From Bacillus cereus (GTDB lineage: Bacteria > Bacillota > Bacilli > Bacillales > Bacillaceae_G), in NCBI RefSeq assembly GCF_002584535.1, contig NZ_NUOT01000052.1:1-64000 (forward strand): a DNA stretch of 64,000 nt. The letters are read 5' to 3'. The notes beneath the pieces are model-generated. The model saw only the letters and a program-made list of their open reading frames with translations. It was not told the DNA's origin and ran no database searches. A program made the position numbers and the translations under genes. Within the stretch, counting starts at the first letter, position 1. Every line of letters begins with the position of its first letter. Of the stretch, positions 1 through 64,000 are shown piece by piece.

Positions 1-18
1 TCAGTTTTCAAAGAACTT
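1..18 (-). promoter_or_regulatory. rRNA leader boxA-like antitermination site
   Basis: The minus strand reads GTTCTTTGAAAACTGA, matching the conserved boxA region of Bacillus rRNA leaders that loads the Nus antitermination complex. It starts about 30 bp downstream of the P2 -10 element. The element runs to the window edge. Confidence 0.75.
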
Positions 19-44
19 GTTCGCCGCTCATTTGCGACTCCCTT

Positions 45-73
45 ATGTTAACACCTTCTTTTTTCGATGTCAA
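45..73 (-). promoter_or_regulatory. rRNA operon promoter P2
   Basis: On the minus strand TTGACA (73-68) and TAACAT (50-45) are 17 bases apart. The transcript would run leftward out of the window and passes directly into the boxA-like leader at 16-2. A consensus -35 and this leader together are typical of strong rRNA promoters in Bacillus. Confidence 0.82.
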
Positions 74-130
74 CAAAGTTTTTTGTTTCTTTTTTTCGCT
101 TTCTGCTGTCTCGCATCAGCGACGGTTATT

Positions 131-159
131 AATATAGCATGTAGAAAAATGAAATGCAA
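131..159 (-). promoter_or_regulatory. rRNA operon promoter P1
   Basis: Read on the minus strand, TTGCAT (159-154) and TATATT (136-131) are separated by exactly 17 bases, with an A/T-rich stretch upstream that could act as an UP element. It lies about 80 bp upstream of a second, better promoter and of a boxA-like leader, the tandem layout of Bacillus rRNA operons. The 16S gene itself would be beyond the left edge. Confidence 0.72.
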
Positions 160-410
160 CACCCTTTTAAAACTTTTTTATAAAAAATAGCCAAGTTTCT
201 TTATTTACGCCATATACTTAAATAAAATACCTTTTTATTCCCCTCTTCATTCATATCTTTTTCACCATAATCGGCTTCATTACTATCTATCATTCTTTAC
301 AAAAAGAATTTCATTGTGCAGGAAGTACCATACCCGCTGATGGAAATTTCATTTATTAAGAAAAACGTTTCTTCTTAACGTTATCATTGCCTTTACAGTA
401 AACCCACTTA
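160..410. other. Gene-free stretch upstream of mgtC-like gene
   Basis: About 250 bases of A/T-rich DNA between the leftward rRNA promoters and the rightward MgtC-like gene. I see no open frame with a ribosome site and no clear hairpin; it presumably holds the promoter of the rightward gene. Confidence 0.5.
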
Positions 411-425
411 CAAGGAGGAGTACAT

Positions 426-1106
426 ATGGACTATACCGATTTATTAATCAAACTAGGTCTCTCTGCTATTTTAGGATTTGCTATCGGTTTAGAACGCGAA
501 TTAAAAAGAAAACCACTTGGTTTAAAAACTTGCTTAGTCATTTCAATTATTAGCTGTCTCCTTACTATTGTCTCTATTAAATCTGCCTATAACTTACCTC
601 ATACAGATCACATCAACATGGACCCTCTTCGCCTTGCAGCTCAAATTGTTTCAGGAATTGGTTTTCTAGGCGCTGGTGTCATTTTAAGAAGAGGAAACGA
701 CAGTATCGCAGGCTTAACTACTGCCGCTATGATTTGGGGAGCATCAGGCATTGGGATTGCTGTGGGAGCTGGTTTTTATCTTGAAGCAATTTTCGGCATG
801 TGTTTTCTTATGATTAGCGTCGAACTCATTCCATTAACAATGAAGATTTTAGGTCCTAGGTCACTCAGGCAGCGAGATATCGCTGTCAAACTTGTTGTAA
901 GTAATATGAACAATATACCTATTGTTATTGAAGAAATAAAAGCAATGGATATAAAAGTTAAAAATATGAAACTCAAAACATTAGAAAACGGATCGCACTT
1001 TTTACAACTTAAACTGTCTGTTGATCAAAAAAGACATACAGCTGACGTCTATTATGCGTTGCAACATTTAGAAAGTGTACAACAAACAGAAGTTGAAAGC
1101 ATATAG
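426..1106 (+). CDS. MgtC/SapB family membrane protein
   Basis: A 226-residue membrane protein of the MgtC/SapB family. The first ~140 residues hold four to five hydrophobic helices with the family landmarks GIGFLGAGVI (about residue 77) and GLTTAAMIW (about 96); residues ~150-226 form a soluble C-terminal domain of the ACT-like type. MgtC proteins are linked to Mg2+ limitation and modulation of membrane ATPase or transporters, but the role of the Bacillus members is not settled. The ATG follows AAGGAGGAG by seven bases. It is transcribed alone and followed by a hairpin terminator. Confidence 0.88.
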   Translation: MDYTDLLIKLGLSAILGFAIGLERELKRKPLGLKTCLVISIISCLLTIVSIKSAYNLPHTDHINMDPLRLAAQIVSGIGFLGAGVILRRGNDSIAGLTTAAMIWGASGIGIAVGAGFYLEAIFGMCFLMISVELIPLTMKILGPRSLRQRDIAVKLVVSNMNNIPIVIEEIKAMDIKVKNMKLKTLENGSHFLQLKLSVDQKRHTADVYYALQHLESVQQTEVESI

Positions 1107-1124
1107 CGTTTCTGATGAACCACT

Positions 1125-1163
1125 AAAAAACTCTCTTACAAAATAGAGAGTTTTTCTTTTTTT
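1125..1163 (+). terminator. Terminator after mgtC-like gene
   Basis: AAACTCTC and GAGAGTTT arms around a short loop, followed by a T-rich tract. It ends the MgtC-like transcript 20 bp after the stop codon. Confidence 0.75.
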
Positions 1164-1209
1164 CATAATGGTAACAATGTAGCTATACAAGGTGAGGAGG
1201 AATATAAAT

Positions 1210-2208
1210 TTGAAATCACGCGCTAATCTAGTAGATGTATTTCGTGACTCCATTATTTTCCGCTTAATTAGCTTCATTATCCTACTAATTACTGTTTTTG
1301 GTCTTCTCATATATAAATTTGAACCTACTTATTTTTCTACATGGTTTGATGGAATCTGGTGGGCACTTGTTACAACTTTTACTGTCGGTTACGGCGATTA
1401 CGTCCCGCACACACCTATAGGAAAACTTACAGGCATGCTTCTCATTTTATTAGGAACAGGTTTCTGCTCCTATTATATGGTGTTATTCGCCACCGAAATG
1501 ATTAGTAAGCAGTATATGAAAATTAAAGGTGAAGAAGCAGCTTCCTGCCATGGACATATGATAATTGTCGGCTGGAATGAACGTGCCAAACAAGTCGTAA
1601 GCCAAATGCATGTACTAGAACCGAAGCTTGATATCGTACTCATCGATGAAACCCTTTCTTTGCTTCCGAAATCTTTCCATCACTTAGAGTTTATTAAAGG
1701 CTGTCCACATCATGATCAAACCTTACTAAAAGCAAATGTTCGAACAGCCCAAACTATTTTAATCACGGCAGATAAAGAGAAAAATGAAAACTTAGCTGAC
1801 ACACAATCTATTTTAAACATTTTAACTGCTAAAGGACTGAATCCAAATATCCACTGTATCGCTGAAATACTCACTTCTGAACAAGTTCAAAATGCGAGTA
1901 GAGCGGGGGCAACAGAAATTATAGAAGGAAATAAATTAACAAGCTACGTCTTTACTGCATCTCTTTTATTCCCTTCCATTTCAGGTGTATTATTTACACT
2001 TTATAATGAAATCTCGGAAAATAAATTGCAACTGATGAATGCTCCTACAGTTTATATCGGAAAAACTTTCGAAGTTTGCAGTGGCCTGCTTTTAAAACAA
2101 GACGTCCTACTGCTAGGTGTGCAGCGAGATGAACAATATCACATCAATCCCGTCCGCTCCTTCATTATTATTGAAAGCGACATATTTATCGTAATTAAAC
2201 ATGAATAA
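1210..2208 (+). CDS. yugO: Two-helix potassium channel with RCK/TrkA-N domain (YugO-like)
   Basis: A 332-residue ion channel. Two membrane helices (about 17-36 and 70-95) flank a pore loop with the K+ selectivity filter TVGYGD at 58-63. From residue ~112 there is a cytoplasmic RCK/TrkA-N domain beginning with the Rossmann-like strand HMIIVGWNE, then a TrkA-C-like tail. In Bacillus, YugO is the K+ channel of biofilm electrical signalling. I place the start at TTG 1210, nine bases after GAGGAGG; the in-frame GTG at 1192 lies on top of that ribosome site. No mstX-like partner gene is adjacent. The 3' end overlaps the convergent yugN by 14 bp. Confidence 0.88.
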   Translation: MKSRANLVDVFRDSIIFRLISFIILLITVFGLLIYKFEPTYFSTWFDGIWWALVTTFTVGYGDYVPHTPIGKLTGMLLILLGTGFCSYYMVLFATEMISKQYMKIKGEEAASCHGHMIIVGWNERAKQVVSQMHVLEPKLDIVLIDETLSLLPKSFHHLEFIKGCPHHDQTLLKANVRTAQTILITADKEKNENLADTQSILNILTAKGLNPNIHCIAEILTSEQVQNASRAGATEIIEGNKLTSYVFTASLLFPSISGVLFTLYNEISENKLQLMNAPTVYIGKTFEVCSGLLLKQDVLLLGVQRDEQYHINPVRSFIIIESDIFIVIKHE

Positions 2209-2605
2209 GATGCTTTTCCAGCTCTTTTACTAAAGCCTTTCCGATATCAATGTATTTTCTTTTTATATTTCCATCTGCATCTTGTGGCTCTGCGAATTGA
2301 TCTACTCCACTTACTCCAGCTGCTAATGTATTTACTTGATCATCCAGTTCGTCTTGATATACATGCGAAAGAAGATACGGCGTGTCAAGGCGAACTACTA
2401 CTCCAGGCACATCTAGCTCTCCTTCCGTTGCTGTAAATGGTACTCTTAAAAATTGATATCCCTCTTCCTCATCTATTTTATAATCAAAGCACCCTTTGTC
2501 GTAACCCCAATTGCCACCAATACTATAACCAAGCGGTTTTAATGTTTCTTCTAATTTAAAAAGGGCATATGTATGACCTTCTAAATTTGATTGAATTGGA
2601 ATCAA
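2195..2605 (-). CDS. yugN: YugN-like family protein
   Basis: A soluble acidic protein of about 136 residues matching the YugN-like family by sequence and by its position between yugO and pgi. No catalytic motif is visible and no function is established. An ATG at 2614 abuts the ribosome site AGGAAGG with no spacing, so the TTG at 2605, nine bases after it, is the more likely start. The stop lies inside the end of the convergent K+ channel gene. Confidence 0.8.
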   Translation of the reverse strand: MIPIQSNLEGHTYALFKLEETLKPLGYSIGGNWGYDKGCFDYKIDEEEGYQFLRVPFTATEGELDVPGVVVRLDTPYLLSHVYQDELDDQVNTLAAGVSGVDQFAEPQDADGNIKRKYIDIGKALVKELEKHLIHV

Positions 2606-2705
2606 GCTATTCATCCTTCCTAAACTTTTCCCTTAGCATACCCGATTCTTCTTTGTTCTTGCATGATATATCAATGATTCGACAAGCCCCATCCCAATTT
2701 TTCCA

Positions 2706-2745
2706 ATAAAAAAAACTGTGGGGATTATCCCAACAGCTTTTTTCG
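2706..2745 (-). terminator. Terminator of pgi
   Basis: On the minus strand an imperfect hairpin (CTGT/ACAG and TCCC/GGGA arms with one mismatch and one bulge) is followed by eight T residues, about 50 bp past the pgi stop. Confidence 0.7.
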
Positions 2746-2794
2746 CTTTTTTATCCAGCTACAATGGCTAGAGTGGTCGGCGGCTTCGCTTTCC

Positions 2795-4147
2795 CTATTT
2801 CAAACGCTCTTCTAATTCTGCTTTTAGTTCTTCGAATCCTGGTTTTCCAAGAAGAGCAAACATGTTTTTCTTGTATGCTTCTACACCTGGTTGATCAAAT
2901 GGATTTACGCCTAATAAGTAGCCGCTCATCGCACACGCTTTTTCAAAGAAGTATACAAGGTAACCGAATGTGTACTCATTTAATTCTGGAATGTTTACGA
3001 TTAAGTTTGGTACACCGCCATCGCTATGTGCAAGTAATGTACCTTCGTATGCTTTTGTGTTTACGAAGTCTACTGTTTCACCAGCAAGGTAGTTTAAACC
3101 ATCTAAATCGTTCTCGTCTAATTCGATTTTTAGTTCATGTGTAGCTTTCCCTACTTTCAGAACTGTTTCAAATAGATCGCGACGTCCTTCTTGAATGTAT
3201 TGACCTAATGAATGTAAGTCAGTTGAGAAGTTTGCTGAAGATGGGAAAATACCTTTTTGATCTTTCCCTTCACTTTCACCAAATAACTGTTTCCACCACT
3301 CAGCAAAGTATTGAAGCGCCGGCTCGTAGTTAACAAGCATTTCAATTGTTTTACCTTTGTTATATAAAGCATTACGCACAACTGCATATTGGTAAGCAGG
3401 ATTTTCTTCCAGCTCAGATTTCGCAAAGTCATCGTGCCCAGCAGCTGCACCTTGCATCATCTCTTCAATATTTAAACCACTCACTGCAATTGGTAATAAA
3501 CCAACTGGTGTTAATACAGAGAAACGACCGCCAACATCATCTGGAATTACAAATGTTTCGTATCCTTCTTCATCAGCTAATGTTTTTAAAGCACCACGCG
3601 CTTTATCAGTTGTTGCATAAATACGTTTACGTGCTTCTTCTTTTCCATATTTCTCTTCTAATAATTTACGGAAAATGCGGAATGCAATTGCAGGTTCTGT
3701 TGTTGTACCTGATTTAGAAATAACGTTAATGGAGAAATCTTTACCTTCTAATACATCCATTAAATCTTTCATGTAAGTGGAGCTAATGTTTTGCCCAACA
3801 AATAGCACTTGTGGAGTTTTGCGTTGTTCTTTAGAAAGTGTATTGTAGAAAGAATGATTTAACATTTCAATTGCTGCGCGTGCTCCCAGGTAAGAACCAC
3901 CAATACCTACAACAAGTAAAATGTCAGAGTCACTTTTAATTTTCTCAGCACATTTTTGAATGCGAGCAAATTCTTCTTTGTCGTATTGAAGTGGAAGCTC
4001 TACCCACCCAAGGAAATCGTTCCCAGCCCCAGTTTGTTCATGGATTGCATGATGCGATACTTTTACTGCATCACGTAAATAAGTTAGTTCACGTTCACTG
4101 ATGAACGATAACGCTTTAGAATAATCGAACGTTACATGTGTGCTCAT
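2795..4147 (-). CDS. pgi: Glucose-6-phosphate isomerase
   Basis: 450 residues, the usual length of the Bacillus enzyme, which interconverts glucose-6-phosphate and fructose-6-phosphate in glycolysis and supplies hexose phosphate for envelope polymers. Family signatures are present: [14 protein letters not shown] near residue 206, the sugar-phosphate-binding SGTTTEP near 145, and [14 protein letters not shown] near the C-terminus. The ATG follows GGAGGG. Transcribed alone, convergent to yugN. With pgcA (36.3 kb) and galU (30.2 kb) it completes the route from fructose-6-P to UDP-glucose within this window. Confidence 0.96.
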
Positions 4148-4502
4148 CTTTTTCCCTCCAATTATGTATATGTACTTCTGTATTCACTTTAGCGAAACTG
4201 AAGTTGTAAATCAAGCAATTGAAGAATTGTAAACGTAACCAATATTTATTTTTAAAAAAAAGTTCATTTTTCGCATAAAAATTCGTATTTCTTAGTATGG
4301 ATGTATACACATCCTATAATGAAAATTTTTTATGTATAAAAACAACAAAGGAGAGTCATTCTATAAGAGAGTTAAGTTGTATAATGCGTACTCCCATTTT
4401 CGGATTTCGCTTTATACCCACCAATTTCATATAGGTGGATTCTTATTACTCGCGAATACTAAAGGCTTGCTTATGCTTCAAATTTAAGGAGGACTATTCA
4501 AG
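4148..4502. other. Intergenic region between divergent pgi and yuzA
   Basis: 355 bases of divergent promoter DNA. TGTAAACGTAACCA at 4228-4241 resembles a CcpA catabolite-responsive element half-to-half, but only the left half is convincing. A small hairpin, CCACC/GGTGG, lies at about 4420-4438. No open frame with a ribosome site is seen. Confidence 0.4.
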
Positions 4503-4736
4503 ATGAGTACTTTACAACGTATTGCATTAGTATTCACTATCATCGGTGCCGTCAACTGGGGACTTATTGGATTCTTTCAATTTGATTTAGTAGCAGCTAT
4601 CTTCGGTGGGCAAGGTTCCGCACTTGCACGAATCATTTACGGTATTGTTGGTATTTCTGGGCTTATTAACCTTGGTTTATTGTTTAAACCATCCGAAAAC
4701 CTTGGAACACACCCAGAAACACGCGAAGTTCGATAA
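4503..4736 (+). CDS. yuzA: DUF378 family small membrane protein (YuzA)
   Basis: A 77-residue protein with two hydrophobic helices (about 6-28 and 40-60) and the DUF378 landmark IGAVNWGLIGFF near residue 15. Known members are uncharacterised membrane proteins; Bacillus YuzA sits next to pgi and yugI as here. ATG follows AAGGAGGA. It shares a bidirectional terminator with yugI. Confidence 0.87.
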   Translation: MSTLQRIALVFTIIGAVNWGLIGFFQFDLVAAIFGGQGSALARIIYGIVGISGLINLGLLFKPSENLGTHPETREVR

Positions 4737-4815
4737 TAAAACATGGCTCCGCACTTCCCATCCGACATACGAATATGATTGCATGCAATCATATTTGCTA
4801 ATATATATCATAACA

Positions 4816-4856
4816 AAATAAAAGAGGATTGCTGATTTAGCGATCCTCTTTTATTT
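4816..4856. terminator. Bidirectional terminator between yuzA and yugI
   Basis: A strong hairpin with arms AAAAGAGGAT and ATCCTCTTTT. T-rich tracts occur on both sides, so it can serve both convergent genes; it overlaps the yugI stop codon. Confidence 0.85.
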
Positions 4857-5195
4857 TGTTAACTGTGATTCTTCAATCCACTCTGTTAACTTTTCGCGAA
4901 GCGTATTGAACCCTTTATCAGATGGTTTGGGTACGATAATTCTTCCTTGCTTTCGCTTTGCTGCTTTTAACGATAAACTCATTTTTTTGTGTTCTTCATC
5001 AATTGAAAGTACTTTTACTTCTACCATATCTCCGACCTTTAAAAAGTCATGAATATCCTTTACATATCCATTTGTAATTTCAGATATATGTACAAGTCCT
5101 TGCGTTTCGGCGTCCAATGCTACAAACGCACCGTAATCTTGAATTCCAGTCACTTTCCCTTTCACAACCACTCCTGTTGTGTATTGTTCTGACAT
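4851..5195 (-). CDS. yugI: S1-domain RNA-binding general stress protein 13 (YugI)
   Basis: About 114 residues. An S1 RNA-binding fold covers residues ~7-78 (GKVTGIQDYGAFVALD, then GLVHISEI and a KVLSID strand), followed by a basic tail. Bacillus YugI (GSP13) is a ribosome- and RNA-associated stress protein. A longer in-frame extension exists upstream, but the ATG at 5195 has AGGAG eight bases before it and begins at the family N-terminus MSEQYTTG. A short CCTGC/GCAGG hairpin lies just upstream in the leader. Confidence 0.88.
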   Translation of the reverse strand: MSEQYTTGVVVKGKVTGIQDYGAFVALDAETQGLVHISEITNGYVKDIHDFLKVGDMVEVKVLSIDEEHKKMSLSLKAAKRKQGRIIVPKPSDKGFNTLREKLTEWIEESQLTK

Positions 5196-5490
5196 ATGAA
5201 ACACTCCTATACGCTTACCATTTTCCCTGCTATTTGCAGGTAGCAAGACATCCACCGAGAAAACCAAAAAGATTAGCAGATGCAACTATTCATAAATATC
5301 CGATTAGTGAAAGCTCATTCTCAGTAAAAAGATAAATCTCCCTCGCTGAGAAAAGTTTCACTTTATATTAGTAAATTATACCACTAGCTCTCGTTTCATT
5401 CAAAATTCATGAAAAACTTTCCTCAAGTAAGTATAATTTTCAAATATTGGGATAGAATACTAACACATGGCTTTCTAGTATTCCCCCCCT
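5196..5490. other. Gene-poor stretch where a yugH-type aminotransferase would be expected
   Basis: About 295 bases between yugI and the yugG-like remnant. In Bacillus subtilis the yugG/yugH(alaT) pair sits next to yugI; here no aminotransferase coding sequence is left. A sequence on the minus strand (5370-5341, AAGTGAAACTTTTCTCAG) resembles the start of the repeat-like element at 5791. Confidence 0.45.
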
Positions 5491-5495
5491 TTTAT

Positions 5496-5530
5496 GGACA
5501 AAACATATTCTGTTTTGTCCTTTTTTTATT
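5496..5530 (+). terminator. Orphan rightward terminator
   Basis: A perfect 10-bp stem GGACAAAACA/TGTTTTGTCC with a 5-base loop and a run of seven T residues. It points rightward, yet no rightward gene lies to its left; it sits at the 3' end of the leftward yugG-like remnant. Confidence 0.7.
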
Positions 5531-5532
5531 TT

Positions 5533-5728
5533 CTACAAACCTCTATGTCCTTTTACTTTTTTCCAATCTATATGTGTAACATAGTGAACAATAATTTTAC
5601 TCTCTCTAACTTCTCCACCATTTCTTTTACTCCTTCTATTTCTACATTTAACATTTCCGCTAAAGTTTCTACGGATAAACGACTGTTTTTCAAGACAAGC
5701 TAATAATTCTAATTTTTTCAGTCATCAT
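5533..5728 (-). pseudogene. Remnant of Lrp/AsnC-type regulator (YugG-like)
   Basis: A ribosome site AAGGAGGAAGGA and tandem ATG codons (5728, 5725) start a frame that breaks almost at once. Joining frames gives MTEK..LELLACLE, then SRLSVETLAEMLNVEIEGV, then IIVHYVTHIDWKKVKGHRG, the N-terminal HTH and first strand of an Lrp/AsnC regulator. At least three frame disruptions lie within 200 bp, two in A-runs, and the ligand-binding RAM domain is absent. Position next to yugI identifies it as a decayed yugG; the neighbouring yugH aminotransferase is gone. Confidence 0.75.
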
Positions 5729-5790
5729 ATTCCTTCCTCCTTCCTTTTATATTTGAAAAGAAGATTTTTTTAGAGAATTATGTAAAAATA

Positions 5791-5940
5791 GAGTGAAACT
5801 TTAATCAGTAGAAATTTTCTTCATCTATCGCTGATTATTAACCATCACCAATTGTGCTTTAACGGATAGCCTGTCTTCACCTTTCTTCCTCACTTCTCTC
5901 TAACTATTTAGGTGTGGATTTTACGGCTCGTTAAAGCGGG
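5791..5940. repeat. Repeat-like element with two nested inverted repeats
   Basis: TAATCAG (5802-5808) pairs with CTGATTA (5831-5837), and GCTTTAACG (5856-5864) pairs with CGTTAAAGC (5929-5937), reinforced by AGCC/GGCT inside. The start GAGTGAAACTTTAATCAG resembles the minus strand at 5370-5350. The layout suggests a dispersed intergenic repeat of the cereus group; I cannot confirm copies elsewhere. Confidence 0.45.
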
Positions 5941-5964
5941 GAAAAAGAAAAAGGGGCTGAAACC

Positions 5965-6927
5965 GTGAAACCAAAAGTATATATTGCTGAACGCGTTCCA
6001 AAGTCTGTAGAAACATATATCTCTGAGCATTGTGAATATGAAAAATGGGATAGTAATGAGAAGATACCTCGTGAAGTTCTATTAGAAAAAGTAAAAGATA
6101 AGCATGGTTTACTTAACTTTGGTGCAAAAATTGATGAGGAATTATTTCAAGCAGCTCCCCAACTAAAAGTTGTGAGCAATATTTCTGTTGGCTATGATAA
6201 TTTCGATTTAGAAGCGATGCGGGGCAAAAATGTGATTGGTACGAATACCCCATATGTATTAGATGATACAGTAGCCGATCTTGTTTTCGCTCTTATGTTA
6301 TCAGCGGGACGCCGCGTATGCGAGCTTGATTCTTATGTGAAAGATGGTAATTGGAATTCCGAAATTACAAAGGAGCATTTCGGAATGGATGTACATCATA
6401 GTACAATTGGAATTATTGGCATGGGCCGAATTGGAGAGGCTGTTGCTAAACGTGCCAAATTCGGGTTTGATATGAATGTTCTTTACTATAATCGTCGCCG
6501 TAAAGAAGACGCTGAACAAAAATTCGAAGCGACGTACTGTGATTTAAACACATTACTAGCGCAATCAGATTTCATTGTTCTTCTAACCCCTTTAACAGAG
6601 GAAACATACCATCTTATCGGCGAGAAGGAATTTTCATTAATGAAAGAAACAGCTATTTTCATTAATGCTTCCCGCGGGAAAACAGTCGATGAAAATGCAT
6701 TAATTGATGCACTGAAACAAAAGAAAATCTTTGCAGCTGGCATTGATACATTCACACAAGAACCAGTGGAAAAAGATAATCCGTTATTATCGTTAACAAA
6801 CGTCGTTACGCTGCCGCACATCGGATCTGCGACATTAAAAACGAGACACAAAATGGCAATGACAGCTGCCGAAAATCTAGTTGCTGGGTTACAAGGAAAG
6901 ACACCTCCAAATATTGTACGTGGATAA
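5965..6927 (+). CDS. D-isomer-specific 2-hydroxyacid dehydrogenase (glyoxylate/2-ketogluconate reductase type)
   Basis: 320 residues with the two-domain 2-hydroxyacid dehydrogenase fold. The nucleotide-binding motif GMGRIG lies near 152, followed about 22 residues on by NRRRK, whose arginines favour NADP(H). Catalytic residues are visible: Arg in ASRGKTVDE (~232), Glu in DTFTQEPVE (~260) and His in PHIGSAT (~282). Closest in character to Bacillus YvcT-type 2-ketogluconate/glyoxylate reductases; the substrate cannot be fixed from sequence. GTG start, weak AAGGGG site. Single gene with its own terminator. Confidence 0.88.
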   Translation: MKPKVYIAERVPKSVETYISEHCEYEKWDSNEKIPREVLLEKVKDKHGLLNFGAKIDEELFQAAPQLKVVSNISVGYDNFDLEAMRGKNVIGTNTPYVLDDTVADLVFALMLSAGRRVCELDSYVKDGNWNSEITKEHFGMDVHHSTIGIIGMGRIGEAVAKRAKFGFDMNVLYYNRRRKEDAEQKFEATYCDLNTLLAQSDFIVLLTPLTEETYHLIGEKEFSLMKETAIFINASRGKTVDENALIDALKQKKIFAAGIDTFTQEPVEKDNPLLSLTNVVTLPHIGSATLKTRHKMAMTAAENLVAGLQGKTPPNIVRG

Positions 6928-6963
6928 AAAAGGCAAGATGGCCCTCCATCTTGCCTTTTTTTA
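6925..6963 (+). terminator. Terminator after 2-hydroxyacid dehydrogenase
   Basis: GGCAAGATGG/CCATCTTGCC stem with a short loop and seven T residues directly after the stop codon. Confidence 0.9.
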
Positions 6964-7023
6964 CTAACATAAACTTTTTTCTACTAGGAAATAATATGAA
7001 AAAAATCAATGGAGTGAAAAAAA

Positions 7024-7863
7024 ATGAACCATGAGACAAAACATCCTTACTTCACTTTTTCCACTCGCGGCACTACCGTTCATTACGAGTTATATGAATA
7101 CCAAAGTAAAGAGGATAGGCCAACTTTCGTACTCGTTCACGGTTTTTTATCGTCCTCATTTAGTTACCGACGACTCATCCCACTGCTTACAAAAGAAGGA
7201 ACTGTTGTCGCTCTCGATTTACCACCATTTGGAAAAAGTGATAAGTCAAATCACTTTACATATTCCTATCATAATCTAGCAACTATAATTATCGATTTAG
7301 TGGAACATTTAGCATTGCAAAATATTGTGCTAGTTGGGCATTCAATGGGCGGACAAATCTCACTCTATGTCAATCGTATACGCCCTGATTTAATTACAAA
7401 AACAATCTTACTATGTAGCTCAAGCTACTTAACAAGGGCAAAGTTCCCGCTCATCTATACTTCCTATTTACCGTTCTTCCATTTATACGTAAAAAATTGG
7501 ATTATACGAAGAGGCATTGTTCATAATTTAATGAATGTCGTTTATGATCACTCTTTAATTGATGATGAAATGATGGAAGGCTACTCAGCTCCCTTTTATG
7601 ATAACCGTATTTTCCCGGCTTTAACTCGAATGATTCGGGACCGAGAAGGTGATTTATCTTCAGCTGAATTACGTAAAATTGAAACGCCTACCTTGCTTAT
7701 TTGGGGTGAAAAAGACCGTGTTGTTCCCGTTCATGTTGGGCAACGGTTACACGAAGACTTACCAAACTCTACATTTATTTCATACGAAAATGCTGGACAC
7801 TTATTGCCAGAAGAGAAGCCACAGCATGTATACGAAGAAATCGTGGCATTTTCAGCACAGTAA
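7024..7863 (+). CDS. yugF: Alpha/beta hydrolase (YugF-like)
   Basis: 279 residues of the alpha/beta hydrolase fold. HGFLSSSFSYR (about 38-48) gives the oxyanion region, the nucleophile elbow is GHSMGG (~105), the acid is in WGEKDRV (~222) and the catalytic His in NAGHLLPEE (~258). Substrate unknown. GGAGTG precedes the ATG. Its position beside yugE and patB matches the yug region. Confidence 0.87.
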   Translation: MNHETKHPYFTFSTRGTTVHYELYEYQSKEDRPTFVLVHGFLSSSFSYRRLIPLLTKEGTVVALDLPPFGKSDKSNHFTYSYHNLATIIIDLVEHLALQNIVLVGHSMGGQISLYVNRIRPDLITKTILLCSSSYLTRAKFPLIYTSYLPFFHLYVKNWIIRRGIVHNLMNVVYDHSLIDDEMMEGYSAPFYDNRIFPALTRMIRDREGDLSSAELRKIETPTLLIWGEKDRVVPVHVGQRLHEDLPNSTFISYENAGHLLPEEKPQHVYEEIVAFSAQ

Positions 7864-7929
7864 CATCCATATATCGGCGGCTTCAGCTACTATATCAATC
7901 ATTTCACGATATACAACATCAAAATTACT

Positions 7930-7965
7930 ACAAAAGCAAAGGCTGTCGGAACACCCGACAGCCTA
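7930..7965 (-). terminator. Terminator of yugE
   Basis: AGGCTGTCGG/CCGACAGCCT arms overlap the yugE stop; the minus-strand side continues into a T-rich tract. Confidence 0.75.
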
Positions 7966-8214
7966 TAATGAACAACTTCCACCTTCTTTTAATATGAGTA
8001 ATTCCTCTGCTAATTTCTCACATTTCTCAATAGATGGTACTTCTTCAAAAGACATGAAATAAATATGCTGGATTTTTTTCGCAATATACTTCGGATCGTC
8101 AAACGCACTTACCACGTACACGACATCACTTGCTTCTGTTTCATAAAATTCCGGTCCCATTTGAAAAGGATCCCAATTCTTCACCATTTCCACCATCTTT
8201 TCATATGCGCCCAT
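7963..8214 (-). CDS. yugE: DUF1871 family protein (YugE)
   Basis: A small acidic soluble protein of 83 residues matching the YugE/DUF1871 family, which has no established function. No membrane segment or metal motif; a GGSCSL tail ends the protein. It lies on the opposite strand between yugF and patB and has its own terminator. The ribosome site (GGGAAG) is weak. Confidence 0.78.
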   Translation of the reverse strand: MGAYEKMVEMVKNWDPFQMGPEFYETEASDVVYVVSAFDDPKYIAKKIQHIYFMSFEEVPSIEKCEKLAEELLILKEGGSCSL

Positions 8215-8331
8215 CTACTTCCCGCCTTTTCCTATTTTTCACTCTTTTCTTTATCGTATCATATCAGCTATGCTAGAAGAAGTGAGGAACTTTCACAAAA
8301 TCATCGATTCAAGTAAAGGGAGGCAAATAAT

Positions 8332-9483
8332 ATGCAGCAATTTCATAAAACTGTAAATCGCCGGGGAACTCATAGCGTAAAGTGGGATACATATAAGAAT
8401 GAAGAACTGCTACATGCATGGATTGCAGATATGGATTTTCCTATTCCAAAGCCAATTCAATCTGCAATGAAAAAACGCCTTGAACATCCTATTTTCGGTT
8501 ATACAATGCCACCAGAAGAAATCACAGATACGATTTGTCAGTGGACAAAAAGTCAATACAATTGGGATATAAAAAAAGAATGGATTGTATTTAGTTCAGG
8601 AATCGTCCCTGCTCTCAGCACTAGTGTACAAGCTTTCACAACTGAAAATGATGCCGTACTGGTGCAACCACCGATTTATCCTCCATTCTTTGATATGGTC
8701 ACAAAAAATAACCGTCTTGTATGCGAAAATCCATTACTCTTGCAGGACGGCGTATACACAATGGATTTTGAACATTTGGAATCACAATTCAAACAGGGTG
8801 TGAAACTTATGCTCCTTTGTAGTCCACACAACCCTGTCGGTCGCGTTTGGACAAAGGAAGAACTTACAAAACTTGGAGCATTATGTGAACAATATAATGT
8901 AATCGTTGTCACGGATGAAATCCATGCAGACATTATTTTCTCAAATCATACCCATACACCATTTGCTTCCTTATCTGAATCATTAGCGGCACGCACAATC
9001 ACTTGCATGGCACCAAGCAAAACGTTCAACATTGCAGGACTGCAGGCATCTATTATTATTATTCCTAATAAAAAACTTCGCGATGCCTTTACATCTGTAC
9101 AACACCGTCAAGGTTTTCATGGGTTAAATACATTGGCTTATGTAGCAATGCAAAGTGCCTATACAGAATGTAACGAATGGTTAGCAGACATCCGTTTATA
9201 TATAGAAGAAAATGCCCGGTTCGCTCGTGAATTTATCAAGCAGCATATTCCTATACTTTCTGTCATTCAATCAGAAGGTACTTTTTTACTATGGGTTGAC
9301 TGTTCTCGCCTTGATTTGTCTGAAAAAGAAAGAACAAAACAACTTGAAGAAAAAGGGAAGATCATCGTTGAACCAGGTGAAAAATACGGAACCGGCGGAG
9401 AGCAATATATTCGTATTAACATCGGTTGTCCAAGAAGACAACTTGAAGAGATACTGCACAGACTCCAGTATACATTTTCATAG
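8332..9483 (+). CDS. patB: Cystathionine beta-lyase, MalY/PatB family
   Basis: 383 residues, a fold-type I PLP enzyme of the MalY/PatB group that cleaves cystathionine and related C-S bonds to give pyruvate, ammonia and a thiol. Landmarks: WIADMDFPIPKPI near the N-terminus, SPHNPVGRVW (~164), DEIHADI (~199) and the PLP lysine in APSKTFNIAG (~227). The ATG follows GGGAGG. Single gene with a terminator. Confidence 0.92.
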   Translation: MQQFHKTVNRRGTHSVKWDTYKNEELLHAWIADMDFPIPKPIQSAMKKRLEHPIFGYTMPPEEITDTICQWTKSQYNWDIKKEWIVFSSGIVPALSTSVQAFTTENDAVLVQPPIYPPFFDMVTKNNRLVCENPLLLQDGVYTMDFEHLESQFKQGVKLMLLCSPHNPVGRVWTKEELTKLGALCEQYNVIVVTDEIHADIIFSNHTHTPFASLSESLAARTITCMAPSKTFNIAGLQASIIIIPNKKLRDAFTSVQHRQGFHGLNTLAYVAMQSAYTECNEWLADIRLYIEENARFAREFIKQHIPILSVIQSEGTFLLWVDCSRLDLSEKERTKQLEEKGKIIVEPGEKYGTGGEQYIRINIGCPRRQLEEILHRLQYTFS

Positions 9484-9493
9484 TTAACTGAAA

Positions 9494-9529
9494 GAAGCTA
9501 TCCTTTCAAAAGGTAGCTTCTACTTTTTC
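9494..9529 (+). terminator. Terminator of patB
   Basis: GAAGCTA/TAGCTTC stem extended by CCTTT/AAAGG, then TACTTTTTC. It reaches into the end of the convergent sodC-like gene. Confidence 0.75.
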
Positions 9530-10062
9530 TTAGCGGCTGATGCTTTTTCTACAATAACCCCACAAGCAATTCGGTTCCCTGAATTTCCAGCAGGTTGCGT
9601 CATACCATCATCAGCGTTTTCAGTAATAATAATCGTTGCCCCATCTTTTCGATGAAGTGTCGTTTTCCCTTCTTCAAGCGATATATTAGGTGCTTCAATA
9701 TCCGCCTTAATCGCACCTTTATCATCAGCAATTACATTCGGCAAATCGCCATTCTCTGCTCCCTTTGGATTCATAAGTCCATGTTTCTTTTTCTTATCTA
9801 GATTAAAATGATCACCCGCTGATATAAAAAGAGGTGCTTTACATTCCCCAATGTCATGAATATGTAATCCATGTGCTCCTGGCGTAAATCCCTCTGCCTT
9901 AATGGATATTTTCACGCCATTTGTTTTTTGAACCACCTTTGCGGTTCCAACTTTATCACCAGAAGCATTATATAACTTTACATCTATTTCTTTCGGTTTC
10001 CCTTTATCACAACCTGCCATAAGAAACAGCAAACAAAACCCAAATAAAAGCTGCTTTTTCAT
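9520..10062 (-). CDS. Cu,Zn superoxide dismutase-like lipoprotein lacking two metal ligands
   Basis: 180 residues. An N-terminal signal with lipobox LMAGC (Cys18) marks a membrane lipoprotein. Residues ~25-172 are a Cu,Zn-SOD beta-barrel: GLHIHDIGEC (65-74), SAGDHFN (81-87), KHG (93-95), GDLPN (105-109) and NRIACGVI (163-170), with Cys74-Cys167 as likely disulfide. By alignment to the classic enzyme, Cu ligands His67, His69 and bridging His85 remain, but the last Cu His is Thr147 and the second Zn His is Glu103. It may be inactive as a dismutase, as described for the Bacillus YojM paralogue. Start 10062 has GGAGGG upstream. Confidence 0.85.
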   Translation of the reverse strand: MKKQLLFGFCLLFLMAGCDKGKPKEIDVKLYNASGDKVGTAKVVQKTNGVKISIKAEGFTPGAHGLHIHDIGECKAPLFISAGDHFNLDKKKKHGLMNPKGAENGDLPNVIADDKGAIKADIEAPNISLEEGKTTLHRKDGATIIITENADDGMTQPAGNSGNRIACGVIVEKASAAKKK

Positions 10063-10131
10063 CACAATTCCCTCCAAAATACATTCTGCCCTTAGATTGT
10101 CCGAGCATAGAGGGAAACATACAAAAGCGAA

Positions 10132-10308
10132 TTAGTGTTTCTTTTCCGCTAACAACTTTTGTTCTACTTTCTGCAAACGTTCTGCCTCTCTCTTCGATAC
10201 ACGAATAAACATACGCCAAGTTGCAATTGCACCGACTATAAATAAAACACAAACAATCCCTGGAATAATATATTCTGTTTTATCTTCTGGAAAATATAAA
10301 GGCATCAT
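10132..10308 (-). CDS. Small single-helix membrane protein
   Basis: About 58 residues, one hydrophobic helix (about 14-36) followed by a charged amphipathic tail rich in K, E, R and Q that may form a coiled coil. I do not recognise a family. The ATG at 10308 has AAAGGAG ten bases upstream; the in-frame GTG at 10317 is too close to it. It lies 69 bp upstream of the sodC-like gene on the same strand with no terminator between them, so they are probably cotranscribed. Confidence 0.6.
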   Translation of the reverse strand: MMPLYFPEDKTEYIIPGIVCVLFIVGAIATWRMFIRVSKREAERLQKVEQKLLAEKKH

Positions 10309-10572
10309 AAAGATCACACTCCTTTGTTTTTTCTACACTCTTACTCTATTCAGTAAATCCCTGAGCAAAAATACATCTATATCTGTGAATTCATCGAAGC
10401 AAACGATGTACACTTTCATCCTTTTGATTCATCAGAATTTTCTGTTACATCTTTTCAAATTATAACATCTCTCTAATCACACGCGCACCTAACTTCTCAA
10501 AATCATTCTCTGGCAGATGATTTCTTTGACTCCATCCCACTCTTTCCTTACTATAAAATTGAGGTGAAAAAT

Positions 10573-10956
10573 ATGAGCGAAACATTCCAAATTGGTGATA
10601 TCGTTACTGGCATCTATAAAACAGGAAAATATATCGGTGAAATTACAAACAGCCGTCCTGGAAGCTACGTTGTGAGAGTATTAGCTGTTTTAAAACATCC
10701 TACGCAAGGTGATTTACATAATGTAAAGCAAGCTGATGTACCATTTTTCCATGAAAGACGTGCTTTAGCTTTTCGCGAACAAACAAATATTCCGCAACCA
10801 ATGGTAAAAAAATATGAAGGGAATATCCCGGATTATAAAGAATCTCTGAAAATAGCATTAGACTCACAAGTGAATGCATTTCAAGAAGACGACTCTCCTT
10901 TTGCAAAGCGTAGTTTGCAGGTACTAAAGCAATTAAAACAAGATTACAAGCTATAA
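10573..10956 (+). CDS. kapB: Kinase-associated protein KapB
   Basis: 127 residues matching KapB, which in Bacillus subtilis is needed for the sporulation kinase KinB to feed the Spo0A phosphorelay. The N-terminal half (GDIVTGIYKTGKYIGEI) forms a small beta-rich domain and the rest is helical and charged. The ATG at 10573 follows GAGGTG; the in-frame GTG at 10564 is part of that site. No lipobox is visible. Unlike the B. subtilis kinB-kapB operon, no kinB is adjacent here; kapD lies convergent. Confidence 0.88.
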   Translation: MSETFQIGDIVTGIYKTGKYIGEITNSRPGSYVVRVLAVLKHPTQGDLHNVKQADVPFFHERRALAFREQTNIPQPMVKKYEGNIPDYKESLKIALDSQVNAFQEDDSPFAKRSLQVLKQLKQDYKL

Positions 10957-10998
10957 AAAACAAAGCGACCAAATTACACAGTTTGTAATTTGGTCGCT
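10955..10998 (-). terminator. Terminator of kapD (convergent with kapB)
   Basis: A perfect 15-bp stem, AGCGACCAAATTACA with its complement, and a 4-base loop. The T-rich side is on the minus strand, so it mainly serves kapD; kapB may also use it. Confidence 0.85.
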
Positions 10999-11620
10999 AT
11001 TGTGTACTCACTTTCTTTAACACCTTTGAAAAATCAATAAGCTCACCTAAAGTCGGCGGAGATGGTTTTACTAAATATTCTTTGTCCTTTTCAACCAGCT
11101 TAAAAATATTATAGGTCGTCATCGCATCATCAAGTGCACAGTGATGCTTCCCTGTTCCTACTTTCCCATACGCTTCAATCGCTTTCCATAGTCCAGTTTG
11201 ATTCCGCTCTCCAAAGAAACGTTTATACTCGAGCGATAAGTCTCTGCACTGCCCTGAAAAAGGAAACTCAACACCTACAGCCTCACAATTATGCTTCAGT
11301 ACTTTCATATCCATATTGCCCCACGTTACAATTGTTGTTTGACAGCGTTTTTCATATTGCACAAGCTTCTCGACAAGTTCCAAAAAGGAAATCCCTCTGT
11401 CTACTGCTTCTTGATTAATTCCTAAAAATTTTTTACACCGATCTGTTAAACTTGGAAAAGCTTCTGGTCTTACATAAGATGAATACGTATTTTCCACTAT
11501 ACAATCAACAACCGATACGAGTCCTACCTCAATAATCTCTGGAAAAAAACCCTTTGGTTTTTTCCTATTTTGTGGCATTGTGAACTCAAAATCTAAAAAC
11601 AAAAATTGTTGTTCACCCAT
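10997..11620 (-). CDS. kapD: DEDDh-family 3'-5' exonuclease KapD
   Basis: 207 residues of the DnaQ/DEDDh exonuclease fold. Exo I is DFEFT (residues 10-14), Exo II is around WGNMDMKVL (~100), and Exo III is the HCALDDA block (~160) with the His and Asp. In Bacillus subtilis KapD inhibits the KinA route into the sporulation phosphorelay, through an unclear mechanism; exonuclease activity is inferred from the motifs. ATG follows AAGGAAGG. Convergent to kapB, so the two phosphorelay modulators face each other. Confidence 0.9.
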   Translation of the reverse strand: MGEQQFLFLDFEFTMPQNRKKPKGFFPEIIEVGLVSVVDCIVENTYSSYVRPEAFPSLTDRCKKFLGINQEAVDRGISFLELVEKLVQYEKRCQTTIVTWGNMDMKVLKHNCEAVGVEFPFSGQCRDLSLEYKRFFGERNQTGLWKAIEAYGKVGTGKHHCALDDAMTTYNIFKLVEKDKEYLVKPSPPTLGELIDFSKVLKKVSTQ

Positions 11621-11682
11621 ACAATCCCTTCCTTATCATTCTATCTACTTTATCCTCCTACACGAACAGGCTCGAATGCTAT

Positions 11683-11720
11683 TACATAAGATACATTCAG
11701 ATTTGGATGTATCTTATGTA
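11683..11720. repeat. Perfect 14-bp inverted repeat between kapD and transporter
   Basis: TACATAAGATACAT (11683-11696) is repeated exactly inverted at 11707-11720 with a 10-base loop. There is no T-tract on either side, and it lies in the divergent promoter region of kapD and the ArsB/NhaD-type transporter, so an operator or RNA stem is as likely as a terminator. Confidence 0.8.
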
Positions 11721-11899
11721 TATGTCAAATAACCGCAAATATTTTCAAAAACAAGAAAAATTAACCGAAACAGAAAATAGGACAAAGCAAACCCTTCCAT
11801 TTACATCCGACATTTTTCTACTTTATAATGGCTTTAAGTGTGTTTGTTCCATACATTTATGACACACTAAGAAAAGTTACCCGAAAGGAGATGGAATTT

Positions 11900-13225
11900 T
11901 TGCACGAAACAACGCAAGAAATTGCAAACTGGCAATATTACTTTGCAATCGCAGTCTTTCTAATTACATATGCCATTATTATTTCAGAAAAACTTAACCG
12001 TGCTGTTATCGCACTTCTCGGTGCTGCACTTATGGTGATCTTTGGAGTCGTTGACCTGCACACTGCTTTTACAAAACATATTGAGTGGGGAACTATCACA
12101 CTACTGATCGGCATGATGATTTTAGTAAACATTACGAGTAAATCAGGTGTATTCCAATATGTCGCAATTAAAGCCGCTAAACAAGCACAAGGAAATCCAA
12201 TTAAAATCTTAATTTCTCTTTCTTTGCTTACCGCGCTTGGCTCCGCATTTCTAGATAACGTAACAACTGTACTTCTTGTTGTTCCAGTTACTTTATCTAT
12301 TACGCGTATTTTACAAGTAAATCCTGTCCCATATTTACTTTCCGAAATTATTTTTTCAAATATTGGAGGGACCGCGACATTAATTGGTGATCCACCAAAC
12401 ATTATGATTGGTTCTGCCAATAAACATCTAGATTTTAATGCTTTCTTATTTAACTTAGCTCCAATCGTAATTATCATTATTGCTGTTACCGCTACAATGA
12501 TTTACTTTATGTATCGCAAGCAGCTAATTGCTGATCCTGTACAAATAAAAAAATTAATGAGTTTAGATGAAAAGAAATACATTAAAGATGCTGTGTTAAT
12601 GAAAAAATCTTTGACAGTACTTGGTCTTACAATTCTAGGGTTCATGACTCATTCTATTTTCCACATTGATGCAGCAGTAATTGCATTAACGGGTGCTACT
12701 GTACTTATGCTAATCGGTGTAAAAGAGCATGAAATTGAAGACATATTCGCTCACGTAGAGTGGGTTACAATTTTCTTCTTTGCTGGTCTATTCGTACTCG
12801 TTGGTGGACTTATTGATATTGGACTCATCAAAACATTAGCACAAAAAGTAATTGGTTTAACAGGTGGCGATATCTCCTACGCATCTATCCTTATTTTATG
12901 GGTATCCGGTATTGCATCCGCAACAATTGATAACATTCCGTTCGTTGCAACAATGATTCCACTCATTAACGATATGGCAGTCGGTCTTGGCCTATCACCT
13001 TCCGATGTGCAAATCGATGTACTATGGTGGTCATTGGCACTCGGAGCTTGTCTAGGCGGAAACGGTACATTAATCGGTGCTTCTGCTAACGTAATCGTAG
13101 CAGGAATCGCAAGCCGTGAAGGACACCGATTTAGCTACATGGAGTTCCTAAAATTCGGTTTTCCAATTATGATCGTGTCACTTATCATTTCTCACATCTA
13201 CATTTATCTGCGTTACTTAATGTAG
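11900..13225 (+). CDS. ArsB/NhaD family (ion transporter superfamily) permease
   Basis: 441 residues with about eleven to twelve membrane helices, in two inverted halves each carrying a re-entrant hairpin motif: FLDNVTTVLLVVPV and GGTATLIGDPPNIMIG in the first half, and SATIDNIPFVATMIPL and GGNGTLIGASANVIVAG in the second. These are landmarks of the ArsB/NhaD/SLC13 group; the substrate (arsenite, Na+/H+, or an organic anion) cannot be read from sequence and no ars genes are nearby. TTG 11900 lies nine bases after AAAGGAG; the in-frame ATG at 11891 abuts it. Confidence 0.85.
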   Translation: MHETTQEIANWQYYFAIAVFLITYAIIISEKLNRAVIALLGAALMVIFGVVDLHTAFTKHIEWGTITLLIGMMILVNITSKSGVFQYVAIKAAKQAQGNPIKILISLSLLTALGSAFLDNVTTVLLVVPVTLSITRILQVNPVPYLLSEIIFSNIGGTATLIGDPPNIMIGSANKHLDFNAFLFNLAPIVIIIIAVTATMIYFMYRKQLIADPVQIKKLMSLDEKKYIKDAVLMKKSLTVLGLTILGFMTHSIFHIDAAVIALTGATVLMLIGVKEHEIEDIFAHVEWVTIFFFAGLFVLVGGLIDIGLIKTLAQKVIGLTGGDISYASILILWVSGIASATIDNIPFVATMIPLINDMAVGLGLSPSDVQIDVLWWSLALGACLGGNGTLIGASANVIVAGIASREGHRFSYMEFLKFGFPIMIVSLIISHIYIYLRYLM

Positions 13226-13230
13226 TCATA

Positions 13231-13374
13231 AAAAGCGACAGTGGCTCGTTCAGAATGTGAGGGGGATGGAGCTTCTGACATAGAGGCGCTCTTTGCCTCG
13301 GTGGAAGAAACGAAGCCACCGAACATTCTTGCCACTGGAGCTGGCTTCATTAAAAAGCGACAGTAGCTCGTTTA
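13231..13374. repeat. Two direct copies of a 22-bp motif enclosing a structured spacer
   Basis: AAAAGCGACAGTGGCTCGTT (13231-13250) and AAAAGCGACAGTAGCTCGTT (13353-13372) differ at one position over 20 bases. The 100-base spacer is unusually G+C rich and contains complementary segments such as GTGGCTTCG-like and CGAAGCCAC blocks. Related single copies occur at 15180-15201 and 59049-59070. It follows the transporter stop codon directly. Confidence 0.75.
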
Positions 13375-13380
13375 AAGATA

Positions 13381-13416
13381 AAAGGCTATCGCACGCAGCG
13401 ATAGCCTTTCATTTTT
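13381..13416 (+). terminator. Terminator after the repeat pair
   Basis: A 12-bp perfect stem AAAGGCTATCGC with its complement, 5-base loop, then CATTTTTATAA. It probably ends the transporter transcript beyond the repeat element. Confidence 0.8.
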
Positions 13417-13488
13417 ATAATATACCAATTCTTTCTTCCCATATATCGATCTTCCAACAATACTCAACACGATTATCCCCAGTAAACC

Positions 13489-13950
13489 CTAATATTTCGT
13501 CGGCTCATTTCGAATCAAAAACAAGTGAATCGGAAGAAAAATAGAACATGTTATTACATGAATAATTGTAAATAAAACTGCGTTCGTTCCATATCGCTCT
13601 AAAATGGCATATATCAAATAAATCGACAGAACAAGCGATACCCCTGTTGCTAGCACATTTAAAATCGGAACAAAGTTCAAAATAAAACACAAAACATATA
13701 TTCCGAATATTTTCCATCCTGCCTCTTCTTTCAAAAAGCTAGGTAATTTCTCCTTTGCCAAGTCTCCCCAAACTTTACTATTTAAAAATGGAATAAAAGC
13801 AAGAACCCCATCCTCAGCGCCATCATTTCTTGCCATTGTATAAAGTGAAAATGCCGTTAATACATATGCAATGATACCCCAAATTACAATAATCAAAATG
13901 AAAGTAAAACTAAGAGCAAAAAAACCTGCTAATATACTTTGATCCTCCAC
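13489..13950 (-). CDS. Four-helix membrane protein of unknown function
   Basis: 153 residues with four predicted membrane helices (about 8-35, 78-98, 100-118, 124-145) and a cytoplasmic or external loop containing ARNDGAEDGVLAFIPF. I do not recognise a defined family; the motif ending in FIPFLNSKVWGDLAKE is reminiscent of small DUF-type Bacillus membrane proteins. GTG start at 13950 preceded by GGGAG. Single gene on the minus strand; the transporter is convergent. Confidence 0.72.
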   Translation of the reverse strand: MEDQSILAGFFALSFTFILIIVIWGIIAYVLTAFSLYTMARNDGAEDGVLAFIPFLNSKVWGDLAKEKLPSFLKEEAGWKIFGIYVLCFILNFVPILNVLATGVSLVLSIYLIYAILERYGTNAVLFTIIHVITCSIFLPIHLFLIRNEPTKY

Positions 13951-14048
13951 TGCTCTCCCTCCTTTCCATTCTTACCATATTTCTTATATCACTTTCGTAT
14001 CACTTCTTTATATAATATGAAAGAGAAACCTGAAAGGAGAACAGTTTT

Positions 14049-14741
14049 ATGCGCCCATTTGTAGAAGCATTACAGCAACAATTTATTGCACATCAAAATC
14101 CGGAAAAAGCAGAACCAATGGCTCGTTATATGAAAAACCACTTCTCGTTTTTCGGTATTCAAACACCGGAAAGAAGAAAGCTATTACGTGAAGTTATACA
14201 AGTACATAAGCTCCCAAACAACGAGGAATTTCAACTCGTCATCCGTGAACTTTGGACTTTGCCCGAACGCGAATTTCAAGCTGCCGCACTCGATCTATTA
14301 CAAAAATACAAAAGGCATCTCGATGAAACTCATATTCCATTCTTAGAGGAGCTTATTACAACGAAGTCATGGTGGGATTCCGTTGATGGCATTGTCCCAA
14401 CATTCCTAGGAAGCATTTTCTTGAAACATCCAGAAGTCATTCCTACCTATATTCCAAGATGGATTGCTTCAGAAAATATATGGTTACAACGCTCTGCAAT
14501 CTTATTTCAGCTGAAATATAAAGAGCAAATGGATGAAAAACTTCTCTTCTCAATCATTGGACAACTCAAATCTTCAAAAGAATTTTTTATCCAAAAGGCA
14601 ATTGGCTGGGTACTTCGTGAATATGCGAAAACAAGCCCAAATGCTGTATGGGAATACGTTCAAAACAATGAACTTGCTCCTTTAAGCAAACGTGAAGCAA
14701 TTAAACATATTCGCTCTACTATGAGCATCGTTTCCGAATAA
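14049..14741 (+). CDS. alkD: DNA-7-methylguanine glycosylase AlkD
   Basis: 230 residues of HEAT-like helical repeats, the fold of AlkD, which excises positively charged alkylated bases such as 3-methyladenine and 7-methylguanine. Key residues known from B. cereus AlkD are present: the tryptophan pair and Asp in KSWWDSVD (~105-115) and the Trp of AIGWVLRE (~187). The last ten residues (RSTMSIVSE) look different from the usual C-terminal tail but lie outside the catalytic groove. ATG follows AAAGGAG. Confidence 0.93.
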   Translation: MRPFVEALQQQFIAHQNPEKAEPMARYMKNHFSFFGIQTPERRKLLREVIQVHKLPNNEEFQLVIRELWTLPEREFQAAALDLLQKYKRHLDETHIPFLEELITTKSWWDSVDGIVPTFLGSIFLKHPEVIPTYIPRWIASENIWLQRSAILFQLKYKEQMDEKLLFSIIGQLKSSKEFFIQKAIGWVLREYAKTSPNAVWEYVQNNELAPLSKREAIKHIRSTMSIVSE

Positions 14742-14791
14742 AGAATAATAAAACAGGCGAAACTCTATCATATATATCGATTTAAGTCCCT

Positions 14792-14880
14792 GCCATGAAA
14801 ACAAAAGAAGTGATGCTCTCATTTCCTCCCTTTGTTTTCACTTGGCATGAGGCGAAAAAAGCACTTTCCGCCTCTATCCA
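14792..14880. repeat. Hairpin element, copy 1
   Basis: TGAAAACAAA (14795-14804) pairs perfectly with TTTGTTTTCA (14831-14840), and GAGGCG (14849-14854) pairs with CGCCTC (14869-14874), followed by TATCCATCG. A related sequence with the same spacing, loop core CTCATTTCC and second hairpin is at 53822-53896; the stems differ by a compensatory change. It lies between alkD and the glyS leader; strand and role are unknown. Confidence 0.6.
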
Positions 14881-14939
14881 TCGACGGATACTCTCGTCCA
14901 TCTAAAAAGAAAGGCTTCTTCCTCTATTGTGATTTAAAA

Positions 14940-15174
14940 AGGAACATGATAGAATATGGTCATTATTATTAAATATAGTAGCGATGACGGACTTATAAGT
15001 ACTTGCACAAAAAGCGATTCAGGGATAGTGAAAGCCTGAAAAAGCGAGGAAACGGCAGTCTTGAGCAATACGTGATAAAGTGGTTGTGCGTTTATACGCA
15101 CATCAACTAGGGTGGAACCGCGGGTATATACAAGCTCGTCCCTAGGCAAAAATGCCTAGAGACGAGCTTTTTTG
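14940..15174 (+). promoter_or_regulatory. Glycine T-box riboswitch controlling glyS
   Basis: The T-box sequence AGGGTGGAACCGCGGG is at 15109-15124. Upstream is a typical Stem I, with the AGCGA..GGGATAGTGAAAG block at 15013-15035 and a specifier loop GAAACGGCA that places the codon GGC (glycine) at 15054-15056. The antiterminator competes with the terminator at 15132-15174. The A in TGGAACC would pair with U73 of tRNA-Gly. Uncharged tRNA-Gly would allow read-through into glyS. Confidence 0.9.
15132..15174 (+). terminator. T-box regulated terminator
   Basis: AAGCTCGTC/GACGAGCTT and CTAGGCA/TGCCTAG arms stacked with a single mismatch, then six T residues, 97 bp before the glyS start codon. Confidence 0.9.
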
Positions 15175-15179
15175 TATTT

Positions 15180-15201
15180 AAAAGCGCAAGCGGCTTGCTC
15201 A
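15180..15201. repeat. Single copy of the AAAAGCG..GCTTGCTCA motif
   Basis: AAAAGCGCAAGCGGCTTGCT (15180-15199) matches the motif copies at 13231, 13353 and 59049 outside a variable three-base segment. It sits immediately after the T-box terminator and before glyS. Confidence 0.55.
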
Positions 15202-15270
15202 CGAAATTGCTATCCAACAAGTACACCCTGTCATCGCCAATACGTTAACTTTTAAAAGGAGGATTTTATT

Positions 15271-16647
15271 ATGTATTCAATGGAACAAGTTGTAAACTTA
15301 GCGAAACATCGCGGTTTTGTTTTCCCTGGTTCTGAAATTTATGGTGGCCTTGCAAATACTTGGGATTACGGTCCACTTGGTATCGAATTAAAAAATAATG
15401 TGAAAAAAGCTTGGTGGAAAAAGTTCATTCAAGAATCTCCATACAACGTTGGCTTAGATGCAGCAATTTTAATGAACCCAAAAACTTGGATAGCTTCTGG
15501 TCATGTTGGTAACTTTAACGATCCAATGATCGACTGTAAAAAATGTAAAGCGCGTCACCGTGCTGATAAATTAATTGAAGATGCTCTAGATGCAAAAGGT
15601 ATCGAAATGATCGTTGATGGTCTTACTTTCGATCAAATGACTGACTTAATGAAAGAACATGAAGTAAAATGCCCAGATTGCGGCAATCAAGACTTCACAG
15701 AAATCCGTCAGTTTAACTTAATGTTTAAAACATTCCAAGGCGTTACTGAATCTAGTACAAACGAAATCTTCCTTCGTCCTGAAACAGCACAAGGTATTTT
15801 CGTAAACTTCAAAAACGTACAACGCTCTATGCGTAAAAAACTTCCATTTGGTATTGGTCAAATCGGTAAAAGTTTCCGTAACGAAATCACGCCTGGTAAC
15901 TTCACATTCCGTACGCGTGAATTCGAACAAATGGAACTTGAATTCTTCTGTAAACCAGGTGAAGAACTAGAATGGTTCACATTCTGGCGTAACACTTGTA
16001 AAAACTGGTTACTATCACTTGGTATGAACGAAGAAAGCATGCGTCTTCGTGACCACGGTGAAGAAGAATTATCTCACTACAGTAATGCAACAACTGATAT
16101 TGAATTCAAATTCCCATTCGGTTGGGGCGAACTTTGGGGCGTTGCATCTCGTACAGACTTCGACTTAAAGCGTCACATGGAACACTCTAACGAAGACTTT
16201 AACTATATCGATCCACAAACGAATGAACGTTACGTACCATACTGCATCGAGCCATCTCTTGGCGCAGACCGCGTAACATTAGCATTCTTATGTGATGCAT
16301 ACGAAGAAGAGCAACTAGAAAACGACTCTCGTACAGTTCTTCGTTTCCACCCTGCTTTAGCACCATACAAAGCAGCGATCTTACCGCTATCTAAAAAGCT
16401 ATCTGAAGGCGCTGGAGAAGTGTTCGCAGAACTAGCAAAAGACTTCGTGGTAGACTTTGATGAAACTGGTTCTATCGGTAAACGTTACCGTCGCCAAGAC
16501 GAAATCGGTACACCATTCTGTATCACATATGACTTCGACTCTGTTGAAGACAAAGCTGTTACAGTACGTGACCGTGACACAATGGAGCAAGTTCGTATGC
16601 CAATTAGCGAATTGAAAAGCTTCTTAGAGAAGAAAATTCAGTTTTAA
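15271..16647 (+). CDS. glyS: Glycine--tRNA ligase, homodimeric type
   Basis: 458 residues of the alpha2 (eukaryote/archaea-like) class II glycyl-tRNA synthetase. Motif 2 is around [20 protein letters not shown] (~202-221), motif 3 is [14 protein letters not shown] (~328), and an insertion with zinc-type CKKC (90-93) and CPDC (134-137) pairs is present. The C-terminal anticodon-binding domain starts near 360. ATG follows AAGGAGG. Expression is set by the T-box leader. Confidence 0.97.
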
Positions 16648-16660
16648 TACTGACACTGTT

Positions 16661-16708
16661 AAATAAGAAACTGGATTGGATTTTTCCTATTCAGTTTCTT
16701 ATTTTTTA
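16661..16708 (+). terminator. Terminator of glyS
   Basis: A 13-bp stem AAATAAGAAACTG with its exact complement, 18-base loop, ending in T6, 14 bp after the stop. Confidence 0.85.
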
Positions 16709-16851
16709 AAGTGTTTACTATGCCATATAGCAATAAAATAACACTTCTATCAATGGTAGGAGTGTTGCTGTATGTTAATACAGGATAAATAAAGGGGCTT
16801 TTACAGAAGGTCTTTCCTACAACTTAGACGCATAGAAAAAGGGGTCTTTTT

Positions 16852-18723
16852 ATGTCTAATTTATTATCGTTTTTTAAAAGATTTGCCTTAACAAAATTAG
16901 ATTTTATTATTTTTACGGTTTTTTCATTTTGGAAACTCGTTCTCTTTTTTACCTCTCTATCCAATGAACCACAAGATATTGTCGTACGCTTAACGTTTTT
17001 CGAAATATTACTTGTACTGCCAATCATACATCTTTTCTCCAATAAATGGAGGATATTTAGCTTGTTTTTAATAGATATTGCGCTTAGCGTCCTATTACTT
17101 GCAAATGTGATCTATTATCGATACTTCCAAGATTTACTTTCCATCAGCCTTATTAAGCAATTTGGACAAGTATCTAGTTTAACAGATAGTATTTGGACAT
17201 TATTTGAATGGAAAGATATTATCTATTTCGCTGACATACCTGTATTAATTGTTGTCTATATCATTATGAACAAATATAACTGGTTCTCCCGTTCGAAACA
17301 ATTTGTCCGTCACCTTGTTGTGTTTTTAATGATTGTACTTCTCTTTTGCATTCCACTCCGCGAAAAGTATAAATATGTTGTGACGGCTGGAATTGCAGAT
17401 GCACGTTTTTCAAATATGTGGGTGGCAGACCATCTAGGAATTATAAACTATCATATATTTGATATTTATAAGTACGTTAATAACATGGTCTTAAAAGAGG
17501 ATATTTCGGACAAAAAAATAAATGAGTTAAAACAATGGTTCCATACTGAGAATGGGCAGGTTATACAGGGAGAGCATTTCGGAAAAGCAAAAGGACAAAA
17601 CGTCATTCTATTTCAAGCTGAATCTCTCCAAAACTTCGTTGTCGATTTAAGTATTGCAGGGCAGGAGATTACTCCAAACTTAAATCGTTTGAAAAAAGAA
17701 AGCATATACTATCCAAATTTCTTTGATCAAACAGATCAGGGAAGAACCTCTGATGGGGAATTTACAACTTTAGTCTCTATGCATCCATCTCGCTTTAATG
17801 GAAGTATTTATTTTAACTTCGCAGATAATACATTTGAAGGTTTACCTTTTATTTTAAGTGAGCATGGATATTCAACACTTTCAGCGCACGGTTATGACGG
17901 TAATTTTTGGAACAGATCGTTCATGCATCGTAGCTTAGGGTTCGAACAATCTATGTTTTCTAAAGACTTTAAGCCTGCTGAGAATATTGGATGGGGAATA
18001 TCAGATGTAGATTTCCTAAACCAGATGAAAGATGCGTTACCAACATTAGAACAACCATTTTTAAGCATGTTAATTACGCTATCAAATCATCATCCATATG
18101 ACTTACCGCCGCACCATCGTGAATTAGAACTTGGAGATTTAGAAGGTTCCTTAATGGGGAATTATCTTCACTCTGTTCATTATTTAGATAAAGCACTTGG
18201 GGTTTTTATTGAAGGACTAAAAGCGAAAGGAATCTATGATTCTTCTATATTCGTAATTTATGGTGATCATGACGCTGGATTGCCACTAGAAGAATTAAAT
18301 AAAATTGGATTAAACCAACAATTTGATCGTCAATTTGATAAAGTACCTTTCCTCATCCATAGTAGCGCACTAACAGAACAACAAGGTCTAGTTGATGAAC
18401 AAGCCAGTGGTCACTTAGATATTTCACCAACATTATTATACTTATTGGGTATATCACAAAATGATCGCTATTTTTTAGGCAAGCCTTTATTTGACCAAAA
18501 TACTGACAATCACTACGTTCCATTTCGAGATGGTTCCTTTGCCAAAGGAGATTATATTTTCTTAAATACAACTGGCTCCTTTACTCCAAAGAATGTTTGG
18601 AACTTTAAAAATGGAGAACAAGAAAATGGGTTGTCCAAGGAAAATTTTGATCAGGCTAATTTTAGGCTACACGTGTCTGACTTATTCCTAGAAGGAGACT
18701 TAATTCCCAAAATCAGAAAATAA
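16852..18723 (+). CDS. Lipoteichoic acid synthase family sulfatase-fold enzyme
   Basis: 623 residues. Five membrane helices occupy the first ~200 residues and an extracellular sulfatase-like domain follows. The metal and nucleophile site is visible: QAESLQNF (~258) supplies the Glu and DQGRTSDGEF (~297) the nucleophilic Thr, with YGDHDAG (~470) and a SGHLDISPT (~522) block for the second metal face. LtaS-type enzymes polymerise glycerol phosphate from phosphatidylglycerol onto a glycolipid. Cereus-group genomes carry several paralogues, so whether this is the main synthase, a primase or a stress isoform is open. Start ATG follows AAAGGGG. Confidence 0.9.
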   Translation: MSNLLSFFKRFALTKLDFIIFTVFSFWKLVLFFTSLSNEPQDIVVRLTFFEILLVLPIIHLFSNKWRIFSLFLIDIALSVLLLANVIYYRYFQDLLSISLIKQFGQVSSLTDSIWTLFEWKDIIYFADIPVLIVVYIIMNKYNWFSRSKQFVRHLVVFLMIVLLFCIPLREKYKYVVTAGIADARFSNMWVADHLGIINYHIFDIYKYVNNMVLKEDISDKKINELKQWFHTENGQVIQGEHFGKAKGQNVILFQAESLQNFVVDLSIAGQEITPNLNRLKKESIYYPNFFDQTDQGRTSDGEFTTLVSMHPSRFNGSIYFNFADNTFEGLPFILSEHGYSTLSAHGYDGNFWNRSFMHRSLGFEQSMFSKDFKPAENIGWGISDVDFLNQMKDALPTLEQPFLSMLITLSNHHPYDLPPHHRELELGDLEGSLMGNYLHSVHYLDKALGVFIEGLKAKGIYDSSIFVIYGDHDAGLPLEELNKIGLNQQFDRQFDKVPFLIHSSALTEQQGLVDEQASGHLDISPTLLYLLGISQNDRYFLGKPLFDQNTDNHYVPFRDGSFAKGDYIFLNTTGSFTPKNVWNFKNGEQENGLSKENFDQANFRLHVSDLFLEGDLIPKIRK

Positions 18724-18744
18724 AAAGGAACCATCCCATAGTGA

Positions 18745-18847
18745 TGTATGAAGCAGGAAGGACATCCTTCTTACTTCATACACCACCCTAAAGAAGTTCC
18801 CCTCATTTTAATTTAGAAGCGTTCTCTTTTAATAGGGGACGCTTCTA
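18745..18847. terminator. Two hairpins between convergent ltaS-family gene and thioesterase gene
   Basis: The first (18745-18782) has arms TGTATGAAGcAGGAAGG and its complement with a 4-base loop and one internal mismatch, but no T-tract. The second (18814-18847) has TAGAAGCGT/ACGCTTCTA arms. They fill the gap between two convergent genes and probably serve as terminators in both directions. Confidence 0.6.
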
Positions 18848-18875
18848 ATTGTATGACGATCAATTCGTCTATTCG

Positions 18876-19253
18876 CTATCTTTTTTCTTTAATAGCAACT
18901 GTACATCTTGAAATACAAAGCAGGTCATCATTTTCATCAATAATTCGTACATCCCAAACCATTGTTGTTTCTCCTTTATGGATCGGCGTACCGATTGCTG
19001 TTACGATTCCATCGCGTTTCGAGCGAATATGATTCGCATTAATTTCAAGTCCAAAACAAATACACTTTTCTTGATCAATTAAATTATACGCTCCTACGCT
19101 CGCTACAGTTTCTGCTAATGCAACTGATGCACCACCGTGCAAAAATCCCAACGGTTGATGTGTGCGTCCATCTACTGGCATAGTTGCTACCACTTTCTCT
19201 TCTGTCATTTCTAACAGCTCAATCCCAAGTGCATCCATTAATGTTTTCGGCAT
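18876..19253 (-). CDS. PaaI-type hotdog-fold thioesterase (YuxO-like)
   Basis: 125 residues, single hotdog domain. The motif HQPLGFLHGGASVALAE (~32-48) contains the HGG and Glu typical of PaaI/YdiI-type acyl-CoA thioesterases, including those hydrolysing 1,4-dihydroxy-2-naphthoyl-CoA in menaquinone synthesis. No men genes are adjacent, so the substrate is inferred only at family level. ATG follows AAGGGAG. Confidence 0.85.
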   Translation of the reverse strand: MPKTLMDALGIELLEMTEEKVVATMPVDGRTHQPLGFLHGGASVALAETVASVGAYNLIDQEKCICFGLEINANHIRSKRDGIVTAIGTPIHKGETTMVWDVRIIDENDDLLCISRCTVAIKEKR

Positions 19254-19346
19254 ACTATTTCTCCCTTTTCCTTGTTTAAAAATGTATAATTTCCTCTATT
19301 TATTTTCAAACTATCCATAGTATTTATCTAAGGAGGTTCCATCTAC

Positions 19347-20090
19347 ATGAAAAACAAATTCTGTATTCTATTACTCTTAGTCTCCTTGCTCATTATTGTA
19401 CCAAATTGTACGAAAGCAGCCCACCCTTCTAACTTGACAATCGATATAAAGACTGTCACGCAAAAAGGTAAGAAGCCTTATTTAGAGTATCAAATTAGCA
19501 GACCTTATTTTAGTAACTTTTACGATGAAAAATTTCAGAACAAATTGAATACATACTACAAAACAACAACAGATCGCTTTAAAACAACATTAGCAAAAGA
19601 AGCAAAAAAATATTATAAAGAGGCTCAGGAATCCAATGCACCTTTTCATCCATATGTTGTAAATGTCGATTATAAAGTGACATTGCAAAATTCTCCTTTA
19701 TTAAGCTTATACATAAACTATTACCAATATACAGGCGGTGCACATGGTTTATATACGTGGAAAGCAAATACGTTTGATTTAAAAGAAAAGAAGATACTCA
19801 GTCTAGCTGATTTATTTCAAAAAGACAGTAACTATAAAGATATTATTCGTACAGAAATCATTAGACAAATTAAACAAAATGAAAGTATTTATTTTCCAGA
19901 TGCTGCTGACAAAGTGATGAGTACAAAGAAATTCAACTACTTTTTAGAACCAGATAACCTTGTCATTTATTTCTCTTTATATGAAATCGCACCTTATTCA
20001 AGTGGAATCCCGCAATTTCGTATTCCATACACATTACTAAGGGATTCATTGAATCCTACTTATCAAAACATTTTGATTGACAATAGATAA
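19347..20090 (+). CDS. Secreted DUF4163/DUF3298 domain protein
   Basis: 247 residues. Residues 1-25 are a signal peptide, with likely cleavage after CTKAA, and the mature part has a DUF4163-like region (~30-125) followed by a DUF3298/RsiV-like region (~130-240; YTGGAHGLYTWKANTFDL is typical). Such domains occur in RsiV anti-sigma factors and PdaC deacetylase N-termini and are thought to bind cell-wall ligands or lysozyme; there is no sigma factor gene or catalytic domain here. ATG follows TAAGGAGG. Confidence 0.84.
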   Translation: MKNKFCILLLLVSLLIIVPNCTKAAHPSNLTIDIKTVTQKGKKPYLEYQISRPYFSNFYDEKFQNKLNTYYKTTTDRFKTTLAKEAKKYYKEAQESNAPFHPYVVNVDYKVTLQNSPLLSLYINYYQYTGGAHGLYTWKANTFDLKEKKILSLADLFQKDSNYKDIIRTEIIRQIKQNESIYFPDAADKVMSTKKFNYFLEPDNLVIYFSLYEIAPYSSGIPQFRIPYTLLRDSLNPTYQNILIDNR

Positions 20091-20104
20091 ACGAATTAGC
20101 TACG

Positions 20105-20142
20105 ATAATGTTAACTGAACATCAACAGGAGGTTAACATTAT
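20105..20142 (+). promoter_or_regulatory. BirA operator overlapping bioY start codon
   Basis: ATAATGTTAAC (20105-20115) and GTTAACATTAT (20132-20142) are perfect inverted arms with a 16-base spacer, the arrangement of Gram-positive BirA (biotin repressor) sites. The right arm contains the bioY ATG and the spacer contains its AGGAGG, so repressor binding would cover the translation start. Confidence 0.85.
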
Positions 20143-20737
20143 GAAGCAATTACGCGTTTCGGATTTATCACTAGCAGCTATGTTTGTTGCGCTTATGGCA
20201 ATTGGTGCGAATATCGTATCATGGGCACCCTTTTTACAAGTGGCTGGTGTTCCCCTTTCGATGCAACCATTCTTCGCAATTTTAGCGGGTCTTCTTCTCG
20301 GAAGCAGACTTGGGGCCTTATCTATGACTGTTTATATGCTTATTGGGGTTGCAGGAGCACCAATTTTCGCTAAATTCCAAGCTGGATTTGGCGCACTGTT
20401 AGATCCTACCGGTGGTTTTATTATCGCATTCATTATTGTTGCTTATGTAACAGGAAAACTAGTAGAACAAAGAGAAAAACCACAACTTGGGACATTTGCA
20501 ATCGCATCTGCCACTGGAATTATCTTAACTTATATCATTGGTACAACTTATATGTATGCGGCTGTAAACTTCTGGATGGGCGGAAATATGAGTTACAAAG
20601 CGGCTTGGACGATTATGATGTGGTTTGCTGTTAAAGATATCATCTTTACAATTATCGGTGCTATCATTGCACCTCGTATATACTATGCGGTTCATAACTC
20701 TGTATATCAACGCAATTCTAGTTTCTCTCCAAAATAG
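20141..20737 (+). CDS. bioY: Biotin ECF transporter substrate-binding subunit BioY
   Basis: 198 residues, six membrane helices, with the BioY pattern: GVPLSMQPFFAILAGLLLGSRLG (~40-62) then GAPIFAKFQAGFGALLDPTGGFI (~80-102). BioY binds biotin in the membrane and either works alone or with a shared ECF energising module; none is adjacent. The ATG at 20141 has AGGAGG, while an upstream in-frame ATG lacks one. The BirA operator over the start supports the biotin assignment. Confidence 0.94.
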   Translation: MKQLRVSDLSLAAMFVALMAIGANIVSWAPFLQVAGVPLSMQPFFAILAGLLLGSRLGALSMTVYMLIGVAGAPIFAKFQAGFGALLDPTGGFIIAFIIVAYVTGKLVEQREKPQLGTFAIASATGIILTYIIGTTYMYAAVNFWMGGNMSYKAAWTIMMWFAVKDIIFTIIGAIIAPRIYYAVHNSVYQRNSSFSPK

Positions 20738-20794
20738 AATACGTTGATCCTTAAACCATTTGAAGTAAATCATAAATTTAGAAAATAAGACACA

Positions 20795-20835
20795 AAAAGG
20801 ATATCATCAAAATCGATGATATCCTTTTCTTTTAG
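20795..20835 (+). terminator. Terminator of bioY
   Basis: A perfect 14-bp stem AAAAGGATATCATC with its complement, 6-base loop, followed by CTTTT. Confidence 0.88.
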
Positions 20836-20929
20836 AAACATCCTTGATTGCACTGATATAAATTTGATTTTTACATATAAATAAATTATGCTTGAAAAGA
20901 ATTAAAATTGCATAAGGAATTGATTATAA

Positions 20930-22486
20930 ATGGTAGGAACAGCCTCGCAAGACAAGGCAAAAAGATTTCTCATCGTAACATTATTTTTCACACTTGGGAC
21001 AGCTTTAGGCAAACTACTTGGATTTGCAAAAGAAGTTACACTTGGAGCTTATTTCGGTACAAACTATGCTGTAGATGCATATGTGGTTGCTTTAAATATA
21101 CCAACAATTGTATTCACTGGTATCACAGGCGCTTTTGCCTTCTCATTCATTCCTATTTTCATGGAACTAAAAGGCAAAGATCCTCTTAAAGCATATCGAT
21201 TTATGAATAACTTTTTAAATATTATTTTACTCATTTTCTTTATTCCGCTTTTGCTCATTGAACTGCAACCACATTTTTTTATTAAAATGTTTGCACATGG
21301 TTTACCCGAGCAAACAGCAGTATTGTCAGCCTATTTGCTGCAAATTATTTTTCCAACTGTATTTTGTACATTTTTTATTGATATCTTCAATGCTTATTTA
21401 AACAGTTTACATAAATTTCGAATTACAAGTATACAATGGATTGTGTTAAATGGGATTACACTACTTATCTTTGTTTTGCTCGTACAATGGATTGGAATTT
21501 ATGCACTTGCATTAGGTGTTATACTTGGAAATATTGTACAAACTATACTTGTCTACATTGCTTCTAGACGCGAAGGATACCATTATAAATTTTTAATTGA
21601 TTGGAAAGATCCTTCTTTAAAAAGGATGATGGCCTTAAGTATCCCTGCATTTATTACAAGTGTGTCTATTCAAATTAATTTACTCGTAGATCGAACGTTA
21701 GTTTCCGGACTGGAAGAAGGGTCTATTGCAGCTCTTAATTATTCTCAAAAGTTATATTTTATTCCACTTGGATTAATTGCTGCTCCTGTCTTAACTGTCA
21801 TGTACCCAAAATTCGTTGAATATGTAAACCAGGAGAATTGGAAACCATTCATTCAGCTCATTGAAACGAATATTAAAGTACTGTTATTTTTATTTATCCC
21901 AGTCTGTGTTTATTTTACATTCTTTACTGAAGAAATTGTAAAAGTGATTTATAACTATGGTGCATTCGGAAAGGATTCTATTGAGCTAACAGCAACCGCA
22001 CTACAATTTTATGCAGTCGCTGCTCTTATGCAACCTTTAAAAGATTTACTTGATCGCTTATTGTTTTCACTAAAACTGAATCGTTATATTATGTACGTAT
22101 CTATCGTTTCTATGGTTGTAAATGTTATATTATGTATCGTACTCGTTCATTATATTGGTTTAGCAGGTGCTGCACTTTCAACCTCTATTGCATCAGTAAG
22201 TACAGTATTTCTGTTATTATGGATGTTGCAAAAGTATATGAAAGAGAAAGAACAGATAAATTTGCACTACACTCGCTTTTTATTGAAATGTACCGTTGCA
22301 TCTTTTGTAAGTTTGTATGCTTCCAAACTACTGCTTCATTTCTCACATGATACAAAATTACTTATCTTATTAGCAATAACAGTCGGTGCTATCATTTACT
22401 TACTTATTACTTACATGTTAAGAGTAAAGGAGCTACAACAATTGCTATCGCTATTTTTAGGTAAAAGGAAGGATATAAATGAATAA
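20930..22486 (+). CDS. MurJ/MviN-family lipid-linked glycan flippase
   Basis: 518 residues, about fourteen membrane helices of the MOP flippase superfamily. The first 80 residues (GKLLGFAKEVTLGAYFGTNYAVDAYVVA) are close to MurJ, which flips lipid II. Here the gene heads a three-gene operon with a GT4 glycosyltransferase and an O-antigen-ligase-type polymerase, so export of a lipid-linked repeat unit is at least as likely as lipid II. It overlaps the next gene by eight bases. The ribosome site (AAGGAA) is weak. Confidence 0.85.
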   Translation: MVGTASQDKAKRFLIVTLFFTLGTALGKLLGFAKEVTLGAYFGTNYAVDAYVVALNIPTIVFTGITGAFAFSFIPIFMELKGKDPLKAYRFMNNFLNIILLIFFIPLLLIELQPHFFIKMFAHGLPEQTAVLSAYLLQIIFPTVFCTFFIDIFNAYLNSLHKFRITSIQWIVLNGITLLIFVLLVQWIGIYALALGVILGNIVQTILVYIASRREGYHYKFLIDWKDPSLKRMMALSIPAFITSVSIQINLLVDRTLVSGLEEGSIAALNYSQKLYFIPLGLIAAPVLTVMYPKFVEYVNQENWKPFIQLIETNIKVLLFLFIPVCVYFTFFTEEIVKVIYNYGAFGKDSIELTATALQFYAVAALMQPLKDLLDRLLFSLKLNRYIMYVSIVSMVVNVILCIVLVHYIGLAGAALSTSIASVSTVFLLLWMLQKYMKEKEQINLHYTRFLLKCTVASFVSLYASKLLLHFSHDTKLLILLAITVGAIIYLLITYMLRVKELQQLLSLFLGKRKDINE

Positions 22487-23546
22487 AATTATGTACCTTT
22501 TGAATTATGTCGGGGATGGTGGGTCGGAAAAATATGTCCTCGATTTAATTCAATCTATTGATCCAAAACGTTGTGTTCTTGTATATTCTACTCCTGGCCC
22601 TTTCTTACATAAGTTTGAGAAATTAAACATACCCATATATCGTATAGAAATGCACCATCCTTTTGATATACAAGCTGCAAGAAAACTTAAAAAAATAATC
22701 GCAAAAGAACAAGTAGATATAGTTCACGCACAATTTTTACGTGAGAACTATATTGCAATTTTAGCAAAACTATTAGGAGCATCCATACGTGTCATCTGGA
22801 CATATCATGTGGATGTTCCAATGGCACGTCCTTTAAGATGGTGCAATGCTTTTTTTACTCGTTACAATGACACGATTATTTGTATTTCACAGTTTATGAA
22901 ACAACAGCTTCTTGAAAAAGGGGTTCAAAAGGATAAATTAAAAATGATTTACAATGGTTTAGAAGACCCTTATTCAAATGCATTACCCGCTCTTCATAAA
23001 CCGATGAAAATCGCTGTAATTGGAAGGTTAAGCGAGGAAAAGGGGCAACCTTTTTTTATAAGAAGCTTACACAAGTTAAAAACACAATATCCGTCTTTAC
23101 AATGGCAATGTAATATTATTGGAGACGGGCCACTAAAAAGTCAATTAGAAAACTTAATCACGACGTTACAATTAGATGATTCCGTTTCTTTATTAGGTTT
23201 TCAAGATAACATTATAAAAGAATACGAAGCACATGATATAATCGTGATTCCGTCAAAAAATGAAGGATTATCCTACGTTGCAATTGAGGCAATTGCCATG
23301 AAAAAACCCGTGATTGCGACAAATATTGGTGGGTTACCTGAAGTTATTGTTCCAAATCAATCGGGTATCTCTATACCATATGGAGATGAAGAACAATTAG
23401 CAACTGCACTAGCAAGATTATTACAAGATGAAAAGCTATACCATTCCTTGGCAGAATGCGGACGCGAATATTATTTACAAAACTTCACTTTCTCTAAAAT
23501 GCTAACAGAAGTAAACAATATTTATCGCATACCATCATCATGTTAA
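22479..23546 (+). CDS. GT4-family glycosyltransferase
   Basis: 355 residues, GT-B fold. The N-terminal domain opens with a glycine-rich loop (GDGGSEKYVLD, ~10-20); the C-terminal domain has VIGRLSEEKGQ (~183) and the donor-binding EGLSYVAIEAIAMKKPVIA block (~263-281) of GT4 enzymes. It probably adds a sugar to the lipid-linked unit moved by the overlapping upstream flippase. Donor and acceptor unknown. AAGGAAGG precedes the ATG. Confidence 0.9.
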   Translation: MNKIMYLLNYVGDGGSEKYVLDLIQSIDPKRCVLVYSTPGPFLHKFEKLNIPIYRIEMHHPFDIQAARKLKKIIAKEQVDIVHAQFLRENYIAILAKLLGASIRVIWTYHVDVPMARPLRWCNAFFTRYNDTIICISQFMKQQLLEKGVQKDKLKMIYNGLEDPYSNALPALHKPMKIAVIGRLSEEKGQPFFIRSLHKLKTQYPSLQWQCNIIGDGPLKSQLENLITTLQLDDSVSLLGFQDNIIKEYEAHDIIVIPSKNEGLSYVAIEAIAMKKPVIATNIGGLPEVIVPNQSGISIPYGDEEQLATALARLLQDEKLYHSLAECGREYYLQNFTFSKMLTEVNNIYRIPSSC

Positions 23547-23558
23547 AGGAGACTATAT

Positions 23559-24932
23559 ATGATACACCTTACTCGATTTCATTATATACTGCTCAGCATT
23601 TTCTTTGTTACATTAGGGTTGTTATTCCCATCACCTTATACCGGGCTATTCATTTCAGCTTTATTAGCAGTCTCTGCTTTCCGAGATGAAAAGCTCGGTA
23701 TTGCTTATTTACTATTATTCATTCCGATGCGTCCTTTTCTTACAGCCTATAACGCTGGATTCAAATTGATCGGTTCTCTCATTATTCTCTCTTTGTTATG
23801 TAAATTGTTTTTACAATACCGACATAATATTTCAAAGCTATTTTCATTTCATTACTTTGAAATTGCATATTTTGTATTTTGTTTATTCGGATCTATTTTA
23901 GGAATAGTAAATGGCGTTTCCCTTACAGCGATTGTAATGCAGCTACATACCCTGTTACTATTTTACTTTGTATTCTATATTGTATCGCGGCTTTCTTTCC
24001 ATCATGATGATTTGTTATTTTTTGCAAAAATAACTTTCATCGCTTCCATTATCATTTCAATACAAGGTTTAATTGAAAAACTCTCTCTACGAAGTATGTT
24101 GCTTCCAGAGGCATGGAAAGAACTCGTATTAGCCCCTACAAATAAAATACGTATATACGGGATGGCCGGCGGTCCAAATGAATTAGCACTTTATTTAATA
24201 TTAGCATTTCTCATATCACTCTATTTATTGCGAGATGCTTCAACCAAAATGAAATATATCGTCTATATAGGACTCACGCTTATCGCAACGACGTTATTAT
24301 TAACATATTCACGTGGCGCTTTTTTAACAGTGATGATATTTGTAGTTCTTTATATCATCGTTTATAGACGTATACCGTATTGGAAATCACTACTTTCCGT
24401 ACTGCTAATATCATCCTTGTGTGCTGCAGGTATCTCTTCTGTGACGAATTATTTAGAAGGAGATGCTCTCGGAGCTAAACGTTTTTCAGAAGCTTTATCC
24501 GAAGAAACTGTTGAACTAAGTAAGCAAGATGGACGAATCTATTATGTGAAAAAAGCAGTAGAAATTTTCAAGGACAAACCGATTACAGGATATGGTTTCG
24601 GTACATTTGGTGATGCAGCTACTCAAACACATTCTTCACCAATTTATAAGCAGTACAATATTACATGGAATTTTTATTCGGATAACCAGTACATTCAGAT
24701 CCTTGCTGAAACGGGCCTCATTGGAGTCATCCTATGCGCTATATTTGCATTTGGTTTTTTAAGGCTGTTTTGGGAATATAGAAAAGAAGCACCATTTGGT
24801 CCCCTCCTCTTATATTTATGCGTCGGCGCTATCGTCGGAAGTGCTTTTTATAATATCTTAGAGAATGGAATCTTTATGATATATTTCTTTCTCACAGCTG
24901 GATGTATATTGAAAAAGAAAGAGGACTACTGA
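23559..24932 (+). CDS. O-antigen ligase/polymerase family membrane protein
   Basis: 457 residues with about eleven to twelve membrane helices and a large external loop (~300-385) typical of the WaaL/Wzy family, including GYGFGTFGDAATQTHS (~340) with the conserved His after a G-rich turn, and LTYSRGAFL (~248). It would join or polymerise lipid-linked glycans outside the membrane. Twelve bases separate it from the GT4 gene and AAAGGAG precedes the ATG. With the two upstream genes it forms a minimal flippase-transferase-polymerase set. Confidence 0.87.
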   Translation: MIHLTRFHYILLSIFFVTLGLLFPSPYTGLFISALLAVSAFRDEKLGIAYLLLFIPMRPFLTAYNAGFKLIGSLIILSLLCKLFLQYRHNISKLFSFHYFEIAYFVFCLFGSILGIVNGVSLTAIVMQLHTLLLFYFVFYIVSRLSFHHDDLLFFAKITFIASIIISIQGLIEKLSLRSMLLPEAWKELVLAPTNKIRIYGMAGGPNELALYLILAFLISLYLLRDASTKMKYIVYIGLTLIATTLLLTYSRGAFLTVMIFVVLYIIVYRRIPYWKSLLSVLLISSLCAAGISSVTNYLEGDALGAKRFSEALSEETVELSKQDGRIYYVKKAVEIFKDKPITGYGFGTFGDAATQTHSSPIYKQYNITWNFYSDNQYIQILAETGLIGVILCAIFAFGFLRLFWEYRKEAPFGPLLLYLCVGAIVGSAFYNILENGIFMIYFFLTAGCILKKKEDY

Positions 24933-24960
24933 TATTTCAGTAGTCCTCTTTCTTTTTATA
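24918..24960. terminator. Bidirectional terminator between polymerase and yfhO-like operons
   Basis: A perfect 14-bp stem AAAGAGGACTACTG with its complement and 6-base loop, T-rich on both strands. It ends two convergent envelope operons and overlaps the polymerase stop. Confidence 0.88.
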
Positions 24961-27639
24961 TTATAATTTTTTCTGTTTTCTTGATAACACGAAACCAAGT
25001 AACAATGTAACAATTAAACTAATAGAAGAAACGATTGCTCCTATTACAAACCCTGGAGAAGTATATTTTAATTCAACTGTATGTGTTCCTTTTTCTAAAT
25101 CTAATCCAAGGAACGCATCATTTAATTTCAGTAACTTCGTCTCTTTTCCATCTACAGTCGCCTTCCAGCCCTTATCGTATGGAATCGATAAGAATAAATA
25201 ATCATCTTCTTTCACATCAATTTTTCCAGATACAGTACGACTTGTGTAGTTTGTTACGTCAAATGGCTGCTGTTTTAATTCATTCACTCGCTGATCCAAT
25301 GCATCTACATCAAGCCCATAGAATAATTGTTGTTCTAGCTCAATAGACTGATGGTTTACTTTTACTTCAACTTCTACTTTTTCATTTTCAAAATATCCCA
25401 AATCAAGGATACCGTTATTCCAATAATAACGCGGATACTCTGTAAATTTCTTACCAAGAGATTTTCCATTTACATATACTTTTGTAACATCAGTTGGCTC
25501 TACACGTAATTTCGTATACAACTGTTGTTTACCTTTGACATCAAATACATATTTAATGCTAGCTGTTTTACCATCTTGTTGTTTTATCAATTCAATTGGC
25601 TTTTGTTTCGTCTGAGCTATTTTTTTCTTTTCAGCAGCTAATTCTTGCTTCGTTTTTTCCTTTTCTACAACCTCCAAGTTATTATATTCTACAGAACTTG
25701 GTTCAAGTGGTTTATAGTAGCTAATATCTTGCCCATTTAATTTGCCAATAAATTTATTTTGTTCTTCAAAGGAATTTACATAGTTAATTTTTTGAACCTT
25801 TAACTTATCTTTTCCTTTTATATCAAATTCCTCTTTATTTACCATGTACCCAAATGGAAGAGCATTTTTATTCTCATATACATAGTTCTTACCTACACGA
25901 TCAATTTCGGACCATCCATACTTGTTAAGTGGTTCATCTGAAATCATATATTTCATTCCGAGCAATGCATCTGTAGAAATAATGCCTTTACCATTTTGTA
26001 AAATTAGAGCCTCTAAATAACCATAACCTAACTCCTGCATATATAAGTTTAAATGGCCGTTTGCTACGGAGTTAAAATGCGTCACACCTTTATACCCAAA
26101 ACGCAATGCGTCATTCCATGTAACGCCTCGCGTCGTTTCCATGCGATAAAGTCCTTTATCCTTTTCAGCGACTTTTTGAATTGTTTCTTCATATCTTGGA
26201 TATGGTGAAGCATACTCTTGACGATTAATATAACCGTACTCATACCCCATTAACTTAACCATATAGACTGTATTAAGTGCAACATCAAGTGATACCACGG
26301 CTACTAAAGCAAATGAGATTATTGCTTTATTTTTTTTCAAGCGTACTTTTGCAATTAACAATAATGCATATACAACAATAAAGAACACATTTGTAATAAT
26401 TTTATTCGATTGTATATAGCTTGGAGCTAAATTCCCAAGTAATAACAGCATAACTAGGTTAAAAAGAACAACCTTTTTTAAAGCCGGTATTAACTCCTCT
26501 TCAAACACCATAAATGTTCGAACTGCAACCAAAATGAGCATGAAAGAGAAAGTGAATGAATAACGATATGGGAAGTTCGTTGGTGGTTCAAAACCGTGCC
26601 AAGCTATATTTAAAAATGGAATTTCAAACGATAGAACTAAAAATAGTAAAACTGCTCCATATACGATCTTTTCTTTTAAAGCAATTTTCTTTGTTATAAA
26701 GAATAATGGAAGCAATAATAGTGTTAAAACACCAGCGTAAACATTTGGCATACCATTTACTGTTGTATCGACTACTCCGTTAAAGAATCGTGTATAGAAT
26801 TCTACAAGATCAAAATTAAATGCTGTAGAAAATGGTAGCTTTGCACGTTCCACAAAGTTACTCTTTAAGTCCATATATGTTGGTAAGGTAATAAAGGCAG
26901 ACATCCCTGCTGCTAAACCTGTTCCCATACAGAACCAAACAAATCTTTGTATGAATAACTTTATATTTCGAACATCGTACAGCACACAAAAACGTGCTAC
27001 AAAATAGATAAACGTAAATATCCCTACCATAACAGAGATATAAAAGTTTGTAATAAATGTAAGTGCTAAGCTAAACGTAAATAATCCATATTTCTTCTGT
27101 GTTAAAAGTTTTTCAACCCCTAACAAAATGAGAGGTAGTAAATAAATCCCGTCTAACCACATTACACAGAATGAATACACAGTTACAAATGACATTAATG
27201 CGTAAAAAGTTGAAAATAGTGTAATTGTGATTTCTCGGCGCTTCATCATATGACTTAAATAATACGTCATTGTTACACCAGCTAGTCCAACTTTTAATAA
27301 CGTCATTAACATAATCGCTTCCGGAATATGTGCACGATCAAAAAAGAGAATTAAAATGGAAAATGGACTTGCTAAATAATAGGCAAATACACCAATAAAA
27401 TTAAGGCCCATTCCACCTTCCCAACTATAAAATATGCTTTTTCCATCTTTGAAAACATCATATAAGTACGTGTAAAATTGTACATATTGTGTATGTAAAT
27501 CAGTTACAAGGATTGATTTTGATCCAAATGGCGCCACACCAAGTAACATGAAAACTACACCATAAATAGAAAAAGGAAGTAAGAAAGCAAATGTATATAA
27601 AACCTTCTTTTTCTTAAACAAATCTAACAGTGCTTGCAT
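24961..27639 (-). CDS. yfhO: YfhO-family membrane glycosyltransferase
   Basis: 892 residues. About thirteen to fourteen membrane helices in the first ~470 residues, then a large extracellular beta-rich part (~490-860) and a final helix. YfhO belongs to the GT-C-like set; in Bacillus subtilis it transfers GlcNAc from a polyprenyl carrier onto lipoteichoic acid. Here it is the last gene of a GT2-GtrA-YfhO operon, which supports the same three-step role, although the sugar and polymer are inferred. ATG 27639 lies four bases after GGAGGAG; the longer frame upstream has no site. Confidence 0.9.
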   Translation of the reverse strand: MQALLDLFKKKKVLYTFAFLLPFSIYGVVFMLLGVAPFGSKSILVTDLHTQYVQFYTYLYDVFKDGKSIFYSWEGGMGLNFIGVFAYYLASPFSILILFFDRAHIPEAIMLMTLLKVGLAGVTMTYYLSHMMKRREITITLFSTFYALMSFVTVYSFCVMWLDGIYLLPLILLGVEKLLTQKKYGLFTFSLALTFITNFYISVMVGIFTFIYFVARFCVLYDVRNIKLFIQRFVWFCMGTGLAAGMSAFITLPTYMDLKSNFVERAKLPFSTAFNFDLVEFYTRFFNGVVDTTVNGMPNVYAGVLTLLLLPLFFITKKIALKEKIVYGAVLLFLVLSFEIPFLNIAWHGFEPPTNFPYRYSFTFSFMLILVAVRTFMVFEEELIPALKKVVLFNLVMLLLLGNLAPSYIQSNKIITNVFFIVVYALLLIAKVRLKKNKAIISFALVAVVSLDVALNTVYMVKLMGYEYGYINRQEYASPYPRYEETIQKVAEKDKGLYRMETTRGVTWNDALRFGYKGVTHFNSVANGHLNLYMQELGYGYLEALILQNGKGIISTDALLGMKYMISDEPLNKYGWSEIDRVGKNYVYENKNALPFGYMVNKEEFDIKGKDKLKVQKINYVNSFEEQNKFIGKLNGQDISYYKPLEPSSVEYNNLEVVEKEKTKQELAAEKKKIAQTKQKPIELIKQQDGKTASIKYVFDVKGKQQLYTKLRVEPTDVTKVYVNGKSLGKKFTEYPRYYWNNGILDLGYFENEKVEVEVKVNHQSIELEQQLFYGLDVDALDQRVNELKQQPFDVTNYTSRTVSGKIDVKEDDYLFLSIPYDKGWKATVDGKETKLLKLNDAFLGLDLEKGTHTVELKYTSPGFVIGAIVSSISLIVTLLLGFVLSRKQKKL

Positions 27640-27731
27640 TATACTCCTCCATAACATTCTTTGTTAATAATTTATTACAAAAATATATGTATAAAAAACA
27701 ATAGCCGGCATAAAGCCAAGCCATTTGTTTT

Positions 27732-28154
27732 TTAAGCATTTTGACCATTTTCTACATCGGTCTTCTTTCTAAAAATAACATACTTACTTGCAAAATAATT
27801 AAAGACAACAACAATAATATTTGCAATAACTTTTGTAATTAAATCATTTATACCTAACCATTCAATAAATGCTATCATCGCAAAGAGATCTATAAAATAC
27901 GATAGGATACGAAATCCCATAAAATAAAAGAACTCCTTCAACGCATGAGTCAAATTAGCTTGTTGACTATTGAAGACATATTTTTTGTTTGTAATATACG
28001 CAAACAATACAGCTACAATCCACGCAATCGTTGTTGCTATTTTATAGTCCATTCCAACTAAAGTTGCACAAATGAAATAAGTTACAATATTAATCAGTGT
28101 TGTTAAACCACCAAAAAATAAATAATTAAATATTTCCTTCGTTTTATTATTCAC
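27732..28154 (-). CDS. GtrA/GtcA-family polyprenyl-phosphate sugar flippase
   Basis: 140 residues, four membrane helices, GtrA fold (FLFFGGLTTLINIVTYF-like start near residue 12, and FNYFASKYVIFRK near the end). These proteins are thought to flip undecaprenyl-phosphate-linked monosaccharides; GtcA serves teichoic-acid glycosylation in Listeria and Bacillus. GTG start after AGGGG. It lies 12 bp after the GT2 gene and 92 bp before yfhO on the same strand. Confidence 0.9.
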   Translation of the reverse strand: MNNKTKEIFNYLFFGGLTTLINIVTYFICATLVGMDYKIATTIAWIVAVLFAYITNKKYVFNSQQANLTHALKEFFYFMGFRILSYFIDLFAMIAFIEWLGINDLITKVIANIIVVVFNYFASKYVIFRKKTDVENGQNA

Positions 28155-28166
28155 ACTTATAATCCC

Positions 28167-29174
28167 CTAGTGATTGGATTTTACTTTACGATCTTCTACA
28201 CTATATAATTTTGCCATCTTTTTATCGCCATCTATATTTGTTACTTTGTCATCGTTATATTCATCTACAAAATATAGTGGACGCTGTTTTGTTTCGTTAA
28301 AAATACGTCCTAAGTATTCACCAATAATACCAATGGAAATTAATTGTACGCCGCCGATGAATAGAATCGCCGTCATCATGGATGGATATCCACTTACCGA
28401 CTCACCGTACATAAGCGTCTTAATAATGATCCAAAGCATGTAGACAAATGCTCCGAATGAAACAGTAAATCCCATGAATGATGCAAGACGGAGTGGAGCT
28501 GTTGTAAAGGATGTAATCCCTTCAATCGCAAGATCCATTAGTTTAAAATAATTCCACTTTGTTTCGCCTGCAGCACGTGGATCACGGTCAAATAAAATTT
28601 CTTTCTTATTATAACCAATCCAGCTAAACATTCCTTTTGTATAACGCTGTGTTTCGCGGATTTTCTTTAATGCTTCTACACAACGGCGATCTAATAAACG
28701 GAAATCTCCTGTATTTTCCTGAATAGGGATTCTTGTCGTTTTCTTTAATAAGCCATAAAATTTACCCGCTGTCCATTTTTTCGCCCATGACTCACCTGCA
28801 CGAGAGCGTCGTTTAGCGTATATATCATCATAGCCTTCTTCCCAGTATTTAATCATTTCAGGAATAAGCTCAGGTGGATCCTGTAAATCTGCATCAATAA
28901 TAATTACAGCATCACCCATTGCATGATCAAGACCTGCAATCATCGCTGTTTCTTTCCCAAAGTTTCGTGATAAATCCACATATGAAATGCGCTCATCGTG
29001 TTCTCTAAATTCTTTAATAATATCTAATGTACGATCTTTACTTCCATCATTCACAAATAAAATTTCAAATTTATAATTTGGAATTCCTTGAAATACACCT
29101 GTTAACCGACTATATAATTGATCTAATACTTCTTCTTCATTATATGCCGGCACTAAAATTGTAATGGTCTTCAA
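28167..29174 (-). CDS. GT2 polyprenyl-phosphate glycosyltransferase (CsbB/GtrB-like)
   Basis: 335 residues. A cytoplasmic GT2 domain (~1-220) has VPAYNEEE (~8), the GSKDRT loop and the metal motif in DADLQDPPE (~93); two C-terminal membrane helices (~230-255 and 265-290) anchor it, as in GtrB, CsbB and YkoT. It would load a sugar from a nucleotide donor onto undecaprenyl phosphate. The start is TTG 29174, eight bases after GGAG; an upstream in-frame TTG lies within the leader. First gene of the GT2-GtrA-YfhO operon. Confidence 0.9.
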   Translation of the reverse strand: MKTITILVPAYNEEEVLDQLYSRLTGVFQGIPNYKFEILFVNDGSKDRTLDIIKEFREHDERISYVDLSRNFGKETAMIAGLDHAMGDAVIIIDADLQDPPELIPEMIKYWEEGYDDIYAKRRSRAGESWAKKWTAGKFYGLLKKTTRIPIQENTGDFRLLDRRCVEALKKIRETQRYTKGMFSWIGYNKKEILFDRDPRAAGETKWNYFKLMDLAIEGITSFTTAPLRLASFMGFTVSFGAFVYMLWIIIKTLMYGESVSGYPSMMTAILFIGGVQLISIGIIGEYLGRIFNETKQRPLYFVDEYNDDKVTNIDGDKKMAKLYSVEDRKVKSNH

Positions 29175-29231
29175 AGAAGGTACTCCTTTCTTTTTCAAGC
29201 TTTCTCATAAAGAATAATTTATAAGCACAGA

Positions 29232-29293
29232 TTAGACATAGTAAACTGGAAGTTTGTCTTAGAATACCTCATTCTCCAATCCACTATGTCTAA
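29232..29293. repeat. 11-bp inverted repeat between galU and the GT2 operon
   Basis: TTAGACATAGT (29232-29242) pairs with ACTATGTCTAA (29283-29293) across a 40-base loop that itself can fold. It lies 22 bp past the galU stop with no T-tract; a Rho-type or weak terminator, or a processing site, is possible. Confidence 0.5.
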
Positions 29294-29314
29294 CCGTACA
29301 TATTTATAAATGAA

Positions 29315-30205
29315 CTAATTTTTTACAGCGTTTGTTTGTTCAGTTACAAGCTCTTGCATAATTTTTAGTAAATCCTCTTTTAGCTCATCATGCTGTAGGG
29401 CCATTTCAATTGTTGTTTGAATAAACCCAAGTTTTTCACCAACATCATAACGTTTGCCTTCAAAATCATATGCGAATACACGTTGAATCTCATTTAAACT
29501 TTGAATTGCATCTGTTAATTGAATTTCGCCACCAGCACCTACGTGTTGCTCTTCCAAGAAACGGAAGATTTCTGGTGTCAATATATAACGTCCCATAATT
29601 GCTAAGTTTGAAGGTGCTGTACCTTGAGCTGGTTTTTCAACGAATTGCTTTACTTGGTAGCGGCGTCCCTCTTTTTCTAATGGGTCGATAATACCGTAGC
29701 GATGCGTTTCATCTTCTGGAACAGTTTGTACGCCAATTACAGAAGAAAGTGTTTTTTCATACTCATCGATTAATTGCTTTAAGCAAGGCTTTTCTGCTTG
29801 TACAATATCATCTCCAAGTAATACAGCAAATGGTTCATCACCAATAAATTTACGAGCACACCATACTGCATGTCCTAAACCTTTTGGTTCCTTTTGGCGA
29901 ATATAGTGAATGTCTACCATTTTAGAGGAAGCTTGTACTTTCTCAAGCAACTCGTATTTTTTCTTTTCTAATAAGTTTTGTTCTAATTCAAACGCATTAT
30001 CAAAGTGATCTTCAATTGCACGTTTTCCTTTTCCTGTAACGATAATGATATCTTCAATACCAGCTGCTACAGCTTCTTCAACGATATATTGAATTGTTGG
30101 TTTATCAACAATTGGTAACATTTCCTTTGGCATTGCTTTTGTTGCTGGTAAAAAACGTGTTCCGAGACCAGCGGCTGGAATAATCGCTTTTCTAACTTTT
30201 TTCAT
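29315..30205 (-). CDS. galU: UTP--glucose-1-phosphate uridylyltransferase
   Basis: 296 residues, the usual length. The nucleotide-binding signature [19 protein letters not shown] (11-29) is intact, as are [13 protein letters not shown] and the KPAQG active-site lysine block (~202). It makes UDP-glucose from glucose-1-phosphate, the product of pgcA, for glycolipid anchors and wall glycans. ATG 30205 has AAGAGG upstream; the longer open frame above it is leader. It sits between two glycosylation operons on the same strand. Confidence 0.96.
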
Positions 30206-30542
30206 GCTTATAACCTCTTTCTTTCGTTCTTGGTTTATATTCGCATTCATCCAAGTAGTATTTATTCTTCTTACTTTTCCCTGCCACATCATATTTATTG
30301 GATATATTTTGTTCTTATCCAAATACGCGCAAATTTCCACATTATATATCTAGTAATCTATGTGTCATATTACAAGCTTTACATGTTACTTTCTTCACTA
30401 ACTGTAAAAAACACTCCGTACAAATTCTACATGATTGCCTCTTTATTCGTCAAGGTCACTTCATGCCCTCTATTTTACATTTGACACTTTATACATGTAA
30501 TTGATAGTCAAACATTGTGTAACCAATTATGATTAACCATTA
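30206..30542 (-). promoter_or_regulatory. galU leader and candidate promoter
   Basis: About 340 bases without a gene. On the minus strand TTGACG (30453-30448) and TAGAAT (30429-30424) are 18 bases apart, a plausible SigA promoter about 220 bp upstream of galU, implying a long untranslated leader. I see no known riboswitch in that leader. Confidence 0.45.
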
Positions 30543-30588
30543 ATAAAAAAAAGCCATTGATATATACATACTAACGGCTTTTTTCATT
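30543..30588 (-). terminator. Terminator of DUF2142/GT2/DUF2304 operon
   Basis: On the minus strand AAAAAAGCCGTT pairs with AATGGCTTTTTT (one G-T pair) and ends in a long T run, 7 bp after the DUF2304 stop. Confidence 0.8.
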
Positions 30589-30594
30589 CGTTTA

Positions 30595-30993
30595 TTATTC
30601 AATCGTTACTTTTTGTTTTTGTTCTTTATCGTTCATTGATTCAAGCTTTTTTTTCATGTTTTCATTTTCATACTGATAAATCGCAACAGTTTGTGTCAAT
30701 TCTTTAACTCGAATAGAAGACCTTGATACAACTACAGTTAAGAAGAATAACACACATGTAACAAATATAAATCCTAAAAAGAAAAGCGCATTAATCGGCG
30801 TAGCAACCCCTAAAGCATGTGAAACAGCATCAATCGATTTAGGGAAAATCCCGATAATTAAAATACCAATTAATACACCATACCATGTTAGTACATATTT
30901 CAATTCTAATTTCTCTTTACGAACCAAGTTCGTAAAGATCATTAGTCCTACTATAACACCTAAAATAATTAAAATTTGAAGGCGAATTGTCAC
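30595..30993 (-). CDS. DUF2304 membrane protein
   Basis: 132 residues, three membrane helices (about 5-22, 34-52 and 65-88) and a charged C-terminal coiled coil (~95-132). DUF2304 proteins are repeatedly encoded beside polyprenyl-phosphate GT2 enzymes but have no proven function; a regulatory or partner role for the transferase is inferred. GTG start overlapping the GT2 stop by four bases (GTGA), a sign of translational coupling. Last gene of the five-gene operon. Confidence 0.86.
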   Translation of the reverse strand: MTIRLQILIILGVIVGLMIFTNLVRKEKLELKYVLTWYGVLIGILIIGIFPKSIDAVSHALGVATPINALFFLGFIFVTCVLFFLTVVVSRSSIRVKELTQTVAIYQYENENMKKKLESMNDKEQKQKVTIE

Positions 30994-31706
30994 GAAACAT
31001 TCTCCTTTCTCTTTGGTTTCAATCTATCAATTGTAATCGCAAGCGTTACTTTAATCATATAGTAGATTGCTTTGTAATTTACAATTGAAGATGTCCCTCC
31101 AATTCGTTCTCGCATAAGCACAGGAACTTCTTCTACTTGATAATTGTTTCTTAATACAGACACGATACTCTCTGGTTCTGGATAATCTTTCGGATAATAT
31201 TCACAAAACTCATTAATGATCTTTTGATTCACCATTCTAAATCCAGAAGTCGCATCTGTAATTTGTTTTCCGGATACAATTTTAATTAGCTTTTCAAAGA
31301 AACGAATTCCTAATCTTCTTGTGAAAGAAGATTGAAAACCCTCTTTATTAATAAATCGTGAACCGATAACCATATCAACCTGCTTCTCCTCCATCGCCTG
31401 AAGAAGATCCCCTAAATATGCTGCATCATGTTGACCATCACCATCAAATTGTACAGCGATATCATATCCATAACGCTGGGCATATTTATATCCAGTCTGC
31501 ATACCTCCACCAATTCCTAAGTTAATTGGCAAACTTACATAGTTAAAATTATTATCTTTACAGATTTGCTCAGTATCATCTTTTGAACAATCGTTAATGA
31601 TAACATAATCAAAGTCTGGAGCATTCTTTTTTATATCCTCTACAACGTGTATTAAGTTTGTCGATTCATTGTAGGCAGGAATAATAATAAGCTTTTTTTT
31701 AAACAA
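30990..31706 (-). CDS. GT2 dolichyl/polyprenyl-phosphate mannose synthase-like transferase
   Basis: 238 residues, GT2 fold without membrane helices. Signatures: IIPAYNESTNL (~8), NDCSKDDTE, and the metal motif in VQFDGDGQHD (~87), with VIGSRF (~114). Such enzymes charge a polyprenyl phosphate with a hexose. It differs from the membrane-anchored GT2 at 28-29 kb and may depend on the coupled DUF2304 protein for membrane contact. TTG start after AGAGGAA. Confidence 0.88.
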   Translation of the reverse strand: MFKKKLIIIPAYNESTNLIHVVEDIKKNAPDFDYVIINDCSKDDTEQICKDNNFNYVSLPINLGIGGGMQTGYKYAQRYGYDIAVQFDGDGQHDAAYLGDLLQAMEEKQVDMVIGSRFINKEGFQSSFTRRLGIRFFEKLIKIVSGKQITDATSGFRMVNQKIINEFCEYYPKDYPEPESIVSVLRNNYQVEEVPVLMRERIGGTSSIVNYKAIYYMIKVTLAITIDRLKPKRKENVS

Positions 31707-31733
31707 CGGGAATTCCTCTCCTTGCTTTTCAAA

Positions 31734-33659
31734 TTAAAACAACTTTACAAGCCAAAATACAAACGCATATGTTAAAAATAATATTGCCGCTTTACTTGCA
31801 AATATAGCGACATCTGGTTTTTCAATCTTAAACTTAAAATGCTGTTGAACCAACAACAAAATAAACGGAATAATAGGAATAAAGTAACGACCTTGTATTC
31901 CCAAAATATACGGGCTTCCTACAGTTGTCCATGTCATATACAAGCTTAACATAACTAGCAATATTACACTAGCAATGCAAAATCTTAAACTCCATTTTTT
32001 CATCCAATCTAAAGTAGGAACTCCTTCTTTTTGATCAATGATTGCAATTATAACAAACACAATCGGATATAAATATAGAATCCCTTTTAAAGGTGTAGAT
32101 AAGAAACCAAAGACATTATACATTTCAATCCACTCATCTAATCCATGATCAAACGAACGAATAAATACTTTTAATGCTTCAAGCGGGTGATGCAACATGT
32201 AGCTAATTTGCCTTGTCGCAGATACATCTCCACTATTTAATCCGTCACCAACATATTTCATTACAAATATGTTCCAACCCGCAACAAGTATTGCCGCTCC
32301 CCCTATTACACCAATATTAAATAACCAATATTTCTTTTTCGTTCCATGTTTGGCTACGCCACCAAATAACATAAGCAGTAGCAGTGGCCAATACGTAAAC
32401 TTACAAAGTGTCATTATGATTCCTGATACCGCCATTGAGATAAATTCTGCCTTTGTAAGACCTTCATTATGAAACCATAGGCGCATTAGTAATGCGATGA
32501 ATATAAAGCTAGATCCCATTAATACCGCATCAGCAGACAAACTTGCCGCATGGAACATGATAATTGGTGCTAACATAAAGAACATAAATGTACGTCTCAT
32601 TACAGGCATTTTATACAATGCATATGCAGACATTGCAATGAATGCAAATAGATTTACTAAACGCCCTAATATATTTGCTGTCCAAATATTTGTATCAGCT
32701 AACATAGCTAGTTTAATCCCTATCGCTTGTGGGATATAAGGGATAAAAGTATATACCGCAGTTGTAGCTTGTGGCTCAAATACTTGCTGTTCTTTTGCAT
32801 CTGGTCTGATACTAAATTGTTTAACATAATCAATTGCATCTGGATTGATTTTTTCATCCCTTTTAACAGGATGAAGATAAGTATCTAATATTTTTTGGGA
32901 AACAAAGTACCCTACATTCCCTTCATGTTTTGGTGTAATTAAATTCCCTTGGGCAACGTCCTGACTCTTTAAGAAATGAACCCATTCATCAGAGGTTTGA
33001 TGAATAGGTGTATAAACAGCAAAAAAGCTCCCAAAAATCATTGCAATTAAAGTATACTCAACGACAATACGTTTTCCTACCCATACAAATAACGTCGCAA
33101 TTAGTACCGATAGAGTTAAAAGTACACCCCATTTCCAATAAGGCACAGAAGATAACTTATAGTCAACAACTAATACTTTATTGTCTTTTGTTTCACCATT
33201 CACATTTAACATTTTACCTTCTATAGGAAAAGCTGTAGTAATATATATTCCTTTATTTTCATCAAATTTAATTTTTTCTAACACTATCCTTAAATCTGTT
33301 GCTTCTTTTTGAATTCTTTCAGGAAGAGGAATATAAAGTTCTCCATCTTCTTTAAACATATCTGATGTAACATTAATTTCTTCCGTCTCATTTTTAGTAA
33401 TCAACTTCAATTCCCCAGTAAAATGGGCTTGTTTCACATCAGAATTCAAATGTAATGAAATTGCCTTCATATCTTTATGACTATTAGATAACTGTTGTGT
33501 AATCGTATCTCCCTGTTGCAGTTGAAATCCTTCTTTTGTATTTTTGAAATTGCCACCTTCTGATCTTAAAAGGCTAGATCGAGAACTGGCATACAATAAC
33601 ATTATTGTAAATATGACTAAAAAACTAATTAACCATTTGGTTCTTTTTTTCATCACCAT
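31734..33659 (-). CDS. DUF2142 family multi-pass membrane protein, probable GT-C transferase
   Basis: 641 residues. Helix 1 (~8-26) is followed by an extracellular domain (~30-170), then about eleven helices. The motif HQTSDEWVHF (~225) just after a helix resembles the acidic DE..H catalytic loop of GT-C enzymes that take sugars from polyprenyl phosphates. DUF2142 members occur in envelope glycosylation loci; the acceptor is unknown. The ATG at 33659 has AAGGAG eight bases upstream. Fed by the downstream GT2 and the upstream half-EamA pair. Confidence 0.82.
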   Translation of the reverse strand: MVMKKRTKWLISFLVIFTIMLLYASSRSSLLRSEGGNFKNTKEGFQLQQGDTITQQLSNSHKDMKAISLHLNSDVKQAHFTGELKLITKNETEEINVTSDMFKEDGELYIPLPERIQKEATDLRIVLEKIKFDENKGIYITTAFPIEGKMLNVNGETKDNKVLVVDYKLSSVPYWKWGVLLTLSVLIATLFVWVGKRIVVEYTLIAMIFGSFFAVYTPIHQTSDEWVHFLKSQDVAQGNLITPKHEGNVGYFVSQKILDTYLHPVKRDEKINPDAIDYVKQFSIRPDAKEQQVFEPQATTAVYTFIPYIPQAIGIKLAMLADTNIWTANILGRLVNLFAFIAMSAYALYKMPVMRRTFMFFMLAPIIMFHAASLSADAVLMGSSFIFIALLMRLWFHNEGLTKAEFISMAVSGIIMTLCKFTYWPLLLLMLFGGVAKHGTKKKYWLFNIGVIGGAAILVAGWNIFVMKYVGDGLNSGDVSATRQISYMLHHPLEALKVFIRSFDHGLDEWIEMYNVFGFLSTPLKGILYLYPIVFVIIAIIDQKEGVPTLDWMKKWSLRFCIASVILLVMLSLYMTWTTVGSPYILGIQGRYFIPIIPFILLLVQQHFKFKIEKPDVAIFASKAAILFLTYAFVFWLVKLF

Positions 33660-33677
33660 CTTTAAATCTCCTTATGT

Positions 33678-34016
33678 TTATTGAATGCAAAAAATTGCAA
33701 TACCCGCGATAATAATAATATTCCCTACTACTTTTCTTTTCGTAATTTTTTCACCAAGAAAATACCAACCGAATATTAAAATAATAACGTAACTAAGCGA
33801 TTCTATAACAGGCGCTTGCTTTAATGTGACACCTTTCATTGCAATAACATTTAAACCAGCATTAATTACAAATAAAGAGTATCCAACTATTACATATCGG
33901 TTCACATATTCTTTCCACTTTGTATCATAAGTGACTAACGTTGCTTTTTTTAGTAAAATTTGGGAGTAGTTTGCTAAAATAACACCAAAAATATAAAGCA
34001 AAACAAATTTATTCAT
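33678..34016 (-). CDS. Half-size EamA/SMR-type transporter, subunit 2 (ArnF-like)
   Basis: 112 residues, four membrane helices, one EamA repeat (KQAPVIESLSYVIILIFGWYFLGEKIT in the second half). Such half-size proteins act as dimers; ArnE/ArnF use this design to flip an aminosugar linked to undecaprenyl phosphate. It overlaps the preceding half-size gene by eight bases, suggesting the two form one transporter. The cargo is presumably the lipid-linked sugar made by the GT2 of this operon. Confidence 0.85.
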   Translation of the reverse strand: MNKFVLLYIFGVILANYSQILLKKATLVTYDTKWKEYVNRYVIVGYSLFVINAGLNVIAMKGVTLKQAPVIESLSYVIILIFGWYFLGEKITKRKVVGNIIIIAGIAIFCIQ

Positions 34017-34350
34017 CTTTTACCACCACAACAATCCCTATAATAATAACGATCGCACCGAGAACGTTATTCCATCTTATCGTATCCCCAAAGAATACTA
34101 CGGACCATAAAAGCCCCCATAAAATAATAACACCCCGATGTGAATACGCTTTAGATATTTCAAACGGTTTAATGACTTGTTGCCATATAATTGCATATCC
34201 AAACAAAAGGATAACAAGAACCATATAGGCCATAAGAAAAGAAATTGAACCGACTGAAAATTGCGCTGCCCATTTCATATACACCATTATGATAGAGTAT
34301 AAAAAAAAGGCAACATGTAAAAATACATAATGCTTAATAGATGCTTTCAT
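34009..34350 (-). CDS. Half-size EamA/SMR-type transporter, subunit 1 (ArnE-like)
   Basis: 113 residues, four membrane helices, single EamA repeat ending in a short charged tail (VVVKDE). First gene of a five-gene operon reading leftward, overlapping the second half-size gene by eight bases. I infer a heterodimeric flippase of the ArnE/ArnF kind for a polyprenyl-linked sugar; export of other small molecules cannot be excluded from sequence alone. Confidence 0.83.
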   Translation of the reverse strand: MKASIKHYVFLHVAFFLYSIIMVYMKWAAQFSVGSISFLMAYMVLVILLFGYAIIWQQVIKPFEISKAYSHRGVIILWGLLWSVVFFGDTIRWNNVLGAIVIIIGIVVVVKDE

Positions 34351-34575
34351 ACACTCAACTCTCTTTTTTAAAAATGATAGTTATATCATCACTTATTTTA
34401 CTAACTTTCATCCCCAAACTTTATTCATACAAAATAAAATTTTAACATAAATACTTAAAAATTTCATTCTGAACTTATATCGGCGCATTCCTTGCTTGTG
34501 TCTAAAATGTGACAATTTCAATTGTATACCCATGAATCATTCATATGAAAATTTCCTATTTCTATCTACTCAATA

Positions 34576-34615
34576 ACAAAAAAGCATGAACATCTCCATG
34601 TCCATGCTTCTTTTA
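34576..34615 (-). terminator. Terminator of pgcA
   Basis: Minus strand: AAGCATG/CATGCTT with an inner CAT/ATG pair and T6, immediately after the pgcA stop. Confidence 0.85.
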
Positions 34616-36343
34616 TTATTGAACGCGATTCATAATATCGCTTTTAATATTCTCAAGCTTTTCTTCACTATGTTGCAGGGAATCGCCTTGCACTCCAAAG
34701 TAAAATTTAATTTTCGGCTCTGTTCCAGACGGACGTAAGCAGAACCAAGAACCATCCTCAAGGTAATACTTTAATACGTTTGATTTTGGTAAATGAATCT
34801 CTTCAGTAGCTTCTTCCACAACTTTTGTTCTAACACTCGCTTTATAATCTTCAGCAATTGTAACCTTTAAACCTGCTACTTCTGTTGGTCGATTCTCACG
34901 GAAAGATGTCATCATATTTTGAATTTGCTCCGCACCATCTTTTCCTTTCAATGTTAGAGAAACAAGTCCTTCACGGAAATATCCATACTTCTCAAATACT
35001 TCAAGCAATCCATCATATAATGTTTTACCTTGTGATTTATAATATGCTGCTACTTCACATGCAAACAATACCGATTGAACAGCATCTTTATCACGGCAGA
35101 ACGGGCGAATTAAATATCCATAACTTTCTTCGTAACCGAATTGGAATGCATATTCTCCGCTTTCTTCGTATTGCTTAATCTTTTCACCAATAAATTTAAA
35201 TCCAGTTAATGTATCAATTGTGTCAAGCCCGTAAGCTTTTGCAATTGTACGTCCTAATTCTGAAGTAACGATTGTTTTTAAGACAACACCATTCTCTGGT
35301 AATATACCTTTTTCTTTCTTTTGAGATAATAAGTATTCCAGCATTAACGCACCTGTTTGATTTCCTGTTAATACTTGATATTCACCAGCATGATTTCGAA
35401 TTGCAACACCAAGACGATCTGCATCTGGATCTGTTGCAATTAAAACATCAGCCTGCGTTTCTTCACCGTAACGAATTGCTAATTCAAATGCAGCATGCTC
35501 TTCTGGGTTTGGTGATTTTACAGTAGAAAAGTTAGGATCCGGCTGTTCTTGTTCTTTTACAACCGTTACATTTTTAAATCCTACTGCTTCTAAACCACGA
35601 CGAGTAGGAATATTAGAAGTACCATGTAATGGTGTAAAGACAACCTTCAATTCTTCTCCATGTTTTTCCACTAATTCTTTATTAATAATCACTGTTTTTA
35701 ATTGTTCTAAATATGCATCATCTACATCTTGTCCGATAATTTCTAATAGACCGTTTTGCTTTAATTGCTCAATATCCGCAATCTCTACTACTAGCTCATC
35801 ACTTACCGCATTTACGTACGAAATTAATTCATCCGCTTCTTTTGGAGGTAATTGTCCTCCATCTTCTCCATATACTTTATATCCATTGTATTCTGGTGGA
35901 TTATGGCTTGCAGTAAGAACGATTCCACTATATGTATGTAAATAACGCACTGCAAATGAAAGTTCCGGTGTTGGGCGTAAACTTTCAAATACATATGTTT
36001 TAATGCCATGAGCACCCAGTGTCGCTGCCACTTCCATTGCAAACTCTGGTGATTTATGACGTGAATCATACGCAACGACAACACCGCGCGCTTTTGCTCC
36101 ATCACCTTGTTTTTCAATAAATTGTGCTAATCCTTCTGTTGCTTTACGTACTGTATATACATTTAAACGGTTTGTTCCCACACCAAGCTCACCGCGCATA
36201 CCACCTGTACCAAACTCTAAATTTTTATAGAAACTGTCCTCGATTTTCTTCGGATCTTCCTTCATTTCTTCTAATTGTTGCTTTAACTCTGCATCTAAAT
36301 TCGCAAAACTACTCCAGCGTTCATATTCTTTTGTCCAATCCAT
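34616..36343 (-). CDS. pgcA: Alpha-phosphoglucomutase
   Basis: 575 residues, phosphohexomutase fold. Catalytic serine in [13 protein letters not shown] (~142), metal loop DPDADRLG (~303), sugar loop GYEESYGYL (~402) and the phosphate-binding [12 protein letters not shown] (~535). It interconverts glucose-6-P and glucose-1-P and so links pgi to galU; Bacillus PgcA is required for UDP-glucose, glycolipid anchors and teichoic-acid glucosylation. ATG follows AAGGAG. Its location between glycosylation operons fits. Confidence 0.95.
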
Positions 36344-36481
36344 TTTCCTCTCTCCTTTCAGTCAAACATAATCTCATTATATGGCGAAAATAACGCTTTC
36401 CTCAATACTATTTTATATCCCTAGAAAATCTTACCTTATATACAAAACTATGTAATCTATGTAAACATTCTTTTCCTTTAC

Positions 36482-36510
36482 GCATACTTTCTGCATGGAA
36501 CGAAAAACTA
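36482..36510 (+). promoter_or_regulatory. SigF/SigG-like promoter of cdaS
   Basis: GCATA (36482-36486) and CGAAAAACTA (36501-36510), 14 bases apart, match the forespore sigma pattern GYATA with a G..A.A.TR -10 region. The predicted transcription start is about 30 bp upstream of the cdaS ATG. This agrees with the forespore expression known for CdaS. Confidence 0.62.
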
Positions 36511-36546
36511 TACGTAATAAATATATTCTTAAATAGGGTGAATACA

Positions 36547-37155
36547 ATGCAAGAATGGGCACTGACAAAAACAATGAAACAGCATATTCAAGAAACTATT
36601 AAAGATATTTCTTTTGCACTTCAAGATATGCAAACTGCACTGGACAATAATAATGAATGTATTTTATGTAAAGTTGAAGATATACAAAAATTATTACTAC
36701 ATATCCAATCAAAAACGGCATCCTACTATGTCAAAACGTATCTATCTCCCTATACAGACTGTTACATTCATCTACTAACAGCAATCAGGCACTTATCTGA
36801 AAAACGGCATGGTGCTCTCATTATTGTGGAAAGAGATCAACCGGTAGAATCATTTATCCAATCCGGGATAGAACTACAAGCACACTTAACCGTTCCATTG
36901 TTAGAATCTATTTTTTATCCTGGAAACTCTCTTCATGATGGTGCTGTTCTTGTGAAAAATAACCATATTATATCCGCAGCCAATATACTTCCACTATCAC
37001 ATCAAACACTTGCATCGCATCAAAAATTAGGGACACGTCATCGCGCAGCAATTGGGCTTTCCGAAGTAAGTGATGCCCTTATTCTTGTTGTATCTGAAGA
37101 AACCGGAAAAACATCTTTTGCCTTAGCTGGAATGTTATATGCATTTTCACTATAA
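36547..37155 (+). CDS. cdaS: Sporulation-specific diadenylate cyclase CdaS
   Basis: 202 residues. An N-terminal helical autoinhibitory region (~1-60) precedes a DAC domain (~65-200) with LHDGAVLV (DGA at 131-133) and GTRHRAAIG (RHR at 164-166), the substrate-binding motifs that make c-di-AMP from two ATP. The helical N-terminus, and no CdaA membrane helices or DisA DNA-binding domain, identify CdaS. ATG 36547 follows AGGGTG; an in-frame GTG at 36538 overlaps it. Probably expressed in the forespore. Confidence 0.94.
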   Translation: MQEWALTKTMKQHIQETIKDISFALQDMQTALDNNNECILCKVEDIQKLLLHIQSKTASYYVKTYLSPYTDCYIHLLTAIRHLSEKRHGALIIVERDQPVESFIQSGIELQAHLTVPLLESIFYPGNSLHDGAVLVKNNHIISAANILPLSHQTLASHQKLGTRHRAAIGLSEVSDALILVVSEETGKTSFALAGMLYAFSL

Positions 37156-37245
37156 AATCTTATATTTCTTTTACATATAACAGGAATTTTCATTCTGCTA
37201 ATTGAAGTATATACATTATGAGGATAGAAAGGCGATGTAGGAATC

Positions 37246-37605
37246 ATGAAAAACACATTCTATCTATTTTTCACAATATTTTTTACATGCTTTATACTTG
37301 TAGGTTGTATCGATGCGAATAGCTCGAGCAACTCTTCCAATCAACCTCAAGAAACCGAAAAAAGTATTAAAAAGGCCGTTTGGAATCAATTATCCAATCA
37401 AGAAAAGCAATATATTATTGGTGATTGGGAAAATGCTACAATGACAAAAACAACATTTCACAAGCATAATAGCCATCAATCAAATGAGGAATATGAAGGA
37501 AAGACTGTTTATCTCGTTCATTTCCCATCTGATACATCTGCACCCAAAAACGTTGAAGTATATGTTGATATCGATACAAATGAAATTGTAGGATATAATA
37601 AATAA
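37246..37605 (+). CDS. Small lipoprotein of unknown function
   Basis: 119 residues. A signal peptide with lipobox LVGC (Cys at ~21) is followed by a Ser/Asn-rich linker and a small domain that ends in a strand resembling PepSY or FTP-like repeats (VEVYVDIDTNEIVGYN). I do not recognise a defined family. It follows cdaS by 90 bp on the same strand and has its own long hairpin; forespore coexpression is possible but untested. Confidence 0.75.
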   Translation: MKNTFYLFFTIFFTCFILVGCIDANSSSNSSNQPQETEKSIKKAVWNQLSNQEKQYIIGDWENATMTKTTFHKHNSHQSNEEYEGKTVYLVHFPSDTSAPKNVEVYVDIDTNEIVGYNK

Positions 37606-37606
37606 C

Positions 37607-37667
37607 TTAAACAATATTGACCTCTAAAAACGACTTGCTCGTTCTTTTAGAGGTCAATATTGTTTAA
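37607..37667. terminator. 23-bp perfect inverted repeat after lipoprotein gene
   Basis: Arms of 23 bases (37607-37629 and 37645-37667) are exactly complementary around a 15-base loop that can fold further (ACGA/TCGT). No separate T-tract follows, so this is either an unusual terminator or a structural element. Confidence 0.65.
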
Positions 37668-37787
37668 TACATAAAAAGAACTTTCAAACTTTTAATTATG
37701 TACCCGCTTCTAAACATAAGATACGTGATTTTACAATAGAAATGTCTGATAAGATAGAAATACCAAGTCAATTGAGGAGTTACATAT

Positions 37788-38927
37788 ATGCACAACAGTC
37801 TATTACAAAAAAGACGTTTATACTCTGAACAGCCACACAAAAAAATTTGGTGGTTAAAACCCATTCTAGCTCATTATCTTCTTTTAATTTTGGCCATTTT
37901 ATTACCCTATTATAATAACTTCCATGAAGGAATGACGTTAGAACACTTCAAGCATGCTCTTATTAATTGGGATAGTCTTTGGTACATTGAAATCGCTGAA
38001 AATGGATATGAATCAAGAAAAGCTACTGCGTTTTTTCCATTTGTACCAATACTAATCAAAGTCTTTGGCAACCCCTATACTGTCATTGCAGTGACGCAGG
38101 TCGCATTTTTTATTTGCTTATATTTGCTGAAGGAATTTTTCAAGCGCTGTAACATGAATGATTCCCAAATAAAAGCAGGCATTTGGCTTTTCGCAGTTAA
38201 TCCTTGTGCAATTTATTATGCCACTGTTTATACAGAAGTCTGGATCGTTCTTTTCTCCCTTGCTTCTCTTCACATGGCTATAAAAGAAAAATGGCTTTAC
38301 GCTTATATATTTGCCGCCATTTTAACATCCACCCGAGCACCAGCTTTATTATTCGGCATTTTTCCATTTACCCTTTTTATTATGTCCATATGGAATAAAA
38401 ATTGGAAATTGGTAAGAAATTCTCTATTATGGGGACTAAGTTGTACAGTTGGCTTAACAGGATATATGATTTACCTATATCGTGTATTCGGAGATCCGTT
38501 GGTTTTCTCAACGACACAAGCCGAAAACTGGGGTCATTACGCCGTTTTACCATGGATTCAAATCATTGAAGGCTTTTATGCAGCATTTACTGTAGACATA
38601 AGAGAAATAAGACAAGGGCTATGGATATCAGCAGTATTATTCGCCTTTTTTGGAATTGGATATATTTGGCGTTTGAAATCTCATTTAAAATGGGAAAGTA
38701 TTAGCGCAATGCTCTTTGTATGTATCACGATTATTTTTATATTCAGTTTTGGTACACGCGGTCTGCCGATGCATAGCACGCTCAGATATTTAAGTGTTTT
38801 ATTCCCAATTTATGCTATCATCCCACTTGTTGTACCTAAATCAATTCAACGGATAATTATTATTTTCTTTGCGATTGTATCGTTTATGAGCGCATGGAAT
38901 TTCACTCATCATATATGGAACCTGTAA
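37788..38927 (+). CDS. PIG-V-like GT-C mannosyltransferase family membrane protein
   Basis: 379 residues, about nine to ten membrane helices. WDSLWYIEIAENGYE (~62-76) holds the acidic loop expected of GT-C enzymes, followed by ATAFFPFVPILIK and NPCAIYYATVYTEVW (~143-157), features shared with PIG-V (GPI mannosyltransferase 2) relatives in bacteria. It may transfer a polyprenyl-linked hexose outside the membrane; acceptor unknown. GAGGAG precedes the ATG. Not in an operon. Confidence 0.75.
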   Translation: MHNSLLQKRRLYSEQPHKKIWWLKPILAHYLLLILAILLPYYNNFHEGMTLEHFKHALINWDSLWYIEIAENGYESRKATAFFPFVPILIKVFGNPYTVIAVTQVAFFICLYLLKEFFKRCNMNDSQIKAGIWLFAVNPCAIYYATVYTEVWIVLFSLASLHMAIKEKWLYAYIFAAILTSTRAPALLFGIFPFTLFIMSIWNKNWKLVRNSLLWGLSCTVGLTGYMIYLYRVFGDPLVFSTTQAENWGHYAVLPWIQIIEGFYAAFTVDIREIRQGLWISAVLFAFFGIGYIWRLKSHLKWESISAMLFVCITIIFIFSFGTRGLPMHSTLRYLSVLFPIYAIIPLVVPKSIQRIIIIFFAIVSFMSAWNFTHHIWNL

Positions 38928-38931
38928 GATA

Positions 38932-38988
38932 AAAAAAGCCGTCTCCAAAAGGTCTGTACGTAACGCCCTTTTGGGACAGCTTTTTTCC
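38932..38988. terminator. Bidirectional terminator between mannosyltransferase-like gene and pepA
   Basis: AAAAAAGCCGTC and GACAGCTTTTTT with CCAAAAGG/CCTTTTGG arms, A/T runs on both outer sides. Confidence 0.85.
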
Positions 38989-38995
38989 AACTCTC

Positions 38996-40480
38996 TTATT
39001 CTTCTCCAAAACGCTCAACAAGCGTCGCAAGCGTACGAACCATTGCTCCTGTTGCTCCTGCTGGTCCTAAATCATGTGCGCTCGTTGTATCAGATGTTCC
39101 AGCGATATCTAAATGTACCCATGGTGTTTCTTCTGCAAACTCACCAAGGAATGTTCCTGCCATTACCGCATGACCTTCACGACCTGGTGAGTTATTTAAA
39201 TCTGCAAATTTACTGTTACGGACGCGTTCTTTATCACGCTCGAAAATCGGTAATTGCCAAATTGGCTCATCCGTTTCCATTGATGCTTCTAACACTTGTT
39301 CAAACAACGTTTCATCATTTGTCATCGCACCCGTTGTATGGTTTCCAAGTGCAACGATGACACCACCTGTTAATGTCGCAACATCAACAAGATAGTTTGC
39401 ACCAAGTTTCTTCGCATACGTAATCCCGTCTGCTAATGCTAGACGACCTTCTGCATCTGTATTTAATACTTCAATTGTTTTCCCACTCATAGATGTAATC
39501 ACATCATCTGGTTTGAATGCAGTACCACTAACAACGTTATCAGTTGATGGAATAACAGCGACTATGTTTTGCTCAGGACGAAGTTCACCGATAATTTCCA
39601 TCGCTCCAAGAACAGCTGCAGCACCGCCCATATCACCTTTCATACCAACCATACCTTCGCGTGGTTTTAAAGAATAACCACCTGTATCATATGTAATCCC
39701 TTTTCCAACGAGCCCGATCACATCTGTCCACTCTTCTTTTCCTTTATAAATAAGAGCGATCATTTTTGGCGGCTCAGTAGAACCTTGATTCACGGCAAGT
39801 AATGCACCCATACCAAGCTCTTCCATTTCTTCTTTCTCAAGTACTTTATAATCCATGTCATATGTCTCAGCTAATTCAACAGCATACTCTGCAAGTTTTG
39901 TTGCTGTTAATACGTTAGGCGGCATATTTACAAGTGTACGAGCTGAGTTTGTCGCACGTCCGTGCACATATCCTACTGTTAATGCAGCTTCGATTTCTTT
40001 TGCGTCTTCTACTGTAATAACCGCAAAGTTTTCTAACTCTACACTTTCTTTTTTATCTGTTTTATAGGTTTGTAAATCATATGTACCTAGGCAATACACT
40101 TCCGCTGCAATATGTGCAACATCGATTGCACCTAACTTATCTGTTACGAAAGAATCAAGTAAAATCGCTGCATCTTTTACCTTTGCAGCTTTTAATGTTT
40201 TAAATGCTTTACTAAGTGAAGCACGTAACGTTTCTGTTGTGTATGCTTCTTTTTTGCCAAGACCGACAAAATAGTAGCGTTTTGCATTTGTTTTTCCTAG
40301 GCTATGTACTTTAGAAATAACTTTTTTCTTTGAACTAAGCTCTTTCTCTTCTAATAAAAGTTGTAATTGTCCTTCAAATGCTTTATCCAGTTCTTGTACA
40401 AAACTACTCGTTACCTCTTCTTCAAATAAAGCAACAATTACCGCTTCGTGATTCACTAATTCTTTTTGTACTTGAAACAT
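38996..40480 (-). CDS. pepA: Leucyl aminopeptidase (M17)
   Basis: 494 residues, M17 family. The N-terminal regulatory domain covers ~1-165; the catalytic domain has [15 protein letters not shown] (~252), [13 protein letters not shown] and the signature [12 protein letters not shown] (~341), supplying the two-metal ligands and the catalytic Lys and Arg. It removes N-terminal residues from peptides in the cytoplasm. ATG follows AGGGGG. Some PepA proteins also bind DNA; nothing here tests that. Confidence 0.95.
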
Positions 40481-40787
40481 GCTCAGACCCCCTAAATTTC
40501 TCTCTTTTCATTATAACTTTATTTTCGATAAAATGCGACAATTCCAACTCTTTCCGTATTCAAATTCCATCCTGCAACTACTACGAAAGATTTCCCCCTT
40601 CATTTACACCTCTAACACTATCTTAATGAAGAAATACAAATAATCCTTCCAAAACTTTCAACTACAGTCTCCAAAATAAAATAACGTTATATATAGTACT
40701 CAACACACTTAACAAAAAATATGGAATTATGATTCTCCTAAAATCACAAACTGATTACACAATGAAGTTTATGATTAGATGGAAAGC
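40481..40787. other. Gene-free A/T-rich stretch
   Basis: About 300 bases between pepA and a degraded membrane-protein gene. No open frame with a ribosome site, hairpin or repeat that I can support, apart from the presumed pepA promoter near 40.5 kb. Confidence 0.5.
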
Positions 40788-40834
40788 AAAAAAGAGTGCA
40801 TACCTCTTGTAGACAGGCACTGCACTCCTTTTTA
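40788..40834 (-). terminator. Hairpin downstream of degraded membrane-protein gene
   Basis: GAGTGCA/TGCACTC arms with A/T runs on both sides; it sits 40 bp past the end of the leftward remnant. Confidence 0.6.
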
Positions 40835-40874
40835 TAAAAATTTCGTATCATCCAATTTAGTCAAACTAATTACA

Positions 40875-41660
40875 TTAAACTGGATATTTCAACACTGCAA
40901 ATTGATATAAATAAATGATTTTATCTATATTATTTAAAGCAATTATCAGTACAAATATACTTAGCGTTATAATTTTCAAACGATTTACTTTCTTAAATCC
41001 GTATGCTAGAAGTAACGGTAATATAAAAATAATATGTGACCCATAAATAAATGCTTCTGGTAATCCAAATCCAAAAATCCCATGTAGCAAAACATTAAAT
41101 CCTAAGCACCCTACCAAAAATAGAACAAAACGATCTTTTAATATATTTTTTGCCATAACCCATAAAATCGTTCCATATACAGTTATAATTACAATCCATC
41201 CTCTTAATGGATGAGATGGTAACAAATTGAATCATGGAAAATCTTGGTGTGTCCGTAAAAGAACCTCAGAAATATTACCCAAAATTAAAGGTGATCCTAG
41301 AAGTGAATGAATAAACATCCCTATTTTAGAACTTAAATACTCTTTTGAAAATTCTTGTTAAAGAGTAAAACGGGTACTACCTCCTATCGCTTCTTGCAAA
41401 GTCACTTGATTCACTAGCATAACCCCTATAAATGCCGCGACTACAAGAATGATAGGAATGAATGTCCAAATAAGTTTCCTCTTCGTTCCTTTATATACCA
41501 AAATACTCGCAATAAACCACATCGCTGAATTTGTTATTGTAACTCCAGCTGTAATAAAAGCAAAAAATATATTTGAAATATGAAAATTTTTAGTTGCTAT
41601 TTTTTCTCTCATAATTAATGGATAGTACACAAAACAAATCGCAACTAAATTTACACTTTT
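40875..41660 (-). pseudogene. Remnant of a polytopic membrane protein with in-frame stops
   Basis: One reading frame runs about 260 codons but is cut by TAA at 41360-41358 and TGA at 41234-41232, with a TAG just above 41660. The conceptual product has at least six hydrophobic helices (for example NSAMWFIASILVYKG and SHIIFILPLLLAYGF) and resembles GT-C or polymerase-type envelope proteins, but I cannot name the family. The N-terminal part is missing and no ribosome site remains, so it is a decaying gene. Confidence 0.72.
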
Positions 41661-41878
41661 CTATTTCTAAAAAATACTTTATTACCTTTTGAAAAAAATT
41701 AGAAAATTTTTACACAAATTGTCCAACCTAAAAAATCATATCATAAATCTTTTCATGAAAAAAGAGGCTACAAAAAAATATACTTAGCCAATCTAGTAAA
41801 CATATATAACAAATCAGTTTCATTCCAAACACAGTTGACAATACATTCCAAATAATAACCAATATATTTTCAAATAAA

Positions 41879-41923
41879 AAACAAAGGTAGTCTAGTGTTA
41901 TTACCACTAGACTACCTTTGTTT
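41879..41923 (-). terminator. Terminator of yuiC
   Basis: A perfect 19-bp stem with a 7-base loop (arms 41879-41897 and 41905-41923). The minus-strand side continues with a T run; it overlaps the yuiC stop. Confidence 0.88.
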
Positions 41924-42538
41924 TAAATATTGACCACGGAACACTTGCATCGTTTCGTCTTGATTTAACATCGTTAACTCTTCTTCTGTAAACTTACCTT
42001 TTCCCATTTTCACTACATATACATTTACTTTTTTCTTACCCCATTGACTATACACATCTTGAACCGTATCATAGTACAAATCGAGTCTATTTCCTTTTAT
42101 AGCGCCACCTTTATCTGCTACCACGCCATATCCATAGCCTGGTACAAAAAGGATGGTCCCAATTGGAAATACACGTAAATCAGCTGCAATTGTAGAATAT
42201 ATGTCCCTTTTAGCCTTTACACCTGAATATGTAATGCCATACTCTGGATGACCAGGGTTTTTACCGGTTGATTCTACACCTGACGTATAACCAGTTGCTG
42301 TCATTTCCATTACACGATATTTAGACCAGTCTTTCCCCTGTTCTAAAGCATTTATCACTTCTTTACTCGGAACAACTTGGTGCCCTCTTTCTGCTGCATG
42401 TACTTCTTTTACATTGCTTTCTTGATATGTTTTTACAAGCTCCAGTACAGACACTCCAGTGAACGCTTGCCATGTCACACATAATGCGACTACAAGTAAA
42501 CAAGTCATCATAATGCGAATACCATATCGTTTTAACAT
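41912..42538 (-). CDS. yuiC: 3D-domain (MltA-like) secreted protein YuiC
   Basis: About 208 residues. An N-terminal signal anchor (~5-28) is followed by a linker and a C-terminal 3D domain (~85-185) with ATGYTSG, the aspartates in [20 protein letters not shown], and a double-psi barrel like MltA or resuscitation-type muralytic proteins. YuiC cleaves or remodels peptidoglycan. The start is uncertain: ATG 42538 begins the signal but its AAGGAG is fourteen bases away; a longer frame from 42571 is possible. Separated from yuiB by a terminator. Confidence 0.86.
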
Positions 42539-42597
42539 TTTTATATTCCACACTCCTTCATCGTTCATCATTCCCTATACGATTAAGAAATATGCAG

Positions 42598-42625
42598 AAA
42601 AAAAATCTCCAGTAAACTGGAGATT
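42598..42625 (-). terminator. Terminator between yuiB and yuiC
   Basis: Minus strand AATCTCCAG/CTGGAGATT with a 4-base loop and eight T residues. It leaves under 70 bp before the yuiC start. Confidence 0.88.
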
Positions 42626-42941
42626 AGAACATTTGATAACCACTTTTCCGAAGTTTCTTTATCACAACTCCTGATAAAATCGCCCCTATTAACCCTGTGG
42701 ATAGAATAAAAAGATCGGCTTGTCCAAGATGCGAGACACTTGTTCCAAATGAGGAAAATGTTTCTTTCGGCTTTGAAAAGTAGTCCCAGACACTTGCTTT
42801 ATTAATAATCAGCATACAAACAATTGGATAAATGATAACCATTACCCAAGTAGCACGTAAAATCATATTGAGTAAAAATCCAATTCCAAAGAAAAGTATA
42901 AAAAATAACATCATTGAAATAAGTAATACTGGAATACTCAC
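42624..42941 (-). CDS. yuiB: YuiB-like membrane protein
   Basis: 105 residues, three membrane helices (about 4-25, 28-46 and 73-93), family YuiB, function unknown. GTG start with AAGGAG upstream. It lies 15 bp after the Nudix gene and forms an operon with it, closed by the terminator before yuiC. Confidence 0.82.
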   Translation of the reverse strand: MSIPVLLISMMLFFILFFGIGFLLNMILRATWVMVIIYPIVCMLIINKASVWDYFSKPKETFSSFGTSVSHLGQADLFILSTGLIGAILSGVVIKKLRKSGYQMF

Positions 42942-42956
42942 TTTTTCCCACTCCTT

Positions 42957-43451
42957 CTATTTCTTATCTCCTGCCGTAAATACATGATAGGCTGTATATC
43001 CAAATTGATCTCCTGGATTTAATGTTGTATCCATCTTCAGAAGTGATTCTGTATGACCTTCCAGTAAATATCGAATTAATATAGAAGCATCTTGATTATA
43101 TGCAATATCTTTTGGATGTAAAAATGCTACTTCAGACAATTCCTTTTCTTGTACAGTGATTTCTTCTCCTTCTGGTTCGAGTAAAAAAATAATCATATTA
43201 TCGCTAATCTCATCACGAATAACTCCAGAACGAATTCCAATAACCCCTTTTATATGCGCCCGAATTCCTGTCTCTTCTAAAATTTCACGTTTAACAGCTT
43301 CATCAATCGTTTCTCCCTCATTTACAAAACCAGCCGGCAATGACCATTTTCCTTTTAGCCCCCCGTATTTTTTCTTAACGAAGAGCCAGCGACCATCTTT
43401 TGTAGTCACTAATCCACTTACAGCTAGCCAAACATTCCCACGCTTTCCCAT
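42957..43451 (-). CDS. Nudix hydrolase
   Basis: 164 residues. The Nudix box GFVNEGETIDEAVKREILEE followed by TG (~42-63) is complete, with the metal-binding REILEE glutamates intact. Nudix enzymes hydrolyse nucleoside diphosphates linked to other groups; the substrate cannot be deduced. ATG follows AAAGGGG. First gene of a pair with yuiB. Confidence 0.9.
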   Translation of the reverse strand: MGKRGNVWLAVSGLVTTKDGRWLFVKKKYGGLKGKWSLPAGFVNEGETIDEAVKREILEETGIRAHIKGVIGIRSGVIRDEISDNMIIFLLEPEGEEITVQEKELSEVAFLHPKDIAYNQDASILIRYLLEGHTESLLKMDTTLNPGDQFGYTAYHVFTAGDKK

Positions 43452-43710
43452 GATGTAAAACCCCTTTCAGTCAAACGAACAGAATATTCATTCTTTTCTA
43501 TGTATTATACTATATTTTTCAGTGAGAATAATATAATCTTCCCTTGTTCCTCAGTTACTACATTTCTTTCTACCCTTCCTAATTTCCATATATTTGATAT
43601 AATGTGAATATAGGGTATTCTTTCCTCTGTAGAAAGACCTCGAATCCCTTCAAAATTCTGCTTTGAATATTACATCACACCTATTCATTGCGAAAGGAGT
43701 AAAAAGTAAA

Positions 43711-44145
43711 ATGAGAAATCTATCACAAAAGTCCAGGATTGTATTTGTAACATTAGTTTCCGCATTACTCTTCTGCTCTTTCTTAATTGCCACTTCACTT
43801 TCACCACTTGCTGATTTGGGACCTAATGCAAATAAATTTAACTCTCTAGGCATGTGGAAATCAATCGGCATGATTTTACTATTTTATATTGTACCTCTAC
43901 TTCTTTATATAGGAGGAATACAGGCAATGCGATTCATCATGGCTTTTCTTTGCGGTATGGGGCTATTCATACATCTCGTGATACTTACAGTCGTATTTAT
44001 TACAATGCGCGTAAGTGACTATAACGCCTCTTCTTTCTTAGGAGTCATCATGCTTTGCGTAGCAGTATCCATCACAAATGTAATTTGGTTTTTTGTTGCT
44101 TTTCGTTCAAAAAGAACTTCTACTTATACACTGAATGCACGATAG
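43711..44145 (+). CDS. DUF5391-type four-helix membrane protein
   Basis: About 144 residues, four membrane helices (about 9-30, 48-70, 77-98, 108-130) with a basic C-terminal tail. It resembles the DUF5391 family of Bacillus membrane proteins, which have no known function. The start is ATG 43711, ten bases after AAAGGAG; upstream in-frame codons lie in the leader. Single gene. Confidence 0.72.
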   Translation: MRNLSQKSRIVFVTLVSALLFCSFLIATSLSPLADLGPNANKFNSLGMWKSIGMILLFYIVPLLLYIGGIQAMRFIMAFLCGMGLFIHLVILTVVFITMRVSDYNASSFLGVIMLCVAVSITNVIWFFVAFRSKRTSTYTLNAR

Positions 44146-44171
44146 AAGTTTAAGAAAAGCTTACATAACAC

Positions 44172-44212
44172 AAAGAGCAGAAGCGACTCATAGCCGCTTC
44201 TGCTCTTTTCTA
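44172..44212. terminator. Bidirectional terminator before yumB
   Basis: A perfect 13-bp stem AAGAGCAGAAGCG with its complement and a 9-base loop, between convergent genes. Confidence 0.88.
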
Positions 44213-44219
44213 CTATATA

Positions 44220-45428
44220 TTAAAAGAACTTTAGTTTACCTTTTTTCAGAACTAATAAAGGTCCACCAAGTAAGAATAAGTAACGGTTATCGATTACTTT
44301 CTTCATGAAGGAAGCTTTCCATCCCGTTAACTTTTTCCCCATCACAACGCCCATTGCATCGTCATGTCCTAATGAACATACAGATCCTTTGTTATCGAAA
44401 ACGAATTTCTTCATTTCGCCTTTATCACGAACTAGCACAGCTAAGTTGTGTGCAATGTTGTAACCTTGTTGAATTGCAATTTGTGCTGTCGGTGGATATG
44501 GACGGTTAATCTCTTCATTGATGATTAACGCTGCGTCACCAACCATGAATACATCTTCATGACCTGGAGCATGCATATACTCATCAACTTTTACACGTCC
44601 ACGCATTGCTTCAAAGCCAGACTCTTCCACAATACCGTTACCGCGAACACCGGCAGCCCAAACAACAGTTTCAGATTTAAGTAACTCAGCATCATCACCG
44701 TTTGCAACTAGAATACCTTCTTCAGTTGCTTCTTTAATTGCTGTACCGATTCGGAATTCTACACCTTTTTTCTCTAATTGTTTTACCGCATACTCAACTA
44801 ATTCTGGATCGAAACCAGGAAGCGCTGTTGGAGCAGCTTCTACACAGATAATACGTGCTTTTTCACGTGGAACATCATATTCTTTGCAAAGTTCAGGAAT
44901 ACGATTTGCAAGCTCACCTACATACTCGATACCTGTAAATCCTGCACCACCAACCACAATTGTTACTAGCTCATCACGTTTTTCTGTCGCATATTGAGAG
45001 AACTTGTATTCCATATGCTCACGAATTTGACGAGTCGCATTAATGTTAGTAATAGAGAATGCATGCTCTTTCAAACCTTTAATACCGAATGTTTCAGATT
45101 CAAAACCAAGGCCGATTACTAAGTAATCATATGTTAACTCACCATTTTTTAAGATAATGCGCTTTTCAGCAGCCTTAATTTCTACAACTGTATCTTGCAC
45201 AAAGTTTACTTTGTTTGTATCAATAACGTCTTCAATATCGAGACGGATTTTATCATGGTGTAATGTACCAGCTGCACTTTCATGTAACCAAGTTGCTTGG
45301 TAGTGATAGCTGTTGTTGTTTACTAACGTAATTTCAGCTTCACTTACAGATAATGTTTTTTGCAGACGAACAGTCGTAATCATCCCGCCATAACCTGCAC
45401 CTAAAACTACGATTTTTGGAGTTTTCAC
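44220..45428 (-). CDS. yumB: Type II NADH dehydrogenase (YumB)
   Basis: 402 residues. The FAD-binding Rossmann motif GAGYGGM (9-15) and the NADH-binding [16 protein letters not shown] (~157) flank the two-dinucleotide fold, with the second FAD motif in [11 protein letters not shown] (~295) and a C-terminal amphipathic helix (~375-402) for membrane attachment. NDH-2 passes electrons from NADH to menaquinone without pumping protons. GTG start. Its promoter region contains a perfect inverted repeat at 45508-45531. Confidence 0.93.
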
Positions 45429-45903
45429 CGAATCACAACCCTTTTCTTTATATAATAAGTAATCAAAATCAAAAATAAAATCAAAGTGCTAAACACTCAA
45501 TTTGTCAAGAATGTGGAATTCCTCACATTCTCAAGCATAACAAAACGTATTCAAAAAATCGTACGAAATTTGTCATAAAAAATTAACATAATACTTTCCT
45601 ATATTAGTCGGTTTTATTTCATAATTCAAGCGCCTAGAGAATTATCAATATTTTAAAATAACATAGCGTTTTCAAGGGTTTTTTAACCTTTTTTTCATCT
45701 ATTTTCCTACTCGGTATATTTTATACATTTTCATCCTATCTATGCAGAAGCTTACATATAATTCAGTCATTTCTTGCAGTATTCTAAACTGAAATATGTT
45801 ATCATTTTTATTGTAAATTGCAATATTGTTTGCAGGATTTCCGTATACATATGAACAATATATGGAATCAATATCTAAATTCCATCTATAGGGGGAATAA
45901 ATA
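45429..45903. other. Divergent promoter region of yumB and yumC
   Basis: 475 gene-free, A/T-rich bases between two divergent redox genes. It contains the 45508-45531 inverted repeat on the yumB side; no riboswitch or other hairpin stands out on the yumC side. A canonical Rex site (TTGTGA..TCACAA) was looked for and not found. Confidence 0.5.
45508..45531. promoter_or_regulatory. Inverted repeat upstream of yumB, possible operator
   Basis: AGAATGTG (45508-45515) and CACATTCT (45524-45531) are perfect inverted arms around GAATTCCT, itself nearly palindromic. It is about 80 bp upstream of the yumB start, a position suited to an operator; the regulator is unknown. Confidence 0.5.
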
Positions 45904-46893
45904 GTGACAGAAAATCAAAAAGTTTACGACATAACGATTATCGGTGGAGGTCCAACAGGATTATTCACAGCGTTTTATGGCGGCATGAGACAGGCAAGTG
46001 TAAAAATTATTGAAAGCTTACCGCAACTTGGAGGACAATTATCCGCACTATACCCTGAAAAATATATTTATGACGTAGCCGGATTCCCAAAAGTACGTGC
46101 GCAAGAACTTGTTGATAATTTAAAAGAACAAATGAAAAAGTTTGAGCCGACTATTTGCTTAGAAGAAGCAGTTGATACACTTGAAAAACAAGCCGATGGC
46201 GTATTTAAGCTTGTAACAAATAAAGCAACACACTATTCTAAATCTGTCATTATTACAGCTGGTAACGGAGCTTTCCAACCACGCCGTTTAGAATTAGAAG
46301 GAGTAGAAAAATTCGAGAAAAAAAACCTTCACTACTTCGTTGATGATATGAAAAAATTCACTGGGAAACGCGTCGTTGTATTTGGCGGCGGCGACTCTGC
46401 TGTAGACTGGACAATGATGTTAGAACCAATCGCTGAACAAGTAACAATCGTTCATCGTCGTGATAAATTCCGTGCTCATGAGCACAGCGTAGAAAGCTTA
46501 ATGAACTCTCGAGCAGACGTAAAAACACCTTACGTTCCAATTGAACTAATTGGTGAAGACAAAATTGAACAAGTTGTTCTGCAACATGTGAAAACAGAAG
46601 AAAAGGTTGTTATTGACGTTGATGATGTCATCGTAAACTATGGTTTCGTTTCTTCTCTTGGTCCAATTAAAAACTGGGGCTTAGACATTCAAAAGAACAG
46701 CATCGTTGTAAACTCTAAAATGGAAACAAACATCTCTGGTATTTACGCAGCTGGTGACATCTGTACATATGAAGGAAAAGTAAAACTAATTGCATGTGGC
46801 TTTGGTGAAGCACCAACAGCGGTAAACAATGCCAAAGCTTACTTCGATCCAAATGCAAAACTGCAACCAATGCATAGTTCTAGTATGTTTTAA
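45904..46893 (+). CDS. yumC: Ferredoxin--NADP reductase, thioredoxin-reductase-like (YumC)
   Basis: 329 residues. FAD motif GGGPTGLF (~13), NADPH motif [11 protein letters not shown] (~159) followed by [10 protein letters not shown] (~188), and [11 protein letters not shown] (~284). It lacks the CxxC of thioredoxin reductase and ends in the HSSSMF tail typical of YumC-type FNRs, which reduce ferredoxin or flavodoxin with NADPH. GTG start, AGGGGG upstream. Divergent from yumB. Confidence 0.94.
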
Positions 46894-46908
46894 TATATAA
46901 AGTGAAGC

Positions 46909-46938
46909 GGACTCCTTTCATACAGAAGGAGTCTTTTT
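46909..46938 (+). terminator. Terminator of yumC
   Basis: GACTCCTT/AAGGAGTC arms, 8-base loop and T5. Its right arm doubles as the apparent ribosome site of the following remnant. Confidence 0.82.
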
Positions 46939-47322
46939 GAATAAATTAACTCCTAGCCAACCTTCACAAGTAACACTAGCAGTGTATTCAAATTATGAGT
47001 CCGATGAAACCGGAGCATATAGATACACAATTGGCATGCCAGTTTCTTCATTGGAAAATATCCCGAAAAATATGACACCTCTTGCAATCCCTGCTTGTAC
47101 ATATGCGTTATTTACAACTCGAAAAGGTCCAATATCAAAAGTTATCGCAGAAGCATGGCAAGATATTTGGAACTGGTCAAAAGAAAACAACCGCGCTTTC
47201 ACGATAGACTTTGAACGATACGGTGAACATCTATTGATCCAAATGATGCCCAAATTGATATTTATATTGCACTAGCTAAATTCATCGATTTACACTCTTT
47301 CCACAAAAAATGCAGCGAATAA
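46937..47322 (+). pseudogene. Remnant of a GyrI-like/AraC effector-binding domain protein
   Basis: The frame from TTG 46937 encodes VTLAVYSNYESDETGAY, IPACTYALFTTRKGP and WQDIWNWSKENNRAFTIDFE, the C-terminal half of a GyrI-like effector-binding domain. It then breaks after YGEH; a +1 shift near 47228 restores SIDPNDAQIDIYIALAKF. The N-terminal half and any DNA-binding part are missing and the start lies in the yumC terminator. I read this as a truncated, frameshifted remnant. Confidence 0.68.
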
Positions 47323-47500
47323 TCGCTACGTTTTTTGCATGATTACACTACACTTTTATTATATCGGCGCCCTTATATACCCTATCTCATCAAATCTTAC
47401 AAAACTGTCATGTTTTTGTAAGATAAAACGATAGTGCCTCACTCCATTTGCCTGCATACTAAACGTATAATAACAAACACTAGCTTATGAGGTGACCTAC

Positions 47501-47818
47501 ATGAACGGAAACAAATTATTATCCGCCTTTTCCTACTGGAGTATTTTCTTTGCACCGCTTCTTTTCCCAATCATCGTTTGGATTTTCGGTGACAGCGAGA
47601 CGAAAGCTCATGCAAAAAAAGCTTTATGGACACATATTATTCCAAGTATTGCAGCCTTTATATCGATGATTGTATTAGGAATTATGGGACTCGGTTCCAA
47701 TGAGCCCGATGTAACACTTGGTATCGGTGCTATTATCACTGTATGTATTTGCGGTATCATTAGCCTGTACTTCTTTATCTGGAATATCATAAAAGGAATC
47801 CAAGTTATGAAATCCTAA
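47501..47818 (+). CDS. DUF4870-like small membrane protein
   Basis: 105 residues, three membrane helices (about 5-25, 43-62 and 73-98) around a soluble loop with FGDSETKAHAKKALW, the layout of DUF4870-type proteins. No function known. ATG 47501 follows GAGGTG by six bases; the GTG at 47492 is part of that site. Single gene. Confidence 0.78.
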   Translation: MNGNKLLSAFSYWSIFFAPLLFPIIVWIFGDSETKAHAKKALWTHIIPSIAAFISMIVLGIMGLGSNEPDVTLGIGAIITVCICGIISLYFFIWNIIKGIQVMKS

Positions 47819-47822
47819 CAAG

Positions 47823-47873
47823 AAAAACCATCAACTACTCCAAGGGAAGAGAACGTCTGATGGTTTTTTTATT
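47823..47873 (+). terminator. Terminator after DUF4870-like gene
   Basis: AAAAACCATCA/TGATGGTTTTT arms with a 24-base loop, T7 at the end. Confidence 0.82.
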
Positions 47874-48047
47874 TTCTACCGGAATCACATTCGCTTCTTC
47901 TTATCTTGCCTTAAAAAATCCACTGGGCAAATGTGCAATTATTGTCTACAATGAAAAAGTGCAGTATAGAAATATTAAAAACTGTATAAAACGATTGTTA
48001 ATAGGATTTTATATCCATTCAAAATGGTTACATAGAAAGGAAGCAAT

Positions 48048-49295
48048 ATGGAGGAACTACAACAAAACAAACCTGCTCCAGCAGAAAGTGGAACACCTTT
48101 ATTAAAAAATACAAACTTCCTATTCCTCTGGGCAGCTACTCTATTTTCAAGTTTTGCCTTAGCCTTTTTTACATTTTCTCAAACGTGGTACATAGCAAAA
48201 ACATTAAATCTTGAGGCCTCACTAGGCGTTGTCTTTGTTGCGCTTAGCGTACCAAGGCTCGTCTTTATGATTGTTGGGGGAGCTGTCGCAGATAAATTCC
48301 CGAAAAAAAATATTATGTTTTACTCAAATATCGTTCGTGCACTTCTTGTCGCAACGATTTTAACTTGGTTTATCGTTGGTCATGTGACCTTATATACATT
48401 TGCTTTGTTTGCTTTGTTGTTCGGATTAGCTGATGCCTTCTTTTGGTCAGCAGACGGTTCCATTCTCCCTGAACTTGTAGAAAAACATCGCTTAACACAG
48501 GCGAATTCACTTACACAAATGACGAACCAAGCATCAGTAATTTTAGGACCTGTACTTGGTGGGATTCTCATTAAGTTTAGTAATTATGAGACCATCTTTT
48601 CCATTACCATTCTGCTCCTCATTATTGCTGCTATACTCGTCCAAAAAATACAATTTACAGTACAAGAAAAAACAGATAAAGATAAAGGTATGTTTACATC
48701 TATTAAAGAAGGAATTTTATACGTAAAGGAATCGCCTTTTCTTTCAACATTTCTCATCTGTAGTGCCTTTTTAAATCTATTTTTAATCGGTCCAATGCAA
48801 GTTGGTTTCCCGCTATTTGTCAAAAACGTTCTTCATGGTGACTCGCTTCAATTTAGTTATTTAGAAGCTGCTGTTGGAGCAGGCATGGCAATCGGTGCCG
48901 TCATTGTTGGTCTTAAGAACATTAATCGTAGACGCGGCTTATTTTGTATCATTATGATGCTGTTATCTGGCGTTTTCTTCCTATCTATTAACTTCAGTAC
49001 AGCACTTTGGCAAGCACTACTCGCAGGCGCCTTCTACGGTATTACAATTGCCATGGCCATCGTTCCATTAATGGCGATGATTCAATCTACCGTCAAAGAA
49101 GAAATGATGGGCCGTGTCATGAGCTTAATGATGCTTTCATCCATGGGCTTCATCCCGCTTTCCTATGCATTCACATCACTCGCACTTGCTGCTGGTATTC
49201 CGATTGTGACGATTATGAAAAGCGGCGCTATCGCAGTTATTATCTTCGTATTATTTGTTGCGATTCGCGTTCCTGTTGTACGAAAATTTGATTGA
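48048..49295 (+). CDS. MFS efflux transporter (MFS_3 type)
   Basis: 415 residues, twelve membrane helices. The helix 2-3 loop GGAVADKFPKKN (~77-88) is the MFS A-motif, and NQASVILGPVLGGIL (~160) is typical of the macrolide or enterobactin exporter branch. Substrate unknown. AGAAAGGAAG precedes the ATG. It shares a terminator with the convergent HTH gene; no resistance regulator is adjacent. Confidence 0.88.
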   Translation: MEELQQNKPAPAESGTPLLKNTNFLFLWAATLFSSFALAFFTFSQTWYIAKTLNLEASLGVVFVALSVPRLVFMIVGGAVADKFPKKNIMFYSNIVRALLVATILTWFIVGHVTLYTFALFALLFGLADAFFWSADGSILPELVEKHRLTQANSLTQMTNQASVILGPVLGGILIKFSNYETIFSITILLLIIAAILVQKIQFTVQEKTDKDKGMFTSIKEGILYVKESPFLSTFLICSAFLNLFLIGPMQVGFPLFVKNVLHGDSLQFSYLEAAVGAGMAIGAVIVGLKNINRRRGLFCIIMMLLSGVFFLSINFSTALWQALLAGAFYGITIAMAIVPLMAMIQSTVKEEMMGRVMSLMMLSSMGFIPLSYAFTSLALAAGIPIVTIMKSGAIAVIIFVLFVAIRVPVVRKFD

Positions 49296-49298
49296 TTA

Positions 49299-49334
49299 AG
49301 AGGAGTCATGTATTACACGCATGACTCTTTTTTG
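49299..49334. terminator. Bidirectional terminator between MFS and HTH genes
   Basis: GAGTCATG/CATGACTC stem with a 9-base loop and T6 on the plus strand; overlaps the stop of the convergent gene. Confidence 0.78.
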
Positions 49335-50194
49335 AATGGATCAAATAACGTCACCTTCGTGTTCCTTCTTATAGCCGCCCCCCATTCTAACTCAATATCT
49401 AAAAATAGATCTCGCATCGTACTATACAAAAGAGCCTTAACATCTTTCCGAATTTCCCCTAACTTATACGCTCTGACAACACTTTTCACACGCCAGATAA
49501 GCTTTTCCTGAATATCTTCATCAACAAGCAGCTGTTCCAAAAATACACCTTGCTCTAATAATCCGCTCTTTTTATAAGCCAGTTCTACTTTACTCCAAAG
49601 CACATTAATTGTTTGTGGATTCCGTGACATTGGTACAATCGCATGTACAAACTTAGCCGGAATATCATGACGACAATATGTCTCATCAAGCTCATACGTT
49701 GTTTTTTTCTTTTGTACTTCTTTAGAAGAGTTTTTAAAAAGAATCGTTTCCCTTTCTTCTCGCACCTCTTCCTTCTTACACCCATCTACATTTTCCACAT
49801 TTTCACATGCGGTCATTTTCATACGGCCATCCATGCGGTCAATGGCAGCTTTACGAAACACATACAAATTTGCACTATATCCCCCGCGCTTATGTCTCTC
49901 TTTCGTAGGGATCCTTTCAATAATCCCGAGTTCTTCTAATTTCGCAACAGAGCGACGCACCGTACGAATACTTTTTCCTATTTTAGTCGCAATTGTTTCC
50001 ATTAACGGACAAGCGACTCCTACTGTTTTTTGTTTTTCATTAATTGCATATCTCCCTAACAAACGAATTACTAAAAAATCTGTTTTATTTATATCAGCTT
50101 GATAACGTACGAAAATTTGCTGCTGATATACATTGAATTCTTCTTTACTTTGAAATTCGCTATATGTTTTCATTAAGTTATAGAAAGTTCCCAT
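49313..50194 (-). CDS. Helix-turn-helix protein of the plasmid-replication-initiator-like type
   Basis: About 293 residues. The N-terminal part (~20-115) contains a winged HTH (TIATKIGKSIRTVRRSVAKLEELGIIERI) resembling Rep/DnaD-type chromosomal proteins; the middle (~125-175) is charged and low in structure; the C-terminal part is helical. I recognise it only as a cereus-group HTH protein; DNA binding is inferred. Start 50194 (ATG) lies six bases after GGGGTG. No plasmid or phage genes are adjacent. Confidence 0.72.
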   Translation of the reverse strand: MGTFYNLMKTYSEFQSKEEFNVYQQQIFVRYQADINKTDFLVIRLLGRYAINEKQKTVGVACPLMETIATKIGKSIRTVRRSVAKLEELGIIERIPTKERHKRGGYSANLYVFRKAAIDRMDGRMKMTACENVENVDGCKKEEVREERETILFKNSSKEVQKKKTTYELDETYCRHDIPAKFVHAIVPMSRNPQTINVLWSKVELAYKKSGLLEQGVFLEQLLVDEDIQEKLIWRVKSVVRAYKLGEIRKDVKALLYSTMRDLFLDIELEWGAAIRRNTKVTLFDPFKKESCV

Positions 50195-50278
50195 TTTCAT
50201 CACCCCATATATACATAGGTCCCATGAAGCAAAATGGGCGTTTTCAAAAAATTTTCTTAATGAACTGAGGTAGAAACC

Positions 50279-50731
50279 ATGATTGTAATTAGTGCCTGTT
50301 TAGCTGGTATTGCTTGTCGTTACGACGGAAATGACAATCTAATCTCAAAAATAGAAGAGCTATTGCAGAAAGAAGAAACCGTTCTTGTCTGTCCAGAAGT
50401 ATTAGGTGGATTACCAACGCCACGCCCCTCAGCAGAAATTATTGGTGGCAATGGTGATGATGTACTAGACGGCAAAGCAAAGGTGATAGATAAAGAGGGG
50501 AACGATGTAACAGAAGCCTTTGTCCAAGGCGCTTATAAAGCATTAAAAGAAATAAAAGATCTACATCCCGAATACATCATTTTAAAAGAACGTAGTCCGT
50601 CTTGCGGAAGCTCCACCATTTATACGGGCGAATTTAATGGAAACAAACAAGAGGGTTACGGTGTAACAACTGCATTGCTTCGAAGACATGGCTTTACAGT
50701 CATTTCAGAAGAAGATTTTGAAAATAAGTAA
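50279..50731 (+). CDS. DUF523 (YbbK-like) protein
   Basis: 150 residues, DUF523 family. The conserved cysteines are in ISACLAGIACRYDG (~4-17), VCPEVLGGLPTPRP (~40-53) and KERSPSCGSS (~104-113), which probably form a metal or Fe-S site. Function unknown. GAGGTAG precedes the ATG. Single gene. Confidence 0.88.
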   Translation: MIVISACLAGIACRYDGNDNLISKIEELLQKEETVLVCPEVLGGLPTPRPSAEIIGGNGDDVLDGKAKVIDKEGNDVTEAFVQGAYKALKEIKDLHPEYIILKERSPSCGSSTIYTGEFNGNKQEGYGVTTALLRRHGFTVISEEDFENK

Positions 50732-50760
50732 AGGAGCTGGCCCATACCCCAACTCCTTCT
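50731..50760. terminator. Hairpin between DUF523 and yxeA-like genes
   Basis: AAGGAG/CTCCTT plus TGG/CCA arms with a mismatch; overlaps the DUF523 stop. T-content is modest on both sides. Confidence 0.6.
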
Positions 50761-50763
50761 TCA

Positions 50764-51117
50764 TTATTTCACACCTAATTTTTCTTTCACTTTTGCAGGC
50801 AGCTCGTCTTTTTTCACTTCTTCCCAAGCTGTCACACCTTTTTTATCGGAGTAGTATACATGTAGAAACGCTTCTTTGCGAAGATTTTTTTGCGCATTAA
50901 ATTCCATTGTTTTTTCTTTACCCTCTTCATCAAATCCCGCTAATTTATATTGGTAATTTGTATATGGTGTACCATTATCAGATTTTCCCTTGTATTCTTT
51001 TCCATCAGCCGTAATTTGAACATAATACGTATCTTTTCCCATACGGTTTAAATCACAACCAACTAACAAGCTAGCAAATACAACTAAAATACTAAAAAGT
51101 GCAATATATCTTTTCAC
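50764..51117 (-). CDS. YxeA-family (DUF1093) lipoprotein
   Basis: About 117 residues. Signal peptide with lipobox LLVGC, then a YxeA/DUF1093 domain (YYVQITADGKEYKGK, then YTNYQYKLAGFDEEGKEK). Paralogues are common in this group and of unknown function, sometimes linked to peptide stress. I choose GTG 51117, six bases after GAGGTG, rather than the in-frame GTG at 51126 inside it. Confidence 0.82.
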   Translation of the reverse strand: MKRYIALFSILVVFASLLVGCDLNRMGKDTYYVQITADGKEYKGKSDNGTPYTNYQYKLAGFDEEGKEKTMEFNAQKNLRKEAFLHVYYSDKKGVTAWEEVKKDELPAKVKEKLGVK

Positions 51118-51233
51118 GTCTTTCACCTCATGTGTTTTTTATTATACTGCTATCATAATCCCTTTTCATTTAAGGAGAAATTCAAAAACGTGACATGAGC
51201 ATTACACTTTTGTAAGATTACACACTAAAAAAA

Positions 51234-51284
51234 CAAAAAAGAAGATAACCAACTACTGTACCTAGTCGATTATCTTCTTTTTTG
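51234..51284 (-). terminator. Terminator of fbpB-like gene
   Basis: AAAAAAGAAGATAA/TTATCTTCTTTTTT arms, 22-base loop, T-rich on the minus strand, 28 bp past the stop of the small gene. Confidence 0.8.
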
Positions 51285-51311
51285 TATATCAACGACGTTT
51301 TCGTATCTTAA

Positions 51312-51461
51312 TTAGGAAGCCGATTTATTAATTGTATAACGTTGTTCAATACGTTGTTCAATTTTTTCCATCTCTTGTTTATCATTTAATATCTTTTGTT
51401 TATTTTCTTTTACCAATTCTTTAAACGATTTATGAAGTAATTTACAACGTTTGTTCGCCAT
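51312..51461 (-). CDS. FbpB-family small basic protein
   Basis: A 49-residue open frame with GGAG eight bases before its ATG. The sequence KSFKELVKENKQKILNDKQE then MEKIEQRIEQR is the helical, basic pattern of the Fur-regulated basic protein FbpB family, small proteins that assist the iron-sparing sRNA FsrA in Bacillus. I see no clear Fur box; a perfect TCTGTG/CACAGA repeat lies at 51480-51495 between promoter and ribosome site. The role in iron sparing is by family only. Confidence 0.8.
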   Translation of the reverse strand: MANKRCKLLHKSFKELVKENKQKILNDKQEMEKIEQRIEQRYTINKSAS

Positions 51462-51479
51462 AATCATTTCTCCTTATTG

Positions 51480-51495
51480 TCTGTGTAATCACAGA
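51480..51495. repeat. Short inverted repeat in the fbpB-like leader
   Basis: TCTGTG (51480-51485) and CACAGA (51490-51495) are perfect inverted arms around four bases, about 20 bp upstream of the start codon. It could be an operator or a leader hairpin. Confidence 0.4.
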
Positions 51496-51662
51496 TATAA
51501 AATAAAATTTTTCGATTACCATAAATTTTTTGTCTTTATTTGTCGAAAAATTATTCTTAATTCAAGAGTACTATAACTTCCGAGTTTTTAAACCTATTTG
51601 TTTGAACATTATGTGAATTTAATGAAAACAATTATTTCACAACTAGTTTGTAAAATAATAAA

Positions 51663-51697
51663 AAATAACCTTCTCACTCATTTGTGAGAAGGTTATG
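51663..51697 (-). terminator. Terminator of yutM
   Basis: A perfect 13-bp stem ATAACCTTCTCAC with its complement and 6-base loop, two bases from the yutM stop; T-rich on the minus strand. Confidence 0.85.
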
Positions 51698-51698
51698 A

Positions 51699-52052
51699 TT
51701 AACACTCTTCTGGCTTACCAGCATTCGAAGCTGTACGGAAAGATGATCCACATCCACACGATGCGATTGCGTTCGGGTTATCGATTGTAAATCCACCGCC
51801 AAGCATCGATTGCTTATAGTCAATTTTTACTCCTTTAACAATCGGAGCACTTTCTTTATCAATAACAAATTCAACACCATAAAACTCAAGAACTGTGTCA
51901 TCTTCATTTGGTTCTCTTTCAAATCCTAAGCCGTAAGAAAGACCACTACATCCACCGCCATGTACAGCAAGGCGAACGTATTTCTCTCCTTCTTCAGCAT
52001 CTTTTAACATATCTTTAATTTGAAATGCCGCTTGTTCTGTTACATCAATCAT
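51699..52052 (-). CDS. yutM: HesB/IscA-family Fe-S cluster carrier (YutM)
   Basis: 117 residues, A-type carrier fold. The three conserved cysteines are in HGGGCSGLSYG (~37) and IASCGCGSSF (~98-104), which hold an Fe-S cluster or iron for transfer to apo-proteins. ATG 52052 has AAGGTGG upstream. Neighbour of dapF and, 7 kb on, of the NifU-like yutI, as in other Bacillus. Confidence 0.93.
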   Translation of the reverse strand: MIDVTEQAAFQIKDMLKDAEEGEKYVRLAVHGGGCSGLSYGLGFEREPNEDDTVLEFYGVEFVIDKESAPIVKGVKIDYKQSMLGGGFTIDNPNAIASCGCGSSFRTASNAGKPEEC

Positions 52053-52093
52053 GAAATCCACCTTCCTTTCATCTCTCGTTCTATTATACATCT

Positions 52094-52960
52094 TTACGCT
52101 CCTATCTTGTACTCATACACTCCGCGGCAAATTACTTCCGCTGGACCTTTCATCAAAACGTTCCCTTCTTCTGTCCAGGCAATCATTAAATCTCCGCCCG
52201 CTAAATGAACCGTAATTTCTTCACCACGCTTCATTTTTTCATTCAATACTGCTGCCACAACTGCTGCACATGCCCCTGTGCCACACGCCTGCGTCACACC
52301 TGATCCACGTTCCCAAACGCGGAAATTCATTTCATTTTCATTTACAACTTCAATGAATTCAACATTCACTCGTTCCGGGAACATCTCATGCGTCTCAAGT
52401 ACTGGACCTAATGTTGTAAGTGGTGCTTCTTCCACATCATCAACGAAAATAACCGCATGCGGATTCCCCATCGAAACAGCAGTAAACGCATAGCGATGAT
52501 TATTGTATAGGAAATCTTCACGAATAAAAGGCGTTTCTCCCTCTCCAAGCATCGGTAACTCTGCACGAGTTAAACGAGGTGCTCCCATATCAATTTTAGC
52601 TAAGGTAACGATACCGTCTTCTACTGTCACTTCAGCCGTTACGATTCCGGCCAATGTTTCTATTGTAAAAATATTCTCCTCTACTAGTTTATGCTCATAC
52701 GCATATTTCGCTACGCAGCGCAGTCCATTCCCGCAGCTTTTTCCTTCTGAGCCATCATTATTAAACATGCGCATTTTCACTTGTGCTACTTCTGATGGAC
52801 AAATTAAAATCATTCCATCCGCACCAATTCCAGTGTTGATATTTGATACTTTTTCCGCTACAAGAGATAGTGCCTCTTCTGGAATTTGTTCTTCAAACAT
52901 ATTTACATATATATAACTATTCCCAAGACCATGCATTTTTGTAAAAGAAAATTGGTTCAT
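52094..52960 (-). CDS. dapF: Diaminopimelate epimerase
   Basis: 288 residues in two mirrored halves. Catalytic cysteines are in KSCGNGLRC (~78) and QACGTGACA (~225); the substrate loops [14 protein letters not shown] and GADGMILI are present. It converts LL- to meso-diaminopimelate for lysine and peptidoglycan. I choose ATG 52960, nine bases after GGAG, over the closer ATG at 52966. It lies 41 bp from yutM on the same strand. Confidence 0.96.
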
Positions 52961-53103
52961 CCTCATTCACTCCAAAAAAAATTTGTTGTTCTAAGTATAA
53001 AATGCATGCTTTTGGAACACAATAAGAACGTCCCCCGTTTCTCATATTTGACAACATTTTGATGGCCTTTATATAAGAGCCGTTCTTACACACATTGTGT
53101 AAG

Positions 53104-53138
53104 AAAAAAGCCCTTCTCGGAAAGGGCCTTTTTTTATT
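53104..53138. terminator. Terminator inside the dapF/yuzB gap
   Basis: GCCCTT/AAGGGC stem with A6 and T7 flanks. It is positioned just past the yutK-like fragment and upstream of dapF. Confidence 0.85.
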
Positions 53139-53154
53139 CATACAAACGTCCTTG

Positions 53155-53297
53155 CAATTGCAGCACTTAATATCCAGCTCAGCTGCAATGACCTCTTCTG
53201 TCCATGGTACACCAATGACAAAAGCAAGCAATGAAAACATGTAATCTAATATAAATTGCAGTGACACATCTGGAAAACCGAAAAGACCAGCGAGTAC
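53155..53297 (-). pseudogene. Fragment of a NupC/YutK-type nucleoside transporter
   Basis: The minus strand encodes LAGLFGFPDVSLQFILDYMF then SLLAFVIGVPWTEEVIAAE, matching an internal segment of concentrative nucleoside transporters (NupC family), where this helix pair with IGVPW is conserved. The frame then runs into unrelated sequence and the terminator at 53138. In Bacillus subtilis a NupC paralogue, yutK, lies between dapF and yuzB, exactly here, so I read it as a deleted yutK. Confidence 0.7.
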
Positions 53298-53412
53298 CTA
53301 AATAATATTTATTCTGTCACCTCTAAAGCTCAAATTCTTTGTTAGCATTTCCTCTAAAAGAATTTTCACTCTGATGAAACAAATAAAATAGACGTTGCTC
53401 AAGTGCAACGCC
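53298..53412. other. Gene-free stretch between yutK fragment and yuzB
   Basis: About 115 bases with no open frame; a short A/T-rich tract before the yuzB stop. Presumably debris of the same deletion. Confidence 0.4.
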
Positions 53413-53652
53413 TTAAAACATTGGGTTTTCATCTAAATAATCATATACATTTTTCACAAGCTCTTCTACCGTTGTCCCTTGTACAACTTCACCATTCACC
53501 AGTGCAAAAGGACCTTCAAAACAAATACCACAATACCCCAGACAACCATATTCCATGACATCTAAATTCGGATCTTTTTCTAATTTTTCTAACGCTGCTT
53601 GTGATCCACTCGCAAGGTTACCTACACAAAACTCGATTAATGGCTTAATCAA
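53413..53652 (-). CDS. yuzB: YuzB (DUF1450) protein
   Basis: 79 residues, DUF1450. Cysteines in CVGNLASGS (~9) and [13 protein letters not shown] (~36-48) resemble a thioredoxin-like ferredoxin and may bind an Fe-S cluster. Function unknown. TTG start after GGGGGG. It sits between the yutK remnant and yutJ as in other Bacillus. Confidence 0.86.
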
Positions 53653-53800
53653 AACTATCCCCCCTGTACCTCAAAAAAATAAATCTATACTAAGAAAACT
53701 AAGCTGTTTCTTGTTGTTTCCATTACACCTACTACAATATTTCGTTGCTTCACTACTTCATTTCAAATCGAAAGATCTTCTCTATATCAATTCACTTGGA

Positions 53801-53937
53801 TTTCCCAACATATAAATCACTGCTATGAAATCAGAAAAAGATCTCCACTCATTTCCCTCTTCTGGTTTCACCCGAAGGAAATGGCAGCTTCTATCGTTTT
53901 TTCTAACCTATCTGTTGTTTTTCCAACATACAAATCA
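53801..53937. repeat. Hairpin element copy 2 with flanking direct repeats
   Basis: Between 53822 and 53896 lies a hairpin with the same spacing as at 14792: TGAAATCAGAA pairs with TTCTGGTTTCA and CTCATTTCC is conserved in the loop. TTTCCCAACATATAAATCA (53801-53819) and TTTTCCAACATACAAATCA (53919-53937) are direct repeats (17 of 19 identical) on either side. No coding potential. Confidence 0.6.
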
Positions 53938-54101
53938 AAACAGTTTGTCCACTTTTCTTCTTATTGTACAACAGAGTACACATTCATGCATTGTTATTTG
54001 TTCACAAATTCGATATAATTTGAGTGAGTAAAGTCAAAATATTTTTTCAATATATAATTGTATGATTAGGGGATATTTCAACAGAAAAGGGGTAATCCAT
54101 C

Positions 54102-55172
54102 ATGAAACACCTCGTATTACTGGGCGGTGGCTACGGTGGCATGAGAATTCTGCAACGGCTTCTTCCAAGCAATCAACTTCCAGATGATGTCCAAGTGACA
54201 TTAATCGACAAAGTACCATACCACTGTTTTAAAACAGAATATTACGCATTAGTAGCGGGTACAATTTCAGAAACGCATATTCGCATTCCATTTCCTGAAC
54301 ACCCGCGTCTCAACATTCAATACGGCACTGTAACGAATGTTGACCTTGAAAACAAAGCCGTTCATCTTGATGGAGGCGAAGTTGTCGAATATGATGACTT
54401 AATTATTGGTCTTGGCTGCGAAGACAAATATCATAACGTACCAGGTGCGAAAGAATATACACATAGCCTTCAATCAATTGAACAAACTCGTAAAACGTAC
54501 GAACAATTAAATGGTTTGGAACCGAATGCAACTGTCGCTGTTGTCGGTGCTGGTTTAAGCGGCGTTGAAGTTGCAAGTGAACTTCGGGAAAGTCGTTCTG
54601 ATTTAAAGATCTACTTATTTGATAGAAAGGATCGCATTTTATTCCCATTCCCAGAAAAATTAAGTAGATACGTAGAAGAGTGGTTCGTAAAGCATAATGT
54701 TACGATTATACGAAACTCTGACATTACGAAAGTAGAACCAAATGTTGTGTACAACCATGATGAACCGCTTAAATGCGATGCAATCGTATGGACAGCAGGT
54801 ATTCAAGCAAACGAAGTTGTTCGAAACCTTCCAGTCGAGCAAGATAGTAGCGGACGGGTTGTATTAACAAAATATCATAATATTCCGAACAATGAGCATG
54901 TTTATGTTGTAGGAGATTGCGCTTCTCTTCCACATGCACCATCTGCACAACTTGCTGAAGGCCAAGGTGAACAAATTGTCCAAATATTATTAAAACGTTG
55001 GAACAATGAGCCACTTCCTGATGAACTACCTGTTATTAAATTAAAAGGCGTTCTCGGCTCTCTCGGTAAGAAACATGGATTTGGATTATTGGCAAATCAA
55101 CCATTAATGGGCAGAGTGCCTAGACTTTTAAAGTCCGGTATTCTATGGATGTACAAACATCATAATGGCTAA
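54102..55172 (+). CDS. yutJ: NADH dehydrogenase-like FAD oxidoreductase (YutJ)
   Basis: 356 residues of the NDH-2-like fold: FAD motif GGGYGGM (7-13), NADH motif VVGAGLSGVEVASEL (~147) and VYVVGDCASL (~269). It is shorter than yumB and lacks an obvious C-terminal amphipathic helix, so quinone reduction at the membrane is uncertain; the cereus group has several such paralogues. ATG follows AAGGGG. Own terminator. Confidence 0.9.
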   Translation: MKHLVLLGGGYGGMRILQRLLPSNQLPDDVQVTLIDKVPYHCFKTEYYALVAGTISETHIRIPFPEHPRLNIQYGTVTNVDLENKAVHLDGGEVVEYDDLIIGLGCEDKYHNVPGAKEYTHSLQSIEQTRKTYEQLNGLEPNATVAVVGAGLSGVEVASELRESRSDLKIYLFDRKDRILFPFPEKLSRYVEEWFVKHNVTIIRNSDITKVEPNVVYNHDEPLKCDAIVWTAGIQANEVVRNLPVEQDSSGRVVLTKYHNIPNNEHVYVVGDCASLPHAPSAQLAEGQGEQIVQILLKRWNNEPLPDELPVIKLKGVLGSLGKKHGFGLLANQPLMGRVPRLLKSGILWMYKHHNG

Positions 55173-55176
55173 ACAG

Positions 55177-55206
55177 AAAAACAAGAGCGGGTCGCTCTTG
55201 TTTTTT
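55177..55206 (+). terminator. Terminator of yutJ
   Basis: AAAACAAGAGCG/CGCTCTTGTTTT with a 3-base loop and T6. Confidence 0.9.
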
Positions 55207-55284
55207 CTATTTTTCTCCTTTTTTGATACGATATGAATATATAAAAACAAATTGAATTTATATAGAATCAGAAAGGAGAAAATT

Positions 55285-55944
55285 ATGTTTTTATTAAAAG
55301 ACGTAACATATAAAGACATCTTACATATTCCTTACTTAGAGATCCACAAAGAAAAAACCACCTGCATCATCGTTGAAAGTGGCAGCGGAAAAAGTACGTT
55401 ACTTCGCCTGCTCAATGATCTACAATCACCAACAACTGGCGAAATTAAATATAACGATACCCCCATTTCGTCTTATCCGCCTATTCAATTACGTCGTGAA
55501 GTCGTTATGCTAGGACAAACTCCTCCAATATTTGACGGAACAGTAAAAGATAATTTGTTAATAGGGCTTCGCTTTTCGGAGAAATCTTTACCACCTGATG
55601 AAGCACTACAAGAAGCTCTCGCAATTGTAAGCTTAGAAAAAGAGTTAACAGATATCGCTTCCTCATTATCCGGTGGTGAAAAACAAAGACTCTCCTTAGC
55701 TCGTGTTTTACTTATGGATCCGCCCGTTTATTTATTAGATGAGCCAACATCTGCATTAGATGTTGATACAGAAAAACGCGTCATGAAAAATTTCACTACA
55801 ATTGCGAAACAAAAAAAGAAAACTGTTATCTTTATTACCCACTCACAACTACTTCCAGAAGAAATAGCAGACGACATTATTGAAATTAATAAAACAAAAG
55901 GTGCTATTAGAAGGGAAGTGCACGCATTTGAAGGGCGTTATTGA
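55285..55944 (+). CDS. ABC ATPase of a FetAB-type (UPF0014) exporter
   Basis: 219 residues. The P-loop reads VESGSGKST (30-38) with Val where the first Gly of GxxGxGKST is normally found; Q-loop LGQTPP (~80), signature LSGGEKQRL (~129) and Walker B VYLLDEPTSALD (~147) are intact. With the overlapping permease it resembles FetA of FetAB, which exports iron and relieves oxidative stress in Escherichia coli. The role here is by family only. ATG 55285 follows AAGGAG. Confidence 0.84.
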   Translation: MFLLKDVTYKDILHIPYLEIHKEKTTCIIVESGSGKSTLLRLLNDLQSPTTGEIKYNDTPISSYPPIQLRREVVMLGQTPPIFDGTVKDNLLIGLRFSEKSLPPDEALQEALAIVSLEKELTDIASSLSGGEKQRLSLARVLLMDPPVYLLDEPTSALDVDTEKRVMKNFTTIAKQKKKTVIFITHSQLLPEEIADDIIEINKTKGAIRREVHAFEGRY

Positions 55945-56716
55945 ATTACAACTTTGGCAACTTGCTGCAGCATATATTTTCATTATCATTTTAATCGGCC
56001 TTGTAAAATTAAAAGGAATACCACGTGAAAAACAAATTACGATCGCTACATTCCGTATGACCATTCAACTTGTGCTTGTTGCATACGTACTTACATACAT
56101 ATTTGAAAATAGTAATCCATTTTATACAATTGCTATTATTACTTCTATTACTACATTTGCTATTTTTAACATTTATAAGCGAGTTAATATCCCTATGTCA
56201 AAAGAGTTAAAACGTGTGGCCGCACTCTCAATGATTGCAGGATCAATCGGGCCACTTTTATTATTTATCTTTGTCATTATTGGACACGACCCTTGGTATG
56301 CTCCGCAATATATCGTTCCAATCGCTGGAATGCTCATTGGTAATGCCATGACCGGTGTGTCACTCGGTGCAAATACATTCTTAAAAACTATGAAATCACA
56401 ACGTGAGCAAATTGAAGGTGCACTGATGCTGGGAGCAACCCCAAAACAAGCAGCTACCCCACTTATAAGCGATGCTTTCGACTCAGCTATTTTGCCAACG
56501 ATTAATTCTATGGTCGGAATGGGAATCATTAGTCTCCCAGGTATGATGACAGGACAAATTTTATCAGGAATTTCACCGTTTACCGCCATTCAATATCAAA
56601 TTGTGATTATACTTGGTATTTCCGGAAGTACAGCTTTTTCTGTCATTATCTTTTTACAACTTGGGTATAAAACATTTTTTAATAGGCGGTGTCAGTTAAA
56701 AAAGATGGAATCTTAG
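55928..56716 (+). CDS. FetB-type (UPF0014) ABC exporter permease
   Basis: 262 residues, about seven membrane helices, UPF0014/FetB family: KGIPREKQI (~25-33) and the conserved GATPKQA with PLISDAFDSAILPTIN (~175-195) and GIISLPGMMTGQIL. I take the TTG at 55928 as start; it overlaps the ATPase gene by 17 bases, so the two are translated together. Probably exports a transition metal, iron by family analogy. Confidence 0.85.
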   Translation: MKGVIELQLWQLAAAYIFIIILIGLVKLKGIPREKQITIATFRMTIQLVLVAYVLTYIFENSNPFYTIAIITSITTFAIFNIYKRVNIPMSKELKRVAALSMIAGSIGPLLLFIFVIIGHDPWYAPQYIVPIAGMLIGNAMTGVSLGANTFLKTMKSQREQIEGALMLGATPKQAATPLISDAFDSAILPTINSMVGMGIISLPGMMTGQILSGISPFTAIQYQIVIILGISGSTAFSVIIFLQLGYKTFFNRRCQLKKMES

Positions 56717-56727
56717 AGGCGAATTTC

Positions 56728-56931
56728 ATGAAGAAACATAAGAACTGTCAAAGCTGTGGCATGCCATTTTCAAAAGATGAAAATGGTGGCGGTACAGAAA
56801 AAAATGGAGAAAAAAGTACAACGTATTGCAGTCATTGCTATGAAAATGAAAAATTCGCCCTTCCGCATATTACAGTAGGCGAGATGAAACAGCTTGTTGA
56901 AAATAAATTAGAGCGATGGAAAAATAGTTAA
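56728..56931 (+). CDS. Small zinc-ribbon protein
   Basis: 67 residues. Two pairs of cysteines, NCQSCGMPF and TYCSHCYEN, form a putative zinc ribbon, followed by a short amphipathic helix. It matches the family of small putative zinc-ribbon proteins; function unknown. ATG 56728 has GAGGCG upstream. It follows the FetB gene by 11 bp and may be cotranscribed. Confidence 0.8.
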   Translation: MKKHKNCQSCGMPFSKDENGGGTEKNGEKSTTYCSHCYENEKFALPHITVGEMKQLVENKLERWKNS

Positions 56932-56972
56932 TATAAAAGAGTTCACATCTTATTGTGAACTCTTTTATATTA
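56930..56972 (+). terminator. Terminator after zinc-ribbon gene
   Basis: AAAAGAGTTCACA/TGTGAACTCTTTT arms with a T-rich tail overlapping the stop. Confidence 0.88.
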
Positions 56973-57132
56973 ACTATCTCCTTATTGATTACAGTATTTA
57001 TTTTCATATTTGCATTCTTCATACTTCTATTTAAGATCCCTGATTAACATTCTAAGTATTTTAAACCAATTTATGGATATTATAAGTAATGAATCTTTAA
57101 ATTTGTATCGTTCTATAATGGAGGTATATATA

Positions 57133-57291
57133 ATGTATTACGTTAAATTAATTCAAGGACAATCATTCTACGCGTTTGATCATCGCTTCTTATTAGATCA
57201 AGAAGAGCAAGTTACACAAAGAATTTTTAAATACTTGTGCAAAAATGAGTTTTTTGAAGTACGTAAAGACGAGGATACTTCCACAGCATAA
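57133..57291 (+). CDS. Small YqbF-domain protein
   Basis: 52 residues beginning at ATG 57133, six bases after GGAGG. MYYVKLIQGQSFYAF then RFLLDQEEQVTQRIFKYL matches the short YqbF domain found in phage-like and chromosomal Bacillus proteins of unknown function. Single gene, with no other phage gene nearby. Confidence 0.72.
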   Translation: MYYVKLIQGQSFYAFDHRFLLDQEEQVTQRIFKYLCKNEFFEVRKDEDTSTA

Positions 57292-57329
57292 TAATGAGTA
57301 GCTAAGTAGTGTATAACTTCATCTACAAA

Positions 57330-57367
57330 CCGACCTCTATAGTAACTACTACAGAGGTCTTACTATT
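57330..57367 (+). terminator. Terminator after YqbF-domain gene
   Basis: GACCTCT/AGAGGTC arms with a long loop followed by TTACTATTTT. Confidence 0.65.
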
Positions 57368-57400
57368 TTATATCCGCACCATCTTAATTTTTGAAATAAA

Positions 57401-58201
57401 CTACCCTTCCCACTTCTTCCGACATTCCTCTATCCCACTAAGCAAATACTTCTTCGTCATATCTGCCCGCTTCCAAATGGAAATCGTTCGTTTCTTTCCC
57501 TTATTATGACGTATCCGCTCTACCTCTTGTAGCAAAGGCATCCATTTATCAGTGGACGATTTCATCATATATTGTAATCCTTCATCTTTTGAAACAATTG
57601 TTTTATGCTCTAACGTATACAAAATACGGCCCATCGTTACAACGGCTGATTCTACCCATTCTTCAATTAAAAACAAATATGTACGTGATGCCTTTTCACC
57701 CCAGTATTGCTCTACGTTATATTTCATTGTTTCTACAACCCTATTCCATGAGACCTCAAACGGAAGTTCACTTGCTTCTTCTCCAGTCACAGTAATTCCA
57801 TGGTTCTTTAACGTCCACCACGTCACAGCATTCACATCCCAGTGACCTACGTTAACTTTCCCATCAGCACAATAGACATACTGCTCTATCTCTTGATTAT
57901 TCTTTCCTAAATCAGCAAGCGGGATATACATACCGTCCATCCGTCCTCCGAGCTTATTTTTACTCAATTTTTTATGTAAATCACTTATTTGCAACTTCTC
58001 AAATTCACTGACTGTCTCCCTCGTTACCGTTACAAAATCAACATCACTCGTCCCCAAATGAAATGCACCTAGAGCGATTGAACCGTATACGTACACCCCA
58101 ATTAATTTTTCATTTAAGAAAATATCTTGTAATCCCATCACATATTGCTCCATTAGACTCGTTACTTCCTCTGGCAACTCCTGTTTCACTACACCCTTCA
58201 C
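57401..58201 (-). CDS. Aminoglycoside adenylyltransferase-like nucleotidyltransferase
   Basis: 266 residues. The nucleotidyltransferase motif YGSIALGAFHLGTSDVDFV (~39-57) contains the GS and DxD metal triad, followed by a helical domain (DUF4111 type) as in ANT(9)/ANT(3'') enzymes. It may adenylate an aminoglycoside or another acceptor; activity needs testing, as most chromosomal relatives are uncharacterised. Start GTG 58201 lies six bases after AAGGAGG; ATG 58207 abuts that site. Confidence 0.82.
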   Translation of the reverse strand: MKGVVKQELPEEVTSLMEQYVMGLQDIFLNEKLIGVYVYGSIALGAFHLGTSDVDFVTVTRETVSEFEKLQISDLHKKLSKNKLGGRMDGMYIPLADLGKNNQEIEQYVYCADGKVNVGHWDVNAVTWWTLKNHGITVTGEEASELPFEVSWNRVVETMKYNVEQYWGEKASRTYLFLIEEWVESAVVTMGRILYTLEHKTIVSKDEGLQYMMKSSTDKWMPLLQEVERIRHNKGKKRTISIWKRADMTKKYLLSGIEECRKKWEG

Positions 58202-58259
58202 ATGCATCCTCCTTAATAAAATTACCTTTAATAACTATTTTTTCCATATAGATATATAA

Positions 58260-58293
58260 GAAAAGCCTTTGCAACCACAAAGGCTTTTATATT
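58260..58293 (-). terminator. Terminator of yuzD
   Basis: AAAAGCCTTTG/CAAAGGCTTTT stem with a 6-base loop, T-rich on the minus strand, touching the yuzD stop. Confidence 0.85.
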
Positions 58294-58600
58294 ATAAATA
58301 TTTCTCAATTTCTTCGTATACGTCCTTCAAACGAGGATTTCCTTCTCCAACGATTTCACCGTTTACAAGAACAACCGGATAAAATAAATCCTCTTCAATT
58401 ACCCGCTCTACAAAAGCTTGCTTCTCAGCATCATCTTGCTCTTCTTGAATATCAACGTATTCAAACTTAAATTTATCATCTTGTCCTTCATATTTACGAC
58501 CAATTGCCGCTTGTAGCCATTCAAATGTTTCAGTCGAAGATGGCATTCCAACGCAGCTCGCACAAATTACTTTTGCCCCATATACTTGAACATTTACCAT
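58292..58600 (-). CDS. yuzD: YuzD family protein
   Basis: 102 residues, thioredoxin-like YuzD family. A CASC pair lies near the N-terminus (AKVICASCVGMPSS, ~9-22), and the C-terminus has YPVVLVNGEIVGEGNPRL. A redox or Fe-S accessory role is suggested by its position next to yutI, but unproven. ATG 58600 follows GGGGGAG; a longer upstream frame lacks a site. Divergent from yutI. Confidence 0.87.
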   Translation of the reverse strand: MVNVQVYGAKVICASCVGMPSSTETFEWLQAAIGRKYEGQDDKFKFEYVDIQEEQDDAEKQAFVERVIEEDLFYPVVLVNGEIVGEGNPRLKDVYEEIEKYL

Positions 58601-58808
58601 TCTTTCTCCCCCACTTCTCTGTTCTAACAGTACGCCGAGATGACTTACCTTATAAACACATCTCTTTACAAGCTCATTTCTCATCCCCTATACTGAAAAA
58701 ACACGTTGTAAACATGATACAATATTTTGACATTAAAACAAGAACAGAAAAAATAGATTTTCCCCTGTATCTTGATTATAATAAAATGGATGAAAGGAGT
58801 CGATAAAA

Positions 58809-59045
58809 ATGGAAAACCCAAATATGCAAGAACAAGTATTAGAAGTATTAGATAAATTACGCCCGTTCTTACTTCGTGATGGCGGTGACGTTGAATTAGT
58901 AGATATTGAAGAAGGTATTGTAAAACTACGCCTTATGGGTGCATGCGGTAGCTGCCCAAGTTCTACAATCACATTAAAAGCTGGTATCGAACGCGCACTA
59001 CTTGAAGAAGTACCAGGCGTTATCGAAGTAGAACAAGTATTTTAA
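58809..59045 (+). CDS. yutI: NifU-type Fe-S scaffold (YutI)
   Basis: 78 residues, NifU C-terminal domain: [15 protein letters not shown] (~17-31) and the cluster-binding pair in [10 protein letters not shown] (~43-52). NFU proteins carry Fe-S clusters to apo-targets, and in Bacillus YutI works alongside the SUF machinery. AAAGGAG precedes the ATG. Divergent from yuzD. Confidence 0.94.
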
Positions 59046-59048
59046 TCT

Positions 59049-59070
59049 AAAAGCGGATGCGGCTTGCTTA
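59049..59070. repeat. Single copy of the AAAAGCG..GCTTGCTTA motif
   Basis: AAAAGCGGATGCGGCTTGCT (59049-59068) begins three bases after the yutI stop. It matches copies at 13231, 13353 and 15180. Confidence 0.55.
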
Positions 59071-59093
59071 GAATCGCTGAAACTAAATATCCA

Positions 59094-59126
59094 TAAAAAA
59101 GAGACCACCATTGGTCTCTTTTTTAT
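59094..59126. terminator. Bidirectional terminator between yutI and yutH
   Basis: AAAAAAGAGACCA/TGGTCTCTTTTTT with a 3-base loop, A/T runs on both sides, serving both convergent genes. Confidence 0.9.
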
Positions 59127-59135
59127 AAATTCCTA

Positions 59136-60140
59136 TTAGGACAACCAATCCAACTTTCGAATCCCGAGCTTCTCAACAGGCAAACGGAGGAATTCATAAA
59201 AATGCTTCATAAATTGCTCTGAACGGTTCACATCGTGTAAAATGTCTTCTAAGCGATCTCGGTACATATTTTTTTGTTCTTCATTTCCCGTCAGATAGTA
59301 CTGTTCCACCGTTTCAAAGTAATGAAGTGGAAAGAGAAGGCGCGCAAATAGTAGGCGCCAGCCAAAAGAAGAGAGGGCATAGTTTTTCTCATAATCCGAT
59401 ACAAACTGGAAAATTGTTTGTTCCCAATCTTTCTTCTTTTCCGTGAATACGTATCGAATCCATTCCGCTAAATCCCTGCTTGGATGATCATATACCCAAT
59501 CGATGGGGATTTTTAATTTATTGGTTTGCTGCCATAATAAAGGGGTAAAGCGTTCTTGGCAGATCGTTGCTGCGTCGGCAAGCTGAGGTGTATCATCTAT
59601 TTCTGTATCTACAACATATTGAATTGCATTTTCAGCAACGCCCAAATAATATGGGAAAGACTCGATAAATAGTTGATCAAATACATCTGACGGCGGATTC
59701 ATAAGTTGTGATTGCCAAAATCGCTCTAATTGATCGAGCCTTTTTTCCCATAATGACTTCCATTCACCAATGCGACTTAATTGTTCTATTTCTTCTGGAA
59801 AAAAGGCGCCTCGTTTATGAAATAAAGAAAGCTCGTTACCTAACGAAGTAGCATGTCGATCAAGCAAACGCATACCTTTTAATAAACAGTAATTTTTTTC
59901 TTCTATCTCACTTACATAGTAACCGTGCACCGTTGGAACGAAGGTTGCAACAGTAATATCCCCTTGCTGGTTCATATAATCGCTTAATTTTTTCATTTCA
60001 ACAAGTACATCTTCCTCCATATCCCCAATTGGAAGAAGTACATAAATTTTATTACGAATCCAAAAGCTTTTATAGGGGCCAAGAGGGATTAATTCTTTGA
60101 CATGCATTTGATAATGCTCATAAATATGCTGAATCATCAT
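59136..60140 (-). CDS. yutH: Spore coat-associated protein YutH
   Basis: About 334 residues of the CotS/YutH kinase-like family: N-terminal lobe (~1-95) and a larger helical lobe including a PIDWVYDHPSRDLAEW block (~212-226) in the catalytic-loop position. These spore coat proteins share a choline-kinase-like fold, though kinase activity is unproven. The in-frame GTG at 60149 overlaps GGTGG; I take the ATG at 60140. Divergent from yutG. Confidence 0.87.
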   Translation of the reverse strand: MMIQHIYEHYQMHVKELIPLGPYKSFWIRNKIYVLLPIGDMEEDVLVEMKKLSDYMNQQGDITVATFVPTVHGYYVSEIEEKNYCLLKGMRLLDRHATSLGNELSLFHKRGAFFPEEIEQLSRIGEWKSLWEKRLDQLERFWQSQLMNPPSDVFDQLFIESFPYYLGVAENAIQYVVDTEIDDTPQLADAATICQERFTPLLWQQTNKLKIPIDWVYDHPSRDLAEWIRYVFTEKKKDWEQTIFQFVSDYEKNYALSSFGWRLLFARLLFPLHYFETVEQYYLTGNEEQKNMYRDRLEDILHDVNRSEQFMKHFYEFLRLPVEKLGIRKLDWLS

Positions 60141-60256
60141 AGTCGCCACCTATGGTTTTTCTATATATATATGAGCTTGTGCTCGCCTTTCATTCCTATG
60201 CACATGATAAAGCAGTAAAACGTATACAAATAATAAAAAGAAAAAAAGGTGATAAC

Positions 60257-60748
60257 ATGAAAGAATCGAATCAACTACAAGAAAGAGCATTACAACTACT
60301 ACAGGAACGTGGTGTAACAATCGATGATATTGCGGAGCTTGTTCATTTTCTTCAAAAGAAATACCATCCAAATTTAGAAATGTCAGAATGTCGTTACAAT
60401 GTAGAACGTGTATTATCCAAGCGTGAAGTACAAAATGCGCTCATTACAGGAATCGAGTTAGACGTTCTTGCCGAAAAAGGAATGTTGAGCGAACCATTAC
60501 AAGACATTGTAAAGCGTGATGAAGGTTTATACGGAGTGGATGAAGTAATCGCCCTTTCCATTGTAAACGTGTACGGCTCTATCGGTTTCACAAACTTTGG
60601 ATATATCGATAAATTAAAACCAGGTATTTTAGAATACTTAAATGATAAATCATCTGGAAAAGTTCATACATTCCTTGATGATATTGTAGGTGCTATCGCT
60701 GCAGCCGCGTCTAGTCGTTTGGCGCATCGTGCCGAGCATGCAGAATAA
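60257..60748 (+). CDS. yutG: Phosphatidylglycerophosphatase A-like protein (YutG)
   Basis: 163 residues of the PgpA family. The catalytic aspartates and neighbouring charge pattern sit in the N-terminal half (YGVDEVIALSIVNVYGSIGFTNFG, ~93-116), followed by HTFLDDIVGAIAAAASSR. It dephosphorylates phosphatidylglycerophosphate to phosphatidylglycerol, the donor lipid of LTA synthesis. ATG 60257 follows AAAGGTG; a longer frame upstream is leader. Confidence 0.84.
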   Translation: MKESNQLQERALQLLQERGVTIDDIAELVHFLQKKYHPNLEMSECRYNVERVLSKREVQNALITGIELDVLAEKGMLSEPLQDIVKRDEGLYGVDEVIALSIVNVYGSIGFTNFGYIDKLKPGILEYLNDKSSGKVHTFLDDIVGAIAAAASSRLAHRAEHAE

Positions 60749-60765
60749 GGTAAAACCCTAAAAAT

Positions 60766-60806
60766 AAGAACCCACCCCTTTACACAAAGAGGTGGGTTCT
60801 TTCATT
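60766..60806 (+). terminator. Terminator of yutG
   Basis: AAGAACCCACC/GGTGGGTTCTT arms with a loop of about 14 bases and T-rich tail. Confidence 0.85.
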
Positions 60807-60842
60807 TACATAAATTGCAATCCTATATACAATTTATGTAAA
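60805..60842. repeat. Perfect 13-bp inverted repeat
   Basis: TTTACATAAATTG (60805-60817) and CAATTTATGTAAA (60830-60842) around 12 bases, just upstream of the small membrane-protein remnant. It could be an operator or a hairpin. Confidence 0.55.
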
Positions 60843-60874
60843 ATATTTCCGAACGTTCACACAGGGGTGTTCTG

Positions 60875-61141
60875 ATGTTTAAAAAGCAAATCTTTTCTTG
60901 GCTTTTTCTACTTTTCGCACTGGTTGCCTCCGTCACATTCTTTCTATGTCTCACATGAACACAGCACCTTACACCTTCACTAGAAGGCACTATTATGACA
61001 AATAGTATCTTATCTATCATTTTAGCACTCATTAGATAAAAAGGGTTGGTTCGTACAATAAGTGGAACATGCTCTATAGCCCTGCTCTCTTACATTATTT
61101 TTTTCGGTTATGTTATACGCTTAATTTGGACAGGGTCATAA
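60875..61141 (+). pseudogene. Remnant of a small membrane protein
   Basis: AGGGGTG and an ATG start a frame encoding MFKKQIFSWLFLLFALVASV and more, broken by TGA after 27 codons. Reading on in frame gives TQHLTPSLEG and a hydrophobic stretch, then a shift near 61036 gives KGLVRTISGTC and a final helix (IALLSYIIFFGYVIRLIW) ending in TAA. One stop and one frameshift interrupt a protein of about 88 residues with three hydrophobic segments. Family unknown. Confidence 0.6.
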
Positions 61142-61149
61142 CACATTTG

Positions 61150-61635
61150 TTAACAACGGCATTCATCTAAATCATACTCCATGAGCAGGAACTCTCTCCC
61201 CCTGCTCATAAACAAAACATTCTTTTGAAACCCAACGTTCTCATACAATGTAATCGCCCTCTTATTAAAAGCAGCAACGCTTAAACGAATTCTTTTGGGC
61301 TGGAACGCTTTTAAAGCAAATTGGAAACCAACTTTCAAGAAAGATTTTCCCATTCCCTGTCCCGTTAGATGTGGCTTCATGCCAAGCCCAATGTCTACAG
61401 TATCCTCACCTATATATAACTTCGCATCCCTTCCCCCTGGTACTTGCGCATTTTCTCCAAAACAAAAGTAACCTATCAATTCCCCATATTCATTACAGCA
61501 GCCATAATATGTTCCATCTAATAGTTCTTCTATTGTCTCTTCACTTCCTGAAAAATTATATAACGAATACGGTTCTTCATACTGCCATGTATTGATTTCT
61601 TTTGCTTCTTCTCCTGTTAGTTTGTGGATATTCAT
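61150..61635 (-). CDS. GNAT-family N-acetyltransferase
   Basis: 161 residues, GNAT fold. The acetyl-CoA pyrophosphate loop lies around GLGMKPHLTGQGMGKSFL (~83-100) and the following helix; later RIRLSVAAFNKRAITLYENVGF is typical. Substrate unknown. A weak ribosome site precedes the ATG. Single gene convergent to the remnant. Confidence 0.86.
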   Translation of the reverse strand: MNIHKLTGEEAKEINTWQYEEPYSLYNFSGSEETIEELLDGTYYGCCNEYGELIGYFCFGENAQVPGGRDAKLYIGEDTVDIGLGMKPHLTGQGMGKSFLKVGFQFALKAFQPKRIRLSVAAFNKRAITLYENVGFQKNVLFMSRGREFLLMEYDLDECRC

Positions 61636-61754
61636 CTTCTTTCTTCATTCCTTTCTAAAAAACTCCTTACTAACAAAGTTCTACATAAATCCTGAAATTC
61701 ACCTTCCATTTTCGAAAAGTTTGTAAATTTTCAAAATACAAAATTGGAAATCTT

Positions 61755-61783
61755 TTGTTAGCGTGTTACGATTAAAGTAATTA
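61755..61783 (+). promoter_or_regulatory. Candidate promoter of terD-like operon
   Basis: TTGTTA (61755-61760) and TAATTA (61778-61783), 17 bases apart, 22 bp upstream of the start codon. Moderate match to SigA; a stress sigma cannot be excluded. Confidence 0.4.
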
Positions 61784-61805
61784 TTCTAAATGAGGTGGAA
61801 TCGAA

Positions 61806-63062
61806 ATGCCCCTACAGTTATGTAAAGGACAGAAGGTAGATTTAACAAAAACAAATCCTACATTAACTCATATAAAAATAGGTCTCGGCTGGGATCTTCC
61901 TACAAATTCACATGCATTCGATTTAGATGCTGCTGCTTTTTTATTGGATTCAAACGGTAGACTAACAACTTCAGAGCATATCGTATTTTACAAACAGCAA
62001 TCTTCTCTGCAAGGCACGATTACACTTTCAAAAGATAATCGTACAGGTAAGGGTTCTGGAGATGATGAAGAAATCTCCATTTCGCTTTCAAAGATTCCAT
62101 TACATATCGAACGAATTATGTTCACTATTACCATTCACGATGCATTGGCACGCATGCAAACCTTTGGCCAAGTAAAGCAATCCTACGTCCGTATTATCAA
62201 TACAACGAATAATGAAGAAATGTTTCGTTATAACCTTACAGAACAATTTTCATCTGAAACTGCATTAATCGCCTGTGAAGTTTACCGTTATAAGGGCGAG
62301 TGGAAGTTTGGAGCTATCGGTAGAGGAATACAAGGAGGGCTCACAGAACTTTCTCATCAATTCGGATTATCTCATATAACACCTAACCTTTTTGAAAAAA
62401 CAAATAAACAGATTAAACCTTCTTCTAGTCAAAAACATATTAACCTTTCCAAAATTGAACTAAAAAAATCTGGAGATACGATCAACTTACAAAAAACGGA
62501 CAAACCTCTTGGCGAAATTGCAGTGAATTTAAATTGGAGTAAGCAAAGTGCTCCAAAACAAAAAGGATTTTTCTCATCTTTAGCGGCAAATCTCTCACCT
62601 CAAGTAGATTTAGATTTAGGCTGTTTGTTTGAATTTAAAGATGGTTGGAAAGGCGTTGTACAACCGCTTGGAAATACGTTTGGTTCATTTCATAGTGAGC
62701 CTTACATTCATTTAGATCAAGATGATCGCACGGGGGCTTCAAATACAGGAGAAAATTTACGCATTAACGGAAACATGATTCATGAAATAAAAAGAATATT
62801 AATTTTCTCTTATATTTACGAAGGCGCAGCCAATTGGTCACAAGTTGACGGTGTTGTTACATTAAAACAAGAAAATGGACCAGACATTGTTGTGAAAATG
62901 GATGAACACCGTAATGGCCTGAGTACATGTGCAATTGCAATGCTTGAAAATGTAAATGATGAGACATTCAAAGTACAAAAATTAGTGAAATATTTTAAAG
63001 GACACCGAGACATGGATCAACATTATAAATGGAACATGAACTGGGTCGCAGGCTCTAAATAA
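61806..63062 (+). CDS. Double TerD-domain stress protein
   Basis: 418 residues with two TerD-type domains: one at ~5-185 with LGWDLPTNSHAFDLDAAAFLL and GDDEEISISLSKIP (Ca-binding acidic loop and DLDA), and a diverged one at ~215-400 with VDLDLGCLFEFKDG and IHLDQDDRTG then GENLRI. Two domains in one chain resemble TerA/TerD fusions. TerD proteins bind calcium and act in a membrane-linked stress response to tellurite and other damage. GAGGTGG precedes the ATG. First visible gene of an operon that continues past the right edge. Confidence 0.88.
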   Translation: MPLQLCKGQKVDLTKTNPTLTHIKIGLGWDLPTNSHAFDLDAAAFLLDSNGRLTTSEHIVFYKQQSSLQGTITLSKDNRTGKGSGDDEEISISLSKIPLHIERIMFTITIHDALARMQTFGQVKQSYVRIINTTNNEEMFRYNLTEQFSSETALIACEVYRYKGEWKFGAIGRGIQGGLTELSHQFGLSHITPNLFEKTNKQIKPSSSQKHINLSKIELKKSGDTINLQKTDKPLGEIAVNLNWSKQSAPKQKGFFSSLAANLSPQVDLDLGCLFEFKDGWKGVVQPLGNTFGSFHSEPYIHLDQDDRTGASNTGENLRINGNMIHEIKRILIFSYIYEGAANWSQVDGVVTLKQENGPDIVVKMDEHRNGLSTCAIAMLENVNDETFKVQKLVKYFKGHRDMDQHYKWNMNWVAGSK

Positions 63063-63074
63063 GGTGGTGACAAT

Positions 63075-64000
63075 ATGCAGCATTTTTCCTATCTATCCCT
63101 TGAAGAAAAGCAGAACCTTTTCTACCAAGAACCCATTACATTTTCAAAGGATTCCGCGAAAGATCAACTAGCTTACGCATTAGGTGCTACTCTATATACA
63201 CCTGGAACAAAGAGAACCATTGCAGATGACATCGTTAGAAAAAGGCTCGAAGGTACGACATCGATTGTACTTTGTTTAGAAGATTCTATTAGTGATTGGG
63301 ATGTGAAACTTGCCGAGCAAAATGTTGTCATACAGATGCAACTACTAGCTCATATGATGGATACTGGCAAGCTCCATCCATCAGACATACCACTACTCTT
63401 TATTCGGATTCGTGAACCAAAGCAAATGGATTCGCTCGTTCATGAACTAGGAAGCGCCGTCCATTGTATAAGCGGTTTTGTGTTTCCTAAGTTCACTCCG
63501 GCGAACGGAATGTCTTACATTCGTGAGCTACAGGATATAAACGAAACCTATTCACTTTCACTTTATGGGATGCCTATTTTAGAGTCTCCTGAAATTATTT
63601 ATAAAGAAACTCGTATTGATACATTACTAGCAGTTAAGGAAATCTTAGATTCTTACCGTGATTTTATTTTGAATGTCCGAATTGGGGCGACCGATTTCTC
63701 AGGGCTATTCGGCATTCGTCGTAACAAAGATACGACAATCTATGACATTTCGATTATTCGCGATTGTATTTCTGATATTATTAATATTTTTTCTAGAAAA
63801 GCAGATGAATATGTTATATCTGGACCGGTGTGGGAGTATTTCGGAAACAATCCGCGCGTACTCAAACCACAGCTCCGTCAAACACCATTTCGTGAATCAT
63901 TTGGAAACGCCGGGCTTACAATGCGTGAGAACATGCTTCATCGGTACGAGGACGGATTAATTCATGAAGTCTTGCTCGATCAGGCAAATGGATTAATTGG
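63075..64000 (+). CDS. HpcH/HpaI aldolase-citrate lyase family protein (partial)
   Basis: Open to the right edge from ATG 63075, at least 308 residues. It has the CitE-like pattern ATLYTPGTKR (~38-47) and IVLCLEDSISDWDVKLAEQN (~63-82), then LFIRIREP (Arg and Glu, ~113), GFVFPKF (~136) and NVRIGATDFSGLFGIRR (~201), a TIM-barrel C-C lyase. In Ter-linked stress clusters such a lyase occurs with a phosphoribosyltransferase, ATP-grasp and HAD enzymes that are thought to make a nucleoside-like metabolite. RBS GGTGG. The stop lies outside the window. Confidence 0.87.
   Translation, partial: MQHFSYLSLEEKQNLFYQEPITFSKDSAKDQLAYALGATLYTPGTKRTIADDIVRKRLEGTTSIVLCLEDSISDWDVKLAEQNVVIQMQLLAHMMDTGKLHPSDIPLLFIRIREPKQMDSLVHELGSAVHCISGFVFPKFTPANGMSYIRELQDINETYSLSLYGMPILESPEIIYKETRIDTLLAVKEILDSYRDFILNVRIGATDFSGLFGIRRNKDTTIYDISIIRDCISDIINIFSRKADEYVISGPVWEYFGNNPRVLKPQLRQTPFRESFGNAGLTMRENMLHRYEDGLIHEVLLDQANGLI

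Follow-up and report, generated by a model that had tools for sequence, protein, structure and literature searches.

A Bacillus cereus operon for predicted transmembrane glycosylation of the GacI/GacJ type with a putative ArnE/ArnF-like flippase

Five genes on the minus strand of a 64,000-nucleotide stretch of Bacillus cereus DNA (the whole stretch is called the window here) probably encode a transmembrane glycosylation system of the GacI/GacJ type, in which an ArnE/ArnF-like heterodimer would act as flippase and a DUF2142 protein would be the probable last transferase. This type of machine is known; the way its parts are combined here is unusual and suggests an unassigned flippase family. In pathways for undecaprenyl-phosphate sugars the flippase often has no assigned protein or is just presumed, and for the systems discussed in PMC11127046 direct flippase evidence is lacking. 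On balance, we favour a broader reading, in which half-EamA proteins would be a widespread and hitherto unassigned family that flips undecaprenyl-phosphate sugars in Bacillota and is coupled to synthases of the GacI/GacJ type. The common form would be a dual-topology homodimer, and fixed antiparallel heterodimers would make up separate paralogous lines. The window would then join the heterodimer form, whose GT2 partners elsewhere are mostly TM-anchored, to a synthase of the DUF2304 type and a transferase of the DUF2142 family.

Results

All five open reading frames run on the minus strand from 34350 to 30595, and the features are as follows.

34565..34615, minus strand: terminator-like hairpin behind pgcA, between pgcA and the operon (folding against shuffles, z -6.25)
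34009..34350, minus strand: E1 half-EamA, 113 aa, predicted first subunit of the heterodimeric flippase
33678..34016, minus strand: E2 half-EamA, 112 aa, predicted second subunit (Pfam EamA)
31734..33659, minus strand: DUF2142 polytopic protein, 641 aa, candidate GT-C transferase (Pfam)
30990..31706, minus strand: GT2, predicted polyprenyl-phosphate sugar synthase, 238 aa, TTG start (Pfam and NCBIfam)
30595..30993, minus strand: DUF2304 (GacJ/WpsB-type) membrane partner of the GT2, 132 aa, GTG start (Pfam)
30540..30594, minus strand: intrinsic-terminator-like hairpin closing the operon (folding against shuffles, z -4.5)

The arrangement described in an earlier note on this DNA, five genes on one strand with overlaps of 8 bp (E1/E2) and 4 bp (GT2/DUF2304), was recovered by measurement, and gaps of 18 bp (E2 to DUF2142) and 27 bp (DUF2142 to GT2) separate the remaining genes. 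Both bracketing hairpins are followed by a U-rich tract, and for each of them none of 200 shuffles folded as well; the third stretch folded, behind galU, was no better than chance (z 0.6). A consensus terminator scan listed neither bracketing hairpin (5 sites found vs 3.8 expected), and promoter-like matches in the same scan were at chance level (35 found vs 41 expected). Because of the overlaps, the spacing and the hairpins, we infer that the five genes are cotranscribed.

The GT2 scored 91.6 bits against Pfam (cut-off 23.3), carries the motif DGDGQH and is free of a TM anchor; its C-terminus, judged by eye in the alignment, shows no hydrophobic segment. Its best NCBIfam models were PpgS (98 bits), AglJ (70) and dolichyl-P hexose transferase (55), scores that are all far under the model cut-offs, and in the PDB its relatives were 5mlz, a Dol-P-Man synthase (E 3e-7), and 5ekp, the sll0501 glycosyltransferase (2e-6). 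This resemblance to polyprenyl-phosphate sugar synthases is in accordance with the previously proposed role of the GT2 as a charging enzyme. The neighbouring protein belongs to DUF2304 (PF10066; 95.5 bits, cut-off 25.5), and the adjacency of its gene to a GT2 without TM anchor is that of GacI/GacJ-type pairs. GacJ-like proteins typically have a DUF2304 domain and are encoded directly after gacI homologues (PMC10821137), and WpsB increases the activity of WpsA (PMC8327497). Thus, the earlier view of DUF2304 as a family with no defined biochemistry has to be given up, since passages of these two papers place it in the GacJ/WpsB/EpaJ family of partners that boost GacI/WpsA-type polyprenyl-phosphate sugar synthases. 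By analogy with WpsA/WpsB and GacI/GacJ, the GT2 would synthesize a polyprenyl-phosphate sugar at a rate raised by its DUF2304 partner. In viral contigs, GT2 relatives were found at four loci, none with a DUF2304, half-EamA or DUF2142 match beside them.

E2 scored above the Pfam EamA cut-off of 28.2 bits (45.7) and E1 under it (23.9). Each has four hydrophobic segments; E1, which carries the motif WQQ..K, has a K/R bias of +3 and is predicted to be N-in/C-in, and E2 has a bias of -5 and is predicted to be N-out/C-out. Opposite Arg/Lys bias is a criterion for SMR heterodimers (PMC9574504). In all 11 half-EamA pairs examined a positive first subunit was followed by a negative second one, the pattern that a fixed antiparallel heterodimer should show; 38 singleton half-EamAs were balanced on average (mean 0.16, sd 1.66). 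A profile from 12 half-EamAs matched EmrE (5e-5) and SLC35B1 (4e-4), and in a tree the first subunits of pairs fell in two separate places. Adjacent genes, subunits of ~110 aa, SMR/DMT-type sequence and the opposite charge bias are all features of the ArnE/ArnF design; against the NCBIfam ArnE and ArnF models, E1 and E2 reached only 15.6-19.6 bits (cut-offs 92-99), so that the pair is ArnEF-like and not ArnEF. The two-subunit flippase proposed earlier therefore stands as a prediction: gene overlap and charge bias are those expected of an antiparallel heterodimer of SMR/DMT fold, which may flip a lipid-linked sugar.

The DUF2142 protein (PF09913; 191 bits, cut-off 30.1) matches its family over residues 208-600 only. 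A hydrophobic segment at 7-25 is followed by ~150 residues (26-176) predicted to lie outside and by 11 further hydrophobic segments, and P218, D224 and H228 are invariant in an alignment of 8 rows. DUF2142 proteins have been proposed as WpsJ ligases or WpsJ-type transferases and as WpsI polymerases, and the window protein is probably the last transferase of the system (a candidate GT-C). A PDB profile search gave two weak, irrelevant matches, hhalign against five PMT_2-type proteins from the same gene slot elsewhere gave a probability of 0.2%, and an AlphaFold2 model from one sequence had a pLDDT of 42.6, too low for use. The protein had no close relatives among genome contigs, no match in 4 genomes and two among 299 genomes from the order to which G002 belongs (one in G132, E 7e-41, and a weak, stop-interrupted one); 14 plasmid records matched at 22-26% identity, none reaching 80% query coverage. 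Among DUF2142 loci, 32 of 38 were without a same-strand half-EamA within 5 kb (39 stretches scanned, L238 being without ORF; L175 and L176, below the cut-off, were excluded, and G839, above it, lies outside the count).

Recurrence of the gene set was surveyed in 398 genomes from the phylum that includes G132 (presumably Bacillota). A same-strand GT2 lay within 350 bp of DUF2304 in 42/42 loci above the cut-off, and a half-EamA within 5 kb in 35 of them (31 same strand, 25 adjacent), as counted with a half-EamA profile trained on those same 42 loci; the other seven had none within 5 kb. These counts rest on the full ORF set, and a narrower ORF filter gave 37/42 DUF2304 loci, 24 with a half-EamA. 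When window E2 was the sole profile, matches anywhere in the stretch and on either strand were found in 17/42 loci; a four-sequence E2 profile, one row of which comes from these loci, matched a short ORF in 33/42 under the same scope. Control DNA of 1.57 Mb gave no half-EamA with any of the four half-EamA profiles. This control comprised 80 pgcA neighbourhoods taken from mixed bacteria, in genomes unmatched to the census set, and held 19 GT2-class ORFs in 12 of the loci. The 80 loci were drawn from at least 595 stretches matching PgcA (best identity among the matches listed, 69%), and they contained no DUF2142, DUF2304 or half-EamA, only CsbB-, GalU- and GT2-like matches.

G132, G322 and G1010 each have DUF2142, GT2, DUF2304 and one half-EamA on a single strand. 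No near relative of the window was found in the collections searched, its DNA matched plasmids only at galU of two Priestia, and among the open-licence papers listed we found none linking DUF2304/GacJ with an EamA/SMR flippase.

A census with the E2 profile gave matches in 236/398 genomes at E 0.001, and 12 places among the matches listed were examined, six with the top scores outside the seeds and six with lower ones (L245-L250). All of the top six were pairs, and for five of them the retrieved stretch also held a same-strand GT2 of this class; when the three seeds are included, 8/9 of the highest-scoring non-window pairs had a GT2 of this class in the stretch retrieved. The L240 pair adjoins MBOAT and GDSL-like genes, and a GT2 of this class is absent from its 12.4 kb; an Acyl_transf_3 gene follows the L244 pair. 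L245-L249 are singletons, four of which (all but L246) adjoin a GT2; the lower-scoring L250 is a pair without GT2 of this class. Hence, as the L240 and L250 pairs suggest, half-EamA pairs may also carry other cargo.

Discussion

According to our model, the soluble GT2, held at the membrane and activated by DUF2304, would charge undecaprenyl phosphate inside the cell with a sugar derived from a nucleotide sugar, a step suggested by the characterized GacI/GacJ and WpsA/WpsB pairs. E1 and E2, as an antiparallel heterodimer of SMR/DMT fold, would then move the lipid-linked sugar outward, and the DUF2142 protein would take it as external donor and transfer the sugar onto a polymer of the cell surface; the N-terminal external domain of this protein may recognize the acceptor. 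A hexose from the UDP-glucose pool is plausible because pgcA and galU flank the operon; a HexNAc is equally possible.

Different cargoes or carriers have to be weighed against this model. GT2 and DUF2304 may only prime an oligosaccharide, which other glycosyltransferases extend inside and the DUF2142 protein polymerizes or ligates as a longer glycan outside. In lactococci the WpsA/WpsB product indeed serves cytoplasmic glycosyltransferases as acceptor (PMC8327497), the ligase and polymerase roles proposed for DUF2142 proteins would suit such a scheme, and Wzx-like, GT4 and ligase/Wzy-like ORFs (families assigned by eye) lie at 20930-24932 in the window. However, the ORFs and Pfam matches of the five-gene unit include no other glycosyltransferase, and a small SMR-like heterodimer would be better matched to a lone sugar than to an oligosaccharide, given that the known case, ArnE/ArnF, reportedly carries one (PMC9574504). 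We regard priming as unlikely, although it deserves consideration.

It is less probable still that E1/E2 is an SMR-type small-molecule exporter residing here by chance, with flipping left to another protein such as the neighbouring GtrA or a Wzx-like one. Exporters of drugs, polyamines and guanidinium are found among SMR relatives (PMC9574504), a candidate flippase, GtrA, has its gene at 27732-28154, and seven of 42 DUF2304 loci are without a nearby half-EamA; on the other side stand the 35 loci where one accompanies GT2-DUF2304 within 5 kb and the GT2 of this class at five of the six non-seed census pairs. That the pair carries an acyl or other modified carrier instead of a sugar-phosphate lipid would agree with the genes around the L240 and L244 pairs, but Pfam found no acyltransferase in the window operon, and with a GT2 of this class at 8/9 of the highest-scoring non-window pairs this reading is very improbable. 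We retain the flipping of a lipid-linked sugar as the preferred reading. The recurrent GT2-DUF2304-half-EamA set then offers a small candidate flippase, in homodimer and paired forms, for many such pathways. A set of four to five small genes brings the flippase step within reach of testing, DUF2304 is no longer to be read as biochemically blank, and DUF2142 joins the transferases worth testing.

Comparison with known systems places the operon among several relatives. PpgS, the best-scoring NCBIfam model for the window GT2, is paired with Rv3632 in mycobacteria and as ppgS/cgp_0393 in Corynebacterium; it has a helper protein, and its flippase is yet to be identified. We take Rv3632 to be a DUF2304 protein, and C. 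glutamicum was matched as DUF2304 control. The acceptor in PpgS systems is arabinogalactan, a difference from the window.

CsbB/GtcA/YfhO three-component systems share the common logic of charging undecaprenyl phosphate, flipping it and transferring the sugar outside (PMC8035078). However, they use a membrane-linked GT2 and a GtrA-type flippase, whereas the window operon has DUF2304 and a half-EamA pair. GtrA and a CsbB-type GT2 are encoded in the adjoining module at 24961-29198 and GtrA is absent from the five genes, so that the operon is, as noted before, distinct from its CsbB/GtrA/YfhO neighbour in its Pfam and NCBIfam parts. The GtsABC galactosylation system of B. anthracis was considered and set aside, GtsC being listed as PMT-2 type (PMC8035078) and the window having DUF2142, DUF2304 and a half-EamA pair.

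ArnE/ArnF, the flippase for lipid-linked aminoarabinose, likewise consists of paired SMR-type subunits of ~100 residues with a reported lipid-linked sugar cargo (PMC9574504), but the five genes of the window include none of the Arn pathway. In lactococci, WpsA/WpsB/WpsG/WpsJ also has a GT2 activated by a small membrane partner (PMC8327497), and WpsJ, probably one of the DUF2142-containing proteins, is a likely further part in common; the lactococcal set differs in its Wzx-like flippase and in the elongation of the primed lipid to an oligosaccharide (PMC8327497). GacI/GacJ/GacK/GacL, which builds the side chain of the group A carbohydrate in Streptococcus pyogenes, likewise brings together a GT2, its small membrane partner of the GacJ type, a flippase and a polytopic transferase (PMC8035078, PMC8327497, PMC10821137). 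Its flippase, GacK, is of the Wzx type, and GacL is listed as PMT-2 (PMC8035078), where the window has the half-EamA pair and DUF2142. The window operon would thus work like GacIJKL and yet is not a copy of it, as two half-EamAs occupy the flippase slot in place of a Wzx-type protein.

Results

The operon begins with E1, followed by E2, DUF2142, GT2 and DUF2304. All five genes share the minus strand, in line with the earlier note's single-strand claim, and the 8-bp and 4-bp overlaps that it reported were found at E1/E2 and GT2/DUF2304, respectively.

34009-34350, minus strand, E1, half-EamA protein, predicted first subunit of a heterodimeric flippase
33678-34016, minus strand, E2, half-EamA protein, predicted second subunit
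31734-33659, minus strand, DUF2142 protein
30990-31706, minus strand, GT2
30595-30993, minus strand, DUF2304 protein
24961-29198, same strand as the operon, YfhO, GtrA and CsbB-type GT2 genes, just past galU

The remaining gaps are 18 and 27 bp. Judged by eye, the start codons of DUF2142 (ATG), GT2 (TTG) and DUF2304 (GTG) each have a Shine-Dalgarno-like sequence ahead of them. Two strong terminator-like hairpins in the window, behind pgcA at one end and ahead of galU at the other, enclose exactly these five genes; a consensus terminator scan of the window reported neither hairpin. Pfam confirmed the families assigned previously, except that E1 falls under the EamA cut-off and the DUF2142 match covers residues 208-600 only.

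Upstream of the operon lies pgcA (gene name assigned from sequence), and downstream lies galU, followed by CsbB-type GT2, GtrA and YfhO genes, which are a classical three-component module. Thus, two transmembrane glycosylation modules stand side by side. A similar neighbourhood was seen in three genomes (loci L144, L146 and L147), where GtrA and a CsbB-type GT2 immediately adjoin a GT2-DUF2304-half-EamA module and a polytopic protein comes after it; that of L144, the one scanned among the three, is PMT_2. Close to the operon, a PIG-V-like (Mannosyl_trans2) polytopic protein at 37788-38927 of the window is another GT-C candidate. By its gene content, the window probably stems from a member of the Bacillus cereus group, but it does not closely match the best known members. 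Its DapF shares 265 of 288 positions with PDB 2otn, an entry from B. anthracis, and its CdaS-like protein (window 36538-37155) only 123 of 204 with PDB 2fb5, an entry from B. cereus.

In NCBIfam, the window GT2 scores best against models of polyprenyl-phosphate sugar synthases, though it comes near the cut-off of none of them; in the PDB it is related to Dol-P-Man synthase and to the glycosyltransferase sll0501, a GtrB-type synthase. Judged by sequence, this GT2 fits the picture of a polyprenyl-phosphate sugar synthase partnered by DUF2304. The earlier view that DUF2304 has no defined biochemistry is contradicted by reports that WpsB increases GlcNAc-P-C55 synthesis by WpsA and that GacJ forms a complex with GacI (PMC10821137). 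GacJ-like proteins typically carry a DUF2304 domain, and their genes immediately follow gacI homologues (PMC8327497). In addition, PpgS is reported to work assisted by Rv3632 (PMC9671496). At another locus (L115, 4463-6400), a GT2 is immediately followed by a single ORF of 645 aa that holds the DUF2304 match together with a polytopic part and has ~13 hydrophobic segments.

In the phylum of genome G132 (inferred to be Bacillota, since G132 was selected from the same order as a Bacillus locus), 44 of 398 genomes had matches to the DUF2304 profile PF10066, 41 of them above cut-off, at 42 places that were all fetched. Every one of the 42 loci has a same-strand GT2 within 350 bp of DUF2304. A half-EamA gene lies within 5 kb in 35 of 42 (31 same strand, 25 adjacent), counted with a profile trained on those same loci; with the window's E2 alone as profile, 17 of 42 still score. 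Each of four half-EamA profiles found none in 80 control loci around pgcA (mixed bacteria, 1.57 Mb). At L119, L125 and L135, the half-EamA gene is on the strand opposite GT2-DUF2304 and directly adjoins the gene of a large polytopic protein (656-671 aa). DUF2142, GT2, DUF2304 and a single half-EamA gene occur together on one strand in three genomes (G132, G322 and G1010). The window's own arrangement, in which the four families come with a half-EamA pair, did not occur at any of the fetched loci.

Singleton SMR proteins, which form dual-topology dimers, are reported to have Arg/Lys biases centred at zero, and adjacent SMR pairs to have opposite biases in >95% (PMC9574504). The 38 half-EamA singletons had a mean bias of 0.16 (sd 1.66). 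Of these, 19 have no bias at all, and the three that reach +4 or +5 may owe it to misplaced ORF starts. The E1/E2 pair of the window has +3/-5, that of another DUF2304 locus (G446) +3/-6, and those at two DUF2142 loci +2/-3 (G405) and +8/-3 (G544). A census that did not rely on DUF2304 or DUF2142 hits, in which a profile of the second subunits of these four pairs was run against the 398 genomes, gave as its nine best places the three seeds and six others, and all six others were pairs with a positive first and a negative second subunit (weakest -1, in L239). A further, lower-scoring pair (L250) shows the same pattern, which hence holds for 11 of 11 half-EamA pairs examined.

For five of the six new pairs, the fetched stretch holds a GT2 of this class on the same strand, each of 311-328 aa with its own hydrophobic segments. 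The sixth (L240, 4469-10466) lacks such a GT2 and instead neighbours MBOAT and GDSL-like genes, which suggests another cargo. Among the nine top-scoring pairs outside the window, a TM-anchored GT2 accompanies seven, a DUF2304-type synthase one (G446) and neither of these the last (L240). A tree built from 46 half-EamA rows places the four second subunits together (96/80), the window's two subunits group with those of G544 (100/100 and 100/98), and the first subunits of pairs split between two places; deeper joins are unsure because several branches are very long, the window's E1 most of all. This grouping makes the paired form look like a line or lines separate from singletons.

The DUF2142 protein has a hydrophobic segment at residues 7-25, after which no other occurs for ~150 residues; this stretch is probably external, given the basic N-terminus. 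The relative from G132 (667 aa) has an N-terminal extension too, and the shorter relatives from G405 (453 aa) and G322 (456 aa) lack one. P218, D224 and H228, invariant in an eight-row alignment, fall in the loop that follows segment 198-216 and is predicted to be external; in GT-C enzymes, this is where acidic residues are conserved. The putative transferase slot varies: among ten polytopic neighbours scanned at DUF2304 loci, PMT_2 was above cut-off in four (L122, L126, L144, L148) and below it in L154, L113 had DUF2142, L117 had DUF6020 below cut-off and three had no match. DUF2142 is rarer than DUF2304: in the phylum of G132 it was found in 11 of 398 genomes (7 above cut-off), and among 391 genomes from the class of G544 it was found in 40 (31 above cut-off). 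Around 38 DUF2142 genes, DUF2304 lies within 5 kb at 13 loci (one on the other strand) and a same-strand half-EamA gene at six, two of them pairs.

Discussion

Published proposals for lactococcal WpsJ as a DUF2142-type last transferase, its place in the slot filled elsewhere by PMT_2 proteins and the invariant P218, D224 and H228 make DUF2142 a candidate last enzyme; a PDB profile search, a PMT_2-type profile comparison and a single-sequence model gave no support for a GT-C fold. Beside the families, gene linkage, predicted topology and recurrence observed here, we infer charging, flipping and transfer activities: GT2 and DUF2304 would load a sugar onto undecaprenyl phosphate, E1/E2 would flip the lipid-linked sugar, and DUF2142 would hand it on outside the cell. 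The flanking pgcA and galU are a weak hint that the sugar derives from UDP-glucose.

ArnE/ArnF (PMC9574504) and Rv3789 (PMC11127046) are proposed examples of SMR-type flippases that carry lipid-linked sugars, and archaeal half-size EamA proteins are noted as short DMT variants without functional clue (PMC5898192). Among the open-licence literature matches listed, none linked DUF2304/GacJ with EamA or SMR flippases. A wider half-EamA flippase family, if true, would be a more interesting outcome than the operon variant itself. The logic of charge, flip and transfer is already known from GacIJKL, WpsAB, ArnE/ArnF with partners and CsbB-GtcA-YfhO. The window operon differs from these systems in its parts list, which combines a DUF2304-type synthase, a predicted ArnEF-like heterodimer and a candidate DUF2142 transferase.
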